DNA of 64,000 nucleotides from Burkholderia metallica (lineage in GTDB: Bacteria > Pseudomonadota > Gammaproteobacteria > Burkholderiales > Burkholderiaceae): NCBI RefSeq assembly GCF_902832845.1, contig NZ_CADFDB010000003.1, forward strand, positions 387,265 to 451,264. Direction: 5' to 3'. Position numbers and translations under genes: made by a program. Under the pieces are notes generated by a model. That model saw nothing but the letters and a program-made list of their open reading frames with translations. It ran no database searches and was not told the DNA's origin. Shown here piece after piece: positions 1 through 64,000 of the stretch; within the stretch, counting starts at the first letter, position 1; each line of letters opens with the position of its first letter.

Positions 1-959
<959 letters not shown>

Positions 960-1048
960 TTACTTGCTCGTAGGCCCCCACGTGCCGGGCGCGGTTCGTG
1001 GAGCATTGCGGGGGATAAGAAACGGAACAGGCGGGTCCTCCTGTCGTA

Positions 1049-1177
1049 CTACGGGATGTCGTGTGCGGCGTTCGGCGCGCGTTCCCGCTGCAACGCGCCG
1101 CAGGCGGTGCGCTCGGGGAAGCGGCGGCCGGCAGTCGTCGTGCCGGCGATGCGTGTGGTGTTCCAGCTGTCGGACAT
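1049..1177 (-). CDS. Possible small ORF in the oxyR-katG gap (42 aa)
   Basis: This is a short reading frame beginning MSDSWNTTRIAG with a GGGAG site seven bases before its ATG. An upstream in-frame ATG at 1192 is also possible. It lies on the katG strand, about 100 bases before the katG start. No domain is recognised and the composition is Arg/Ala-rich, as random GC-rich frames tend to be. It could be a leader peptide, a real small protein, or chance. Confidence 0.3.
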   Translation of the reverse strand: MSDSWNTTRIAGTTTAGRRFPERTACGALQRERAPNAAHDIP

Positions 1178-1243
1178 GCAATGCTCCCTCATGACTTGAC
1201 GACGGGTGAATCGGGGGAACAGGAAACCGGCGTGCGGCGGCAC

Positions 1244-1381
1244 TCATCCGCCATACACACGGTCCGCCAGGTACGCGAACGCAATCGGACGCAGGCTGCG
1301 AACCGCGGCCCTGGCGCGATGTACGACCACGTCGCGCGCGAGGATGTTCCGCTGCGCGTGCTGCAATACCGACCGCATCAT
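1244..1381 (-). CDS. Possible small ORF in the oxyR-katG gap (45 aa)
   Basis: A 45-residue frame starts MMRSVLQHAQRNILARD and ends in DRVYGG. Its ATG is preceded at five bases by a strong GGAGG within AAAGGAGG, far better than most ribosome sites in this window, and the A/T-rich candidate OxyR/katG control region lies just upstream. It has no recognised domain; an amphipathic basic helix is possible. The good ribosome site makes translation plausible, but conservation was not tested. Confidence 0.4.
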   Translation of the reverse strand: MMRSVLQHAQRNILARDVVVHRARAAVRSLRPIAFAYLADRVYGG

Positions 1382-1442
1382 GACATCCTCCTTTGACGCT
1401 TGCATCGAACGTGAAGATCGGCAGTCGACACGACGTCGATCC

Positions 1443-1506
1443 ATGAAGAAGATTCTATCCACATCTATCAAATATTTGAATTTGATAAATTTCATCTATG
1501 CGATAG
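1443..1506 (-). promoter_or_regulatory. Candidate OxyR-responsive control region for the katG transcript
   Basis: This short A/T-rich block between oxyR and katG holds several CTAT/ATAG elements: + strand CTAT at 1455, 1465 and 1496 and ATAG at 1503. On the minus strand ATAG-N7-TTAT occupies 1499-1485, close to one half of the OxyR consensus (ATAG-N7-CTAT). The second half-site is poor. Location upstream of katG makes peroxide-controlled binding likely by inference. Confidence 0.4.
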
Positions 1507-1536
1507 AGAAAAATAAACGGGGTCGCAAACCCCGTT
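1506..1536 (-). terminator. oxyR terminator
   Basis: A perfect 7-bp stem, AACGGGG (1516-1522) with CCCCGTT (1530-1536), is followed on the minus strand by a T-rich tract. It sits 35 bases past the oxyR stop, so oxyR and katG are probably separate transcripts. Confidence 0.85.
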
Positions 1537-1570
1537 CATCGTGCTGCCCTAAGTGCATGCCGGAGCGTGC

Positions 1571-2530
1571 TCAGTTCATCGTCGCCGGCATGTCGAGCTT
1601 CGCGACGCCCGGCAGTTCGCACGCGGCAATCGCGTCGCTGATCGCATCGATCGCGGGCATCCGCGTGAAGCTCTTGCGCCACACGAGCACCACGCGGCGG
1701 TCGGGTACCGGCTCGTTGAACGGCACGTACGACAACAGCTCGGCATCGGGACCGTTCGCGCGCGGGCCGATTTCCGCGACCGACATCCGCGGCAGCACGG
1801 TGATGCCGACACCGCTCGCGACCATGTGGCGGATCGTCTCGAGCGACGAGCCCTCGAAGGTCTTCTGGATGCCGTCGGCCGTCTGCGAGAAGCGCATCAG
1901 CTCCGGGCACACGCCGAGCACGTGATCGCGGAAACAGTGACCGTTGCCGAGCAGCAGCATGGTTTCCTGCTTCAGATCCTCGGCGTCGATTTCCTCGCGC
2001 TTTTCCCACGGGTGCCCTGCCGGCAGCGCGACGACGAACGGCTCGTCGTACAGCGGGCGCACCATCAGGCCGGTTTCAGGGAACGGCAGCGCCATGATCG
2101 CGGCGTCGATCTCGCCCTGCTTCAGCAGTTCGAGCAGCTTCAGCGTGTAGTTTTCCTGCAGCATCAAGGGCATCTGCGGCACACGCTGGATCATCTGCTT
2201 GACGAGCGTCGGCAGCAGGTACGGGCCGATCGTATAGATCACGCCGAGCCGGAACGGGCCGACCAGCGGGTCCTTGCCCTGCTTCGCGATCTCCTTGATC
2301 GCGAAGGTCTGCTCGAGCACGCGCTGCGCCTGTGTGACGATCTGGTCGCCGATCGGCGTCACGCTCACTTCGCTCGCGCCGCGCTCGAAAATCTGCACGT
2401 TGAGCTCGTCTTCCAGCTTCTTGATCGCCACCGACAGCGTCGGCTGGCTCACGAAGCAGGCTTCGGCCGCGCGGCCGAAATGCCGCTCGCGCGCAACCGC
2501 GACGATGTATTTCAATTCAGTCAGCGTCAT
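1571..2530 (-). CDS. oxyR: Peroxide-sensing LysR-family regulator OxyR
   Basis: The 319-residue protein has the LysR winged-helix at residues 2-60 (HFGRAAEACFVSQPTLS) and a C-terminal sensor domain. The motif GNGHCFRDHVLGVC places the two redox cysteines at residues 199 and 208, the same numbers as in E. coli OxyR, where they form a disulphide on peroxide stress. It is therefore a true OxyR and not another LysR protein. It is followed by its own hairpin terminator and then by katG. The start MTLTELKYIV matches the family's usual N-terminus. A separate gene, recG, lies upstream on the same strand with a gap of about 125 bases. Confidence 0.97.
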   Translation of the reverse strand: MTLTELKYIVAVARERHFGRAAEACFVSQPTLSVAIKKLEDELNVQIFERGASEVSVTPIGDQIVTQAQRVLEQTFAIKEIAKQGKDPLVGPFRLGVIYTIGPYLLPTLVKQMIQRVPQMPLMLQENYTLKLLELLKQGEIDAAIMALPFPETGLMVRPLYDEPFVVALPAGHPWEKREEIDAEDLKQETMLLLGNGHCFRDHVLGVCPELMRFSQTADGIQKTFEGSSLETIRHMVASGVGITVLPRMSVAEIGPRANGPDAELLSYVPFNEPVPDRRVVLVWRKSFTRMPAIDAISDAIAACELPGVAKLDMPATMN

Positions 2531-2655
2531 TGTGGGTCAATCAGGGATATACAGGCGATAGGTTTAATTTATACACCCTGTGGCACCGGTTCGCCAAGTT
2601 TCTCTGCATCGGAATACGTCGAACGGCGATTTTAAATCCGCCCCCAATCGACGGA

Positions 2656-4992
2656 TCAGGCCTTCAGATACTGCTCCCGCGCGCCGAGCCAGCGTGCGAG
2701 ATGCTGTGTGACGATCTCGGGATACGCGGCAATCAGCCGCGACGCGGCTTCCCGGGCCGGATCGATCAGCCAGCCGTCGGTCTCGAGATTCGCGAAGCGC
2801 AGCATCGCCGCGCCCGACTGGCGGGCGCCGAGGAATTCTCCGGGGCCGCGAATTTCCAGATCGCGCCGGGCGATCTCGAAGCCGTCGGTCGTCTCGCGCA
2901 TCGTCTTCAGCCGCTCGCGGCCGGTCGGCGACAGCGGCCCCGTGTACAGCAGCACGCACACCGACGCCGCGGTGCCGCGCCCGACCCGGCCGCGCAACTG
3001 GTGCAGCTGCGCGAGGCCGAAGCGCTCCGCATGCTCGATCACCATCAGCGACGCGTTCGGCACGTCCACGCCGACTTCGATCACGGTCGTCGCGACGAGC
3101 AGCTGCACCTCGTTGCGCGTGAACGCTTCCATCACGGCCGCCTTGTCGGCCGGCGACAGCCGGCCGTGCACGAGCCCGACCTTCAGTTCGGGAAGCGCCG
3201 CCGCCAGCGTCTCGTAGGTTTCGACGGCAGTCTGCAGCTGCAGCGTCTCGCTCTCCTCGATCAGCGGGCACACCCAGTACACCTGGCGCCCGGTCAGCGC
3301 GGCCTCGCGCACACGGGCGATCACCTCGTCGCGCCGCGCATCGCCGACGAGGCGCGTCAGCACCGGCGTGCGGCCGGGCGGCAGTTCGTCGATGGTCGAC
3401 ACCTCGAGATCCGCGTAGTACGTCATCGCGAGCGTGCGCGGAATCGGCGTGGCCGACATCATCAGCTGGTGCGGCTGAAAGTCGCGCGCGCCGTTGGCCG
3501 CATTCGCGGCCTTCGCGCGCAGCGCGAGCCGCTGCTCGACGCCGAAACGGTGCTGCTCGTCGACGATCACGAGGCCGAGGCGCGCGAATTCGACCGTGTC
3601 CTGGATGATCGCGTGCGTGCCGATCACGAGCTGCGCGGTGCCGAGCGCGGCCGCCTCGATCGCCGCGCGCTTGTCCTTCGCCTTCAGGCTGCCCGCGAGC
3701 CACGCGACCGTGACGCCGAGCGGCTCGAGCCACGCGCGCAGCTTGCGCGCGTGCTGTTCCGCGAGGATCTCGGTCGGCGCCATCAGCGCGGCCTGGTAGC
3801 CGGCGTCGATCGCCTGTGTGGCCGCCAGTGCCGCGACGACCGTCTTGCCGCTGCCGACGTCGCCTTGCAGCAGGCGCTGCATCGGGTGCGCGAGCGTGAG
3901 GTCGTGCGCGATCTCGTCGACGACGCGTGCCTGTGCGCCCGTCAGCGTGAACGGCAGCGCCGCGTAGAGCCGCGTCGTCAGCGCCTGCGCATCGCTCGCG
4001 GCGCGGCGCGGCATCGCGGGCGCCGCGCGCGTGCGGCGCTCCTCGTGCGCACGCTTGAGCGACAGTTGCTGCGCGAGCAGCTCCTCGAACTTGATGCGCG
4101 TCCACGCCGGATGCGAGCCGTCCATCAGCGCGGCCTCGTCGGAATCGACGCGCGGGTGGTGCAGGATGCGCACCGCCTGCTCGAGCGACGGCACGTCGAG
4201 CGGCTTCAGGTAGTCGCGCTGGATCTCGGGCGGCAGCAGTTCGGGCAGCGGCGTGCGCTCGACCGCGTTCTCGATCGCCTTGCGCAGATAGGCCTGCGAC
4301 ACGCCGGCCGTGCTCGGATAGACGGGCGTGAGCACCTGCGGCAGCGGCGCATCGGCTTCGACGACGCGCACCGCCGGATGCACCATCTCCAGCCCGAAGA
4401 AGCCGCCGCGCACGTCGCCGCGCACGCGCAGCCGCTGGCCGACGGCCATCTGCTTGACCTGCGAGCCGTAGAAATTCAGGAAGCGCAGCACGAGGTGATC
4501 GCCGTCGTCGTCCTGGATCTTCACGACGAGTTGGCGGCGCGGCCGGTACGCGACCTCGTTGTCGAACACGACGCCTTCGGTCTGCGCGATGCCGCCCGGC
4601 AGCAATTCGCCGATCGGCGTGAGCGTGGTTTCGTCCTCGTAGCGCATCGGCAGATGCAGCACGAGGTCGATCGAGCGCGTGAGGCCGAGCTTCGCGAGCT
4701 TGTCGACGGTCTTCACGGGCTTGTCGGCGGCCGGCTTCTTCTTGCGCTTCGTGCCGGCCGCGGCCGCCGGGTCGCCCTCTGCGCCATCCGCGCCTTCGGC
4801 ATCGGGCGCGGCGGCGGCCGGTTGCGCGAGCCGCCCGTCGGCGCCGCGTTTCGGGCCCGCGCGGCGCGGCGCGGCACGTTCCGTGGAACCGCGCTCGTCC
4901 GTGCTTTGCGCGGGGAGCGCGACATCGTCCGCGTCGAACGGATCGGCGGAATCGGCTACTGCGGCGGGAGAACGGCGTGGTGACACAGGCAT
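2656..4992 (-). CDS. recG: ATP-dependent DNA helicase RecG
   Basis: RecG remodels stalled replication forks and branched recombination intermediates. The 778-residue protein has the wedge/OB domain after residue 85, Walker A GDVGSGKT near residues 376-383, the DEQH box ([10 protein letters not shown]) near 475, and the conserved C-terminal helicase motifs including QLRGRVGRG. Most RecG proteins are about 690 residues; the extra 80 here are a low-complexity Ala/Pro/Lys-rich N-terminus. Either this extension is real, as in relatives with a long N-terminus, or translation starts further in, near the [10 protein letters not shown] segment. It diverges from queA. Confidence 0.95.
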
Positions 4993-5029
4993 CGGATCGT
5001 CTGGGTGCTTCGCAAGGCAAGTACAATAG

Positions 5030-7633
<2,604 letters not shown>

Positions 7634-7879
7634 CGGGCCGGCAACCTAGGCGGGCGGCCAGATGGGCGGCCCGTCACATAGGACGCGTACTAAATGTCAC
7701 GGCCCAACTGTCGGTCCCGACCGCCAAACATTACAATTGCCTTTCCAAACAAGTCGCAACGGTATCGGTTCGCGCTTTAACAGCTTGATCCGAAAGCGCA
7801 TTTGCCGAACCGTTTGCGCATGGGGCCGGTGGTAGAATAACCGGCTTATTTTTCGATCTTCCCCTACGGAGAGACCAAC

Positions 7880-8203
7880 GTGCCGTTCATTTCCAATGCC
7901 TTCGCGCAAGGTGCCGGTGGCGCCGAATCGAGCCTGATGAGCTTCCTGCCGCTCATCCTGATGTTCGCCGTGCTCTACTTCATCATGATCCGTCCGCAGA
8001 TGAAGCGTCAGAAGGAGCACCGCAACATGCTCGCGGCCATGGCCAAGGGCGACGAAGTCGTCACGAGCGGCGGCCTCGTGGGCAAGGTGACGAAGGTCAC
8101 CGAAGGCTACATCGGCGTCGAGATCGCCGAAGGCACCGAAATCACCGTGCAGAAGGCTGCCGTCACGACCATTCTGCCGAAGGGCACGATCAAGTCGCTG
8201 TAA
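7880..8203 (+). CDS. yajC: Sec translocon accessory subunit YajC
   Basis: This is a 107-residue inner-membrane protein that associates with SecD and SecF. It starts with GTG (7880) preceded by GGAGAG, and encodes MPFISNAFAQGAGG followed by one membrane span (about residues 21-38, SFLPLILMFAVLYFIMI) and the family signature RPQMKRQKEH. The C-terminal cytoplasmic domain contains KGDEVVTSGGLVGKV. It heads the yajC-secD-secF operon. A TAGAAT box at 7833-7838 is a plausible -10. Confidence 0.97.
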   Translation: MPFISNAFAQGAGGAESSLMSFLPLILMFAVLYFIMIRPQMKRQKEHRNMLAAMAKGDEVVTSGGLVGKVTKVTEGYIGVEIAEGTEITVQKAAVTTILPKGTIKSL

Positions 8204-8309
8204 GCCCTTCACCGAGCGTCCGGCCCCCCGCGCCGTGCCCGCCTGAGAGAGCGGGCCGCCGCGGCGCCGGACGCGACGCTTTCACGCCAACCACCCGTTC
8301 GGCCCCCTC

Positions 8310-10331
8310 ATGAATCGTTATCCACTCTGGAAATATGTCGTGATGGTCGTGGCGCTCGCCATCGGCCTTCTGTACACATTGCCCAACTTCTTCGGCGAAG
8401 CGCCGGCGGTGCAGGTGTCGAGCGGCAAGGCCACGGTCAAGCTCGACTCGACCACGCTGACCCAGGTCGAATCGGCACTCGCATCCGCGCAGATCAAGCC
8501 GGACGACATCACCTTCGAGAACACGGCGACCAACGCGAACATCCGCGTGCGCCTGAAGGACACCGATACGCAGCTGCGCGTCAAGGACCTGCTGCAGAAG
8601 TCGCTGAACGCCGACCCGAACGATCCGCAGTACGTCGTCGCGCTGAACCTGCAGAGCGCATCGCCGCGCTGGCTGACTGCGCTGCACGCGCTGCCGATGT
8701 ATCTCGGCCTCGACCTGCGCGGCGGCGTCCACTTCCTGCTCCAGGTCGACATGACGGGCGCGCTCACGAAGAAGCTCGATTCCGACGCGTCCGACGCGCG
8801 CACGCTGCTGCGCGACAAGAACATCCGCGACGGCGGCGTGAGCCGCGTCGACCAGTCCGTGGTCGTCAACTTCAGCGATGCGCAGACTGCGGACGACGCC
8901 CGCAAGGTGCTCGCCGCGTCGATCACCGAACTGCAATGGGCGACCCAGCCCGGCGGCGGCGGCACGCAGGTCGTCGGCACGTTCACGCCGGCCGTGCAGA
9001 AGGCCGTGGAAGACGCCGCGCTCAAGCAGAACCTGACCACGCTCCACAACCGCGTGAACGAACTCGGCGTGTCCGAGCCGATCCTGCAGCAGCAGGGCAG
9101 CGACCGTATCGTCGTCGAACTGCCGGGCGTGCAGGACACCGCGAAGGCAAAGGACATCATCGGCCGCACCGCGACGCTCGAGGCGCGCCTCGCCGACCCG
9201 ATCAACACGCACCCGAACCCGAACGATCCGGTGCCGCCGGGCGAAGAGCTGTTCACGCAGGGCAACCAGGCCCCCGTGCTGCTGAAGAAGGACGTGATCT
9301 TCACGGGCGACCGCATCATCGATGCGTCGGCCGGCTTCGACGAACACCAGCGTCCGTCGGTCAACATCCGCCTCGATTCGGCGGGCGGCCGCTCGGTGCG
9401 CGCGGTTTCGCGCGAGAACATCGGCAAGCCGATGGCGATGGTGCTGTTCGAAAAGGGCAAGGGCGAAGTGCTGACGGTCGCGACGATCCAGTCGGAACTC
9501 GGCGACCGCTTCCAGATCACCGGCCAGCCGACGCCGCAGGCCGCGGCCGACCTCGCGCTGCTGCTGCGCGCCGGTTCGCTCGCGGCGCCGATGGACATCA
9601 TCGAGGAACGCACGATCGGCCCGAGCCTCGGCGCCGACAACATCAAGATGGGCGTCCACTCGGTGATCTGGGGCTTCTGCGCGATCGCCGTGTTCATGAT
9701 CGCGTACTACATGCTGTTCGGCGTGGTGTCGGTGATCGGCCTGTCGGTGAACCTGCTGCTGCTCGTCGCCGTGCTGTCGCTGATGCAGGCCACGCTGACG
9801 CTGCCCGGTATCGCGGCAATCGCGCTCGCGCTCGGTATGGCGATCGACTCGAACGTGCTGATCAACGAGCGCGTGCGTGAAGAACTGCGCGCCGGCCAGC
9901 CGCCGCAGCTCGCGATCCAGGCCGGCTACGCGCACGCGTGGGCGACGATTCTCGACTCGAACGTCACGACGCTGATCGCCGGCCTCGCGCTGCTCGCGTT
10001 CGGTTCGGGCCCGGTTCGCGCGTTCGCGATCGTGCACTGCCTCGGTATCCTGACGTCGATGTTCTCCGCGGTGTTCTTCTCGCGCGGGATCGTCAACCTC
10101 TGGTACGGCGGCCGCAAGAAGCTGAAGTCGCTCGCGATCGGCCAGGTGTGGAAGCCGGAAGGCGCCGCTGCCGCCGCATCGTTCACCGATGCCGACGAAT
10201 CGACCGATACCGCGCGCGCCGCGAAGCTCGCCGTCCCGGCGAAGGGCAACGCGCCGCGCGCCGGCAAGCCGCAGCTGCGCAACCGCGCGCAGCAGGGCGT
10301 GTCGCCGAAGAAACCGGGCTCGACCCAATAA
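8310..10331 (+). CDS. secD: Protein translocase subunit SecD
   Basis: SecD with SecF uses the proton gradient to complete protein export at the periplasmic side of SecYEG. The 673-residue protein has a first membrane span at about residues 8-26, the large P1 domain with LDLRGGVHFLLQVD, and a C-terminal bundle of five spans including IALALGMAIDSNVLINERVREEL, the RND-type proton-path segment. The last 45 residues form an Ala/Lys-rich cytoplasmic tail longer than that of E. coli (615 residues). The ribosome site is weak. It sits 106 bases after yajC and 18 bases before secF. Confidence 0.97.
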   Translation: MNRYPLWKYVVMVVALAIGLLYTLPNFFGEAPAVQVSSGKATVKLDSTTLTQVESALASAQIKPDDITFENTATNANIRVRLKDTDTQLRVKDLLQKSLNADPNDPQYVVALNLQSASPRWLTALHALPMYLGLDLRGGVHFLLQVDMTGALTKKLDSDASDARTLLRDKNIRDGGVSRVDQSVVVNFSDAQTADDARKVLAASITELQWATQPGGGGTQVVGTFTPAVQKAVEDAALKQNLTTLHNRVNELGVSEPILQQQGSDRIVVELPGVQDTAKAKDIIGRTATLEARLADPINTHPNPNDPVPPGEELFTQGNQAPVLLKKDVIFTGDRIIDASAGFDEHQRPSVNIRLDSAGGRSVRAVSRENIGKPMAMVLFEKGKGEVLTVATIQSELGDRFQITGQPTPQAAADLALLLRAGSLAAPMDIIEERTIGPSLGADNIKMGVHSVIWGFCAIAVFMIAYYMLFGVVSVIGLSVNLLLLVAVLSLMQATLTLPGIAAIALALGMAIDSNVLINERVREELRAGQPPQLAIQAGYAHAWATILDSNVTTLIAGLALLAFGSGPVRAFAIVHCLGILTSMFSAVFFSRGIVNLWYGGRKKLKSLAIGQVWKPEGAAAAASFTDADESTDTARAAKLAVPAKGNAPRAGKPQLRNRAQQGVSPKKPGSTQ

Positions 10332-10349
10332 GGCCCCGGAGACGAGACC

Positions 10350-11300
10350 ATGGAATTTTTCCGCATCCGTAAAGACATTCCGTTCATGCGGCACGCGCTG
10401 GTGTTCAACGTGATCTCGCTGGTCACGTTCCTCGCCGCGGTGTTCTTCCTGTTCCATCGCGGGCTGCACCTGTCCGTCGAATTCACCGGCGGGACGGTGA
10501 TCGAGGTGCAGTACCAGCAGGCCGCTGAACTCGAACCCGTGCGCGCGACGCTCGGCAAGCTCGGCTACGCCGATGCGCAGGTACAGAACTTCGGTACGTC
10601 GCGCAACGTGCTGATCCGCCTGCAGCTGAAGGAAGGCCTCACGTCCGCGCAGCAGAGCGACCAGGTGATGGGCGCGCTGAAGGCGCAGAGCCCGGACGTC
10701 ACGCTGCAACGCGTCGAGTTCGTCGGCCCGCAGGTTGGCCGGGAACTCGCGACCGACGGTCTGCTCGCGCTCGCGTGCGTCGTGATCGGCATCGTGATCT
10801 ACCTGTCGTTCCGCTTCGAGTGGAAGTACGCAGTGGCCGGCATCATCGCCAACCTGCACGACGTCGTGATCATTCTCGGCTTCTTCGCGTTCTTCCAGTG
10901 GGAGTTCTCGCTGGCGGTGCTCGCGGCGATCCTCGCGGTGCTCGGCTACTCGGTCAACGAGTCGGTCGTCATCTTCGACCGGATCCGCGAAACGTTCCGC
11001 CGCGAGCGCAGAATGAGCGTGCAGGAAGTGATCAACCACGCGATCACGACCACGATGTCGCGTACGATCATCACGCACACGTCGACGGAAATGATGGTGC
11101 TGTCGATGTTCTTCTTCGGCGGCCCGACGCTGCACTACTTCGCACTCGCGCTGACGGTCGGCATCATGTTCGGTATCTACTCGTCGGTGTTCGTCGCGGG
11201 CTCGCTCGCGATGTGGCTCGGCATCAAGCGCGAAGATCTGATCAAGGAAAAGAAGTCCGCGCACGATCCGGACGATCCGAACGCGGGCGCGCAGGTTTAA
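10350..11300 (+). CDS. secF: Protein translocase subunit SecF
   Basis: SecF is the 316-residue partner of SecD. It shows the N-terminal span after FRIRKDIPFMRHALV, the periplasmic SVEFTGGTVIEVQY segment (the SecF/SecD 'FTGG' signature), and the C-terminal spans with GYSVNESVVIFDRIRETFR. It closes the operon; an intrinsic terminator follows 27 bases after the stop. A ribosome site GGAGAC precedes the ATG. Confidence 0.97.
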   Translation: MEFFRIRKDIPFMRHALVFNVISLVTFLAAVFFLFHRGLHLSVEFTGGTVIEVQYQQAAELEPVRATLGKLGYADAQVQNFGTSRNVLIRLQLKEGLTSAQQSDQVMGALKAQSPDVTLQRVEFVGPQVGRELATDGLLALACVVIGIVIYLSFRFEWKYAVAGIIANLHDVVIILGFFAFFQWEFSLAVLAAILAVLGYSVNESVVIFDRIRETFRRERRMSVQEVINHAITTTMSRTIITHTSTEMMVLSMFFFGGPTLHYFALALTVGIMFGIYSSVFVAGSLAMWLGIKREDLIKEKKSAHDPDDPNAGAQV

Positions 11301-11327
11301 GCGTCACGCTGCTTCGACGGATACAGG

Positions 11328-11358
11328 AAGGCCGGTCCCTCGTGGACCGGCCTTTTTT
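11328..11358 (+). terminator. Terminator of the yajC-secD-secF operon
   Basis: An 11-bp stem (AAGGCCGGTCC, 11328-11338, with 11344-11354) and 5-base loop is followed by a run of six T. It is a strong Rho-independent terminator. Confidence 0.93.
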
Positions 11359-11407
11359 CATGCGCGCGTCGCCGCCCTGTTCTCGCGGCGCGACGGTACG
11401 GGTGGCC

Positions 11408-11565
11408 GGCTACGGCGTCGTATCGGGCTGACTCGTGCCGCCGTCTCGCAATGCGGATGTCGACCGTGTGCCGCCGTAGTACCGGGAAGTCGATCTCGCG
11501 CGCCCTATGCGGACCGGACCACGTCCGACCCGTTCGCGCCGGTGCGCAAAGCGCGGCAGACGCTG
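11408..11565 (+). pseudogene. Broken duplicate of the S41 peptidase gene 3' part
   Basis: These 158 bases align base for base with 13608-13769 inside the intact S41 peptidase gene downstream, at roughly 80 percent identity by eye, in the same orientation. The translated copy reads GYGVVSG-stop-LVPPSRNADVDRV against GYGVVPDWLVPPRRDSDIDGV in the intact gene. It has two in-frame stops (TGA and TAG) and a 4-base deletion, so it is a dead fragment. Its right end abuts the lprI-like gene, whose 3' codons run antisense into it. Confidence 0.85.
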
Positions 11566-11916
11566 CATCTCGAGCGCATTGCCAATAGCACCGCCACCCA
11601 ACGCAGAGGCAAATGCACATTGCGCTTCGCGGTATTTAACGAAGGCTTTCTTCGACGCGGCCAGCCTGGTCTTGGCCAGATTGATGTACCTGGAATCCTC
11701 ATCCCACTTGGCAAACGCCTCTCGTACTTTTTCTTCGGCACGCTTGAGCTCGACCTCGCTTGCTTCTTGCTTCCGCTGCAAACATTCTCTTACGCCGGTT
11801 ATTTCATACGAGCATTCGCCGCGCAGTTCGCGCTCGCTTTGCACTGGAGTACTCGGGGCGGCTATCGAGATGAGTGGGGAAAAAGTAGCGGCTACTAGCA
11901 GTACTATCTTGCGCAT
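11410..11916 (-). CDS. LprI-family (DUF1311-like) secreted lysozyme-inhibitor-like protein with replaced C-terminus
   Basis: The 168-residue product starts with a signal peptide (MRKIVLLVAATFSPLISIAA). Residues 30-120 look like the LprI/DUF1311 fold: Cys35, CLQRKQ with Cys45, and the signature KKAFVKYREAQCAFA with Cys100. Family members normally finish with a helix carrying another Cys; here, from about residue 118, the frame runs antisense through the duplicated S41 fragment, giving an unrelated Arg-rich tail. The gene is thus truncated and fused and may not fold. It overlaps by 13 bases the stop of the upstream cell-wall-hydrolase remnant, an effector-immunity style arrangement. Base composition is clearly more A/T-rich than its surroundings, a sign of transfer. 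Confidence 0.6.
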   Translation of the reverse strand: MRKIVLLVAATFSPLISIAAPSTPVQSERELRGECSYEITGVRECLQRKQEASEVELKRAEEKVREAFAKWDEDSRYINLAKTRLAASKKAFVKYREAQCAFASALGGGAIGNALEMQRLPRFAHRRERVGRGPVRIGRARSTSRYYGGTRSTSALRDGGTSQPDTTP

Positions 11917-12264
11917 ACCGTCTCCCTCCCTTTTTGCATCACCTTCAACACGTAATCAAGTTTCGTGGCGTAATTGATATCGCGACCTCCGTTGTAGCGT
12001 TGCGCCATCAATGTTGTAGAGATGTACCGCCAGCTTGTAATGACACGTTGCACGGATGCTTTCCGATACTTCAACACGTGACCAGGTCGCAAAACACTAA
12101 CGGCCGGATTTAACTTTTTCAGTACCTCGACCGTGCTTCCTTGCGTCTTCGCAATCTTGTCTTGTCGAGGCTGTCGCCAGCTTTGACGACGATTGCTCAT
12201 TGAGCCACTGACAATCGCTCTCAAACCCTCCATGGTTTTCTGCGATGTCCTTTTTCATGCCCGC
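11904..12264 (-). pseudogene. Frameshifted remnant of a LysM-type cell-wall hydrolase (effector-like)
   Basis: Three frames together read as one protein: a piece with NHGGFESDCQWLNE, then AGDSLDK (a LysM start), then IAKTQGSTVEVLKKLNPAV, LRPGHVLKYRKASVQRV and MAQRYNGGRDINYATKLDYVL to the stop at 11904. The second shift is explained by a tandem 5-base repeat at 12156-12165 (CTTGT twice). The final open segment spans 110 codons with the family-like C-terminus AQRYNGG...YA, as seen in peptidoglycan hydrolases tied to type VI secretion. No catalytic domain remains. The pairing with an LprI-like gene suggests a former toxin-immunity pair; that role is inference. Confidence 0.6.
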
Positions 12265-12404
12265 GCGATCACCACGCATCGCGCAACCCGCTCGCGCCGG
12301 CCCGTCGCGCGCGTCGGCTACAATCGTGCCGTCCCGCCGCGCCGCATGCCGGCCGCAAACCGGCGGGACAGCGCCTTCGCCCTCCGTTCAAACGTGCGGT
12401 CCCG

Positions 12405-13961
12405 ATGATGCCTCCGACGCGTGCCGTTCTCCGCCTTGCCGTTCGTGCAGCCGTCATGGCCGCGCTTCTGCCGGGCGTTTCATCCGCCGATGCGCAACAG
12501 CCAGCGTCGGCCCCACCCGCTTCTGCGCCTGCTTCGGCTCCCGCTTCCGCCCCGGCCGCCCCCCGCCCGCCTTCGCCCTGCCCGCCCGACTGGGAGCCGC
12601 AGATCTGCGAACTCAAGGCGGCGGTCGAAGTCCTGAAGCGGCAGCACCTGACCGACGTCGACATCGGCGCACTGCTCGACGCAACGACTCACGCGGGCAT
12701 CAAGACGTTGCCGTACGCGCGTTTCTTCGATCCGAAGGAAGAGCAGGAACGGCGCGAAGACGAACGGCACGCCCGCGACGGCACGCCCGGCATCGGCATC
12801 GTGTTCGAGACGCGGCCAGACGGGCTGCACATCGTCGACGTGATCCCCGACGCGCCCGCGGAAAAGGCCGGCGTGCGCCCCGACGATCTCGTCGTCGCGA
12901 TGAACGACACGAGCGTCGTCGGCATCGACGCCGCCGATCTGGCCCGGCTCGCCAAGGGCGACGCGGGTGTGCCGCTGAAACTGACGGTCCAGCGCGGCCG
13001 CTCGCATGCGGTGCTGGGCTTCGCGCCGGTACGGACGATCCTCAAGCCGCATCCGGCGACTGCGAAACGGCTCGACGGCGACATCCTGTACACGCGGCTG
13101 TCGAGCTTTCCGGAACCGGCGGTCGGCGACTACATCGACGCGGTGCAGGCCGCGCGCCGCGCGGGGCCGCCGGTGAAAGGCCTGATTCTCGATCTGCGCA
13201 TCAACGGCGGCGGCGCGCTCAACGCGGCGATCGGCATCACCGCGCTGTTCGCGGGACGCGACCGCACCGCGATGGTGACGGTCGAGCGCGGCGACGCCAA
13301 CCGCCGCCGCTACACGACCAACTGGCCCGATTACGCATTGCCGGTCATGCATGAACAGGATCCGCTCGCGCCACTGCAGGCCGACGACTGGTGGCGCACC
13401 GTGCCGCTCGTCGTGCTCGTCGACGGACAGAGCGCGTCGGCCGCCGAAGCGACCGCAGCCGCGCTGAAGGATCTCGGCCGCGCGAAGCTGCTCGGCATGC
13501 CGACCTACGGGAAGGGGCTCGCTCAGACGGGCGTCGACCTGATCGACGGCACACGCCTGAATTTCACGTTCGCGCGCAACCTGCGGCCGAACGGCTGCCC
13601 GATGGACGGCTACGGCGTCGTACCGGACTGGCTCGTGCCGCCGCGCCGCGACTCGGACATCGACGGCGTGCTGCTGTGGTACCGGGAAGCCGATCTCCCC
13701 CGTGCGCCGTATGCGGACCGGCTGGCGCCCGATCCGTTCGCGAAGGTGCGCAAGGAACGGCAGAAGCTGCGCGAGCAGCGTGCGCTCGCGAAGATCGATA
13801 CGGCGAAGAGCGCGGCGCTGCCGCAGCGCGAGTTCGGCACGGCAGCCGACTGGCAGCTCGCGCAGGCGCTTGCCGCACTGGCCGGGCGCCACGTGCAGAC
13901 GATCGCCCCCAATCCGCAACTGATGCCCGCACGGCCCGTGTGCGAGCGCGCCGGCAACTGA
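12405..13961 (+). CDS. S41-family (C-terminal processing) peptidase with PDZ domain
   Basis: The 518-residue exported protease begins with a signal peptide ending near SSADAQ, then a Pro/Ala/Ser linker. A PDZ domain (about residues 120-210, GIGIVFETRPDG ... AEKAGVRPDD) precedes the S41 core with LILDLRINGGGALNAAIG. The Ser in GQSASAAE (about 345) and the Lys in TYGKG (about 370) are spaced 25 apart like the Ser-Lys dyad of Prc/CtpA. It should cleave periplasmic or lipoprotein C-termini; the substrate is unknown. A TACAAT box at 12319-12324 is a possible -10. Part of its 3' half exists again, broken, at 11408-11565. Confidence 0.9.
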   Translation: MMPPTRAVLRLAVRAAVMAALLPGVSSADAQQPASAPPASAPASAPASAPAAPRPPSPCPPDWEPQICELKAAVEVLKRQHLTDVDIGALLDATTHAGIKTLPYARFFDPKEEQERREDERHARDGTPGIGIVFETRPDGLHIVDVIPDAPAEKAGVRPDDLVVAMNDTSVVGIDAADLARLAKGDAGVPLKLTVQRGRSHAVLGFAPVRTILKPHPATAKRLDGDILYTRLSSFPEPAVGDYIDAVQAARRAGPPVKGLILDLRINGGGALNAAIGITALFAGRDRTAMVTVERGDANRRRYTTNWPDYALPVMHEQDPLAPLQADDWWRTVPLVVLVDGQSASAAEATAAALKDLGRAKLLGMPTYGKGLAQTGVDLIDGTRLNFTFARNLRPNGCPMDGYGVVPDWLVPPRRDSDIDGVLLWYREADLPRAPYADRLAPDPFAKVRKERQKLREQRALAKIDTAKSAALPQREFGTAADWQLAQALAALAGRHVQTIAPNPQLMPARPVCERAGN

Positions 13962-13979
13962 CGCGCGCCGCCCGTCCTG

Positions 13980-15257
13980 TTACCGGAACCCGAACCGCCT
14001 GCGCAGCACGACCAGCGCCGCGAGGCTCAGCACGGCCGCGAACATCAGGTAGAAGCTCGGCGCGGTCTTCATCCCGGTCGCCTTGATCAGCCACGCGATG
14101 ATGAACGGCCCGAAGCCGCCGAAGATCGTCACCGCGACGTTGTACGCGAGCGACATCCCGGTCGTGCGCGTCTGCACCGGAAACACTTCGGACAACAGAC
14201 CCGGCAGCGCCGCGAAGTAGCCCGTCATCAGGAACGCGAGCAGCACCTGCAGCGCGATCAGCGTGCCGAAGCCCGGATGCGCGACCAGGTACGCGAACGC
14301 CGGATAGATCAGCACGAGGATGCCGACGGCCGGCGCGATCATCACGCGCACGCGGCCGTATGTGTCCGACCAGTGGCCGACGAGCGGCGCGAACGCCATC
14401 TGGATCACGCCGACCACGAGGATCGCCGCGAACGCGGCCGACGGCGCGAGGCCGAGCTGCTTCACGCCGTAAGTCGGCATGAACAGCACGAGATAGGTGG
14501 CGACGGTGCCGAGCACGACCACGCCCATCGCGGCGACGAGGCGCGCCTTGTGCGACGCGAACGTGTCGCGCAGCGGGTTCGCGGTGCCTTCGGCGGCGAG
14601 GAACTCGGGCGTCTCGTCGACCTTCGTGCGGATGTAGTACGCGACGGGCCCGAGCAGCAGCCCGAAGAAGAACGGCACGCGCCAGCCCCACGACGCCATC
14701 TGCGCGGCCGACAGCTGCGCGTTCAGCACGGTGCCGAAGCCGGCGGCGAGCAGCGTCGTGAGCCCCTGGCTCGCCACCTGCCAGCTCGCGAAGAAGCCGC
14801 GTCGCCCCGGCACGTGTTCGGCGAGAAATGCGGTCGCGCTGCCGAATTCGCCGCCGGCCGAGAAGCCCTGCATCAGCCGCGCGGCCACGAGAATCACCGG
14901 CGCGGCGACGCCGATCGTCTCGTAGGTCGGCAGCACCGCGATGATCAGCGTGCCGGCCATCATCAGCAGGATCGACAGCGTGAGCGCGGCCTTGCGGCCC
15001 GCGCGGTCGGCATACGCGCCGAGCACGATCGCGCCGAGCGGGCGCATGAAGAACGACACGCCGAACGTGCCGAGCGTGAGCAGCAGCGACACGGTGTCGT
15101 TGCCGGCCGGGAAGAACAGCTTCGAGATCGTCACCGCGAAGAAGCCGTAGACGACGAGATCGAACCACTCGAGCGCGTTGCCGATCGACGCGGCGACCAC
15201 CGCGCGCCACACGCGCGGCGACGAGGCCATGGAACGGGACGGCGTGACGGCATGCAT
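13980..15257 (-). CDS. MFS transporter, metabolite:H+ symporter (MHS) family
   Basis: The 425-residue, 12-span inner-membrane protein carries the MHS hallmark SIGNALEWFDLVVYGFFA in helix 1 and GAYADRAGRKAAL in the loop after helix 2, with FSAGGEFG in helix 4. The start at 15257 (MHAVTPSRS) follows AAGGAG; the frame stays open a further 35 codons upstream without a good ribosome site. Substrates of this family include citrate, ketoglutarate, proline-betaine and shikimate; the sequence alone does not decide. It is alone in its transcript, convergent with the S41 gene. Confidence 0.9.
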   Translation of the reverse strand: MHAVTPSRSMASSPRVWRAVVAASIGNALEWFDLVVYGFFAVTISKLFFPAGNDTVSLLLTLGTFGVSFFMRPLGAIVLGAYADRAGRKAALTLSILLMMAGTLIIAVLPTYETIGVAAPVILVAARLMQGFSAGGEFGSATAFLAEHVPGRRGFFASWQVASQGLTTLLAAGFGTVLNAQLSAAQMASWGWRVPFFFGLLLGPVAYYIRTKVDETPEFLAAEGTANPLRDTFASHKARLVAAMGVVVLGTVATYLVLFMPTYGVKQLGLAPSAAFAAILVVGVIQMAFAPLVGHWSDTYGRVRVMIAPAVGILVLIYPAFAYLVAHPGFGTLIALQVLLAFLMTGYFAALPGLLSEVFPVQTRTTGMSLAYNVAVTIFGGFGPFIIAWLIKATGMKTAPSFYLMFAAVLSLAALVVLRRRFGFR

Positions 15258-15360
15258 CGGCGATCTCCTTGTCGTTGTACGTTCTGTTCGAGGCGGCCGC
15301 TCGCGCGCCGTCGGCCTGCCCCCGGCGCCGCGTGCGACGCTCGGGCGATTATAGGCGCGC

Positions 15361-15397
15361 AAAAAAAAACGCCGCGCCCCCTGACGGGAACGCGGCG
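15361..15397 (-). terminator. Terminator after the b561-YceI operon
   Basis: CGCCGCG (15391-15397 complement) pairs with 15370-15376 around a GC-rich loop, followed on the minus strand by nine T. It separates the yceI operon from the downstream MFS gene. Confidence 0.85.
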
Positions 15398-15443
15398 GCG
15401 TGCTTGCGGCGGGCCGGCGCGAAGTCAGGCCCGGCCGGCGGGC

Positions 15444-16025
15444 TTACTGCTGCTTGACGGCTTCGGCCGTGATCAGCAGCTTCGTCTTCATCTTGAAGCC
15501 GTACTGCTTGCCGTAGTCGAGGCCGAAATCGTCGCGGCTGAATTCACCGACCGCGTCGACGCCGCACACCTCACGCTTGAGCATCGGGTGCGGCATGCAC
15601 TTGAACGAATCGATCTTCAGCGTGAGCGGCTTCGTGACGCCATGCAGCGTCAGGTTGCCGACCACCGACACCGGCTTGTCGCCGTCGAACTTGATCGTGC
15701 CCTTGTAGTTGGCCTGCGGGAATTTCGCGACGTCGAAGAATTCGTTCGTCTGCAGGTGCTCGTCGAGCTTCGCACTGCCGGTGTGGATCGACGCGATGTC
15801 GGTCGTCACGTCGACCGTGCCGGTCTTCGCCGCGCGGTCGAGCGTCACGGTGCCGCTCGACTTGTCGAACTTGCCGCGCCAGACCGACAGGCCGCCGAAG
15901 TGGTCGGCCTCGAAGCTCGGGTACGTGTGGCTCGGGTCGAACTGGTAGGTCGCGCTTTCGGCGAACGCCGAGAACGACAGCGAAGCGGCCAGCGCGCCGG
16001 CGGCGATCAACAGATGCTTTTTCAA
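15444..16025 (-). CDS. YceI-family periplasmic protein
   Basis: YceI proteins are lipocalin-like beta-barrels that bind polyisoprenoid lipids in the periplasm. I place the start at a TTG (16025) seven bases after AAGGAG, which gives the clean signal peptide [22 protein letters not shown]; the ATG at 16055 would add ten charged residues before it. The mature part has [19 protein letters not shown] and the central [12 protein letters not shown] motif. It is the last gene of an operon with another yceI and a cytochrome b561, as in the E. coli yceJ-yceI pair. Confidence 0.9.
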
Positions 16026-16089
16026 ATCATTCTCCTTGGAACAGCGCCGCGCCATCGCGCGGCATTCGGGTGAGGCAACAGGCCGCCGC

Positions 16090-16650
16090 TTACTTCGTGG
16101 CGACGAGATGGAACTTGATCTGCACTTCGTCCGCGACGACCGACGTGTCCTTCCACTCGCCGGTGCCGACGTTGAACGTCGAACGCTTGATCGGCAGCAC
16201 GCCGTCGAAGGTCTGCGTCGCGCCGCTCTGCGTGACCGTGACGGGCACCGTGACGGTCTCGGCCTTGCCCTTGATCGTCAGCTTGCCGGTCACGTTGTAC
16301 TTGTTGCCACCCGCCGGCGCGATCGCCGACGACACGAACGTCGCCTGCGGATACGCCTTCGCGTCGAACCAGTCCTTGCCGGCGACCTGGTCGTTGTACA
16401 TCTTGTCGCCGAGATCGTAGCTGGCGACGTCGATCGTCATCTGGGCGCTGCCCTGCGCGGCTTTCGCCGGATCGAACTTCACCTGCGCGGCGAACTTCTT
16501 GAACACGCCTTCGGTCGGCACGTTCATCTGCTTCGACACGGCGGACACCTTGCTCTTCGCGAGATCGACATCGGCGAGCGCCGCGCCCGACGCGACAAGT
16601 GACACCGCGGCGAACGCGGTCAGCACGGAGCGGGAGAAAGACACTTTCAT
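16090..16650 (-). CDS. Second YceI-family periplasmic protein
   Basis: This 186-residue protein has a signal peptide ([26 protein letters not shown]) and a YceI lipocalin domain with [35 protein letters not shown] and a short C-terminus HLVATK. The ATG at 16650 follows AAGGA; an alternative ATG at 16662 overlaps the cytochrome b561 stop and would add four residues (MKDP). It differs strongly from the neighbouring YceI protein, so the pair is an old duplication or two independent types. Confidence 0.9.
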
Positions 16651-16658
16651 GGGATCCT

Positions 16659-17219
16659 TCATTTGGCAAAGGGAAGCATTCGCGACAACAGGCCGTCGCG
16701 GTCCAACAACTGGTGCTTGAGCGCCGCGACCACGTGCAGCGACACGAGCGCAAGCAGAATGTAATTCAATGACACGTGAAGCATCTTGAAGGTTTCCTTC
16801 AGCACCGGATCGGGGTCGATCAGCCGCGGCAGCGGCACGATGCCGAGGTAGACGACCGGGATGTTCGACGCCGAGCTGTACAGGTAGCCCGTCACCGGAA
16901 TCACGATCATCAGCAGGTACAGCAGGATGTGCACGCCGTGCGACGCCGCCCGCTGCCACGCGGGCGTGCCGCCCGGCAGCGGCGGCGGCACGTGGGTCGC
17001 ACGCCACAGCACGCGGATGACGGCCAGCGCGAACGCCGTCACGCCGATCCACTTGTGCCACGAGAAATACTTCAGCTTGGTCGGCGTGAAGCCGGGGATG
17101 TCGGTCATCACCCAGCCCAGCGCGAACGCGCAGACGATCAGCAGCGCGATCAGCCAGTGCAGCGCGATCGCGGTCTGCGTGTAGCGGACCGGCGGGGCCG
17201 GCAGCGATTTCGATGCCAT
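16659..17219 (-). CDS. Cytochrome b561-type membrane haem protein
   Basis: This four-helix di-haem b protein of the prokaryotic b561 family (186 residues) shows IALHWLIALLIVCAF in helix 1, YFSWHKWIGV, ASHGVHILLYLLMIVIPVTGYLYSSA and SLHVVAALKHQ, providing the paired histidines for two haems. Such proteins pass electrons from the quinol pool to periplasmic acceptors. It is the first gene of the operon with two YceI proteins; YceI lipid binding and b561 quinone chemistry suggest shared handling of isoprenoid quinones, which is inference. The ATG has a TGAGGAATCCAAG ribosome site. Confidence 0.92.
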   Translation of the reverse strand: MASKSLPAPPVRYTQTAIALHWLIALLIVCAFALGWVMTDIPGFTPTKLKYFSWHKWIGVTAFALAVIRVLWRATHVPPPLPGGTPAWQRAASHGVHILLYLLMIVIPVTGYLYSSASNIPVVYLGIVPLPRLIDPDPVLKETFKMLHVSLNYILLALVSLHVVAALKHQLLDRDGLLSRMLPFAK

Positions 17220-17386
17220 CTTGGATTCCTCAGTTCAGCGAACGGCTGCGCCGGCCATGCGTCCGACGCTTGTCAAGGGCGCCATGCTACCGCAACCTTT
17301 TGACCCGCGCGGACTCTGAAGACAGGCGCGTCAGCCGGCCGACGGTTTCCTGTCATGTTACCGACCAGTCACTGTTCAGCCGTGCG

Positions 17387-17418
17387 TTGACACGCCGAAA
17401 AATGCCTTTTGGTAAGAT
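17387..17418 (+). promoter_or_regulatory. Possible promoter of the pqi operon
   Basis: A perfect -35 TTGACA (17387-17392) lies 20 bases before TAAGAT (17413-17418). The spacing is longer than ideal, so strength is uncertain. The pqiA start is 59 bases downstream. Confidence 0.4.
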
Positions 17419-17476
17419 TGGCGCGGGTTCCGGCCCCGTCGACGCCTGCCCCAGCCGTCGCACCACCGCCTTTTCC

Positions 17477-18142
17477 ATGCAACGAAACGACCTGATTGCC
17501 TGTCACGAGTGCGACGCACTGTTGCACAAACCACGCCTGAGCGGGCGTGAAATCGCGCGCTGTCCGCGCTGCGACGCGCTGCTCTATCGCAACAGCGCCG
17601 CGCAGATCGAGCGGATCTGCGCGCTCGCGCTCGCGGCGCTGATCACGTTCACGATCGCGCAGGGCTTTCCGATCCTCGAAATGGACGTGAACGGCAACCG
17701 CGTGCAGACCACGCTGATCGGCGCGATCGATTCGCTGTGGCACCAGGGCATGGAAATCGTCGGCGTGATGGTGTTCTGCTCGACCGTGCTGTTCCCGCTC
17801 ATCGAAATGGCCGCGCTGCTGTACCTGCTGCTGCCGATACGGCGCGGCGTCGTGCCGCCCGGTTTCAACCTGGTGCTGCGCGCGATCGAGCTGGTGCGGC
17901 CGTGGGGGATGATCGAGGTGTTCATGCTCGGCATCCTCGTGACGATCGTGAAGATGGTCAGCCTCGCGCGCGTGGTGCCGGAAGCCGCGCTGTTCGCGTT
18001 CGCCGCGCTCACGCTGATGATCGCGGTCGTGCTGATGTTCGATCCGCGCACGCTGTGGGACATCGCCGACGACCTGCGCGCCAGGCGCGCGCCCGGGCAG
18101 CCCGACGATGCCGCCCCGCTGCCGGAAGCCGCCCGCCGATGA
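17477..18142 (+). CDS. pqiA: PqiA family membrane protein, first half-module
   Basis: The ATG at 17477 gives 221 residues. The N-terminus carries a rubredoxin-like pair of CxxC knuckles (CHECDALLHKPR...CPRCDALL), followed by four predicted spans, e.g. ICALALAALITFTIAQGFP, ending in FDPRTLWDIADD. E. coli PqiA is one protein of about 417 residues with two such modules; here they are two genes joined by an ATGA overlap. PqiA forms the inner-membrane part of the PqiABC lipid-transport machine spanning the envelope. Confidence 0.93.
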   Translation: MQRNDLIACHECDALLHKPRLSGREIARCPRCDALLYRNSAAQIERICALALAALITFTIAQGFPILEMDVNGNRVQTTLIGAIDSLWHQGMEIVGVMVFCSTVLFPLIEMAALLYLLLPIRRGVVPPGFNLVLRAIELVRPWGMIEVFMLGILVTIVKMVSLARVVPEAALFAFAALTLMIAVVLMFDPRTLWDIADDLRARRAPGQPDDAAPLPEAARR

Positions 18143-18768
18143 CGATCCCGACCGCCGCCCGCGAAGGCTACGTCAGCTGCCACGCATGCGGGCTCGTGCA
18201 GACGCTCGACCATCCGCACGCACACTGCGCGCGCTGCGGCGGCGCGCTGCATTTCCGCACGCCGAACAGCCTGATGCGCACGTGGGCGCTGCTGCTCGCG
18301 GCCGCGATCCTCTACATTCCGGCGAACCTGCTGCCGATCATGCGCACCGCGTCGATCGTCGGCTCGCAGGAAGACACGATCATGAGCGGCGTCATCTATT
18401 TCTGGGTATCCGGCGACTGGCCGCTCGCCGTCGTCGTGTTCGTCGCGAGCATCCTCGTGCCGATGCTCAAGCTCGGCGTGCTGCTGATCCTCGTGATCAG
18501 CGCGCAGCGCCGCACCGCGTGGCGGCCGCTGCAGCGCACGCGGCTGTTCCGGATTGTCGAGCGCATCGGCCGCTGGTCGATGCTCGACATCTTCGTCGTG
18601 ACGCTGACCGTCGCGCTCGTCCATTTCCGTTCGCTCGCCGTCATCACGGCCGGCCCCGGCGCGCTCGCGTTCGGATCCGTCGTGATCCTGACGATGCTCG
18701 CGTCGATGCAGTTCGATCCCCGCCTGATCTGGGATCCAGTCGAAACCTCAGGGAATCACCATGAATAG
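18139..18768 (+). CDS. pqiA: PqiA family membrane protein, second half-module
   Basis: A 209-residue partner starts within the stop of the first pqiA gene (ATGA). It repeats the zinc-knuckle plan, CHACGLVQTLDHPHAHCARCGG, then four spans including LLLAAAILYIPANLLPIM, and ends FDPRLIWDPVE, matching the end of the first module. It overlaps the next gene, pqiB, by 8 bases. Both modules together correspond to one full-length E. coli PqiA. Confidence 0.93.
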   Translation: MTIPTAAREGYVSCHACGLVQTLDHPHAHCARCGGALHFRTPNSLMRTWALLLAAAILYIPANLLPIMRTASIVGSQEDTIMSGVIYFWVSGDWPLAVVVFVASILVPMLKLGVLLILVISAQRRTAWRPLQRTRLFRIVERIGRWSMLDIFVVTLTVALVHFRSLAVITAGPGALAFGSVVILTMLASMQFDPRLIWDPVETSGNHHE

Positions 18769-20380
18769 TCCACAAGGCCCGCAGCACGACGCGCCCCGGC
18801 CGCCCGATCCGACGATCTCGACGAAAAGCGGCTGGCTGCCGTCGCTCGTCTGGCTCGTGCCGCTGATCGCCGCGCTGATCGGCATCGGCCTCGTGATCAA
18901 GTCCGTGCGCGAGCGCGGCCCGGAAATCACGATCAGCTTCCACAGCGCCGAAGGGCTCGAGCCCGGCAAGACCCAGGTCAAGTACAAGGACGTCGAGATC
19001 GGCATGGTCAAGACGATCAAGCTGTCGAAAGACCTGTCGCGCGTGCTCGTCCAGGTGCAGCTCAAGAAGGAAGCCGAGGATTTCGCCGTGCAGGGCTCGC
19101 GCTTCTGGATCGTGCGGCCGCGCGTCGGCGCGACCGGCGTGTCGGGGCTCGGCACGCTGCTGTCCGGCGCGTACATCGGCGTCGATGCCGGGCACGGGCA
19201 GGACACGCTGACCGACTTCACCGGCCTCGAGACGCCGCCCGCCGTCACGGGCGACCAGAAAGGCACGCAGTACGTGCTGCGCGGCGATTCGCTCGGCTCG
19301 GTCGACATCGGCTCGCCCGTCTACTACCGGCGCGTGCAGGTCGGCCAGGTGGTCGGCTTCTCGCTCGACAAGGACGGCACGGGCGTGACGTTCAACGTAT
19401 TCGTCAATGCACCGTACGACCAGTACGTCGGCGTGAATTCGCGCTGGTGGCAGGCGAGCGGCGTCGACCTGCGGCTCGATTCGAGCGGCCTGAAGCTGAA
19501 CACGCAGTCGCTCGCGACGGTGATCCTCGGCGGCATCGCGTTCCAGACGCCGCCGAACCAGGGCAGCGGCGCGACGGCGCCGAACAACACCACGTTCCGC
19601 CTCGCCGCCGACGAGGGCGACGCGATGCGCGACCCGGACGGCCAGCCGCTGCATGTCGTGATGAACTTCAACCAGTCGCTGCGCGGGCTCGCCGTCGGCG
19701 CACCGGTGGACTTCCGCGGGATCGTGCTCGGCGAAGTGACGAACATCGGCATCGACTACGATCCGAAGACGAAGAACTTCACGATGCCGGTGACGATGAA
19801 CGTGTATCCGGAGCGCCTCGGCCGCCGCTTCCGCGAGACGATCGAAAGCAAGGGCGAACCGGCCCGCCGCGAGATCGTCGAGCGGCTCGTCCAGCACGGG
19901 CTGCGCGGCCAGCTGCGCACCGGCAACCTGCTGACGAGCCAGCTGTACGTCGCGCTCGACTTCTTCCCGAAGGCGCCCCCCGTGAAGATCGACACCGCAC
20001 GCCAGCCGCTCGAGCTGCCGACGGTGCCGAACACGCTCGACGAGCTGCAGCTGCAGGTCGCCGACATCGCGAAGAAGCTCGACAAGGTGCCGTTCGACCA
20101 GATCGGCGCGAACCTGAACAGCGCGCTCGCGAATGCCGACAAGCTGTTCAAGCAGCTCGACACGCAGGTCGCGCCGGAAGCGCGCGACACGCTGTCGGCC
20201 GCGAAGCAGACCTTCTCGACCGCCGAAGCGACGCTGCAGCAGGATTCGCCGCTGCAGTCCGACGTGCGCGGCGCACTGAAGGAGCTCACCCGCACGCTGC
20301 AGTCGCTGAACGCGCTCGCCGACTACCTCGAGCGCCACCCCGAATCGCTGCTCAAGGGCAAGCCAGGAGATAAACAATGA
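18761..20380 (+). CDS. pqiB: MCE-domain intermembrane transport protein PqiB
   Basis: PqiB is the periplasm-spanning syringe of the Pqi system, anchored in the inner membrane. The 539-residue protein (E. coli: 546) has one N-terminal span (WLPSLVWLVPLIAALIGIGLVI, about 25-46) and three MCE repeats, seen from GPEITISFHSAEGLEPGKTQVKYKDVEIG, the DSLGSVDIGSPVYYRRVQVGQV block and LRGLAVGAPVDFRGIVLGEV. A helical C-terminal region from about residue 410 forms the needle. It overlaps pqiA2 by 8 bases and pqiC by 4. Confidence 0.95.
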   Translation: MNSPQGPQHDAPRPPDPTISTKSGWLPSLVWLVPLIAALIGIGLVIKSVRERGPEITISFHSAEGLEPGKTQVKYKDVEIGMVKTIKLSKDLSRVLVQVQLKKEAEDFAVQGSRFWIVRPRVGATGVSGLGTLLSGAYIGVDAGHGQDTLTDFTGLETPPAVTGDQKGTQYVLRGDSLGSVDIGSPVYYRRVQVGQVVGFSLDKDGTGVTFNVFVNAPYDQYVGVNSRWWQASGVDLRLDSSGLKLNTQSLATVILGGIAFQTPPNQGSGATAPNNTTFRLAADEGDAMRDPDGQPLHVVMNFNQSLRGLAVGAPVDFRGIVLGEVTNIGIDYDPKTKNFTMPVTMNVYPERLGRRFRETIESKGEPARREIVERLVQHGLRGQLRTGNLLTSQLYVALDFFPKAPPVKIDTARQPLELPTVPNTLDELQLQVADIAKKLDKVPFDQIGANLNSALANADKLFKQLDTQVAPEARDTLSAAKQTFSTAEATLQQDSPLQSDVRGALKELTRTLQSLNALADYLERHPESLLKGKPGDKQ

Positions 20381-21102
20381 CGACACGCGTGAACGGTTTC
20401 GCGAGCGGCGCGGCGGCGGCTGTCGCCGCTATTGCGCTCGCCGCATGCAGCTCGCCGCCCGCGCGGTTCTACACGCTCAGCCCTGCCGACGCCGCAGCGC
20501 CCGTGCGCACCGCGCCGGCCAATCCGGCGTTCCTGATCGAAGTGCCGGCCGTCGGCGTGCCCGAGCAGGTCGCGAAGAACCAGCTGGTCGTGCAGAAGAA
20601 CGCCGCGCAGGTCGACGTGCTCGAGCAGGAACGCTGGGCGTCGCCGCCCGCCGACGAGATCCGCCGCGCGCTGTCTGACGATCTCGCCGCGCAGCTCGGC
20701 ACGATCGACGTCGCGAATTCCGCGTACCCGCCCGGCGTGCCCGTGTATCGGATCAGCGTCAACGTGCAGCGCTTCGAGTCGTGGCCAGGCAAGCGTGCGG
20801 CGGTCGACGCGGTGTGGAGCGTGCGCTCGCTCGCCACGCAGGCCGTGATGACCTGCCGCACGAGCGTCGCGGAACCGGTCGCCGACGGCTACGACGCGCT
20901 CGTCGCCGGCCACCGGCGCGCACTCGACGTGATTGCCGCGCAAGCCGCGGCCGGCGTGCGCGCGATGGCCGCGCGCCGAAGCGCACCGGCTGCGACGGCG
21001 CCGGCGGCCGGCGGCAAGACGGCCGCCGCGCCGGTCGTGCCGTGCCCGGCCAACCCGACATCCGGCGGCGACGCCGGCGCGACGGGCAAGTCCGGCGCGT
21101 AG
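20377..21102 (+). CDS. pqiC: PqiC/YmbA-family outer-membrane lipoprotein
   Basis: The signal peptide ends in a lipobox LAAC with Cys24, followed by SSPPARFYTLSP, the usual start of the PqiC (ABC-type transport auxiliary lipoprotein) domain. The domain continues through EVPAVGVPEQVAKNQLV and ERWASPPADEIRRALSDDL. A Pro/Ala-rich C-terminal tail with two Cys is not part of the family core. It begins in an ATGA overlap with pqiB and completes the system by binding the MCE needle at the outer membrane. Confidence 0.93.
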   Translation: MTTRVNGFASGAAAAVAAIALAACSSPPARFYTLSPADAAAPVRTAPANPAFLIEVPAVGVPEQVAKNQLVVQKNAAQVDVLEQERWASPPADEIRRALSDDLAAQLGTIDVANSAYPPGVPVYRISVNVQRFESWPGKRAAVDAVWSVRSLATQAVMTCRTSVAEPVADGYDALVAGHRRALDVIAAQAAAGVRAMAARRSAPAATAPAAGGKTAAAPVVPCPANPTSGGDAGATGKSGA

Positions 21103-21227
21103 GCGTGCGGCGCGCGGGCGAACGCTCGACGACGCGTTCGCCTGCGCGGCCTCGTCCCGCGCAACGCGCCCCCTCGCGCTCGCCGGTAGCCGTCGGCGAG
21201 GCCGTGCCGCAGCCGGCCTCGCATCGC

Positions 21228-21246
21228 GGCCATCTGCCGGATGGCC
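21228..21246 (+). terminator. Weak hairpin after the pqi operon
   Basis: GGCCATC (21228-21234) pairs with GATGGCC (21240-21246) around a 5-base loop, followed by ATTTGCATT. It may end the pqi transcript, but the T tract is poor. The rest of the 412-base gap between pqiC and the next gene shows no gene and no clear promoter. Confidence 0.35.
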
Positions 21247-21514
21247 ATTTGCATTGTTTGTCAAAGTGGGCCGGAACCGGCGCCATGCAAAGTAGTCTGC
21301 TTGCGTTTTCGGGCCCGATTGACGATCCTACGCACTTTCAGGCTCGCGCCGCCCGTCGTGCGCGCCAGCCAGCGGCGCCGGGCCGCGTTCGGCCCGACCG
21401 CCGTGCCTCCCGGCGCCCGGCTACCGGCCCCGTCTCACCCGTTCCCCCGGCGCCGCGCCGTCTCCCCGGCCGGCATCCCGAACCCGCCCGCCGAGGGCTT
21501 TCGCTATTCCGTAT

Positions 21515-23638
21515 ATGTTTCGTTCCCTGACGACCCTGATCAAGAAGTGGCGCGCGTCGCGCAGTGCCGGTCACCAGCTCGATGCGCTGCTCGCGCACGC
21601 CGACGCCGATGCGTCGTACGCCGAGCGCAGCGAATGGCTGATCGAGCTCGCGCACTGGCTGCGCCGCACCGGCACGATGCAGGCCGTGCAGGACGCGCCG
21701 GCCGAACGCGACGCCGAGGCACGCGCGTATCCGGCCCATGCGCGGCTGCGCTACCTGTTCCACGTGCTCGATCGCAATCCCGCGTGGAAAACGCACGCCG
21801 CGCGCATCCTGCGCGGCATCCTGCGCGAATGCGACGGCATCTCGCTGTTGTGCGACGCCGGCATGCCCGTGCACTCCGGCTTCTTCGGCGCGCTGTTCGA
21901 GCGGATCGACTCGTCGCTGATCCCGCCCGCGCCGAACCGCCGCGAGCTGTCGGCGCTCTTCACGCTGATGTTCCCGACGCCGGAAGACGCGCAATGGATC
22001 GACGCGCTGCCGGCCGACCTCCTCACGCGCCTCGCCGAGCTGATCGCGTTCGACGTGACCGACGAAGAGCGCCACGAGCCGGGCTCGTTCTCGCGCGACC
22101 TGCTGGCGGCACTGCACAACCTCACCTGCCAGATCAGCTCGACCGGCCTGTCGCAGACGGTGCGCAGCCGGCTTTCCGACGACGATGCGCGCAAGCCGAT
22201 CGAAACGCAGCCGTTCTACCGCCTTACGCGCGCAATGCTCGCGGTTGAAACCGCGCACGCGGCCGTCGAGGACGGCGGCGACCCGAGCAAGCTGCTGCAC
22301 GAGGTGAACTACCTGCGCGTGCTGCTCGACCAATGCCGGATCGCCGTCGACGACGTGTTCACGCACCTGTACCGCAACGGCGTGTCGGTCGACATCGTGT
22401 TCCAGGTCGAGCGGATGCGCATGCGCATCCTGCGCGCCGAGATGCTGCTCAACGCATGGATGGCGCGCGACGACCTGCACGGCATGGCGCACCTGACGGC
22501 CGAGCTCATCGACGCGAACCACAACAGCCAGAGCGTGTCGCACCTCGTGCGCAGCAACTTCTCGCTGTTCGCGCGCAAGCTCGTCGAAACCAACGCGGAC
22601 ACCGGCGAGCATTACATCTCGCGCGGCCGCGCCGAGTACCTGAAGATGCTGCGGATGGCCGCGGGCGGCGGCCTCGTCACCGTCGTGACCGTGTGCGTGA
22701 AGTTCTCGATCACGGGCGCGCACCTGCAGTCGATGCTCGAAGGACTGCTCGCGGGCATCAACTACGCGGCCAGCTTCATGCTGATGCACTTCCTGCACTT
22801 CACGCTCGCGACCAAGCAGCCCGCGATGACCGCGCCGACGCTCGCGCGCGAGCTCGACGACACCGGCCACGACGAAGGCGTGAAGGCGTTCGTGTCGTCG
22901 GTGATCGCACTGATCCGCACACAGGCCGCCGCGATTTCCGGCAACGTGCTCGTCGTGCTGCCCGTATGCCTGATGGTGCAGCTGTTCGCGAGCAACGTGC
23001 TGCACGCGAACGTGATCTCGCCGCAGAAAGCCCATGCGACGCTGCACTCGTTCTCGCTGCTCGGCCCGACGCCGCTCTACGCGGCGCTGACCGGCGTGCT
23101 GCTGTGGGCGTCGAGCCTGCTCGCGGGCTGGGCCGACAACTGGTTCGTGCTGCACCGTGTCGGCGATGCGCTCACGTACAACCGTCGGTTGCGCCTCACG
23201 CTCGGTGCGGCCGGCGCCGCGAAGCTCGCGCACTTCTGCCGGTCGAACGTTGCCGGCGTGGTCGCGAACGTCGGCCTCGGCCTGATGCTCGGCCTCGTAC
23301 CGGCGATCGTCACCGTGTTCCTGTTCCCGTTCGAGGTGCGGCACGTGACGCTGTCGGCCGGTTCGATCGGGATCGCGCTCGGCGTGCTGGGAAAGGACGC
23401 GCTCGGTACGCCCGAGCTGTGGTGGGCCGCCGGCGGCGTGCTCAGCATGGCGATCCTCAACGTGCTCGTGAGTTTCGCGCTCGCGTTCACGATGGCCGTG
23501 CGCTCGCGCAGCCTGCGCCCGACCAAGGTGCGCGCGCTCGTCGCCGCAATCGTGCGCACGGTGCTCGCGAATCCGCTCGCGCTGTTCTGGCCGGGCAGCG
23601 GCCAGGCCGCGCGTGCCGGCCAGCCCGGCGCGCACTGA
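21515..23638 (+). CDS. Gcr-family ('site-specific recombinase') membrane protein
   Basis: The 707-residue protein matches what databases call 'site-specific recombinase Gcr'. It shows no tyrosine- or serine-recombinase catalytic motif. The N-terminal 380 residues are soluble and helical; the second half contains several strongly hydrophobic stretches (for instance LVTVVTVCVKFSI, NVLVVLPVCLMVQLFASNVL, YAALTGVLLWASSLLAGWADNW and AILNVLVSFALAFTMAV), so it is an integral membrane protein. Function is unknown; the recombinase label should not be read as mobility. The ATG at 21515 has no strong ribosome site. It is not linked to any mobile element here. Confidence 0.75.
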   Translation: MFRSLTTLIKKWRASRSAGHQLDALLAHADADASYAERSEWLIELAHWLRRTGTMQAVQDAPAERDAEARAYPAHARLRYLFHVLDRNPAWKTHAARILRGILRECDGISLLCDAGMPVHSGFFGALFERIDSSLIPPAPNRRELSALFTLMFPTPEDAQWIDALPADLLTRLAELIAFDVTDEERHEPGSFSRDLLAALHNLTCQISSTGLSQTVRSRLSDDDARKPIETQPFYRLTRAMLAVETAHAAVEDGGDPSKLLHEVNYLRVLLDQCRIAVDDVFTHLYRNGVSVDIVFQVERMRMRILRAEMLLNAWMARDDLHGMAHLTAELIDANHNSQSVSHLVRSNFSLFARKLVETNADTGEHYISRGRAEYLKMLRMAAGGGLVTVVTVCVKFSITGAHLQSMLEGLLAGINYAASFMLMHFLHFTLATKQPAMTAPTLARELDDTGHDEGVKAFVSSVIALIRTQAAAISGNVLVVLPVCLMVQLFASNVLHANVISPQKAHATLHSFSLLGPTPLYAALTGVLLWASSLLAGWADNWFVLHRVGDALTYNRRLRLTLGAAGAAKLAHFCRSNVAGVVANVGLGLMLGLVPAIVTVFLFPFEVRHVTLSAGSIGIALGVLGKDALGTPELWWAAGGVLSMAILNVLVSFALAFTMAVRSRSLRPTKVRALVAAIVRTVLANPLALFWPGSGQAARAGQPGAH

Positions 23639-23804
23639 GTCCCGCAGCGGCAGGGCGGTGCCCGCCCGGGCGCCGCCGCGCGGGCGCCCGGCCCGCATGT
23701 ATGGCGCCCCGGCCCGCGCCGCGGCACCGAAATACGGCGCAACGCCGGCCCCGGCCGCCTGCGCCGCGTACAATGGTGGACTTTTGCACGTCCTCACCCG
23801 CCTT

Positions 23805-25118
23805 ATGTCCTCGCCCACCCTGTACGAATTCTTCGCCCCCTGCCCGCGCGGCCTCGAAGCGGCGCTTGCCGCCGAGCTGGCCGAAATCGCCGGCCGCCAC
23901 CTGAACGGCGCGCCGTTCACCGCGGGCGCGCAGGTGCCGGGCGGCGTCCACTTCAGCGGCGGCTGGGCCGCCGGCATGGCCGCGAACCTCCATTCGCGGA
24001 TCGCGAGCCGGGTCCTGCTGAAGATCGCGCACCGCGCGTACCGCAACGAGCAGGACGTCTACGCACTCGCGCTCGAGCAGCCGTGGGAGCGCTGGTTCGC
24101 GGCCACGCAGACGCTGCGCGTCGACATCACCGCGATCAAGTCGCCGCTGAAGAGCCTCGAATTCGCGACGCTGCGCGTGAAGGACGCGATCTGCGACCGG
24201 ATGCGCGACAAGACCGGCGCGCGCCCGAGCATCGACACGGGTGCGCCCGACGTCCGCGTGTTCGCGTTCCTGACGGCGGGCGAGTGCACGCTGTACCTCG
24301 ACACGTCGGGCGAGCCGCTGTTCAAGCGCGGCTGGCGTCTCGACAAGGGCGCGGCGCCGCTGCGCGAGAACCTCGCGGCCGGCATCCTGCGCCTGACGGG
24401 CTGGACGCCCGGCACCGCGCTGTACGACCCGATGTGCGGCAGCGGCACGTTCCTCGCGGAAGCCGCGCAGATCGCGCTGGGCGTCGCGCCCGGCGTCGAG
24501 CGCCGGTTCGGCTTCGAGAAGCTCAAGCAGTACGACATCACCGCGTGGCAGGGGCTGAAGGTGCCGGCGCTGGACGCGAAGCGCGCGGCGCGCGGCAAAC
24601 GCGGCGAAGCGCTCGGCGTGTACGGCAGCGACATCTCCGGCGACATGCTCGAGAAGGCGCGCGCGAACCTCGAGCGCGCGGGCGTGCCGTCGGTATGGCT
24701 CAAGCAGGTCGACGCGCGCGGGATGACGCCGCCGTGCGACGGCCCCGGCATCCTCCTCGCGAACCCGCCGTACGGCGAGCGAATCGAAGTGCGCGGCCGC
24801 AGCGCGCGCGGCGAAGTGCGCGAGACGGGCCGCAACCGCGGCAACGACGATGCGTTCCGCCGCACCCACACCGACGCCCCTGACAGCGAGTTCTTCAACG
24901 CGCTCGGCGATGCGCTGAAACAGCGCTTCACGGGCTGGCAGGCGTTCCTGCTGACGTCCGACCGCTCGCTGCCGGGCCAGCTGCGGCTGCGCGAATCGGC
25001 GAAGACGCCGCTGTTCAACGGCGCGCTCGAATGCCGGCTGTTCCGCTTCGACCTGATCGCCGGCAGCGTGAAGGCGCGCCCGGCCGCGCCGGAAGGCGAC
25101 GCGTCATCCGCCTCATGA
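23805..25118 (+). CDS. THUMP-domain class I SAM-dependent RNA methyltransferase (RlmL-like)
   Basis: The start ATG at 23805 (MSSPTLYEFFAPCPRGLEAAL) gives 437 residues. An N-terminal ferredoxin-like/THUMP region (about 1-165) is followed by a Rossmann methyltransferase with LYDPMCGSGTFLAEAAQIA (SAM site) and the catalytic LANPPYGER motif. It corresponds to the N-terminal, RlmL half of E. coli RlmKL, which makes N2-methylguanosine at 23S position 2445; the RlmK half is absent. Exact target is inferred. A TACAAT box lies at 23769-23774, 31 bases ahead of the start. Confidence 0.9.
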   Translation: MSSPTLYEFFAPCPRGLEAALAAELAEIAGRHLNGAPFTAGAQVPGGVHFSGGWAAGMAANLHSRIASRVLLKIAHRAYRNEQDVYALALEQPWERWFAATQTLRVDITAIKSPLKSLEFATLRVKDAICDRMRDKTGARPSIDTGAPDVRVFAFLTAGECTLYLDTSGEPLFKRGWRLDKGAAPLRENLAAGILRLTGWTPGTALYDPMCGSGTFLAEAAQIALGVAPGVERRFGFEKLKQYDITAWQGLKVPALDAKRAARGKRGEALGVYGSDISGDMLEKARANLERAGVPSVWLKQVDARGMTPPCDGPGILLANPPYGERIEVRGRSARGEVRETGRNRGNDDAFRRTHTDAPDSEFFNALGDALKQRFTGWQAFLLTSDRSLPGQLRLRESAKTPLFNGALECRLFRFDLIAGSVKARPAAPEGDASSAS

Positions 25119-25159
25119 TCGCAATGGGGCCGCTTGCGTGGCCCCTCTGCGGCAACCGG

Positions 25160-25200
25160 AACGCCGCCGTTACCGCACCCGCGGCTACGGCGGCGTTTCG
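25160..25200. terminator. Hairpin between convergent methyltransferase and SRPBCC genes
   Basis: An 11-bp perfect stem, 25160-25170 with 25187-25197, has a 16-base loop. A second short hairpin (GGGGCC...GGCCCC) lies at about 25126-25144. T tracts are short, so efficiency is uncertain; the location between convergent genes supports the role. Confidence 0.5.
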
Positions 25201-25214
25201 TTTCAGTGCTTCGT

Positions 25215-25679
25215 TCAGTGCTTCGAGCACGCCCAGCGCCCCATCGTGAACGGCAGCGCCTGCCCCGTCTCGAGCAGCGTCTTGAGACTCGACAATACGA
25301 CCGGCCACCCGCCGCGAATCCCGCGATCCATCTCCGAGCCCGGCACCAGTCCGTCGTGCGTGACGGTCAGCTTCACGACGCCCTCGTGCGGCTCGACGAC
25401 GTAGGTCACGCGCGACTCCTCTCCCTCCCCCGACGGCGTGCGCCACGTGACGACCAGCTTGCGCGGCGGGTCGCGCTCGACCACTTCGCCGACGATGTCG
25501 ACCCGCGACGGATCGTCGTAGTCCTGATGTTCCCAGCGCGAGCCCGGCCGCCAGTCGGGCGACACGTTGCGATGCCGCACCCAGTAGTCCTTCGTCAGCT
25601 CGGCGTTGGTCAGCGCATCGAACACGCGCTCGGGCGTCGACGCGATGAACGTCACGTACACAAAGGCGGGATTACTCAT
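25215..25679 (-). CDS. SRPBCC (AHSA1-like) family protein
   Basis: This 154-residue protein has a START/Bet v1-like fold of the AHSA1 type: YVTFIASTPERVFDALTNAEL at the N-terminus and GGWPVVLSSLKTLLETG near the end. Such proteins next to ArsR-type regulators are common, and the ligand is usually unknown. It is the second gene of a two-gene operon, its start overlapping the regulator's stop by 8 bases. Confidence 0.9.
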   Translation of the reverse strand: MSNPAFVYVTFIASTPERVFDALTNAELTKDYWVRHRNVSPDWRPGSRWEHQDYDDPSRVDIVGEVVERDPPRKLVVTWRTPSGEGEESRVTYVVEPHEGVVKLTVTHDGLVPGSEMDRGIRGGWPVVLSSLKTLLETGQALPFTMGRWACSKH

Positions 25680-26004
25680 CGTTGCCTCCAGAATCGCCGG
25701 CCGCTTCCAGCCCGCGCTTGAGATCCGCCAGCGCCTGCAGGCGCTGACGCTCGAACTTGCCGATCCAGCGTTCCGCGATGTCGTGGATCGGCACCGGATT
25801 CAAGTAATGCAGCTTCTCCCTGCCGCGCCAGGTGGTCGCGACGAGATTCGCGGCCTCGAGCAGCGCGAGATGCTTGCTCACGGCCTGCCGGCTCATCGCG
25901 AGCCCGTCGCACAGCTCGGACAGCGTCTGGCCGCTTTTCGCATGCAGCAAATCAAGCAACTGGCGGCGCGTGGCATCGGCCAGCGCCTTGAAAACGAGAT
26001 CCAT
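25672..26004 (-). CDS. ArsR-family winged-helix regulator
   Basis: The 110-residue protein has the ArsR helix-turn-helix: FKALADATRRQLLDLL, then LSELCDGLAMSRQAVSKHLALLEAANLV. No Cys metal box (CxCxx) is present in the recognition helix, so it is probably not a metal sensor but belongs to the group paired with SRPBCC proteins. A 20-bp palindrome lies between its -35 and -10 boxes, pointing to autorepression. Confidence 0.92.
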   Translation of the reverse strand: MDLVFKALADATRRQLLDLLHAKSGQTLSELCDGLAMSRQAVSKHLALLEAANLVATTWRGREKLHYLNPVPIHDIAERWIGKFERQRLQALADLKRGLEAAGDSGGNDE

Positions 26005-26025
26005 GCCGCTCCCGGGTCGATGGCC

Positions 26026-26055
26026 TTATTATGCAACCAAATGGTTGCATGTCAA
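26026..26055 (-). promoter_or_regulatory. arsR promoter with embedded palindromic operator
   Basis: On the minus strand TTGACA (26055-26050) and TAATAA (26031-26026) are separated by 18 bases. The spacer is almost wholly filled by a perfect 9-bp inverted repeat, ATGCAACCA (26031-26039) and TGGTTGCAT (26042-26050). A repressor bound here would block RNA polymerase. Confidence 0.8.
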
Positions 26056-26069
26056 GGGTGACAACTCTA

Positions 26070-26087
26070 CTGACAATACGGTGTCAG
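26070..26087. promoter_or_regulatory. Second short palindrome in the arsR-VOC divergent gap
   Basis: CTGACA (26070-26075) and TGTCAG (26082-26087) form a 6-bp inverted repeat with a 6-base spacer. It lies between the arsR promoter and the divergent VOC gene, so it could serve either; function is a guess. Confidence 0.35.
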
Positions 26088-26173
26088 CAGGCCGCGATCA
26101 CACTGCAATCCCGGCGCAATACAACGCTGGTTTCCGCACGAAACCCGAACAACAACGCAACAAGGAGCACGCC

Positions 26174-26578
26174 ATGACGTCCGCAACTGCCACCGCTACC
26201 CTCGAGCGCGCGATCGCGTGGTTCGACATTCCGTCCCTCGATTTCGACCGGGCGATCCGCTTTTACGAAACCGTGCTGCAAACGACGCTGCAGCGCGCGG
26301 TGATCGGCGGCGTGCCGATGGCCACGTTCGACCGCGACGCGTCGAGCACGGGCGGCAGCATCGTGTTCGATCCGCAGCAGATGAAGCCGAGCGCGAACGG
26401 CGTGCTCGTCTACCTGAACGCCGGCGAATCGGTCGTCGCGGCGCTCGAACGCGCGAAGCGCGCGGGCGGCGTCGTGCAGGGTTCGGTCGTCGAGCTGCCG
26501 AACAACTACGGCTACGTCGGCTACCTGATCGACACCGAAGGCAACCGCGTCGGCCTGCACGCGCCGAAATGCCACTGA
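26174..26578 (+). CDS. VOC (glyoxalase/bleomycin-resistance fold) family protein
   Basis: The 134-residue protein starts at an ATG with an AAGGAG site. It shows the vicinal-oxygen-chelate pattern: AIAWFDIPSLDFDRAIRFYETVL at the start, and NNYGYVGYLIDTEGNRVGLHA at the end, with the typical Asp-x-x-Gly-Asn turn. Metal ligands are not complete by eye, and substrate cannot be named. It is divergent from the arsR-SRPBCC operon and is followed by a WYL regulator on the same strand, 73 bases later. Confidence 0.88.
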   Translation: MTSATATATLERAIAWFDIPSLDFDRAIRFYETVLQTTLQRAVIGGVPMATFDRDASSTGGSIVFDPQQMKPSANGVLVYLNAGESVVAALERAKRAGGVVQGSVVELPNNYGYVGYLIDTEGNRVGLHAPKCH

Positions 26579-26651
26579 GCGCACCGGCCGCCCGGCACAC
26601 GCGGCGCTATCATCGCGACATCCCCACCGCCGTTGGAGTCGAGGTGCCGTC

Positions 26652-27338
26652 ATGACGCGCCGTGCCGACCGCTTGTTCCAGATCGCCGAGCTGTTGCGCG
26701 GACGTCGCCTCACGACCGCGCAGCAACTGGCCGACTGGCTGTCGGTGTCGCCGCGCACCGTCTATCGCGACGTGCGCGACCTGCAACTGTCAGGGGTGCC
26801 GATCGAAGGCGAAGCCGGCATCGGCTACCGGCTGAACCGCAACGCGAGCCTGCCGCCGCTCACGTTCACCGCCGAGGAGCTGGCGGCGCTCGCCACCGGC
26901 GCGCGCATGCTCGAGACCTGGGGTGGCGCGCGCTTCGCGAGCGGCGCGCGCTCGGCGCTCGCGAAGATCGCGTCGGCGATGCCGGCCGACAAGCGCACGG
27001 CGCTCGACCGGCTGCCCGTGTTCGCGCCGTCGTTCCACATCGACGAAACGTTTTGCGCGAAGGTCGATGCGATCCACCAGGCCATCGACACACGCCATGT
27101 GGTCAGCTTCGGCTACCGCGACCGGCTCGGCGCGCATTCGCAGCGCCGCGTGTGGCCGCTCGGGCTCGTCTACTGGGGCGGCCGCTGGACGATCGGCGCA
27201 TGGTGCGAGCTGCGCGGCGACTTCCGCACGTTCGACATCGCGCGGATGGGCGACATCACCGTGCACGAGCAGTTTCCGGACATGGAAGGACGGCGGATCG
27301 CCGATTACATGCGGATCGCGGAAGCGCCGATGCGCTGA
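26652..27338 (+). CDS. HTH/WYL-domain transcriptional regulator (YafY-like)
   Basis: The 228-residue protein has a DeoR-type winged helix (MTRRADRLFQIAELLRGRR, SVSPRTVYRDVRDLQLSGVPI) at residues 1-60 and a WYL ligand-sensing domain from about 135 (TRHVVSFGYRDRLGAHSQRRVWPLGLVYWGGRWTIGAWC compressed here to its core WPLGLVYWGGRW). WYL domains bind nucleotides or nucleic acid and control stress and defence genes. Together with the preceding VOC gene it probably forms a small operon. Confidence 0.9.
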   Translation: MTRRADRLFQIAELLRGRRLTTAQQLADWLSVSPRTVYRDVRDLQLSGVPIEGEAGIGYRLNRNASLPPLTFTAEELAALATGARMLETWGGARFASGARSALAKIASAMPADKRTALDRLPVFAPSFHIDETFCAKVDAIHQAIDTRHVVSFGYRDRLGAHSQRRVWPLGLVYWGGRWTIGAWCELRGDFRTFDIARMGDITVHEQFPDMEGRRIADYMRIAEAPMR

Positions 27339-27417
27339 TGCGGCACGACGGCGGGCGCGTTGCGCGTCGCCGTCGTTCGCGTTCCGGGCCGCGATGCAGC
27401 GCCCGGCCCGCCCTTCC

Positions 27418-28341
27418 CTACGCGCCGAACACCACCGTCCGCTTCGGCCGCTCGTCGACGTGCAACGAGAACACGTCGGGCCGCGCGTAATGGCCGACCA
27501 CGTCGAAGTCGTAGCGCGCCCGCACGAGTTCATCGGTATCGATGCGCGCGGTCACGAGCCCGGCTTCGCCGATCAGCGGCTCCGTCAGCAGATCCCCGAG
27601 CGGCCCGACGATCACGCTGCCGCCGCGAATCAGCGGCCGCTCCGAATCCCAGCCCGGTACGTCGATGCCGAGCGCGCGCGGCGATGGCTGCACCTGGCAC
27701 GCACTGACGACAAAGCAGCGCCCTTCGTGCGCGATATGCCGCATCGAGCTCTGCCAGACGTCGCGTTCGTCGACGGTCGGCGCGCACCAGATCTGCACGC
27801 CCTTCGCGTACATCGCGCAGCGCAGCAGCGGCATGTGGTTCTCCCAGCAGATCGCGGCGCCTGCGCGGCCCGCGGCCGTGTCGACGACGGGCAGCGTCGA
27901 GCCGTCGCCCTGCCCCCAGATCAGCCGCTCGGTGCCGGTCGGCATCAGCTTGCGGTGCTTCGCGACGAGCCCGTCGCACGGATCGAAGAACAGCGCCGTG
28001 CAGTACAGCGAGCTGCCGCCGCGCTCGATCACGCCGACCACGAGGCTCGCGCCGGTGCGCTGCGACAGCGCGGCCAGCTCGTCGGTTTCGGGCCCCGGCA
28101 CGTCGATCGCCTGCGCGGCGTAGCGCGCGTATGCGTCGCGGCCTTCCGGCAACCGGTAGCCGAGTCGCGTGCCGAAGATCTCGCCTTTCGGATAGCCGCC
28201 GAGCACGGCCTCGGGCAGCACGATGAGCGACGCGCCGCTGTCGCGGATCGCGGTTTCGTAGCCGAGGATCGTGTCGAGCGTGGCGCGCGTGCCGGCGGGC
28301 GAGGCGCCGATCTGCAGCGCGGCGATGACTGACGTGGACAT
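27418..28341 (-). CDS. Nitrilase (carbon-nitrogen hydrolase)
   Basis: The 307-residue protein has the nitrilase catalytic triad: Glu44 in [10 protein letters not shown], Lys131 in [12 protein letters not shown] and Cys165 in [10 protein letters not shown]. The CWENHMP form is typical of true nitrilases acting on aliphatic or aromatic nitriles rather than of amidases. Substrate is not evident. It is divergent from a LysR regulator that probably controls it, across an 80-base gap with repeated ATCGAT boxes. Confidence 0.93.
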
Positions 28342-28376
28342 GAGGGCGTCTCCGGTGAATGGGGTAACGCCATCTT

Positions 28377-28407
28377 TATCGATATGATGTCATCGATCAA
28401 ATCGATA
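28377..28407. promoter_or_regulatory. Repeated ATCGAT boxes in the nitrilase-LysR gap
   Basis: ATCGAT occurs at 28378, 28392 and 28401, and TATCGAT (28377) forms an inverted repeat with ATCGATA (ending 28407). The cluster lies immediately upstream of the LysR start and within 70 bases of the nitrilase start, so it is the likely LysR binding site controlling both. Confidence 0.6.
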
Positions 28408-28421
28408 GAACGATATGTGTC

Positions 28422-29342
28422 ATGAATGCGGATGATATCGCCAGTCTCGACCTGAACCTGCTGAAAGTGTTCGAGGCGCTGTACGAGGAAGGCGGCGCGA
28501 GCCGCGCAGCGCTGCGGCTCGGCCTCACGCAGTCGGCGGTGAGCGCGGCGCTGGCGCGGCTGCGCATGATCTATGCCGATCCGCTGTTCGTGCGCACCGG
28601 GCGCGGGCTTGCGCCGACGCCACGCGCGGACGAACTGAAGCCGATCCTGTCCGACGCGCTCGACCGTTGCCGCGAAAGCCTCGCGATCGCGGCCGACGGT
28701 GGCGATCGTATCGGCCGCACGATCTCGATCGGGCTGTCGGACGACTTCGAGATCGCGCTCGGCCGCGCGCTGATCGACGCCGTTGCGCGGGAAGCCGCCG
28801 GCATCCGGCTGATCTTCCGGCAGACGCACAGCGGCATCGCCGGCGACGCGCTGCTGCGTCACGGTGTCGACCTCGCGATCGCATCCGGCGGCTTTTCGGC
28901 GAACGGGCTGAGCCGGCGCGCGGTCGCGACGGGCGGCTATGCGTGCCTGATCGACCCGGCCGCCCGCCCGAAGCCGCCGCGCACGCTGACGCTCGCCGAT
29001 TTCCTGCGGCGCGACCACCTGCTCGTGTCGTCGGGCGGCGTGATCGGGATCGTCGACGAGGCGCTGGCCCCGCTCGGCCGCAAGCGGCGCGTCGCGGCGT
29101 CGACCACGCATTTCGCCGCATTGCCGTACCTGCTCGCCGGCTCCGGCGCGATCGCGACGATTCCCGCGCACGCGGCACGCACGATCGCGCAATCAACCCC
29201 GCTGCGCGCGCTCGCATGCCCGGTCGACCTGCCGCACTACCCGGTGGAAATCGGCTGGCGCACGAGCACGCAGCGCGATCCGGCGATCGTGCGCGTACGT
29301 GACACGATTGCCGCATGTGTCGCGAATCTCGTCGCACCATGA
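28422..29342 (+). CDS. LysR-family regulator of the nitrilase gene
   Basis: The 306-residue protein begins with SLDLNLLKVFEALYEEGGASRAALRLGLTQSAVSAALARLR, a LysR winged helix of the NodD/NahR-like kind (LDLNLL start, FVRTGRGLAPTP). The rest is the periplasmic-binding-like effector domain. The gene is divergent from the nitrilase, the classic LysR arrangement, and the inducer is probably the nitrile or its product (inference). It is followed by 234 bases without any gene I can support. Confidence 0.92.
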   Translation: MNADDIASLDLNLLKVFEALYEEGGASRAALRLGLTQSAVSAALARLRMIYADPLFVRTGRGLAPTPRADELKPILSDALDRCRESLAIAADGGDRIGRTISIGLSDDFEIALGRALIDAVAREAAGIRLIFRQTHSGIAGDALLRHGVDLAIASGGFSANGLSRRAVATGGYACLIDPAARPKPPRTLTLADFLRRDHLLVSSGGVIGIVDEALAPLGRKRRVAASTTHFAALPYLLAGSGAIATIPAHAARTIAQSTPLRALACPVDLPHYPVEIGWRTSTQRDPAIVRVRDTIAACVANLVAP

Positions 29343-29576
29343 GCGAACGCGCAGCGGCAGTGCCGATCGTGGCGCCAACGCGTGTCTCGCACGCGCAATG
29401 GCGCTGACGCCGCACCTTCATGCGGGTCGGCGGCGGCGCATCCGGTTCGGTCATGCACGCATGCCACGTCGAGCGGGCCTGCGACGCCGCCATCCGCAGG
29501 ATTCGAGCTTACGGGGTCGGATTCGTTTGACGCAGCGACCGGCAGCGTTCGGGCGCAACCGGTAAAATGCCGAACC

Positions 29577-30086
29577 ATGAAACCCGAAATCTGGACCCCG
29601 CATGTGACGGTCGCGGCGCTCGTCGAGCGCGCGGGCCGCTTTCTCATGATCGAGGAAGAAACCTCGTCGGGCCTGCGCATCAACCAGCCGGCAGGCCATC
29701 TCGAAGCCGGCGAAACGCTGGCCGACGCCGTGATCCGAGAGACGCTCGAGGAAACCGCGCACCCGTTCACCCCCGACGCGCTGGTCGGCGTCTATCTCGC
29801 GCACTACGACCGCCCCGGCACCGCCGGCGCAACCTACCTGCGTTTCACGTTCTGCGGCACGGCCGGCGAGCCGATCGCGGGCCACGCGCTCGACGACGGC
29901 ATCGTCCGCACGCTGTGGATGACCGCCGACGAACTGCGCGCATGCAGCGAGCGCCATCGCTCGCCCGCGGTGCTGCGCTGCGTCGACGATTACCTCGCCG
30001 GGCGGCGCATTCCGCTCGATTTCGTGCACACGCATTCGGTCGCGCCGCGCGCCGAAGCATTCGAACGTCAGGCGGTCAACAAATGA
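29577..30086 (+). CDS. Nudix hydrolase (NudJ-like)
   Basis: The 169-residue protein has a full Nudix box, [20 protein letters not shown], at about residues 41-60 (Gly, Glu, REthroughEE metal ligands present). The order Nudix-mnmA matches the nudJ-mnmA arrangement of E. coli, where NudJ dephosphorylates thiamine pyrophosphates and nucleoside triphosphates. It overlaps mnmA by an ATGA, so translation is coupled. A TAAAAT box at 29563-29568 sits only 8 bases before the ATG, which would give an almost leaderless message. Confidence 0.92.
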
Positions 30087-31231
30087 GCAAGCGCCGTGTA
30101 GTAGTGGGCATGTCGGGCGGCGTCGATTCGTCGGTGACCGCGTGGCTGCTGAAGGAACAGGGTTACGACGTGGTCGGCCTGTTCATGAAGAACTGGGAAG
30201 ACGACGACGACGGCGAATACTGCTCGACGCGCCAGGACTGGATCGATGTCGTGTCGGTGGCCGACCTGATCGGCATCGACGTGGAAGCCGTGAACTTCGC
30301 GGCCGAATACAAGGACCGCGTGTTCGCCGAATTCCTGCGCGAATACTCGGCCGGCCGTACGCCGAACCCCGACGTGCTGTGCAACGCCGAAATCAAGTTC
30401 AAGGCGTTCCTCGATCACGCGATGTCGCTCGACGCGGAAATGATCGCGACCGGCCACTATGCGCGCGTGCGCGAGCGCGACGGGCGTTTCGAACTGCTGA
30501 AGGCCTTCGATCATACGAAAGACCAGTCGTACTTCCTGCACCGGCTGAACCAGGCGCAACTGTCGAAGACGATGTTCCCGCTCGGCGAGATCCCGAAGAC
30601 GAAGGTGCGCGAGATCGCCGCGCAGATCGGGCTGCCGAATGCGAAGAAGAAGGATTCGACGGGCATCTGCTTCATCGGCGAACGGCCGTTCCGCGATTTC
30701 CTGAACCGCTATCTGCCGACGAAACCCGGCCCGATGAAGACGCCGGACGGCAAGGTCGTCGGTGAGCACATCGGCCTCGCGTTCTACACGTTCGGCCAGC
30801 GCAAGGGCATCGGGCTCGGCGGCAGCAAGAGCGGCAGCGGCGAACCGTGGTTCGTCGCCGCGAAGGACATCGCGTCGAACACGCTGTACGTCGTGCAGGG
30901 TCACGATCATCCGTGGCTGCTGGCGCGGCAGCTCGTCGCCGGCAACGTGAGCTGGGTCGCCGGCGAACCGCCGGCCGAGGGCTTCGCGTGCGGCGCGAAG
31001 ACCCGCTACCGGCAGGCCGACGCCGCGTGCGCATTCGGCGCCGCCACCCCCGGCCCGGCGGGCGAAGCGCGTTTCTCGCTCTCGTTCGACGACCCGCAGT
31101 GGGCCGTCACGCCCGGCCAATCGGCCGTGCTGTACGACGGCGAAATCTGCCTCGGCGGCGGGATCATCGAATCCGCGCTGTCCGGCAACATGCAGGCGGA
31201 CCCGGCGCCCGCCCTCGCGCTCGCCCGCTGA
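30083..31231 (+). CDS. mnmA: tRNA-specific 2-thiouridylase MnmA
   Basis: MnmA puts sulphur on U34 of tRNAs for Lys, Glu and Gln. The 382-residue protein has the PP-loop [10 protein letters not shown] (residues 9-18), the catalytic Cys in [14 protein letters not shown] (about 100) and the persulphide Cys in [13 protein letters not shown] (about 196). Start ATG at 30083 overlaps the Nudix stop (ATGA). All functional residues are present. Confidence 0.97.
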
Positions 31232-31289
31232 CGCACGCGGTGCGGCCGGTGCCGCGCACGCGGAAGCCGACGACAAGCGGCCGAGCCGC

Positions 31290-31500
31290 TCACCGCTTGT
31301 TCCGCACCGACGCGTCGTAGCGCTCGCGCGCCGCGTCCAGCTCGGGGAAATGGCGCTCGGCCCAACGGTCGAGCGCCACGAGCGTCTCCACCAGCAATCC
31401 CGCCACCGCCGCAGCCGGTACTCGACGTGCGCGCGCCGCGCGCCGGCAGGACACGCGCGTCGCGCGATGTGTCGCCGACTATCGCTCGCGGCTGCGCGAC
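31290..31500 (-). pseudogene. Decayed HxlR-family regulator (C-terminal remnant)
   Basis: Two frames join into a HxlR-type C-terminus: RRACPAGARRAHVEYRL (upstream piece, 31415-31470 region) continues, after a frameshift near 31405-31416, as AGLLVETLVALDRWAERHF and then PELDAARERYDASV to the stop at 31290. The HVEYRL strand and the LVETLVALDRWA helix are typical of the wing and last helix of HxlR regulators. No convincing N-terminal helix-turn-helix remains. The remaining bases up to 31831 hold no gene I can support except a TACAAT box (31811-31816) just before the next start. Confidence 0.5.
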
Positions 31501-31831
31501 CGGGCCGCAGGGCCGCATGGCCGCACGTGCCGTTCAACCGCGATGAAGATTTCAGCAACGATCCCCGGCTGAAACCCGGCGCACTGGCGCACAACCCGTT
31601 ACAGCCCGTTCATCCGCCCGGCCGAAGCCGGCCGGCAGGCGACACCCGCTCGGCAACGCGAGCTTCACGACACCCGTAGTAGACTCTCGACCATCGTGGG
31701 CGCCGGCGGCGGCGGGTACGGCACGGGCAGCATGCCCGCCGGGCCTGCGCGATGCCTCGGGCGCCGACCTGCCGGCCGCCGCGCGATCCTGGCGACGTGA
31801 CGGCCATCCATACAATTACGATGGAGTCCCC

Positions 31832-33451
31832 ATGTTTTCCCGACGCTATATCGCGATGTGGTGCGCGGCCCTGCTGTTCGTGGCCGTCGCGGCGCTCGCC
31901 GCCCGGCACACGATCGCGTGGCTGTGGCTCGTGATCCCGGCCGCGCTCGTCGCGCTCGGCCTGTACGATCTGAAGCAGGACCGCCACGCGATCCTGCGCA
32001 ACTATCCGCTCTGGGGCCACTTCCGCTTCCTGTTCGAATTCATCCGACCTGAAATCCGCCAGTATTTCGTCGAGGACGACACCGACGAAAAGCCGTTCTC
32101 GCGTGCGCAGCGCAGCCTCGTCTACCAGCGTGCGAAGAACGTCGCCGACAATCGCCCGTACGGCACCGAACTGAACGTGAAGGCCGTCGCGCACGAATGG
32201 ATCAGCCATTCGCTCGCGCCGACGAAGCTGCCGAACCACGATTTCCGCATCCGCGTCGGCGCGAATCGCGCGCAACCGTACGACATTTCGATCTTCAACA
32301 TCTCGGCGATGAGCTTCGGCTCGCTGTCCGCGAACGCGATCCGCTCGCTGAACCTCGGCGCGAAGAAAGGCGGTTTCGCGCACGACACCGGCGAAGGCTC
32401 GCTGTCGAAATACCACCGCGAGAACGGCGGCGACATCATCTGGGAAATCGCGTCCGGCTACTTCGGCTGCCGCAACGACGACGGCACGTTCAACCCCGAC
32501 AAGTTCGCGAAGCAGGCCGCCGATCCGCAGGTCAAGATGATCGAGGTGAAGCTGTCGCAGGGCGCGAAGCCCGGCCACGGCGGCGTGCTGCCCGCCGCGA
32601 AGATCACGCCGGAGATCGCCGAGACGCGCGGCGTGCCGATGGGCAAGGACTGCATCTCGCCCGCGACGCACTCGGAATTCTCGACGCCGCGCGGCCTGCT
32701 CGAATTCGTCGAACGGCTGCGCACGCTGTCAGGCGGCAAGCCGACGGGCTTCAAGCTGTGCATCGGCCATCCGTGGGAATTCTTCGGGATCGCGAAGGCG
32801 ATGCTCGAGACGGGCATCGTGCCGGACTTCATCGTCGTCGACGGCGCGGAAGGCGGCACGGGCGCGGCGCCGCTCGAATTCACCGATCACGTCGGCGTGC
32901 CGCTGCAGGAAGGGCTGCTGCTCGTGCACAACACGCTCGTCGGGATCGGCGTGCGCGATCGCGTGAAGATCGGCGCGAGCGGCAAGATCATCTCCGCGTT
33001 CGACATCGCCCGCACGCTCGCGATCGGCGCGGACTGGGTGAACTCGGCGCGCGGCTTCATGTTCGCGGTCGGCTGCATCCAGGCGCAGCACTGCCACACC
33101 GACCGCTGCCCGACCGGCGTCGCGACGCAGGACCCGGTGCGCCAGCGCGCGCTCGTCGTGCCCGACAAGGCCGAGCGCGTGTACAACTTCCACCGCAATA
33201 CGCTGCACGCGCTGCAGGAACTCGTGCAGGCCGCCGGCCTCGCGCATCCGTCCGAACTGCGCGCGCATCACATCGTGCAGCGGGTCGCGCCGCACGAGGT
33301 ACGGCTGATGTCGCAGTTGCTGAAGTACCTGAAGCCGGGCGCACTGCTCGACGGCAACACCTGCGGCTTCACGCTGTACGACAAATGGTGGCCGATCGCG
33401 CGCAGCGATTCGTTCACGCTCGGCGAAGCCGTGTACGCGTCGATCGAGTGA
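31832..33451 (+). CDS. FMN-binding glutamate-synthase-family membrane-anchored protein
   Basis: The 539-residue protein has two N-terminal hydrophobic spans (about 4-22 and 27-44), then a domain like the FMN/Fe-S central part of glutamate synthase: ISAMSFGSLSANAIRSLNLGAKKGGFAHDTGEGSLS shortened to its core MSFGSLSANAI, KPGHGGVLPAAKI, VDGAEGGTGAAP and the cysteine cluster CIQAQHCHTDRCPTGVATQ for an Fe-S centre. It lacks the glutaminase domain, so it is not complete GltB. Such stand-alone proteins are widespread and of uncertain reaction. A terminator follows 43 bases after the stop. Confidence 0.88.
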   Translation: MFSRRYIAMWCAALLFVAVAALAARHTIAWLWLVIPAALVALGLYDLKQDRHAILRNYPLWGHFRFLFEFIRPEIRQYFVEDDTDEKPFSRAQRSLVYQRAKNVADNRPYGTELNVKAVAHEWISHSLAPTKLPNHDFRIRVGANRAQPYDISIFNISAMSFGSLSANAIRSLNLGAKKGGFAHDTGEGSLSKYHRENGGDIIWEIASGYFGCRNDDGTFNPDKFAKQAADPQVKMIEVKLSQGAKPGHGGVLPAAKITPEIAETRGVPMGKDCISPATHSEFSTPRGLLEFVERLRTLSGGKPTGFKLCIGHPWEFFGIAKAMLETGIVPDFIVVDGAEGGTGAAPLEFTDHVGVPLQEGLLLVHNTLVGIGVRDRVKIGASGKIISAFDIARTLAIGADWVNSARGFMFAVGCIQAQHCHTDRCPTGVATQDPVRQRALVVPDKAERVYNFHRNTLHALQELVQAAGLAHPSELRAHHIVQRVAPHEVRLMSQLLKYLKPGALLDGNTCGFTLYDKWWPIARSDSFTLGEAVYASIE

Positions 33452-33494
33452 CGCGCTGCCGCCCCGCGCCGGCGGCGGCCTGCGCGGCAAAAAG

Positions 33495-33518
33495 AAAAGC
33501 GCCCCGCGGGGCGCTTTT
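33495..33518. terminator. Bidirectional terminator between convergent genes
   Basis: A perfect 24-base palindrome (12-bp arms, AAAAGCGCCCCG and complement) with A/T tails on both sides serves the FMN protein gene on the plus strand and the GST gene on the minus strand. Confidence 0.9.
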
Positions 33519-33567
33519 CTTTCGTCTGGCGAATGCTTGCGTGCGTGAATGCGTGAGCGGCTGCGGC

Positions 33568-34179
33568 TCAGTTCTGCGGCAGCGTGTCGGCGAACGATTG
33601 CCGCTGCTGCAGCTTTACGAAATGCTTGTCTAGGTTCGGGTGACGATCGCGCCAGTTGAGCTCGGGCATCCGGAAGTCGAGATAGCCGAGCGCGCAGCCG
33701 AGTGCGATGTCGGCGAGCGAGTAATGATTACCGACGCACCACGTCTTGCCGCCGAGACCCTGCGACATCGCGACGAGCCCGTCGTCGATCTTGCGCTGCT
33801 GGCGCGCGATCCAGCTCGCGCTGCGCTGCGCCTCGTCGCGCATCGTGTGTTCGAGACGAATCGCGACCGCCGCTTCGATCACGCCGTCGCCCAGCGCTTC
33901 CCAGCAGCGCACCTCGACGCGCTCGCGGCCCGACGGCGGAATCAGCTTGCCGACCGGCGACAGCGTATCGACGTATTCGCAGATCACGCGGGAATCGAAC
34001 ACTGCGGCACCATCTTCCATCACGAGGCACGGGACCTTGCCGAGCGGATTCGCCGCATGAATATCCGTCTCCGGCGCCCACACGTTCTCGAGCTCCAGCT
34101 TGTAGTCGATCTTCTTTTCAGCCAGCACGATCCGCGCCTTGCGGACGTACGGGCTGCTGAGCGAACCGATTAATTTCAT
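33568..34179 (-). CDS. Glutathione S-transferase family protein
   Basis: The 203-residue protein has the thioredoxin-like N-domain (MKLIGSLSSPYVRKARIVLAEK) with cis-Pro in NPLGKVPCLVM and the glutathione-binding FDSRVICEYVD, and a helical C-domain with GNHYSLADIALGCALGYLDFR. I use the ATG at 34179, six bases after AAGG; an adjacent ATG at 34182 is possible. The large open frame extending upstream to 35817 is a shadow of pepP. Substrate unknown. It is divergent from pepP. Confidence 0.92.
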   Translation of the reverse strand: MKLIGSLSSPYVRKARIVLAEKKIDYKLELENVWAPETDIHAANPLGKVPCLVMEDGAAVFDSRVICEYVDTLSPVGKLIPPSGRERVEVRCWEALGDGVIEAAVAIRLEHTMRDEAQRSASWIARQQRKIDDGLVAMSQGLGGKTWCVGNHYSLADIALGCALGYLDFRMPELNWRDRHPNLDKHFVKLQQRQSFADTLPQN

Positions 34180-34365
34180 CATCTGCCTTTTTAAGGGAAC
34201 CGCCGAGAGTATACGTTGTCGCCGATCATAACCGGCCAGCGCGGCGCGACAGAAAATCGCCCGGCCGGCCTGTGGATGGTTTGCAACAACCGCGGCGCGG
34301 GCCTTCCCGGGCGGCTTGCCGCCCCTCCTCTCACGCACGGCGTCCCGCAGCGCTACAATCGCACG

Positions 34366-35751
34366 ATGAATGCGCCCCTCGATACCGCCATCGCCGTCGA
34401 CGTCTACCGCCAGCGCCGTGAACGCGTGCTTGCCGCACTGCGTGCCGCCGGCGGCGGCGTCGCCATCGTCCCCACCGCGCCCGAAGTGCCGCGCAACCGC
34501 GATACGGACTATCCGTACCGGTTCGACAGCTACTTCCACTACCTGACGGGCTTCACCGAGCCGGATGCCGTGCTCGTGCTGAACGCGGCCGCGCCGCACG
34601 GCGCGCCGGAGTCGATCCTGTTCTGCCGCGGCAAGAATGCCGACCGCGAGATCTGGGAAGGTTTCCATTACGGGCCCGACGCCGCGCGCGACACGTTCGG
34701 CTTCGACACGGCGTTCGCGGTCGACGTGATCGACACCGAAATGCCGCGCCTGCTCGCCGACGCGGGCACCGTGCACTACCGGTTCGGCGCATCGGCCGCC
34801 TTCGAGCGCCAGCTCGCCGGCTGGCTCGACGCGGTGCGGGCGCTCGCGCGCACGGGCGTCGCCGCGCCGGACGCGATGCTCGACCTCACGCCGCTGCTCG
34901 ACGACATGCGGCTCGTGAAGGACGAGCACGAGCTCGCGATCATGATGCGCGCCGCGCACATCTCCGCGCTCGCGCACCGCCGCGCGATGCAGGCGTGCCG
35001 CCCCGGCATCCGCGAATACGAACTCGAGGCCGAGCTCCTGTACGTATTCCGCAAGCACGGCGCGCAGTCGCCCGCATACGGCTCGATCGTCGCGGCCGGC
35101 GCGAACGCGTGCGTGCTGCACTACCCGGCCGGCAACGCGGTCGCGCAGGACGGCGACCTGATCCTGATCGACGCCGCGTGCGAACTCGACGGCTACGCGT
35201 CGGACATCACGCGCACGTTCCCGGCGAACGGGCGCTTCTCGCCCGCGCAGCGCACGCTGTACGACATCGTGCTTGCCGCGCAGCAGGCCGCGATCGATGC
35301 GACGCGCGCGGGCGTGCCGTTCGAGGCGCCGCACGACGCTGCCGTGCGCGTGCTCGCGCAGGGCCTGCTCGACACCGGCATCATCCCGAAAACACGCTTC
35401 TCGAACGTCGACGACGTGATCGCCGAGCGCGCATACACGCGCTTCTACATGCACCGCACCGGCCACTGGATCGGCATGGACGTGCACGATTGCGGCGACT
35501 ACCGCGAGCGGCTCGCCGAGCGCGACGGCAACGGCGCGCTGCCGTGGCGCACGCTGAAGGCCGGCATGACGCTGACGATCGAACCCGGCCTGTACGTGCG
35601 CGCCGCCGACGACGTGCCGCCCGAATATTGGAACATCGGCATCCGCATCGAGGACGACGCCATCGTGCGCGAGCACGGCTGCGAACTGATCACGCGCGGC
35701 GTGCCCGTCGCGGCGGACGAGATCGAAGCGCTGATGCGCGCGGGCGCATGA
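34366..35751 (+). CDS. pepP: Xaa-Pro aminopeptidase PepP
   Basis: PepP removes an N-terminal residue before proline. The 461-residue protein has an N-terminal aminopeptidase-P domain (YPYRFDSYFHYLTGF) and the pita-bread metallopeptidase core: Asp in LILIDAACELDGYASDITRTF (two metal Asp), His in HRTGHWIGMDVHD, Glu in TIEPGLYVR and Glu in IGIRIEDD. I start at ATG 34366; the open frame to 34216 lacks family similarity. A TACAAT box (34354-34359) is six bases from the ATG. It is 40 bases before ubiH, as in the E. coli pepP-ubiH cluster. Confidence 0.96.
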   Translation: MNAPLDTAIAVDVYRQRRERVLAALRAAGGGVAIVPTAPEVPRNRDTDYPYRFDSYFHYLTGFTEPDAVLVLNAAAPHGAPESILFCRGKNADREIWEGFHYGPDAARDTFGFDTAFAVDVIDTEMPRLLADAGTVHYRFGASAAFERQLAGWLDAVRALARTGVAAPDAMLDLTPLLDDMRLVKDEHELAIMMRAAHISALAHRRAMQACRPGIREYELEAELLYVFRKHGAQSPAYGSIVAAGANACVLHYPAGNAVAQDGDLILIDAACELDGYASDITRTFPANGRFSPAQRTLYDIVLAAQQAAIDATRAGVPFEAPHDAAVRVLAQGLLDTGIIPKTRFSNVDDVIAERAYTRFYMHRTGHWIGMDVHDCGDYRERLAERDGNGALPWRTLKAGMTLTIEPGLYVRAADDVPPEYWNIGIRIEDDAIVREHGCELITRGVPVAADEIEALMRAGA

Positions 35752-35791
35752 CCGGCTGCCGCCGACCGTTACCTCCGTTTCACCACTCAAG

Positions 35792-36979
35792 ATGACGACC
35801 GCTTCTTCCCCGGCCACGCCGGACTACGACCTCGCCATCGTCGGCGCGGGCCCCGTCGGGCTCGCACTCGCCGGCTGGCTCGCGCGCCGCAGCGCCACGC
35901 AGCACGCGTCGATCGCGCTGATCGATGCGCGCGAACCGGCCGCGAGCGCGAACGATCCGCGCGCGATCGCCGTGTCGCACGGCAGCCGCGTGCTGCTCGA
36001 CGCGCTCGGATGGCCCGCCGACGCGACGCCGATCGAACATATCCACGTGTCGCAGCGCGGCCATTTCGGCCGCACGCTGATCGAGCGCGACGAGCACGAC
36101 CTCGCCGCGCTCGGTTACGTCGTGCGCTACGGCTCGCTCGTGCAGGCGCTCGCGGGCGCCGTGCGCGGCACGCGCGTCGACTGGCTCACGTCGACCACCG
36201 CGCGCGCGCCGCAGCAGGACGCCGACGGCGTCATGCTGACGCTCGACGGCCCGCAAGGCGAGCGCACGCTGCGCGCACGCATCGTCATCAATGCCGAGGG
36301 CGGGCTGTTCCACGAACAGCAGGCCGATACGGCCAAGCATCGCCGCGACTACGGGCAGACCGCGCTCGTCGGCACCGTCACGGTATCCGCGCCGCGCCCG
36401 AACGTCGCATGGGAACGCTTCACGCACGAAGGCCCGCTCGCGCTGCTGCCGCTCGGCGGTCCGCGTCAGGCCGAGTACGCGCTCGTCTGGTGCTGCACGC
36501 CCGACGAAGCGGCGCGCCGCGCCGCGCTGCCCGACGACGCATTCCTGCGCGAGCTCGGCGGCGCATTCGGCGAACGCATGGGCGAGTTCGTCGCGATCGC
36601 GGGCCGCGCGTCGTTCCCGCTCGGGCTGAACGCCGCGCAGACGCTCGTCAACGGCCGCGTCGCCATCGTCGGCAATGCCGCGCAAACCCTGCACCCCGTC
36701 GCGGGCCAGGGGCTCAACCTCGGGCTGCGCGACGCGCATACGCTCGTCGATACGCTATCCGCGCAAGGCTTCGAGCCGATCGCGCTCGCCGCCTTCAACG
36801 CGCGCCGCGCGCTCGACCGGCGCTTCACGATCGGCGCAACCGATACGCTGGCGCGCCTGTTCACGATCGATTCGGGCCCGCTCCCCCTGCTGCGCGGCGC
36901 CGCGCTCACCGCGCTCGAGTTCGTGCCGCCGCTCAAGCGGATGATCGCGCGCCATATGATGTTCGGCCAGCGCAACTGA
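35792..36979 (+). CDS. ubiH: UbiH-family FAD-dependent monooxygenase
   Basis: The 395-residue flavoprotein has the FAD-binding GxGxxG near the start (LAIVGAGPVGLALAGWLARR), the DPRAIAVSHGSRVLL motif of the UbiH/UbiF group and the C-terminal GNAAQTLHPVAGQGLNLGLRD. It hydroxylates an aromatic ring in ubiquinone synthesis. Its position next to pepP favours the UbiH member, but UbiF and UbiI are close relatives, so ring position is inferred. Confidence 0.88.
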   Translation: MTTASSPATPDYDLAIVGAGPVGLALAGWLARRSATQHASIALIDAREPAASANDPRAIAVSHGSRVLLDALGWPADATPIEHIHVSQRGHFGRTLIERDEHDLAALGYVVRYGSLVQALAGAVRGTRVDWLTSTTARAPQQDADGVMLTLDGPQGERTLRARIVINAEGGLFHEQQADTAKHRRDYGQTALVGTVTVSAPRPNVAWERFTHEGPLALLPLGGPRQAEYALVWCCTPDEAARRAALPDDAFLRELGGAFGERMGEFVAIAGRASFPLGLNAAQTLVNGRVAIVGNAAQTLHPVAGQGLNLGLRDAHTLVDTLSAQGFEPIALAAFNARRALDRRFTIGATDTLARLFTIDSGPLPLLRGAALTALEFVPPLKRMIARHMMFGQRN

Positions 36980-37103
36980 CGTGCGGCGCGCCCGGCCGCG
37001 TCACTCAAACCGGGTCAAATCGGCGGGGCATGGGAATACGGTAAAATGCGCGTTTCCGTCTGCCCTTTTCCTGCCCGCGCCCGCCGCGGGCGGCGCCATT
37101 GCG

Positions 37104-38171
37104 ATGCCCGTTATCGGCCCTCACGTATTGCGTAACAACCTGTTCGTCGCCCCGATGGCCGGCGTGACGGATCGTCCGTTCCGCCAGCTCTGCAAGCGGC
37201 TGGGCGCCGGTTACGCGGTGTCCGAGATGGTCGCGTCCAACGCGCAGCTGTGGAAAAGCGCGAAGACGATGCGCCGCGCGAACCACGAAGGCGAAGTCGA
37301 GCCGATCGCGGTGCAGATCGCCGGCGCCGATCCGGCGATGATGGCCGAAGCGGCCCGCTACAACGTCGACAACGGCGCGCAGATCATCGACATCAACATG
37401 GGCTGCCCGGCGAAGAAGGTCTGCAACGTCGCGGCCGGCTCCGCGCTGCTGCAGAACGAGCCGCTCGTGCAGCGAATCGTCGAGGCCGTGGTCGCGGCGG
37501 TCGGCACGGGGCCCGATGCGGTGCCCGTCACGCTGAAGATCCGCACCGGCTGGGATCGCGAGCACAAGAACGCGATCACGGTGGCACGCCTGGCCGAAGC
37601 CGCCGGCATCTCGATGCTCACCGTGCACGGCCGCACGCGCGCCGACCTGTACCGCGGCGACGCCGAGTACGACACCATCGCGGCCGTGAAGGCGGCCGTG
37701 CGGATTCCGGTCGTCGCGAACGGCGACATCACGTCGCCCGCGAAGGCGAAGGCCGTGCTCGATGCCACCGGCGCCGATGCACTGATGATCGGTCGCGCCG
37801 CGCAAGGCCGGCCGTGGCTGTTCCGCGAAATCGATCATTTCCTGCAAACCGGCGAGCTGCTGCCCCCGCCGCGGATCGACGAGATCCAGCACGTGATGAA
37901 CGAACACCTGGAAGACCACTACGCGTTCTATGGTGAATTCACGGGCGTCCGTACTGCGCGCAAGCACATCGGCTGGTACACTCGCGGCCTTTCCGGTGCC
38001 AACGGGTTCCGGCACAGGATGAACACGCTCGATTCCACCCGCGAGCAGCTCGCCGCCGTCAATGCATTCTTCGAGGCGCAAAAGGCGCTGTCGGACCACC
38101 TCGTCTACGTCGATGACGAAGAGGAAAACGGCCAGGGCGAGTCGGACGACCATAACCAGTTAGCAGCATGA
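37104..38171 (+). CDS. dusB: tRNA-dihydrouridine synthase DusB
   Basis: DusB reduces uridine in the tRNA D-loop using FMN and NADPH. The ATG at 37104 (MPVIGPHVLRNNLFVAPMAGVTDRPFRQLC) gives 355 residues. The catalytic Cys lies in DINMGCPAKKVC (about 100), with HGRTRADLY and MIGRAAQGRPWLF further on. It overlaps fis by ATGA, the conserved dusB-fis arrangement. A TAAAAT box at 37042-37047 is a possible -10. Confidence 0.96.
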   Translation: MPVIGPHVLRNNLFVAPMAGVTDRPFRQLCKRLGAGYAVSEMVASNAQLWKSAKTMRRANHEGEVEPIAVQIAGADPAMMAEAARYNVDNGAQIIDINMGCPAKKVCNVAAGSALLQNEPLVQRIVEAVVAAVGTGPDAVPVTLKIRTGWDREHKNAITVARLAEAAGISMLTVHGRTRADLYRGDAEYDTIAAVKAAVRIPVVANGDITSPAKAKAVLDATGADALMIGRAAQGRPWLFREIDHFLQTGELLPPPRIDEIQHVMNEHLEDHYAFYGEFTGVRTARKHIGWYTRGLSGANGFRHRMNTLDSTREQLAAVNAFFEAQKALSDHLVYVDDEEENGQGESDDHNQLAA

Positions 38172-38401
38172 GCAAGCACAACATCGAACAATGTGTCCGC
38201 GAGAGCCTGGACGTGTATTTCCGGGATCTAGACGGCTCCAATCCGCACGACGTCTATGAAATGGTGATGTCCTGCGTCGAAAAGCCGATGCTCGAGGTCG
38301 TGCTCGTACAGGCAGGCGGCAACCAGTCGCTCGCCGCCGAGTACCTCGGCATCAATCGCAATACGCTGCGCAAAAAGCTGCAGCAGCACGGCCTGCTGTA
38401 A
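38168..38401 (+). CDS. fis: Nucleoid-associated protein Fis
   Basis: Fis bends DNA and regulates growth-rate-dependent genes such as rRNA operons. The 77-residue protein is shorter than E. coli Fis (98) at the N-terminus, as usual in beta-proteobacteria, but keeps the C-terminal helix-turn-helix [20 protein letters not shown]. It starts inside the dusB stop (ATGA), so its production is tied to dusB. Confidence 0.97.
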
Positions 38402-38445
38402 GCGGCCGTCCCGTCCCCGTTTCCCTGGCTACTGGTGGTTCCATC

Positions 38446-40011
38446 ATGATCAAGCAAGCGCTCATTTCCGTTTCCGACAAGACCGGCATCGTCGACTTCG
38501 CGAAGTCGCTGTCCGACCTCGGCGTCAAGCTGCTGTCGACGGGCGGCACCGCGAAACTCCTCGCCGACGCGGGCCTGCCCGTTACCGAAGTGGCCGACTA
38601 CACGGGCTTCCCGGAAATGCTCGATGGGCGCGTGAAGACGCTGCACCCGAAGGTGCACGGCGGCATCCTGGCCCGCCGCGACCTGCCCGAGCACATGCAG
38701 GCGCTGGAACAGCACGGCATCCCGACGATCGACCTGCTCGTCGTGAACCTGTACCCGTTCGTCGCGACGATCGCGAAGGACGACTGCACGCTTGCCGACG
38801 CGATCGAGAACATCGACATCGGCGGCCCGACGATGCTGCGCTCCGCTGCGAAGAACCACCGCGACGTGACGGTCGTCGTCGACCCGGCCGACTACGCGGT
38901 CGTGCTCGATGAAATGAAGGCGAACGGCAATGCGATCGGCTACCCGACCAACTTCCGCCTCGCGACGAAGGTGTTCGCACACACCGCGCAATACGACGGC
39001 GCGATCACGAACTACCTGACGAGCCTGACCGACGAGCTGCAGCACGCGTCGCGCAGCACATACCCGGCCACGCTGAACATCGCGTTCGACAAGGTGCAGG
39101 ACCTGCGCTACGGCGAGAACCCGCACCAGAGCGCCGCGTTCTACCGCGACCTCGCGACGCCGGCCGGCGCACTGGCGAACTACCGCCAGCTGCAGGGCAA
39201 GGAACTGTCGTACAACAACATCGCCGATTCCGACGCGGCGTGGGAATGCGTGAAGACATTCGACGCGCCGGCCTGCGTGATCATCAAGCACGCGAACCCG
39301 TGCGGCGTCGCGGTCGGCAACGATTCGGCCGACGCGTACGCGAAGGCATTCCAGACGGACCCGACCTCCGCATTCGGCGGCATCATCGCGTTCAACCGCG
39401 AAGTCGACGAAGCGGCCGCCCAGGCGGTGGCCAAGCAGTTCGTCGAAGTGCTGATCGCCCCGTCGTTCTCCGACGCCGCGAAGCAGGTATTCGCCGCGAA
39501 GCAGAACGTGCGCCTGCTCGAAATCGCACTCGGCGACGGCCACAATGCATTCGACCTGAAGCGCGTGGGCGGCGGCCTGCTCGTGCAGTCGCTCGATTCG
39601 CGCAACGTGCAGCCGAGCGAGCTGCGCGTCGTCACGAAGCGCCAGCCCACGGCGAAGGAAATGGACGACCTGCTGTTCGCATGGCGAGTCGCGAAGTACG
39701 TGAAGTCGAACGCGATCGTGTTCTGCGGCAACGGCATGACGCTCGGCGTCGGCGCTGGCCAGATGAGCCGCGTCGATTCCGCGCGCATCGCGAGCATCAA
39801 GGCGCAGAACGCGGGCCTCACGCTGGCCGGCTCGGCCGTGGCATCGGATGCGTTCTTCCCGTTCCGCGACGGCCTCGACGTCGTCGTGGCGGCAGGCGCG
39901 ACCTGCGTGATCCAGCCGGGCGGCTCGATGCGCGACGACGAAGTGATCGCGGCGGCCGACGAGCATGGCATCGCGATGGTCCTGACGGGCGTACGCCACT
40001 TCCGTCACTGA
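38446..40011 (+). CDS. purH: Bifunctional AICAR formyltransferase/IMP cyclohydrolase PurH
   Basis: PurH catalyses the last two steps of IMP synthesis. The 521-residue protein has the N-terminal MGS-like cyclohydrolase domain ([37 protein letters not shown]) and the C-terminal transformylase with [29 protein letters not shown] (Lys-His catalytic pair) and AFGGIIAFN. It follows fis by 44 bases; an intrinsic terminator follows. Confidence 0.98.
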
Positions 40012-40042
40012 TCGCATGCGGCCCGCGCGGCCGCTGCACGAC

Positions 40043-40075
40043 AACCCGGCGGCATCGCACCCGCCGGGTTTTTTA
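40043..40075 (+). terminator. purH terminator
   Basis: A 10-bp stem AACCCGGCGG (40043-40052) with CCGCCGGGTT (40061-40070) is followed by TTTTATT. This is a clear intrinsic terminator. Confidence 0.92.
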
Positions 40076-40162
40076 TTGCGCGGCGCCCTCGCGCGCCACC
40101 GTGCGGCCGGCGCCCCGCACCATTCGTTGTAGTATCGCTGCATCGGGCTTTTCTCCTTACTC

Positions 40163-40705
40163 ATGCGAATCCTCGGCATCGACCCCGGCCTGCGCGTCAC
40201 CGGCTTCGGCATCATCGACGTCAGCGGCCATCGGCTCGCGTATGTCGCGAGCGGCGTGATCCGCACGCCGACCGCCGATCTGGCCACCCGGCTCGGCACG
40301 ATCTTTCAGGGCATCTCGACCATCGTGCGCGAGCACGCGCCCGATCAGGCCGCGATCGAAAAGGTGTTCGTCAACGTGAACCCGCAGTCGACGCTGCTGC
40401 TCGGCCAGGCGCGCGGCGCCGCGATCTGCGGCCTCGTCGCGGGCGGCCTGCCCGTCGCCGAATACACGGCGCTGCAGCTCAAGCAGGCGGTGGTCGGCTA
40501 CGGCCGCGCGACCAAGACGCAGATGCAGGAAATGGTCACGCGCCTGCTCAACCTTTCCGGCCAGCCCGGCTCGGACGCGGCCGACGCGCTCGGCATGGCG
40601 ATCTGCCACGCGCACGGCGGCAACACCCTCAGCACGCTCGGCGGCCTCGCGCCGGCGCTCGCGAAGAAAGGCCTGCGCGTGCGGCGCGGGCGCCTCGTCG
40701 GCTGA
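40163..40705 (+). CDS. ruvC: Holliday-junction endonuclease RuvC
   Basis: RuvC cuts Holliday junctions made during recombination. The 180-residue protein shows the acidic residues of the RNase H fold: Asp7 in [15 protein letters not shown], Glu in [22 protein letters not shown] and the C-terminal Asp pair in [15 protein letters not shown]. It opens the ruvCAB cluster, 151 bases downstream of purH past its terminator; a TAGTAT box near 40132 may be the -10. Confidence 0.97.
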
Positions 40706-40859
40706 CACCGGCTGCCCGCGCGCGGCGCGCCCGATCGACCGTCGTGACCGCACGCGGCGCGCCCGCGCGCCGCCATCGCACCGGCGTGATGGCCGATCCC
40801 GTCGGCATGGCGCCGCACGTGCGCTACACTCGCGCTTTCTTCTTCGCATCCCGCCATCC

Positions 40860-41441
40860 ATGATCGGTCGCATCGCCGGCATCCTGCTCGAAAAGAACCC
40901 GCCTCACCTGCTCGTCGACTGCAACGGCGTCGGCTACGAAATCGACGTGCCGATGAGCACCTTCTACAACCTGCCGCAAACGGGCGAACGCGTCGTGCTG
41001 CTCACGCAGCAGATCGTGCGCGAGGACGCGCACCTGCTGTACGGCTTCCTGACGCCGCAGGAGCGCACGACCTTCCGCGAGCTGCTGAAGATCACCGGCA
41101 TCGGCGCGCGCATGGCGCTCGGCGTGCTGTCCGGCATGAGCGTGCAGGAACTCGCCCAGGCCGTGACGATGCAGGACGCCGCGCGCCTCACGCGCGTGCC
41201 CGGCATCGGCAAGAAGACGGCCGAGCGCCTGCTGCTCGAACTGAAGGGCAAGCTCGGCGCCGATCTCGGCGCGCTCGCCGGCGCCGCTTCGCCGTCGGAC
41301 CACGCGACCGACATCCTCAACGCGCTGCTCGCGCTCGGCTATTCCGATAAGGAAGGCCTCGCCGCGATCAAGAACGTGCCGGCCGGCACCGGTGTGTCCG
41401 AAGGCATCAAGCTCGCGCTGAAGGCGCTGTCGAAGGCATGA
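40860..41441 (+). CDS. ruvA: Holliday-junction DNA-binding subunit RuvA
   Basis: RuvA binds the four-way junction and loads RuvB. The 193-residue protein has the N-terminal OB fold ([21 protein letters not shown]), two helix-hairpin-helix motifs ([18 protein letters not shown] and [20 protein letters not shown]) and the C-terminal RuvB-binding domain. The 154 bases between ruvC and ruvA contain no gene. Confidence 0.97.
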
Positions 41442-41574
41442 CGTGCGCATGACGCGCCGCCGGGCGGTACGCTGAAAGCGGTGCGTCGAAGCCAGTGTCG
41501 CGCGGCGGCGCGGCACCCGCCAGTCGGCCGTTCGGCCAGGTAGGCGGGACAGCGGCGCGCGGTACAATGGCCGC

Positions 41575-42645
41575 ATGATTGAAACCGACAAACTCGCCAC
41601 CGAGCCGCGGATCATCGCCGCCACGCCCGCCTCGTCGCACGAGGAGGTGTTCGAACGTGCGCTGCGGCCGCGCCAGCTCGACGACTACGTCGGCCAGGAA
41701 AAGGTGCGCGGCCAGCTCGAAATCTTCATCGAAGCCGCCAAGCGCCGCTCCGAGCCGCTCGATCACGTGCTGCTGTTCGGGCCGCCGGGTCTCGGCAAGA
41801 CGACGCTCGCGCACATCATCGCGCGCGAGATGGGCGTGAACCTGCGCCAGACGTCCGGCCCCGTGCTCGAGCGCGCGGGCGATCTCGCCGCGCTGCTGAC
41901 GAACCTCGAAGCGAACGACGTGCTGTTCATCGACGAGATTCACCGGCTGTCGCCGGTCGTCGAGGAAATCCTGTATCCGGCACTCGAGGATTACCAGATC
42001 GACATCATGATCGGCGAAGGGCCGGCCGCGCGCAGCGTGAAGCTCGACCTGCAGCCGTTCACGCTGGTCGGCGCCACCACCCGCGCCGGGATGCTGACCA
42101 ACCCGCTGCGCGACCGTTTCGGGATCGTCGCGCGCCTCGAGTTCTACGACGCCGATCAGCTGTCGCGCATCGTGCGGCGTTCGGCGTCGCTGCTGAACGC
42201 GCAGATCGATCCGAACGGTGCGCTCGAAATCGCGAAGCGTGCGCGCGGCACGCCGCGGATCGCGAACCGGCTGCTGCGCCGCGTGCGCGACTTCGCGGAA
42301 GTGAAGGCGGACGGCCAGATCACCGCGGCCGTCGCCGATGCCGCGCTGGCGATGCTCGACGTCGATCCGGTCGGCTTCGACCTAATGGACCGCAAGCTGC
42401 TCGAAGCGATCCTGTACAAGTTCGACGGCGGCCCGGTCGGGATCGACAACCTCGCGGCGGCGATCGGCGAAGAGCGCGACACGATCGAGGACGTGCTCGA
42501 ACCGTACCTGATCCAGCAGGGCTTCCTGCAGCGCACGCCGCGCGGGCGCGTCGCGACGCTGCTCACCTATCGCCACTTCGGGCTTTCCGTACCCGACGCC
42601 CGTCGCACCGAACGCGGCGAATGGGATACGCCCGACGGGGACTAA
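41575..42645 (+). CDS. ruvB: Holliday-junction branch-migration ATPase RuvB
   Basis: RuvB is the hexameric AAA+ motor that pulls DNA through the RuvA-bound junction. The 356-residue protein has the RuvB-only start [15 protein letters not shown], Walker [14 protein letters not shown], Walker [10 protein letters not shown], sensor [18 protein letters not shown] and the C-terminal winged helix. A TACAAT box (41563-41568) lies six bases before the ATG, so its own transcript would be leaderless; a 133-base gap separates it from ruvA. Confidence 0.98.
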
Positions 42646-42673
42646 CCCACCCGTCGCCCGAGCCGCGCCCGCC

Positions 42674-43624
42674 ATGACCACGCCCCCCAGCCACCCCGCC
42701 GCACCCGCACCGGGCCCGCGCTGGGCCGAGCCGATCCGCAAGCGGCTCGTGGCCGGCGTCACGCACCTGACGGTGGGCGGCGGTGGCCCGTCGCTCGACC
42801 TCTCTTCGCCGCCGGGCGACCCGGGGCTGTTCGGCCCCGACGCGATCTGCTGGCGCGTGCATGCCGACTTCACGTCGATGATGACGGGCGGCATCGCCGC
42901 GCTGCTGCTGCAGGCGCTCCATCCGCTCGCACTCGCCGGCGTCTGGGATCACTCGTCGTTTCGCACCGACATCCTGGGCCGCTTGCGGCGCACCGCGACG
43001 TTCATCACCGGCACGACGTTCGGCAGTCGCGCGGACGCACTCGCGCTGATCGAGCGCGTGAAAGCGATTCACGCGCGCATATCGGGCACCGCGCCGGACG
43101 GCCGGCCCTATCGCGCCGACGATCCGGCGTTGCTGACCTGGGTGCACGTCGCCGAAGTGTCGAGCTTCCTCGCCGCGCATCTGCGCTACGTGAATCCGGC
43201 CCTGCCGGGCGAGTTGCAGGACCGCTACTACGCCGAAACGGCGCTGGTCGCCGAACTGCTCGGCGCACATGCGGTCCCCCGTTCGCGCGCCGAAGTCGCC
43301 GCGTATCTCGCGCGCATGCAGCCCGAACTCGAGGCTGGCCCGCGCACGTTCGACGTGATGTCCATCCTGCTGAACGTGCCGGTCGCGAGGCCCGCGCTGC
43401 GGCCGGCGGCGTCGCTGGTCATGCACGCCGGGATCGACCTGCTGCCGCCATGGGCGCAGCGCATGCTCGGCATGTCGACGTTCGCGCCGCTGCGACGCGC
43501 GGTGGTCCGGCCCGGCATCCGGGCCGTCGCACCCGTGCTGCGCTGGGCGCTCGTGAACGGCGCGTCGAAGCGCGCGCGCCGCCGCGCCACCGCGGTACCG
43601 CCCGACGGCACACCGCCCGCCTGA
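42674..43624 (+). CDS. MpaB-like oxygenase family (DUF2236) protein
   Basis: The 316-residue protein matches the DUF2236/MpaB group of haem-b proteins that includes the latex-clearing oxygenase. Seen are the ALHPLALAGVWDHSSFRTDILGRL motif, reported here as its core HPLALAGVWDHSSF, and TWVHVAEVSSFL, containing the likely haem-contact His and Arg/Lys. The reaction for bacterial members is mostly unknown. It begins 28 bases after ruvB on the same strand and could be co-transcribed, but the functional link is not obvious. Confidence 0.85.
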   Translation: MTTPPSHPAAPAPGPRWAEPIRKRLVAGVTHLTVGGGGPSLDLSSPPGDPGLFGPDAICWRVHADFTSMMTGGIAALLLQALHPLALAGVWDHSSFRTDILGRLRRTATFITGTTFGSRADALALIERVKAIHARISGTAPDGRPYRADDPALLTWVHVAEVSSFLAAHLRYVNPALPGELQDRYYAETALVAELLGAHAVPRSRAEVAAYLARMQPELEAGPRTFDVMSILLNVPVARPALRPAASLVMHAGIDLLPPWAQRMLGMSTFAPLRRAVVRPGIRAVAPVLRWALVNGASKRARRRATAVPPDGTPPA

Positions 43625-43777
43625 CGATCCGTTTTCTCGAATCATTTCAATTTACTGTCAAATACCTGTGACAAGCTGACGGGCTTGCACCCGCGCACGG
43701 TCGCACGCGCCGTCCGTCCCGCCTGGCCGTGACCCGCGCGGTGTCCCGCCCACCAGACTGACACCCGACCGACACCG

Positions 43778-44914
43778 ATGCCCGCGATGCCACGCCTGCC
43801 GATCCGTTTCGCCCTTGCCGCCAGCCTGTCCACCGTCTTCGCGCTCGCCGCCTGCGGGGGCGACGACGTCACCGCCGTCGCGCGCTCGGACGCGCAAACG
43901 CCGTCCGGCGGCACCCCGGCCGCGCCTGCCCCCACGCCGCCCGCCACCGTCACGCCGCCGGCGGGCAAGTGGAAGGCCGCTCGCGCGGGCGACCTGATCG
44001 ACGTGACGCTCGGCGATCTCCATCCGACGCAGGGTGCGATCGGCTACGACCAGATCTACTACAAGCTCGGCCGCTACGAACTGCAGCCCGACAAGAAATT
44101 CGACGACTTCTGCGCGGACGAAGGCCTCGGCGGCGTCGCTTCGGGCGGCTACACGGCCAGGTCGGTGCTGCGCGAGCCCGCGAGCTACACGTGCATGACG
44201 ACCGACGCGAACGCCCGCGACCGCTCGGTGCTGAACCCGGTCGTGATCGGCCCGAACGGCGACGCGCTGTACCTGACCGACGGCCACCACGGTCTGTCGA
44301 CCTACTACGAGACGCCCGACGGCGGCCCCGCGCTGCACGTGCACGTCGTCGTCAAGGACAACCTCAGCGACTACTCGGGCGACGCGTTCTGGCAGCAGAT
44401 GCAAAGCCGCGGCTACTTGCGCCTGAAGAACGGCGAAGGCGAGCCGATCAGCGCCGCACAACTGCCGACCGGGCTCGGCCTGAAACTCGGGATGACGAAC
44501 GACCGCTACCGCTCGCTCGTCTATTTCACGCGCGACATCGGCTACAGCAAGCCCGCTCAATCCACGGACTACCTCGAGTTCTACTGGGCCGACTGGCTGC
44601 GCGCGCAACCGGGCACGTTCTCGCTCGCCGCCTATGACCTGACGCGCGCCGGCACGACCGACCCGGACCCGGCGAAGGCCGACACGGGCTACCTGAACGC
44701 GGTCTGGAACGCGTCGACGCGCATGGTCGCGGCCACGGACCCGGTGATCGACGGCAAGACGGGCGCCGATCTCGGGCGCGCGGACGCGATCAACGGCGGG
44801 AAGAAGTACAACAAGGGGGAATTCGACAAGCTGCGCCAGCCGATCACGGCCGACAAGCCCGGCAAGATCGCGTACGCGCTCGACTACAAGACGCGCCACG
44901 CACTGCCGCAGTAA
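43778..44914 (+). CDS. ParB-like nuclease-fold (ParBc_2) lipoprotein
   Basis: The 378-residue protein has a lipoprotein signal with Cys26 (FALAACGGDD), a Pro/Thr linker, then a domain of the putative ParB-like family: DVTLGDLHPTQGAIGYDQIYYKL, core DLHPTQGAIGYDQ, and YLTDGHHGLSTYYE with the DGHH signature. Despite the family name it is exported and lipid-anchored, so partition or chromosomal nuclease work is unlikely; it may act outside the cytoplasm. Function unknown. It stands alone between ruvB-DUF2236 and a convergent phosphatase. Confidence 0.75.
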   Translation: MPAMPRLPIRFALAASLSTVFALAACGGDDVTAVARSDAQTPSGGTPAAPAPTPPATVTPPAGKWKAARAGDLIDVTLGDLHPTQGAIGYDQIYYKLGRYELQPDKKFDDFCADEGLGGVASGGYTARSVLREPASYTCMTTDANARDRSVLNPVVIGPNGDALYLTDGHHGLSTYYETPDGGPALHVHVVVKDNLSDYSGDAFWQQMQSRGYLRLKNGEGEPISAAQLPTGLGLKLGMTNDRYRSLVYFTRDIGYSKPAQSTDYLEFYWADWLRAQPGTFSLAAYDLTRAGTTDPDPAKADTGYLNAVWNASTRMVAATDPVIDGKTGADLGRADAINGGKKYNKGEFDKLRQPITADKPGKIAYALDYKTRHALPQ

Positions 44915-44973
44915 GCGGCGCGCACCGCGCAGAAGAACACCCCGGCCGGCCGTGCCGGACGGGGCCTGCCGGC

Positions 44974-45636
44974 TCAGAGCACCTTGCGGTACCCGTCGTC
45001 GTCGCTGGCGGCGTCCAGATGCGACACGTCGGCCCACTGCACAACCTGTGCGCGCCCGTCCACGTAATCGACGACGTTGATGCTCGTGTTGAGCAACTGA
45101 TAGCTGCGCGGCGCCGACAGCTCGATGCCGTTCGCAAACCGGTACACGCAGTCGAGCACGCCGCCGTGCGCGACGCACGCGATCCGGCCGCCCGGATGCG
45201 CGGCCACGATCGGCTCGAGCGCATGCAGCACGCGGTGATAGAACGCGCGCTGCGACTCGCCGCCTTCCGGTGCGAAGCCGGGGTCGCGCGTCTGCCACGC
45301 CGCGTACGCGTCCGGAAACAGCGCCTCGATCTCGCTGCTGTCGTGCCCCTGGAACGCACCGTACGAGCGTTCGCGCAACCCGTCGCGCAGCAGCAGCGGC
45401 AACCCGAGCGCGTCGGCGAACGGCTGCGCGGTCTGCTGCGCACGCATCAGGTCGCTTGAATAGACCGCGTCGATCCGCGCACCGTCACGCGCGTCGCGTA
45501 CGAGCCGCGCGGCGAGCTTTTGCGCCTGTGCGAGCCCGGTGTCGGCCAGCGGGATGTCGATGTGCCCCTGGATGCGCTTGATGCGGTTCCAGGCCGTCTC
45601 GCCGTGGCGGATGAAAAGTATCTGGGTGGTGGCCAT
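44974..45636 (-). CDS. Histidine phosphatase family protein (GpmB-like)
   Basis: The 220-residue protein carries the phosphohistidine motif FIRHGETAWN (His11), the second Arg in SSDLMRAQQTA, and the second His in CVAHGGVLDC. It belongs to the phosphoglycerate-mutase-like branch; without more information it is best named a histidine phosphatase. It lies 23 bases downstream of dtd, so dtd-tyrS-phosphatase may be one transcript. Confidence 0.9.
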   Translation of the reverse strand: MATTQILFIRHGETAWNRIKRIQGHIDIPLADTGLAQAQKLAARLVRDARDGARIDAVYSSDLMRAQQTAQPFADALGLPLLLRDGLRERSYGAFQGHDSSEIEALFPDAYAAWQTRDPGFAPEGGESQRAFYHRVLHALEPIVAAHPGGRIACVAHGGVLDCVYRFANGIELSAPRSYQLLNTSINVVDYVDGRAQVVQWADVSHLDAASDDDGYRKVL

Positions 45637-45659
45637 CGCGGTGCATCTCGGGGGAGGAA

Positions 45660-46118
45660 TCAGGGCCGCACTTGCAGCCAGAACGTCACGGGGCCGTCGT
45701 TGACGAGCGATACCTGCATGTCGGCGCCGAACTCGCCCGTCTCGACGACCGGATGACGCGCCCGCGCGGCCGCGACGAAATAGTCGAACAGCCGCGCGCC
45801 TTCGTCGGGCGGCGCGGCCGGCGTGAAGCTCGGACGCAGCCCGCTGTTGGTATCGGCTGCCAGCGTGAACTGCGACACGAGCAGCAGGCCGCCTGCGCGG
45901 CCCGCGCCGTCGATGTTCGACACCGGCAGGTTCATCTTGCCGGCGGCATCGCTGAACACGCGGTAGCCGAGCATTTTCGCGAGCAGCTTGTCGGCCGCGG
46001 CTTCGGTGTCGCCTCGCTCCGCGCAGACCAGCGCGAGCAGGCCCGCGCCGATCTCGCCCGTCGTGCGATCGCCGACGCGCACGTCGGCGCGCTTCACGCG
46101 CTGGATCAGCGCGATCAT
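45660..46118 (-). CDS. dtd: D-aminoacyl-tRNA deacylase Dtd
   Basis: Dtd removes D-amino acids wrongly attached to tRNA. The 152-residue protein has the conserved start [16 protein letters not shown], the [17 protein letters not shown] motif (core SQFTL) and the chirality-proofreading NDGPVTFWL near the end. It starts within the tyrS stop (4-base ATGA overlap), which makes sense because D-Tyr-tRNA is a main substrate. Confidence 0.97.
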
Positions 46119-47356
46119 GCGGTCAGCGTGACGCGGGCGAAGCGGCGCTTGCCGACCTGCACGACGAATTCGCCGGCCTCGACCTTCAGGCCCTTGTCCG
46201 ACACGGTCGCGCCGTCGATCTTCACACCGCCCTGCTCGATGTTGCGCAGCGCTTCGCTCGTCGACGGCACGAGGCCGGCCTGCTTCAGCAACTGGCCGAT
46301 CGCGAGCGGTGCGCCAGCGAGCGTGACCGACGGAATGTCGTCGGGCACGCCGCCCTTCGCGCGGTGGTTGAAGTCCTCGAGCGCACGCTCCGCGTCGGCC
46401 TGCGAGTGGAAGCGCGCGACGATTTCCTGCGCGAGCAGCACCTTGAAGTCGCGCGGGTTGCGGCCGCCTTCGATCTCGCGCTTGAAGCCGGCGATCTCGT
46501 CCATCGGACGGAACGACAGCAGTTCGAAGTAACGCCACATCAGCGTGTCCGAGATGCTCATCAGCTTGCCGAACATTTCGGTCGGCTTCTCGCTGATACC
46601 GACGTAGTTGCCCTTCGACTTCGACATCTTCTCGACGCCGTCGAGGCCCTCGAGCAGCGGCATCGTGAGAATGCACTGCTGTTCCTGTCCGTACTGCTTC
46701 TGCAGTTCGCGGCCGACCAGCAGGTTGAACTTCTGATCGGTGCCGCCGAGTTCGAGATCGGCATTCAGCGCGACCGAATCGTAGCCCTGCATCAGCGGGT
46801 ACAGGAATTCGTGGATCGAGATCGGCACGCCGCCCTGGAAGCGCTTCGTGAAATCCTCGCGCTCGAGGATTCGCGCAACCGTGTAGCGCGACGCGAGCTT
46901 GATCATCCCGTCCGCGCCGAGCGGCATCGACCACTCGCTGTTGTAGCGGATCTCGGTCTTGTCGCGGTCGAGCACGAGCGCGGCCTGCTCGAAGTAGGTC
47001 TTCGCGTTCGATTCGATCTGCTCGCGCGTGAGCGGCGGGCGCGTCGCGTTGCGGCCCGACGGATCGCCGATCAGCGACGTGAAATCGCCGATCAGGAAGA
47101 TCACCGTGTGGCCGAGATCCTGCAGCTGACGCATCTTGTTCAGCACGACCGTATGACCGATGTGGATGTCGGGCGCGGTCGGATCGAGGCCGAGCTTGAT
47201 GCGAAGCGGCGTGTTCGTGGCCGCGCTGCGCGCGAGCTTCTGCGCGAACTCTTCCTCGATCAGCAGCTCGTCGACGCCGCGCTTCGTGACGGCGAGCGCA
47301 TGCCGGACTTCGTCGGTGATCGGGAAAACAGGCTTGGAACTGGGTTCGGTGCTCAT
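46115..47356 (-). CDS. tyrS: Tyrosyl-tRNA synthetase
   Basis: TyrS charges tRNA-Tyr. The start chosen, ATG 47356 ([15 protein letters not shown]), gives 413 residues; the open frame further up is not family-like. The class I signature is [11 protein letters not shown], the KMSKS loop is [11 protein letters not shown], and the C-terminal S4 RNA-binding domain contains [14 protein letters not shown]. It is coupled to dtd and divergent from anmK. Confidence 0.97.
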
Positions 47357-47415
47357 CGGTGCCAGGAAGAATGTCGCAAAAACAGTGATTTTCCCATAAC
47401 TTGCGCGCGCATCGC

Positions 47416-47444
47416 TTAACGGCGCGCCACGTTGCGCGGATAAT
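47416..47444 (+). promoter_or_regulatory. anmK promoter
   Basis: TTAACG (47416-47421) and GATAAT (47439-47444) are spaced 17 bases apart, 55 bases before the anmK start. It is a good sigma-70 match in the divergent tyrS-anmK gap. Confidence 0.6.
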
Positions 47445-47498
47445 CGGGCGCAAGGCGCGCGGCACCGGCCCGCGCCGCACGATCCAGGAGGACCCAAC

Positions 47499-48659
47499 GT
47501 GCCGCAACGACAGCCGCAACACGCCCACCCGGCCGACGGCATCTACTTCGGGCTGATGTCGGGAACCAGCATGGACGGCGTCGACGGCGTCGCCGTGCGT
47601 TTCGAGGCCGGCAACGCGCCGGTCGTGCTCGCGGAAGCGTTCGTCGGCTTCGCGCAATCGCTGCGCGACACGCTGTTCGCGCTGCAACGGCCCGGCGACG
47701 ACGAGATCGACCGCGAATCGGTCGCGGCGAACGCGCTGGTCACGCGCTATGCGGTGTGTTGCCACGAATTGCAGCGCACGGCCGGGCTGTCGCGCGACGA
47801 GATCCGCGCGATCGGCGTGCACGGGCAGACCGTGCGCCATCGCCCCGAGCGCGGCTACACGCGGCAGATCAACAACCCGGCGCTGCTCGCCGAGCTGACC
47901 CAGGTCGACGTCATCGCCGATTTCCGCAGCCGCGATGTGGCCGCCGGCGGCCACGGCGCGCCGCTCGCGCCGGCGTTCCACGCGACGGTGTTCGGTGCGC
48001 CGGGCGAAACGCGCGTCGTCTGCAATCTCGGCGGGATCAGCAACATCACGATCCTGCCCGGCGATACGAACGCGCAGCGCGGCGAAGTGCGCGGCTTCGA
48101 CTGCGGCCCCGCGAATGCGCTGCTCGACGAATGGGCGACCCGCCATCTCGGCAAGCCGTACGACGACGGCGGCAAGTTCGCCGCGCGCGGCACCGTCCAT
48201 GCGGCGCTGCTCGACGCGCTGCTCGACGAGCCCTATTTCCGCGCACCGCCGCCGAAAAGCACCGGTCGCGACCTGTTCAATCCGGCGTGGCTCGACGCGA
48301 AACTCGCCGCGTTTGCGCAAATCGCGCCGCAGGACGTGCAGGCAACGCTCACGGCGCTCACGGCCGTGTCGATCGCACGCGAGATCGCGCAGCACGCGCC
48401 AGGCTGCAAGGCCGTGTTCGTATGCGGCGGCGGCGCACGCAATCCGGTGCTGCTCGACGCGCTCCGGCACGCGTTGCGTGACGCGGGCGTGCCGGCCACC
48501 GTCGATACGACGGCCGCGCTCGGCGTGCCGCCGCAGCAGGTCGAGGCGCTCGCGTTCGCATGGCTCGCGTACCGCTTCACCGCGCGCCTGCCCGGCAATC
48601 TCGCGACGGTCACAGGGGCGGCCGGCAACCGCGTGCTCGGCGCGCTCTATCCGCGCTGA
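47499..48659 (+). CDS. anmK: Anhydro-N-acetylmuramic acid kinase AnmK
   Basis: AnmK phosphorylates and opens anhydro-MurNAc released during cell-wall recycling. The 386-residue protein starts with GTG (47499) behind an AGGAGG site. The motifs [15 protein letters not shown] and [13 protein letters not shown], with [12 protein letters not shown] and [14 protein letters not shown], are those of the AnmK sugar-kinase fold. A terminator follows. Confidence 0.96.
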
Positions 48660-48662
48660 CGC

Positions 48663-48693
48663 GACGCCTGCCGCACGGCAGGCGTCGTCTTTT
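48663..48693 (+). terminator. anmK terminator
   Basis: An inverted repeat of 11 bp (48663-48673 with 48676-48686, effectively 10 bp with a 4-base loop) is followed by GTCTTTT. It lies three bases after the stop. Confidence 0.8.
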
Positions 48694-48712
48694 CATCGCA
48701 AACGGGCATAAA

Positions 48713-48735
48713 AAACGGGGCATGAAGCCCCGTTT
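48713..48735 (-). terminator. erpA terminator
   Basis: AAACGGGGC (48713-48721) pairs with GCCCCGTTT (48727-48735), loop five bases, followed on the minus strand by TTTTTT. It lies 37 bases after the erpA stop. Confidence 0.88.
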
Positions 48736-48771
48736 CTCGTTCCGGCGAACCGGATCGGATCTGTCGTGCGC

Positions 48772-49143
48772 TCAGACCGAGAACGACGAACCGCACCCGC
48801 AGGTGGTGGACGCGTTCGGGTTCTTGATCACGAACTGGGCGCCGTTGAGGTCGTCCTTGTAGTCGATCTCGGCGCCGACCAGGTACTGGTAGCTCATCGA
48901 GTCGATCAGGAGCTGGACGCCGTTCTTGTCCATCACGGTGTCGTCCTCGTTGACTTCCTCGTCGAACGTGAAGCCATACTGGAAGCCGGAGCAGCCGCCA
49001 CCCTGCACGAACACGCGCAGCTTCAGGTCGGGATTGCCCTCTTCGTCGATCAGTTGCTTGACCTTGTCGGCCGCCGCGTCGGTGAAGACGAACGGAACCG
49101 GCATGTCGGTGGTCGTTGCTGCGGATTCGGTAACAGCGTTCAT
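48772..49143 (-). CDS. erpA: Iron-sulphur cluster insertion protein ErpA
   Basis: ErpA is an A-type carrier that hands Fe-S clusters to target enzymes. The 123-residue protein has all three ligand cysteines: Cys51 in [11 protein letters not shown] and Cys115 and Cys117 in [11 protein letters not shown]. The 13-residue N-terminal lead ([13 protein letters not shown]) precedes the conserved [13 protein letters not shown]. It is alone, downstream of rplM-rpsI but with its own candidate -10 TACAAT (49178-49173). Confidence 0.97.
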
Positions 49144-49288
49144 TGCGAACTCTCCAAGAAGCTTTAGCCGCTATTGTAGGGCCGTTCGGAAGATCGTGCT
49201 GAAGTCCATGAAATCAACAGGTTCTTGTCGATTTCATCAAGCGGACCCGCGCGGGCTGCCGCTGCGGCGGCCTGGAAGCGGCCATAAA

Positions 49289-49318
49289 AAAACCGCCAGC
49301 GCGAAAGCTGGCGGTTTT
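49289..49318 (-). terminator. rplM-rpsI terminator
   Basis: A 12-bp stem (49289-49300 with 49307-49318) around GCGAAA is flanked on the minus strand by seven T. It is 44 bases past the rpsI stop. T runs on both sides would let it work in both directions. Confidence 0.93.
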
Positions 49319-49361
49319 TTCGGCGAACGCCGCCCGAAAGCGGCGCGGCCATGAAGCGGAA

Positions 49362-49754
49362 TTAACGCTTCGAGAACTGCTTTGCGCGGCGTGCCTTGCG
49401 CAGACCGACCTTCTTACGCTCGACTTCACGTGCATCGCGCGTGACGAAGCCTGCGTTCGACAGCGACGGCTTCAGCGTCGCATCGTAGTCGATCAGTGCA
49501 CGGGTGATGCCGTGGCGCACTGCACCTGCCTGACCCGTTTCGCCGCCGCCGTTGACGTTGACCTTGATGTCGAACGTCTGGCCGTGGTTCGTGAGTTCCA
49601 GCGGTTGACGCACGATCATCAGCGACGTTTCGCGCGAGAAGTAGTCAGCGATGGGCTTGCCGTTGACGATGATGTCGCCCTTGCCAGCCTTGATGAAGAC
49701 ACGTGCGACTGCGCTCTTGCGGCGGCCCGTACCGTAGTTCCAGTTACCGATCAT
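49362..49754 (-). CDS. rpsI: 30S ribosomal protein S9
   Basis: S9 (130 residues) has the family start [15 protein letters not shown] and the basic C-terminal tail [17 protein letters not shown] that reaches the P-site tRNA. It follows rplM by 11 bases in the universal rplM-rpsI operon. Confidence 0.99.
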
Positions 49755-49765
49755 GTGGGCTCCCC

Positions 49766-50194
49766 TTAGATCTCGAGCGCCTTCGGCTGTTGAGCCGAAT
49801 GCGGATGCGTAGCTTCAGCGTAGACCTTCAGCTTCTTGATCATCGCGTAGCCGAGCGGGCCCTTCGGCAGCATGCCCTTGACCGCTTTCTCGAGCGCGCG
49901 GCCCGGGAAGCGTTCCTGCATCTTGCCGAACGTCGTCTCATAGATACCGCCCGGGTAGCCCGAGTGACGGTAGTACTTCTTGTCCAGAGTCTTGTTGCCC
50001 GTGACCTTCAACTTGCTTGCGTTGATGATGATGATGAAATCACCAGTGTCGACGTGCGGGGTGAACTCAGGCTTGTGCTTGCCGCGCAGACGGCGTGCCA
50101 CTTCGCTGGCAACACGGCCGAGAACCTTATCCGTCGCGTCAATCACGTACCATTCGCGCGTCACCTCATGGGCTTTTGCGGAAAACGTCTTCAT
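49766..50194 (-). CDS. rplM: 50S ribosomal protein L13
   Basis: L13 is 142 residues, the exact usual size when translation starts at ATG 50194 ([20 protein letters not shown]). Motifs [17 protein letters not shown] and [19 protein letters not shown] are diagnostic. The open frame further upstream is leader sequence. A long leader of about 115 bases precedes it, in keeping with the known L13-mediated autoregulation in E. coli (by analogy). Confidence 0.99.
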
Positions 50195-50315
50195 GATCGA
50201 TCCAAAAAAATTGCTTTGCCCGATGTGTTCTTCCTGCTTGTCTGTGTGCGCTTCGAGGCGCGGTGCAGGCTCTCCCTGTTCTTTTTCCGTGGGCATGAAT
50301 GCGGAAAAGCCCTGA

Positions 50316-50345
50316 ATTATAAAGGAAATACGGCAACGCGGTCAA
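50316..50345 (-). promoter_or_regulatory. rplM-rpsI promoter
   Basis: On the minus strand TTGACC (50345-50340) and a consensus TATAAT (50321-50316) are spaced 18 bases. Transcription would start near 50308, leaving a leader of about 115 bases before rplM. Confidence 0.85.
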
Positions 50346-50505
50346 AGAGAATCCACTTCCCGTGCGCACGGCGGCCGAAATGGGCCAAAATCCGGTCGTG
50401 CCCCGACCAGCCAGGCGAACCGAGCGCCCGGGGAGGCACCCATCGACGCGCGGCACGCGACCTTGCCGCGCCAGACCGGCCGAACACGGAAAACAACAAA
50501 CAAGC

Positions 50506-50811
50506 ATGATGAATCAACGACTCACGCCCTTCCTTGCGGCCGCGCTGCTGGCCGCAGCGACGCCTGCCACCGCTGCCCGCGCCGACTGCGAAGCCAAGCT
50601 CGACGCACTCGATACCCGCCTGGCCGACGCCCGGGCCGCCCATGCCGAGGAGCGCGTCGCCCGCCTGCGCGCGGTGCGCGAACGCGTTCGCCAATTCTGC
50701 TCACGCGGCCACGGCCATGCGTCGGCCGTCCGCGCGCCGGGGCCCGACGCACGCTCGCCCGCCACGCCGCCCGGGGCGACGTCGCAGCCGGCGGCCAGAC
50801 AGCCCGCGTGA
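50506..50811 (+). CDS. Small secreted DUF1090-like protein
   Basis: The 101-residue product has a signal peptide (MMNQRLTPFLAAALLAAATPATA) and a short helical domain bounded by two cysteines: CEAKLDALDTRLADARAAH then RVARLRAVRERVRQFC. This spacing (CExK...RV..L...L..V...C) matches DUF1090/YqjC periplasmic proteins of unknown function. The rest is a Pro/Ala-rich tail. The ATG at 50506 or 50509 may be used; no strong ribosome site is seen. Confidence 0.6.
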   Translation: MMNQRLTPFLAAALLAAATPATAARADCEAKLDALDTRLADARAAHAEERVARLRAVRERVRQFCSRGHGHASAVRAPGPDARSPATPPGATSQPAARQPA

Positions 50812-50855
50812 CGCTGCCGGGCCGCGCAAGCCGCGCGCCGATGTTTGCATCAGAC

Positions 50856-50947
50856 GAAAAAAAGCCCGAACGGCTGGTTCGGGCTTAATCCACCATAGGA
50901 GGAGGGTGGAGGAGACATTCGGAGGTTGCCGCAGCGCGACAACCAAT
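50856..50947 (-). ncRNA. Candidate small RNA with exposed anti-Shine-Dalgarno motifs
   Basis: A promoter at 50983-50955 would start RNA at about 50947 and an intrinsic terminator ends it near 50856, giving about 92 nt. The 5' part folds as GGTTGtCGC-GCT-GCGgCAACC. A single-stranded middle follows with CTCCTCC and CCTCCTCC runs, which are complementary to ribosome-binding sites (like the 3' end of 16S rRNA). The end is a 10-bp terminator stem. No ORF of note is inside. By architecture it could pair with mRNA leaders or with ribosome-site sequences; this function is inference and the RNA family was not searched. Confidence 0.7.
50860..50886 (-). terminator. Terminator of the candidate small RNA
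   Basis: AAGCCCGAAC and GTTCGGGCTT (50877-50886 and 50862-50871) form a 10-bp stem with a 5-base loop; on the minus strand a T7 run follows. The T run is only on this side, so the direction is clear. Confidence 0.9.
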
Positions 50948-50954
50948 GAGGCTC

Positions 50955-50983
50955 ATTATACGAACGCGTCGTCGACTTCACAA
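50955..50983 (-). promoter_or_regulatory. Promoter of the candidate small RNA
   Basis: TTGTGA (50983-50978) and a perfect TATAAT (50960-50955) are separated by exactly 17 bases on the minus strand, with an A/T-rich upstream stretch. It is among the best sigma-70 promoters in the window, and no gene lies directly downstream except the small RNA. Confidence 0.85.
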
Positions 50984-51264
50984 GAAAATTTGCATTACGA
51001 AATCGAACATCACAATGTGGGATTTTTTGACGGCCCGCTTGAGAAAACGATTTTCCCTTTTAAATCAATCACATGATCGCAGCAAGCATGATCGGTGACC
51101 GCCTTCGTCTAGAACAAAACCCCTAATTCCGCAGGGGAATTGGCCGTTCGGCAGGCCGCGCGGGCGGCGCCGGCATTGCGCGTCGTGCAGCGCATCAGCC
51201 GACCGTTGCGCAGCGGGCTACAATGCCGGATCGAATCCGAATCAGGCAACGCTGGAGTGCAAGC

Positions 51265-51687
51265 ATGGAATGCAAAGTAAGCTGGATGGGCCAGGACGGC
51301 ATGGCGTTTTCCGCCGAGACCGGCAGCGGCCATCTCGTCACGATGGACGGCGCGCCCGAAGGCGGCGGTCACAATCTCGCGCCGCGCCCGATGGAAATGG
51401 TGCTGCTCGGCACCGGCGGCTGCACGGCCTATGACGTCGTGCTGATCCTGAAGAAGAGCCGCCAGGAAGTCAGCGGCTGCTCGGTCACGCTGAAGGCCGA
51501 GCGCGCGAGCGAAGATCCGAAGGTGTTCACGAAGGTGCACTTCCACTTCACCGTCACCGGCCGCAACCTGAACCCGGCCACGGTCGAACGCGCGATCAAC
51601 CTGTCGCACGACAAGTATTGCTCCGCGTCGATCATGATCGCGAAGACGGCCGAACTCACGCATTCGTTCGACATCGTCGCCGGCTGA
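51265..51687 (+). CDS. OsmC-family peroxide-related protein
   Basis: The 140-residue protein has an OsmC/Ohr-like fold with the two conserved cysteines, Cys53 in GTGGCTAYD and Cys119 in SHDKYCSAS, that reduce organic peroxides in studied members. It belongs to the shorter, YhfA-like branch rather than to Ohr. The ATG at 51265 is 41 bases after a TACAAT box (51219-51224). It is convergent with rnpB. Confidence 0.9.
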   Translation: MECKVSWMGQDGMAFSAETGSGHLVTMDGAPEGGGHNLAPRPMEMVLLGTGGCTAYDVVLILKKSRQEVSGCSVTLKAERASEDPKVFTKVHFHFTVTGRNLNPATVERAINLSHDKYCSASIMIAKTAELTHSFDIVAG

Positions 51688-51709
51688 ACGCACGGCGAAC
51701 GCGCATGAA

Positions 51710-51746
51710 AAAAGGCCGGCGCTCCGTTGGGAGACGCCGGCCTTTT
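51710..51746. terminator. Shared terminator of osmC-like gene and rnpB
   Basis: A 12-bp outer stem, AAAAGGCCGGCG (51710-51721) with 51735-51746, encloses CTCC-GTTG-GGAG. A and T tails on both sides suit both directions. Confidence 0.9.
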
Positions 51747-51759
51747 CGCATTCGAACGG

Positions 51760-52170
<411 letters not shown>

Positions 52171-52177
52171 GACGCGC

Positions 52178-52186
52178 ATTCTAGCA
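52178..52186 (-). promoter_or_regulatory. rnpB extended -10 promoter overlapping the DUF3025 stop codon
   Basis: TAGAAT (52183-52178) preceded by TGC forms an extended -10. Its TAG is also the stop codon of the upstream gene. The -35 region is weak and lies inside that gene. Confidence 0.65.
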
Positions 52187-53071
52187 CTGCGCGCCGCCGC
52201 CGGCAGCGCGCGAGCGGCGGCCGCTGCGAAACACGGCCGGATCGTCGTAGAACGCGGCCTCGCCATTCGCCTCGCACCAGCCCGGCACACCGAGCACCGG
52301 GAGCGGCGCGAAATCGCGGCTCGTGAGCGCGCGCGTGGCGAGTTCGGCGGCGACGCGCGCATCGACATGCGCGATCCGCTGCGCATCGGGCCACGAGAAA
52401 TAGTCGGCGCTCACTTCGACGATCCACGTGTGCGCGGTGCAGGACTTGTAGGGCGCGACGAGCTTCTCCAGCAGCGCATGGCCGACGAGCCGCGCTTCGC
52501 AGCGCGTGCCCCATGCATCGCGCGCGGCGACCAGCAGCCGCGCCCAATCGAACCCGCGCAGCGCGTCGGCAAGCGTGCGGTCGGCCGTCACGAACAGCGC
52601 GGCATTTTCGTCGAACAGCGTGAGCGCATCGCGCAGCGTGCCGCGCACCGGGCCGACCCCGCCCGCCGCGTCGATCGCCGCGGCCTGGCGCGCATTCAGT
52701 GCGGCCTTGATGCGCGGATACGCGAACCAGACGAGCGCATTGAAGAAGTCGTGCAGATTGTGGCGGGTCGGAACATGGCCCGTCTCCGCGATATGGGTCT
52801 CGTACGCGACGCCGGGCGGCAACGCGGCCTGCGGCACGAACCGGAGCCGCCGGCCGCAGCCGCTGACACGCGGACCGTCGGGCCCGGCGTCGCGCGACGC
52901 GCGGTTCAGCGCGTCGAGCAGCGCGGCCTCGCCTGCCCGTACGGCCGCCTGTATCGCGCGGCCGCGCGCCGCGTAGGGCGCGAGCCACGGCACGGACCAG
53001 TCGATCCGCGCAAAATCCGCCGCCGCGCGGCCGGCCGCATGGCCGGGTTCGCGCGGCGGCGCGAATGTCAC
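52181..53071 (-). CDS. DUF3025 domain protein
   Basis: A 296-residue protein of the DUF3025 family, function unknown. I start it at GTG 53071, whose GTGA overlaps the pyrC stop. Recognisable parts are [14 protein letters not shown] near the N-terminus, the central [30 protein letters not shown] (core [14 protein letters not shown]) and the C-terminal [11 protein letters not shown]. No membrane span or signal peptide is seen. Coupling to pyrC suggests co-expression but not necessarily a role in pyrimidine synthesis. Confidence 0.85.
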
Positions 53072-54132
53072 GCCAGTTTCCAGCCGATCGTCTCGCCGCC
53101 GCGCAGCGGCACGACGGGCGTATCGCCCGCGAAGATCTCGCGCGGCAGCTCCCATGCCTCGCGGCGCAGCGTGACCGTCTCGGCGCTGCGCGGCAGCCCG
53201 TAGAAATCGGCGCCGAAGAAGCTCGCGAAGCCTTCCAGCTTGTCGAGCGCGCCGGCGGTGTCGAACGCTTCCGCATACAGTTCGAGCGCGTGCAGCGCCG
53301 TGTAGCAGCCCGCGCAGCCGCACGCGGTTTCCTTCGCGTCGCGCGCATGCGGCGCGCTGTCGGTGCCGAGGAAGAAGCGCGGGTTGCCCGACGTCGCGGC
53401 TTCGACCAGCGCGACGCGATGCGTCTCGCGCTTGAGCACCGGCAGGCAATAGTAATGCGGGCGAATCCCGCCGACGAACAGCGCGTTGCGGTTGTACAGC
53501 AGGTGATGCGCGGTGATCGTCGCGCCGAGCAGGCCGGGCGCCGCGTCGGCGTCGCGCACGTAGTCGGCCGCGTCCTTCGTCGTGATGTGTTCGAACACGA
53601 CTTTCAGGCCCGGGAAATCGCGGCGCAGCGGCGTCATCACGCGGTCGATGAACACTTTCTCGCGGTCGAACAGGTCGATCGACGCATCGGTCACCTCGCC
53701 GTGCACGAGCAGCGGCATGCCGGTTTCCTGCATCGCCTCGAGCGTCTTCGCGCATTTCGCGAGATCGGTGACGCCGTGGTCGGAATTCGTCGTCGCGCCG
53801 GCCGGATACAGCTTCACGCCGTGCACGAAGCCGCTTTCGCGCGCGCGGCGGATTTCGTCGGGCGGCGTGTTGTCGGTCAGATACAGCGTCATCAGCGGCT
53901 CGAACGTCATCCCGGCCGGCAGCGCGGCGAGGATGCGCTCGCGATACGCGTGCGCCTGCGCGGTGGTCGTGACCGGCGGCTTCAGGTTCGGCATGACGAT
54001 CGCGCGGCCGAACTGGCGGGCGGTGTGCGGCAGCACGGCGGCCAGCATGTCGCCGTCTCGCAGGTGCAGGTGCCAGTCGTCGGGACGGGCGAGCGAGAGC
54101 GTCGCCGGGGAGGAAGCGTTCGAGGCAGTCAT
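53068..54132 (-). CDS. pyrC: Dihydroorotase PyrC
   Basis: PyrC closes carbamoyl-aspartate to dihydroorotate in pyrimidine synthesis. The 354-residue protein begins at ATG 54132 ([20 protein letters not shown]); ATG 54162 would add ten residues. Metal-binding motifs are intact: HLHLRDG, the carbamylated Lys in [24 protein letters not shown] and DSAPH. It is of the E. coli-type class II group. Confidence 0.97.
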
Positions 54133-54337
54133 AGAAGGCGTCGTGAGGATGAGGCTGGCCATCGGCGGGGCCGGAACGCGCGCGTGCGGGCCGACTGACG
54201 GCAAACCGCAACACGGGGCCTTCGGCCGGCGGAATCCGCTTTTTACCGCTCAGGGCTCGGTGATATGCTAGAAGCCGCATTGTACCGGGGTTCGCCCGGT
54301 TCGTTACCCCCCGCCTCAGCCTGCTGCCCCAAGTAAA

Positions 54338-55243
54338 ATGTGCCAACTCTTAGGAATGAACTGCGCCGCGCCGACGGACGTCACATTCTCCTTCACAGGT
54401 TTCGCGGCCCGGGGCGGGCTCACCGATCACCATGCCGACGGCTGGGGCATCGCGTTCTTCGAAGACAAGGCCTGCCGCCTGTTCATCGATCACCAGGCAT
54501 CGGCCACGTCGCCGATCGCCGAAATGGTGAAGCGCTACCCGATCAAGTCCAAGAACACGATCGCGCACATCCGCAAGGCGACGCAGGGGCACATCCTGCT
54601 CGAAAACAGCCATCCGTTCATGCGCGAGCTGTGGGGCCGGCACTGGATCTTCGCGCACAACGGCGATCTGCAGGACTACGCACCGGACATGGACGGCAGC
54701 GTCTACCATCCGGTCGGCACGACCGACAGCGAGCAGGCGTTCTGCGTGCTGATGCAGGGGCTGCGCGAAGCGTTCCCCGGCGCGCAGCCGCCGCTGCCCG
54801 AACTGTTCGAGCGCGTCGGCGAGCTGACGCGCGGCATCACCGATCACGGCGTGTTCAACTTCCTGATGTCGAACGGCCAGGCGCTGTTCGCGCACTGCTC
54901 GACGCGGCTGCACTACCTCGTGCGGCGCTGGCCGTTCTCGACCGCGCACCTCGTCGACGAAGACCTGTCGATCGACTTCGCGAAATACACGACGCCCGAG
55001 GATCGCGTCGCCGTGATCGCGACGCAACCGCTCACCGACAACGAAGTCTGGACCGCGTTCGAGCCGGGCGAGCTGATCATGTTCCAGTGCGGCGACGTCG
55101 CCGCGCGGATGCGGATTCCGGTGCCCGAGCGCGTGCTCGAGAAGCTGCGCAATCCGGCGCTCGACGCATCGGCGTCGGCGCCGCGCGATGCGCGCGAGGC
55201 GCTCGCCACCGAAGTCGATTCCGACGACGCGATCGACTTCTGA
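54338..55243 (+). CDS. Class II glutamine amidotransferase (YafJ-like)
   Basis: The 301-residue protein starts MCQLLGMN, so after Met removal Cys2 is the N-terminal nucleophile of the Ntn glutaminase fold. HHADGWGIAFFE, HIRKATQG and FAHNGDL are class II amidotransferase motifs. No synthase domain is attached, so the acceptor is unknown. The gene is monocistronic and divergent from pyrC. Confidence 0.93.
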   Translation: MCQLLGMNCAAPTDVTFSFTGFAARGGLTDHHADGWGIAFFEDKACRLFIDHQASATSPIAEMVKRYPIKSKNTIAHIRKATQGHILLENSHPFMRELWGRHWIFAHNGDLQDYAPDMDGSVYHPVGTTDSEQAFCVLMQGLREAFPGAQPPLPELFERVGELTRGITDHGVFNFLMSNGQALFAHCSTRLHYLVRRWPFSTAHLVDEDLSIDFAKYTTPEDRVAVIATQPLTDNEVWTAFEPGELIMFQCGDVAARMRIPVPERVLEKLRNPALDASASAPRDAREALATEVDSDDAIDF

Positions 55244-55765
55244 GCGCGCCGCGCCCGCTTTCGTGATGCGTGTCGCATGGCCATATCGCCCGCCCCGGCA
55301 AATCGACGCGTCGTCATCCAGCATTCGCTTGATTTAATTCATTTCCCATAGAAAATGATTAAATTCTAAAACGAATAAATCACGCGATCGAAATACGTAT
55401 AATCCGGAAACCGCATTTTAACGGATCGCCCCGTCGCAAACCGTGCGCCACCCCACCGATCCGGAAAACACGAACCCATCCGCAACAAACTGAAAAAATC
55501 CTTATCCATCAAGGCTTTCAGTTCGATTCATCACACAATCCAGAAATACCGGATGAAATCGACATGATTGCCGCATTTGTTAGCTTTCCGACAATTAGCC
55601 GCTTCCCCGGCAACTAGACTCCGCCCATCCTCGGTGTAACGAATCGCGATTGGCGGAGAAACGGCCACGGCCGCCGCACACCCATTCACGCCATTCCCCA
55701 CCGCGGATTGCGATTTCACTGCACCGCGGTGAAAACCACATCAAAAGAAGAGAGAGGGGTTTGTC
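55244..55765 (+). promoter_or_regulatory. AT-rich control region before the autotransporter
   Basis: This 522-base gap is far richer in A/T than anything around it. It holds an imperfect dyad (55333-55363, TTTAAT...ATTAAA arms), a TATAAT box at 55398-55403 and several A tracts. No convincing gene is in it (a 62-codon minus-strand frame at 55531-55719 has no support). Such regions are often bound by H-NS-like silencers, which is inference. Confidence 0.55.
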
Positions 55766-58700
55766 GTGAATCATTCATTTCGATCGATATGGAGCGAGAC
55801 CACAGGCTGCTGGGTCGCGGCTGCGGAAACGGCACGGGCGCGCGGCAAGCGCTCGGGCCGCCCGTCCGGCACCGGCCGGCGCGCCGCGCACGCGGCCACG
55901 CGCCGGACCTCGCTTCGCATCGCGGCACTCGGCGCCGCGCTGGCCGCGCTGTCGGCCGGCCCGGCGTACGCATCGACGTGCGGCAACGGCTCGGCCGTCG
56001 CAAGCGGCGGCACCTGCGCGCTCGGCAGCTTCAGCCCGACGGTCAACGACGACCTCGTCGGCGCCACGACCGTGTCGGGCGGCGACCGGGTCGGCCTGAC
56101 GGGCGCGTGGACCGGCGCGACCGGCGACATGGGCTACACGCCGATGCCGCTCGGCAGCACGTCGATCATTTCGGGCAACCCGAACCAGCCGCTGGTGTCG
56201 CTCGGCGGCAAGACGCAAAGCGTCGGCACCCCCGACTCGATCACGGGCGGCCGCACGTCGGTCGCCACCTACGATTCGTCCGCATTCGTCGCGTCGACCG
56301 CGGGCTCGACCGTCGTGCAGGTCTACCACGACGTGAACGGCGACCAGTACGTGAACACGCGGTTCGGCACGGTCGCGAACTCGGGCGGCACGCTCGACGT
56401 ATCGATCGGCTCGCCGGGGAGCGCGCCGACGGCCGCCGGCAATGCGATCACGATCGCGGCCAAGCAGACCGACCTCACCTACGCGGACGGCACCGGCTCG
56501 ACACCGAGCGTGATCAACTGGAATTCGCGCAACCAGATCTGGTTCATCACCGGCGACTATCTCGCGAGCGGCGGCCCCGTCGGTACCGTCGAGCTCGACG
56601 TGCCGGCCTACGCGGGCACCTTCAAAGCGTTCGACGGCAGCACGTGGACCGTCACCGACGCCGCATCGCTCGCCGCGTACAACGACTTTCTCGTGCGCTC
56701 GGTCCAGAGCGGCGCACTCGGCTCGCAGGCCGCCTACGACACCGCGTTCGGCCAGGCCGTGACGATCACCCCGCAGACCTTCGAGTATGCGAACAACGTG
56801 TCGCCCGGCGACAAGAACGCGCTGCCCAGAAACTATCCGACCGCGATGCACGGCACCGGCGCGAACGCGACGCTGCATATCGGCAAGGACGGCCAGATCG
56901 ACTTCCGCGGCTCCAACACGATCGACGAGAGCGCCGCCGTCGTCGCGGAGAACGGTGCGCACTTCATCAACGACGGGCGCCTGTCGGGCGACTTCACGCT
57001 GGTGCGCCTGCTGAGCGGCGCGAGCGGCGTCAACAACGGCACGATTTCATCCGGCTATACGTCCGGCGACAACGTCGCCACCGGCGGCAGCACGCGGCCC
57101 GACAACTTCGGGCTCGATACGTACGTCGAAGGCAGCGGCGTGTACGCAAACGGCGCGGGCACCACGTTCGTCAACAACGGCGTGATGAACGTCGGCGCGT
57201 GGGATCTCGTCCACAACCGCCCCGACCTGCAGAACTACGCGGTGGCCGCAACCGACGGCGCGCGCGCGTCGAACGCCGGCACGATCAACGTCGGCGTCAA
57301 CGCGACGACGCTCGACAGCCAGGTGATCGGCGGCCTCGTCGCCGGCGGCAGCTTCACGAACGAAGCCGGCGGCACGATCTACCTCGGCCGCGCGGCCCAG
57401 TACGACGCCGGCGCGCCGGAAGCCGTGAACGACGTCGCGCTGTCCACGCACGCGTACGGCATCCTGCTCGGCGCATCGGGCACCGCGAGCAACCTCGGCA
57501 CGATCGTGATCGGCTCGCAGACGCAGAACGGCGCCGCGCTGGCGAGCATCGGCTCGTCGTCCGGCACGCTGAGCAACGCGGGGGCGATCGTCGTCAACGG
57601 CGCGGCGGCCGGCACGCCGCTCGCCAACGTCGGCATGCTCGCGGCCAACACCGCCGCGACCGTGACCAACACCGGCACCATCACGCTGAATGGCGTCAAC
57701 GGCATCGGCATCATGGTCGTCGGGACCGGCACGAACGCGACGGCCGCGACCTCGACCGGCACGATCGACGTGGCCGGCGGCCTCGATCCCGCATCGGGCA
57801 CCCGCAACTACGGCGTGTGGGCCGAGGGGCCGCTCGCGAAGGCCACGCTCGACGGCGCCCTCAACCTGACGGGCACCGGCGCGATCGGCGCGCACGCGCG
57901 CTCGGGCGCGACGATCGACGTCGGCGCCAATGCCGTACCCGCGTTCATGTCGGGCACCAACCAGATCGGCTTCTACGCGTACGGCGCGGGCTCGAAGATC
58001 AACGTCGCCGCGCAGCACCTGAGTGTCGACACCGACGATTCGACGCTGTTCCGCGTCGCGGGCGGCGCGGCCTACACGGGCACGTCGATGGCCGGCGCGC
58101 TGACGACCGACGTCAACGGCCAGCGCGCGCACGGCGTGCTCGCGACCGACACCGGCACCGTGCTGTCGACCGGCAACGCGACCTACAACGTGAACGGCGC
58201 GAACGGCATCGCGATCGCGGTCGAAGGCGGCGCGCAAGGCACGATCGACGCGGGCGCGACGATCAACCTGAACGCGGGCGGCGCGATCGCCGGCGTCGTC
58301 GACGGCCAGGCGCACGATCTCGCCGGCGCCAACGCCGGCGCACCGGTCGCGACGACGCTGACCAACCACGCCGCCGTCACGTCGTCGACGGCCGGCGTGA
58401 CGGGCTTCGTCGCGCAAAACCTCGGCACGCTCGAGAACCGCGACACGGTACTGCTGACGGGGGCCGGTTCGACGGGCGTCGTGATCGGCACGCTCGGCAC
58501 GGTGAACAACGCGTCGACGATCCGCGTATCGGACGGCACCGGCGCGCTCGTCCAGGGCGCATCGGCGACGCTCGCCAACACGGGTTCGATCGAAGCCGAC
58601 GACGGCATTGCAGGCGTGCGCCTGACGGGTGCCGGCGCATCGGTCGCGCTGTCGGGTGCGGGCACCGTGACCGCGAACGGCAGCGCCGACGGCGTGCTGA

Positions 58701-61027
58701 TCGACTCGACCGTGACGGGAGGCGGGCTCGCGGCCGGCGCGACGTCGATCGCGGTGGGCGGCTCGGGCAAGGGGATCGACAACCAGGGGACGAACGCGAC
58801 GATTACGCTGTCCGGCACGCAGATCGGCACGACCGGCGGCGGCGCCGACGGCTTGTCGTCGACGGGCGCCGGCGCACGCATCGCGGCCGATGCGGCAACC
58901 GTCGTCCGGACCACCGGCGACCACGCGCGCGGCTTCTTCGTGTCGGGCGCGGATTCGACGCTGACGGCCGACGGGACGACCGTCGCGACGACTGGCGCGA
59001 ATTCCGCCGCGGTCGTGACGAACGACGGCGCGACCGCGGTGCTGTCGGGCGCGAAGCTCACCACGGCCGGCGCTGCCGCCGACGGCCTCGTCGCGCAGAA
59101 CGGCGGCCGCATCGGCGATACGGGCTCGACGATCGTCAGCGGCGCCGGCAACGGCGCCACCGCCGACAGCGGCGGCGTGCTCGCGTTGACCGGCACGACG
59201 CTCAAGGGCGCGACGGCCGGCGTGCTGGCCTCCGATACGCTCGGGAACGGCGCGACGAGCACCGTGCTGGTCGACGGCGGCAGCGTCGCGTCCGTCAGCG
59301 GGCCGGCCTTCGCCGTGCGCGGCGGCACGGCCGACATCGCCGTGCGCAACGGCACGGTCGTGACGGCCGGCAACGGCACGCTGCTCGACCTGTCGAACGG
59401 CGGCAACGCCACCTTCACCGCGTCGGCCGTGAATCTGGCAGGCGACATCGTTTCCGATGCATCGAGCACCGGCAACGTGTTCCTCGCGAACGGCACGACG
59501 CTGACCGGCAAGATCGACCCGGTCGCGCTGAGCGTCGACCCCACCAGCACGTGGCGCATGACGGGCAGCTCGGTGCTGAGCAGCCTGAACAACGCGGGCC
59601 TCGTCGCGTTCGCCGCACCGACCGGTGCGCCGACGCTCGCGGGCAGCTACAAGACGCTCACGACGGGCAGCTACGTCGGCAACGGCGGCACGATCGCGCT
59701 CAACACGTTCCTCGGCGCCGACGCATCGCCGACCGACCGGCTGATCGTGAACGGCGGCACCGCAAGCGGCACGACGGGCCTGAAGATCGCCAACACGGCC
59801 GGCACCGGCGCGCAGACGAAGGGCGACGGGATTCCGGTGGTCGTCACGGCCAACGGCGGCACGACCACCGCATCGGCGTTCCAGCTCGCGGGCCCCGTGC
59901 AGGCGGGCGCGTACGAGTACCGGCTCTATCGCGGCGGGCAAGGCGACGCGAACGGCTGGTACCTGCGCTCGCAGCTCGATCCGTCGAACCCCGACGACCC
60001 GATCCACCCGTCCGGCGACGGCGATGGCAACGGGAACGGCAACGGCGGCACGCTCGCGTACCGCCCGGGCGTCTCGGGCTACGCGCTCACGCCGCTGCTC
60101 AACGCCGACTACGGCTTCTCCACACTCGGCAAGCTGCACGAGCGCGTCGGCGACATCTACAACCTCGAAAAGCAGCAGCCCGGCAATCGCGACGGCGTAT
60201 GGGGGCGCATCGGCGGCCAGAGCCTCGACGCGAACGCGGGCCGCTTCTCGGCCGACGAGCGCACGTTCTTCGCGCAGTTCGGCAAGGACTGGACGCTCGA
60301 CCAGGCACCGAACGGCGGCGGCAGCACGCACGCGGGCGTGACGGCCAGCATCGGCGTGTCGAACGCGAGCTTCAGCGACATGGCGCGCGCCGATACGGCC
60401 AACCTGTCGACGTCGACGGGCTCGGTCGAGATGCATGCGCAGAGCGTCGGCGGCTACTGGACGAAATACCTGTCCGACGGCACGTACTTCGACAGCGTCG
60501 GGCAGGTCACGCACTACGGCAACCGCTATCGCGACAGCTACGGCAACGAGGCGTCGCAGAACGGCTTCGGCGTCGCGCTGTCGCAGGAAGTCGGCAAGCC
60601 GTTCGCGATCGGCGGCCTGCCGGTCGCGGTCGAGCCGCAGGCGCAGCTGATGTATCAGTACCTGAAGCTGAACGGGTTCAACGACAACGTGTCGGCGGTA
60701 TCGGGTACGACGACGAATGCGCTGCGTGGCCGCGTCGGCGTGCGCATCTTCCGGCCGAACCTGCAGTCGGATTCGGGCGGCGGCGCTGCCACACCGTACT
60801 TCACGGCAGACGTGCTGCACGACTTCCTGTCGCCGGGCCAGACCGTCGTCGGCGGCACGCCGTTCGCAACGCACCTCGGCCGCACGTGGTACGAGCTCGG
60901 GGTCGGCGTGACCGCGAGCTTCGGCAAGTCGGGCGAGCTGTACGCGAACGCGAAGATCGCGCGCAACATCGGCGGCGACTACCGGCGCGGCATCGTCGGG
61001 CAGGTCGGCTACCGCTACAGCTGGTAA
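55766..61027 (+). CDS. Large autotransporter with ESPR signal and beta-barrel
   Basis: The 1753-residue outer-membrane protein begins with GTG behind AGAGAGGGG. Residues 1-28 are an extended signal peptide region (MNHSFRSIWSETTGCWVAAAETARARGK), core RSIWSETTGCWVAAAE, followed by a normal signal core cleaved near AYA69. The passenger (70 to about 1400) is Gly/Thr/Ala/Asn-rich with repetitive NxGTI and TGAGS-type turns, as in beta-helix adhesins. A DGNGNG linker (about 1410-1428) leads to the barrel domain (about 1470-1753), which ends with the aromatic pattern GYRYSW. Likely an adhesin or other surface protein; no protease triad is obvious. Confidence 0.92.
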   Translation: MNHSFRSIWSETTGCWVAAAETARARGKRSGRPSGTGRRAAHAATRRTSLRIAALGAALAALSAGPAYASTCGNGSAVASGGTCALGSFSPTVNDDLVGATTVSGGDRVGLTGAWTGATGDMGYTPMPLGSTSIISGNPNQPLVSLGGKTQSVGTPDSITGGRTSVATYDSSAFVASTAGSTVVQVYHDVNGDQYVNTRFGTVANSGGTLDVSIGSPGSAPTAAGNAITIAAKQTDLTYADGTGSTPSVINWNSRNQIWFITGDYLASGGPVGTVELDVPAYAGTFKAFDGSTWTVTDAASLAAYNDFLVRSVQSGALGSQAAYDTAFGQAVTITPQTFEYANNVSPGDKNALPRNYPTAMHGTGANATLHIGKDGQIDFRGSNTIDESAAVVAENGAHFINDGRLSGDFTLVRLLSGASGVNNGTISSGYTSGDNVATGGSTRPDNFGLDTYVEGSGVYANGAGTTFVNNGVMNVGAWDLVHNRPDLQNYAVAATDGARASNAGTINVGVNATTLDSQVIGGLVAGGSFTNEAGGTIYLGRAAQYDAGAPEAVNDVALSTHAYGILLGASGTASNLGTIVIGSQTQNGAALASIGSSSGTLSNAGAIVVNGAAAGTPLANVGMLAANTAATVTNTGTITLNGVNGIGIMVVGTGTNATAATSTGTIDVAGGLDPASGTRNYGVWAEGPLAKATLDGALNLTGTGAIGAHARSGATIDVGANAVPAFMSGTNQIGFYAYGAGSKINVAAQHLSVDTDDSTLFRVAGGAAYTGTSMAGALTTDVNGQRAHGVLATDTGTVLSTGNATYNVNGANGIAIAVEGGAQGTIDAGATINLNAGGAIAGVVDGQAHDLAGANAGAPVATTLTNHAAVTSSTAGVTGFVAQNLGTLENRDTVLLTGAGSTGVVIGTLGTVNNASTIRVSDGTGALVQGASATLANTGSIEADDGIAGVRLTGAGASVALSGAGTVTANGSADGVLIDSTVTGGGLAAGATSIAVGGSGKGIDNQGTNATITLSGTQIGTTGGGADGLSSTGAGARIAADAATVVRTTGDHARGFFVSGADSTLTADGTTVATTGANSAAVVTNDGATAVLSGAKLTTAGAAADGLVAQNGGRIGDTGSTIVSGAGNGATADSGGVLALTGTTLKGATAGVLASDTLGNGATSTVLVDGGSVASVSGPAFAVRGGTADIAVRNGTVVTAGNGTLLDLSNGGNATFTASAVNLAGDIVSDASSTGNVFLANGTTLTGKIDPVALSVDPTSTWRMTGSSVLSSLNNAGLVAFAAPTGAPTLAGSYKTLTTGSYVGNGGTIALNTFLGADASPTDRLIVNGGTASGTTGLKIANTAGTGAQTKGDGIPVVVTANGGTTTASAFQLAGPVQAGAYEYRLYRGGQGDANGWYLRSQLDPSNPDDPIHPSGDGDGNGNGNGGTLAYRPGVSGYALTPLLNADYGFSTLGKLHERVGDIYNLEKQQPGNRDGVWGRIGGQSLDANAGRFSADERTFFAQFGKDWTLDQAPNGGGSTHAGVTASIGVSNASFSDMARADTANLSTSTGSVEMHAQSVGGYWTKYLSDGTYFDSVGQVTHYGNRYRDSYGNEASQNGFGVALSQEVGKPFAIGGLPVAVEPQAQLMYQYLKLNGFNDNVSAVSGTTTNALRGRVGVRIFRPNLQSDSGGGAATPYFTADVLHDFLSPGQTVVGGTPFATHLGRTWYELGVGVTASFGKSGELYANAKIARNIGGDYRRGIVGQVGYRYSW

Positions 61028-61050
61028 CGCGCGCGGGCAGCGGACGAAAA

Positions 61051-61080
61051 AAAACCGCCCGGCACGCGCCGGGCGGTTTT
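61051..61080. terminator. Bidirectional terminator between autotransporter and gltL
   Basis: A 13-bp stem (61051-61063 with 61068-61080) with loop ACGC has A runs before and T runs after, so it ends both convergent genes. Confidence 0.93.
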
Positions 61081-61118
61081 CGTTTCGGCGCACCTGCGGC
61101 GCCGACCAGCGCGAACGC

Positions 61119-61844
61119 TCAGTGCAGGATCTTCGCGAGGAAGTCCTTCGCGCGCTCCGACTTCGGATTCGAGAAGAAATCGTCCTTGCGGTCGTCCTCG
61201 ACGATCGCGCCCTTGTCCATGAAGATCACGCGGTGCGCGACCTTCTTCGCGAAGCCCATCTCGTGCGTGACGACCATCATCGTCATCCCTTCCTGCGCGA
61301 GTTCGACCATCACGTCGAGCACTTCGTTGATCATCTCGGGATCGAGCGCGGACGTCGGCTCGTCGAACAGCATCGCGATCGGGTCCATCGACAGCGCGCG
61401 CGCGATCGCGACACGCTGCTGCTGGCCGCCCGACAACTGGCCCGGATACTTGTGCGCGTGCGCCTTCAGGCCGACGCGATCGAGCAGCTTCATCCCCTTC
61501 TCGTTCGCCTCGTCCTTGCCGCGGCCGAGCACCTTGACCTGCGCGAGCGTCAGGTTCTCGGTAATCGACAGGTGCGGGAACAACTCGAAATGCTGGAACA
61601 CCATCCCGACCTTCGAGCGCAGCTTCGACAGGTTCGTCTTCTTGTCGCCGACCGACTGGCCGTTCACGAGGATCTCGCCCTGCTGGAACGGCTCCAGGCC
61701 GTTCACGGTCTTGATCAGCGTCGACTTGCCCGAACCCGACGGGCCGCACACGACGACCACTTCACCCTTCTTGACCTCGGTCGTGCAGTCGGTGAGAACC
61801 TGAAACTGGCCGTACCACTTCGAAACGTTCTTGATGGAAATCAT
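61119..61844 (-). CDS. gltL: Glutamate/aspartate ABC importer ATPase GltL
   Basis: The 241-residue ATPase has Walker [10 protein letters not shown], the signature LSGGQQQR, Walker [13 protein letters not shown] and the switch His in VVTHEM, as in the polar amino-acid (GltL/GlnQ) group. It is the last gene of the operon and starts in the gltK stop (ATGA). Confidence 0.96.
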
Positions 61845-62518
61845 CGTGTGACCTTTTTCTGGAGACTCTTGACGAGAACAGACGCCAACGAGCAAATCAC
61901 GAAATAGCATGCGCCGGCGAACAGGACCATCTCGACGGTCGTGCCGTCGCGATCGCCAATGTTGGCGGCCGTGCGGAAGAAGTCCGCGAGACTGATCACG
62001 TACACGAGCGACGTATCCTGGAACAGCACGATCGCCTGCGTGAGCAGCAGCGGCACCATCGCGCGGAACGCCTGCGGCAGAATCACGAGGCGCATCGCCT
62101 GCGCGTAGTTCATGCCGAGCGCGAACGCGGCGTTCACCTGCCCGCGCGGCACCGACTGGATGCCGGCGCGGATGATCTCGGAATAATACGCGGCTTCGAA
62201 CAGCGAGAACGCGACCATCGCCGATGCGAGGCGGATGTCGATCGTCGGCGACAACCCGAGCACGCCCTGCAGCAGCTGCGGCACGATCAGGAAGAACCAC
62301 AGCAGCACCATCACGAGCGGAATCGAGCGGAACACCGTCACGTAGCCCTTCGCGAACCACGCGAGCGGCTTGACGCCCGACAGCCGCATCAGCGCCAGCA
62401 GTGTGCCCCAGACGATCCCGACCACGATCGCGATCAGCGTGATCTGCAGCGTGACGACCGCCCCCGTCCACAGCGTCGGCAGCGCGCCGGGAATACTACT
62501 CCAGTCGAACTGATGCAT
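61841..62518 (-). CDS. gltK: Glutamate/aspartate ABC importer permease GltK
   Basis: The 225-residue permease begins [20 protein letters not shown] and has five spans with the EAA-like loop [21 protein letters not shown] 62518 overlaps the gltJ stop by one base (TGATG). It forms the membrane channel with GltJ. Confidence 0.95.
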
Positions 62519-63258
62519 CACTTGCCTCCGATATAGCCGGGCAGCCGCGTACGGCCTTCGATCCAGCGCATGAGCGCCATCACGACGAGGTTGATCAGCA
62601 CGTAAGCGAGCGTGACCGCGATGAACGACTCGTACGTCTGCGCGGTGTAGTCGACGAGCTGGCGCGCCTGCGCGGACAGGTCGAGCAGGCCGATCGTCGA
62701 CGCGACCGCGGAATTCTTGAAGATGTTCAGGAATTCCGACGTGAGCGGCGGCACGATGATCCGGTACGCGACGGGCAGCAGCACGTAGCGGTACGTCTGC
62801 CATTGCGTGAAGCCCATCGCGAGGCCGGCGGCGCGCTGGCCCTTCGGCAGCGCGTTGATCCCGGAGCGTACCTGTTCGCACACGCGCGCGCCCGTGAACA
62901 GGCCGAGACAGACGATCGACGCGGTAAAGAACTGCGTGCCGGGCGGCAACTGCTTGATCCAGGTGCCGATCGACACGGGCAGCAGCTCGGGTATCACGAG
63001 ATACCAGATGAAGAACTGCACGATCAGCGGAATGTTCCGGAAGATCGACACATACGCGGTGCCGATCGCGGACAGCCATTTGTTCGGCACGGTGCGCAGC
63101 ACGCCGAACAGCGAACCGACGATCAGCGCGATGACCCAGGCGACGAGCGACACTTCGATGGTCACCCGGAAGCCGGACATCAGCCATCCGAAATAAGTCG
63201 TCGGCTCGCCAGTCGATACGGGGCTCAGGAAGATGCCCCAGTTCCAGTGGTAAGACAT
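62518..63258 (-). CDS. gltJ: Glutamate/aspartate ABC importer permease GltJ
   Basis: The 246-residue permease begins [22 protein letters not shown] with a GGAG site eight bases before ATG 63258; a TTG at 63264 is an unlikely alternative. Spans and the loop [19 protein letters not shown] are typical. It is separated from gltI by 84 bases holding a strong hairpin. Confidence 0.95.
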
Positions 63259-63273
63259 GGGCAAGACTCCAGC

Positions 63274-63309
63274 AAAAAGAGACGGAAGAAGCGTGGCCTC
63301 TTCCGTCTC
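63274..63309 (-). terminator. Intercistronic terminator/attenuator between gltI and gltJ
   Basis: A perfect 11-bp stem (63279-63289 with 63299-63309) and 9-base loop is followed on the minus strand by TTTTT. It lies inside the operon, so it should lower permease and ATPase expression relative to the binding protein, or stabilise the gltI message. Confidence 0.85.
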
Positions 63310-63342
63310 ATGAGCGTCATTTCTGCATCAACGGCCGTTCGG

Positions 63343-64000
63343 TCAGTCGAGCGCCTTGTCGTTCGGGTTCGCGTACAGCTTCTTCATCGACTCGGACAGC
63401 GGGAAGTTCAGGTTCAGCCCCTTCGGCGGGATCGGGTTCTCGAACCACTTCGCGTAGATCTTCGCGGCTTCGCCCGACTTCTCGACTTGCGAGATCGCGT
63501 CGTCGACGACCTTCTTGAAGTCGGCATCGCCCTTGCGCATCATGCAGCCGTACGCTTCTTCCGATTGCGGCGTGCCGACGATCACCCACTCGCCCGGCTG
63601 CTTCGCCTTCGCGCGCTCGCCCGCGAGCAGCGCGTCATCCATCATGAACGCGACCGCGCGGCCCGATTCCAGCGTGTTGAACGAATCGCCGTGATCCTTC
63701 GCGCTGATGATGTTCATGCCCATCTGCTTGTCGTTGTTCATCTTGCGCAGCAGGCGCTCGGACGTCGTGCCGGCGGTGGTCACGACCGTCTTGCCCTTCA
63801 GGTCGGCGAAATCCTTGACGCCCGAATCCTTCTTCGTCATCAGGCGCGTGCCGATCACGAAGATCGTGTCGGAGAACGCGGCCTGCTGCTGACGCTCGGC
63901 GTTGTTGGTCGTCGAGCCGCACTCGATGTCGACCGTGCCGTTCTGCACCAGCGGAATGCGGTTCTGGGACGTGACCGGGATGTTCTTCACCTGCAGGTTC
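63343..64000 (-). CDS. gltI: Glutamate/aspartate ABC importer binding protein GltI (5' end outside the window)
   Basis: These 219 codons are the C-terminal part of a periplasmic solute-binding protein of the polar amino-acid family. Seen are the VTSQNRIPLVQNGTVDIECGSTTNN ligand region (core NRIPLVQNGTVDIECGS), DFADLKGKTVVTTAGTTSE and AYGCMMRKGD. The frame is still open at base 64000, reading NLQVKNIPVTS, so the internal GTG at 63990 is not the true start. Signal peptide and promoter lie beyond the edge. Confidence 0.95.
   Translation of the reverse strand, partial: NLQVKNIPVTSQNRIPLVQNGTVDIECGSTTNNAERQQQAAFSDTIFVIGTRLMTKKDSGVKDFADLKGKTVVTTAGTTSERLLRKMNNDKQMGMNIISAKDHGDSFNTLESGRAVAFMMDDALLAGERAKAKQPGEWVIVGTPQSEEAYGCMMRKGDADFKKVVDDAISQVEKSGEAAKIYAKWFENPIPPKGLNLNFPLSESMKKLYANPNDKALD

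Follow-up and report, generated by a model that had tools for sequence, protein, structure and literature searches.

The closest described systems are the small RNAs of the Rfam family RF02278, four of which have been published for Burkholderia cenocepacia J2315, namely ncS27, ncS03, ncS05 and ncS62 (PMC4603805, PMC5688073). According to the sections of these reports considered here, ncS27 is a transcript of 92 nt (PMC4603805 Table 3, PMC5688073 Table 1) encoded on the minus strand and flanked on both sides by plus-strand genes. Its TSS is supported by 1957 reads and its 3′ end by RACE, the MFE is −37.8 (mfold) and the z-score −5.1, and its paralogues are shorter (57–67 nt vs. 92) (PMC4603805, PMC5688073). 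The RF02278 members of B. cenocepacia are reported to inhibit the growth of E. coli (PMC4603805, PMC5688073). A processing site was reported for NcS27; its over-expression attenuates the planktonic growth of B. cenocepacia, silencing by the reverse complement of the CU region raises it, and neither treatment had a significant effect in biofilms (PMC5688073). NcS27 levels are higher in biofilm, in stationary phase, under starvation and in glucose medium, and target predictions for the double-hairpin RNAs concentrate on the ribosome-binding sites of genes for transport and metabolism (PMC5688073). A review adds that the growth effects of NcS27 are substrate-dependent, and that the expression of phenylalanine/tyrosine catabolism and carbohydrate transport genes is altered (PMC10987360).

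Two further systems have been described outside Burkholderia. As set out in the parts of PMC5362039 used here, NmsRA and NmsRB of Neisseria meningitidis fold into three stem-loops; anti-SD 1 lies in the stretch separating the first two, and anti-SD 2 in the loop of the second. Five of six NmsRA targets were no longer repressed when either of these sequences was mutated, GltA requiring anti-SD 2 only, and sdhC and fumC were repressed by NmsRA in E. coli reporters but unconfirmed in meningococci. No E. coli transformants could be obtained with NmsRB; NmsRA slowed growth, an effect that disappeared upon anti-SD mutation (the authors' data not shown). S17 of Bordetella pertussis carries a 27-nt region with two pairing sites at the start of its processed form (preprint PMC11722255, sections considered here).

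Here, we analysed a 64,000-nt stretch of Burkholderia metallica DNA (referred to as the window), in which the original prediction had pointed to an orphan small-RNA gene. The feature is real, and that reading was correct in outline. The segment most likely encodes the local orthologue of NcS27, an identity resting on features rather than on an alignment with J2315, and the small RNA is thus already known in Burkholderia.

The small RNA gene and its family

A TTGTGA-N17-TATAAT promoter on the minus strand had been proposed, followed by a 92-base unit comprising a 5′ hairpin, the runs CTCCTCC and CCTCCTCC, and a terminator with a T run. Both promoter elements were found where predicted (Table 1), and the promoter scan gave 2 promoter-like sites in 1 kb vs. 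a shuffled mean of 0.1. Terminator-like sites in the same region numbered 2 vs. 2.0 expected, such that the terminator scan alone is little informative. The unit starting at 50947 and closing with the T run has a predicted folding energy of −38.3 kcal/mol (ViennaRNA) with a z-score of −5.23, none of 200 shuffled sequences being equally stable.

The predicted fold consists of three hairpins: the 5′ hairpin, a small hairpin with a 10-nt loop, and the terminator. In the second one, UCCACC (50910–50905) pairs with GGUGGA (50894–50889), and therefore the second CU run lies mostly in the 10-nt loop, while the first extends into the stem. The CU runs had been placed in an unpaired middle; the runs are indeed present, but the middle is not simply unpaired, since helix 2 holds the second run in its loop. 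The absence of any ORF had also been claimed. Mechanical ORFs do overlap the RNA, e.g., 50701–50946 on the minus strand (81 aa, TTG start), yet this frame has its stop past the RNA end and shows no signs of a gene.

Table 1. Features of the small RNA locus in window coordinates.
Feature	Position	Strand	Basis
−35 element TTGTGA	50978..50983	−	sequence, promoter scan, conservation
−10 element TATAAT	50955..50960	−	sequence, promoter scan, conservation
NcS27-type small RNA, 92 nt	50856..50947	−	fold z-score −5.23; published tables; ends inferred
RF02278 core, double hairpin	50856..50917	−	cmscan, 74.6 bits
5′ hairpin of 9 bp, not covered by the Rfam model	50924..50944	−	fold, pair changes
Helix 2, UCCACC/GGUGGA closing a 10-nt loop	50889..50910	−	fold; every scored cell paired
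Anti-Shine-Dalgarno box 1, TCTCCTCCA, partly inside helix 2	50907..50915	−	invariant in 34/34 aligned sequences
Anti-Shine-Dalgarno box 2, CCTCCTCC, mostly helix 2 loop	50898..50905	−	conservation across loci
Rho-independent terminator, 10-bp stem and T run	50857..50886	−	fold, terminator scan, pair changes
osmC-like gene, divergent neighbour	51265..51687	+	Pfam PF02566, E 1.2e-17
rplM-rpsI (L13, S9), co-directional, downstream	49362..50194	−	Pfam PF00572, PF00380; start 50194 from frame reading
Promoter-like site of rplM-rpsI	50316..50345	−	promoter scan
DUF1090-like gene between small RNA and rplM	50506..50811	+	Pfam, 21.6 bits, below the cut-off of 24.4

The question of Rfam membership was answered by a covariance-model search (cmscan), in which the 3′ part of the unit (50917–50856) matched RF02278, “Betaproteobacteria toxic small RNA”, with 74.6 bits vs. 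a cut-off of 50 and over the whole model (positions 1–64 of 64). The segment has the two hairpins of this family, the second being the terminator, together with the CU-rich runs. Four copies exceed the cut-off in this genome, in keeping with several copies per Burkholderia genome, and the remaining three sit on other contigs. The RNA is therefore neither an orphan, as had been supposed, nor new. A fifth RF02278-like candidate, L007:1501-1569 (G000:C16:98020-98088), scores 42.5 bits, under the cut-off. Three genomes of family f8 (G043, G319 and G438) carry 8–9 RF02278 matches each vs. 4–7 in the Burkholderia genomes surveyed.

When the RNA of the window was compared with NcS27 of J2315, no feature differed, the comparison being one of features and not of aligned sequences. 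Shared are the length of 92 nt, the RF02278 family, the CU boxes and the arrangement of neighbours (-> <- ->), with the RNA on the minus strand between plus-strand genes; the folding energies (−38.3 by ViennaRNA vs. −37.8 by mfold) and z-scores (−5.23 vs. −5.1) are close. The predicted 92-nt unit also possesses the 5′ part that is absent from the three shorter paralogues. Its RF02278 core resembles the short processed form of NcS27 as described in the relevant part of PMC5688073. A 38-nt core is identical in eight named Burkholderia records.

To assess conservation, we used 50 family loci, comprising the own locus, 29 other Burkholderia loci and 20 picked among the remaining matches of a search that had found matches in 155 of 249 genomes. 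These loci were gathered by similarity to this segment, so the sample is biased for conservation counts, and the box counts partly arise by construction because the locus finder required the first box and CCTC in the second. With these limits, TTGNNN-N16-18-TATAAT was retained in 30/30 Burkholderia loci and 11/20 loci of other genera of the family, a T run of at least six in 30/30 and 20/20, the first box (GTCTCCTCCA) in 30/30 and 20/20, and CCTCCTCC in the second box in 29/30 and 16/20, CCTCC being present there in all 50. The promoter, CCUCC runs and terminator thus proved conserved within Burkholderia, as the original prediction requires, with the TATAAT promoter less general beyond the genus. 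Among the 30 Burkholderia loci, mean identity to the window was 0.93–1.00 per 10-nt bin inside the transcript, 0.82–0.96 over the −10, the −35 and an upstream 16-nt element, and 0.65 in the spacer; it was 0.27–0.69 further upstream, and downstream it dropped from 0.84 to 0.46.

Covariation was analysed as had been proposed. Alignment A1 contained 34 distinct sequences (the 50 loci minus 13 exact transcript duplicates and minus L091, L095 and L096, whose 5′ part failed to align). Here, 95.9% of the cells were paired and two-sided changes occurred at 5 of 25 pairs (three of nine in the 5′ hairpin and two of ten in the terminator), a count matched by 4 of 500 shuffles, while slid controls gave 1–2. 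Helix 2 was nearly invariant and paired in all scored cells. A wider set, A2 (32 rows, 31 distinct, including one spurious 25-nt match on the opposite strand, L001), showed two-sided changes at 19 of 25 pairs, i.e., 9/9 in the 5′ hairpin, 9/10 in the terminator and one in helix 2, where C-G was replaced by U-A in 12 of the 30 rows that have letters at this pair. The pair counts of A2 lean towards the model, to whose structure the set had been fitted. Covariation exceeds both the shuffled and the slid controls.

Genomic neighbourhood and the upstream element

The small RNA gene lies in a conserved locus. Near the 50 family loci, osmC was found in 49 cases and rplM together with rpsI in 47. Other families of the order contributed 28 RF02278-type loci, of which 19 have rplM nearby and 15 osmC. 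In the combined set, downstream rplM was near 66 of 78 loci and upstream divergent osmC near 64 of 78. A search of article texts found no published account of this rplM/osmC linkage. In the window, an RNase P RNA of bacterial class A (RF00010, 293.7 bits) is located at 51757–52168 on the minus strand.

Such an arrangement might suggest that the RNA is a cis-acting leader or attenuator of the rplM-rpsI operon, as in many relatives it closely precedes rplM and shares its strand. Orientation and promoters were surveyed in 73 of the 78 loci, one subset of 9 RF02278-type loci from other families being represented only by the 4 that already showed rplM, and each multi-copy genome by one copy (e.g., L174, L176). 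Of these, 66 had rplM, co-directional with the RNA in 65, the exception being a misplaced core (the core finder assigned a wrong position in L154, where a separate survey places the RNA next to a same-strand rplM, and no core was found in L167). Where the DUF1090 gene is absent, the rplM start is mostly 136–350 nt from the core, which also favours a leader. Against this, rplM has its own promoter-like site between it and the RNA in 61/66 loci (counted with no shuffled control), which makes the RNA more likely a separate unit than an operon leader; the DUF1090-like gene intervenes on the opposite strand in the window and 25 further loci (26/50 family loci, all Burkholderia), and the three other over-cut-off copies of the genome lie on other contigs. 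Primarily because of the separate rplM promoter-like site, we consider attenuation of rplM highly improbable. As for the small RNA itself, a sigma-70-like site right upstream passes the same strict test in 29 of the 73 loci only, and the −35 is often off consensus outside Burkholderia.

Still more improbable is a type I toxin-antitoxin or addiction toxin, in spite of the word “toxic” in the Rfam family name and the effect on E. coli growth reported in PMC4603805 (the part considered here). The locus is retained beside housekeeping genes, no antitoxin candidate was seen in the flanks read, and over-expression is described in the relevant part of PMC5688073 as attenuating growth.

Just upstream of the −35, at 50988–51003 on the minus strand, there is a 16-nt near-palindrome, ATTTCGTAATGCAAAT, which is a possible regulator site. 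Its loose form was present in 30/30 Burkholderia and 15/20 other-genus loci, and a common upstream motif is mentioned for three of the four J2315 paralogues in the portion of PMC5688073 used here. Allowing up to two mismatches, its pattern matched 47 sites in the own genome, one of them exactly, vs. 5 for the reversed pattern. The ORFs around 30 of the 47 sites were inspected and four chosen flanking ORFs were run against Pfam, which returned a TonB receptor, a GntR-type aminotransferase, a TauD-like protein and one ORF without a match; no coherent regulon was seen among these four.

Relationship to NmsR and other RNAs

The RNA of the window resembles NmsRA and NmsRB in having three stem-loops and the same placement of the anti-SD sequences, and the RF02278 RNAs resemble the NmsRs in that the latter slow the growth of E. 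coli or are not tolerated by it and have metabolic targets (PMC5362039, parts considered here). The NmsR-type core CUCCUCUAUUUCUCC occupies the same place as the window core CUCCUCCACCCUCCUCC. The contexts differ: the NmsRs lie in tandem between dsbB and lrp (PMC5362039, same parts), whereas the RNA of the window is single, between osmC and DUF1090/rplM. Sass et al. 2017 (PMC5688073) mention “structural similarities” of double-hairpin RNAs and NmsR, and no further published link was found in the article texts searched. Rfam shows no clan for RF02278 or RF02877.

Against the Neisseria family model, RF02877 (NmsRb), the RNA of the window scored 27.6 bits, not reaching the gathering score of 52, and a search of the own genome returned no RF02877 match at E up to 0.001. 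Among 200 genomes of the order, RF02278 was found in 128 (75 over the cut-off) and RF02877 in 29 (12 over). At least 17 of the 34 listed RF02877 matches coincide with listed RF02278 matches; 11 of these 17 shared loci are over the cut-off for RF02278 only, 5 for RF02877 only, one for neither and none for both. Upon rescanning seven loci with all Rfam models, the two families were co-located in six, L088 having RF02278 without RF02877.

In 9 of the 12 genomes with RF02877 over the cut-off (G379, G452, G417, G291, G356, G395, G295, G339 and G381), there is also an RF02278-type copy beside rplM-rpsI, and in six of the nine it exceeds the RF02278 cut-off. G337 has a 39-bit RF02278-type copy with no rplM within the stretch read, and both RF02278 matches of G307 fall on its tandem NmsR pair. 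None of 11 NmsR-type loci had osmC, rplM or rpsI within ~4 kb. This context fits a paralogue that moved away from an ancestral rplM-linked gene. Judging by the RF02877 scores and the tandem pair, some of these genomes appear to be relatives of Neisseria.

A model of our own, R1, derived from alignment A1 (34 Burkholderiaceae sequences), matched all 20 preselected loci, with 22/22 matches falling where expected in 162 kb, but gave only 21–28 bits on the most Neisseria-like loci. When R1 was run genome-wide on eight genomes with NmsR-type loci, the NmsR-type locus ranked first in G356 and G337 and fourth in G379, and was absent among the matches listed in G307, G391, G291, G417 and G395. The first pass scored 150 of the 684–1601 candidates per genome, so that filtering may partly explain these absences; in a direct search, the loci of these five genomes scored 21–28 bits, their better copies exceeding the best unrelated listed match in three genomes and falling short of it in the other two. 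For 5 of the 8 genomes, R1 placed the rplM-adjacent copy in first or second position. The genome-wide test weakly supports the homology of RF02278 and NmsR.

Because R1 is weak on the extremes, the link is carried by intermediates and not by direct similarity of the extremes. The alternative to homology is that CU-rich hairpin RNAs converged on anti-SD sequences. Nevertheless, we consider it probable that RF02278 (NcS27, the double-hairpin RNAs and S17) and RF02877 form one homologous anti-SD superfamily, whose ancestor lay upstream of rplM-rpsI across the order, NmsR being a relocated paralogue, tandem in Neisseria, where the rplM-linked copy was lost or became unrecognisable.

S17 is the other relative to be compared. 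By its authors' own comparison, it has two mismatches to the RF02278 RNA bdhR1 in the 27-nt region and, like the family of the window RNA, represses several targets, but unlike the latter it has a longer precursor with a possible small ORF (preprint PMC11722255, parts considered here). The anti-hemB / Burkholderia RNA 7 (RF02837) likewise combines a CU-rich hairpin loop with a following terminator, and the RNA of the window matches its model at 50856–50913 (minus) with 25.2 bits vs. a cut-off of 49.5. RF02837 may be a further relative or may merely share the common CU loop and terminator. It is also found weakly on the same RNA in L088 and L159.

Proposed mode of action and implications

Family membership, the conserved promoter, boxes and terminator, the covariation and the conserved locus are established here. 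The original prediction suggested regulation at the level of translation or inhibition of growth, which is in line with the family data in the published portions cited above (PMC4603805, PMC5688073). Very probably, the RNA is an NcS27 orthologue which acts by selective anti-Shine-Dalgarno repression of nutrient-use mRNAs. As a stand-alone trans-acting RF02278 RNA, it would be transcribed from its own sigma-70-like promoter to its own terminator, and removal of the 5′ hairpin would leave the double-hairpin form. Both CU-rich boxes, that of the linker and that of the helix 2 loop, would pair with the Shine-Dalgarno regions of selected mRNAs, mostly for nutrient uptake and catabolism, thereby blocking ribosome entry and reducing the use of these nutrients as growth slows. 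Growth inhibition upon over-expression would then result from an excess of covered SD regions. For the copy in the window, we infer direct pairing with particular mRNAs of this organism. Points that speak against this mechanism are the lack of a significant NcS27 effect in biofilms, the near absence of toxicity for the Bordetella relative S17S, and the NmsRA targets sdhC and fumC, unconfirmed in meningococci.

Both boxes are, from their sequence, generic GGAGG complements, and RF02278 members are reported as inhibitory to E. coli growth in the parts of PMC4603805 and PMC5688073 used here. This is what one would expect of a general anti-Shine-Dalgarno inhibitor, covering SD regions indiscriminately and throttling all translation as a growth brake. 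We regard such a role as unlikely, as NcS27 over-expression slows growth on certain substrates only (PMC10987360) and NmsRA repressed six of eight tested fusions, leaving two unaffected (PMC5362039), each according to the part of the source considered. Moreover, over-expression of S17S left E. coli unimpaired in exponential phase and had only a modest adverse effect on its entry into stationary phase (preprint PMC11722255, same parts), which indicates that toxicity varies within the family. Selective repression of nutrient-use mRNAs is therefore the reading we prefer.

For the window itself, the results change little, since it carries a local copy of a described RNA. The newer part is the evidence for shared ancestry with the Neisseria RNA, and the value that remains lies in the conservation of the locus and in a probable union of the family with NmsR. 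If this union is true, two separately studied RNA families become one, the anti-SD mutagenesis of NmsR would support the mechanism of the “toxic” RNAs of Burkholderia, and it would become possible to compare the nutrient targets of NmsR with those of NcS27 as one regulon across the order.
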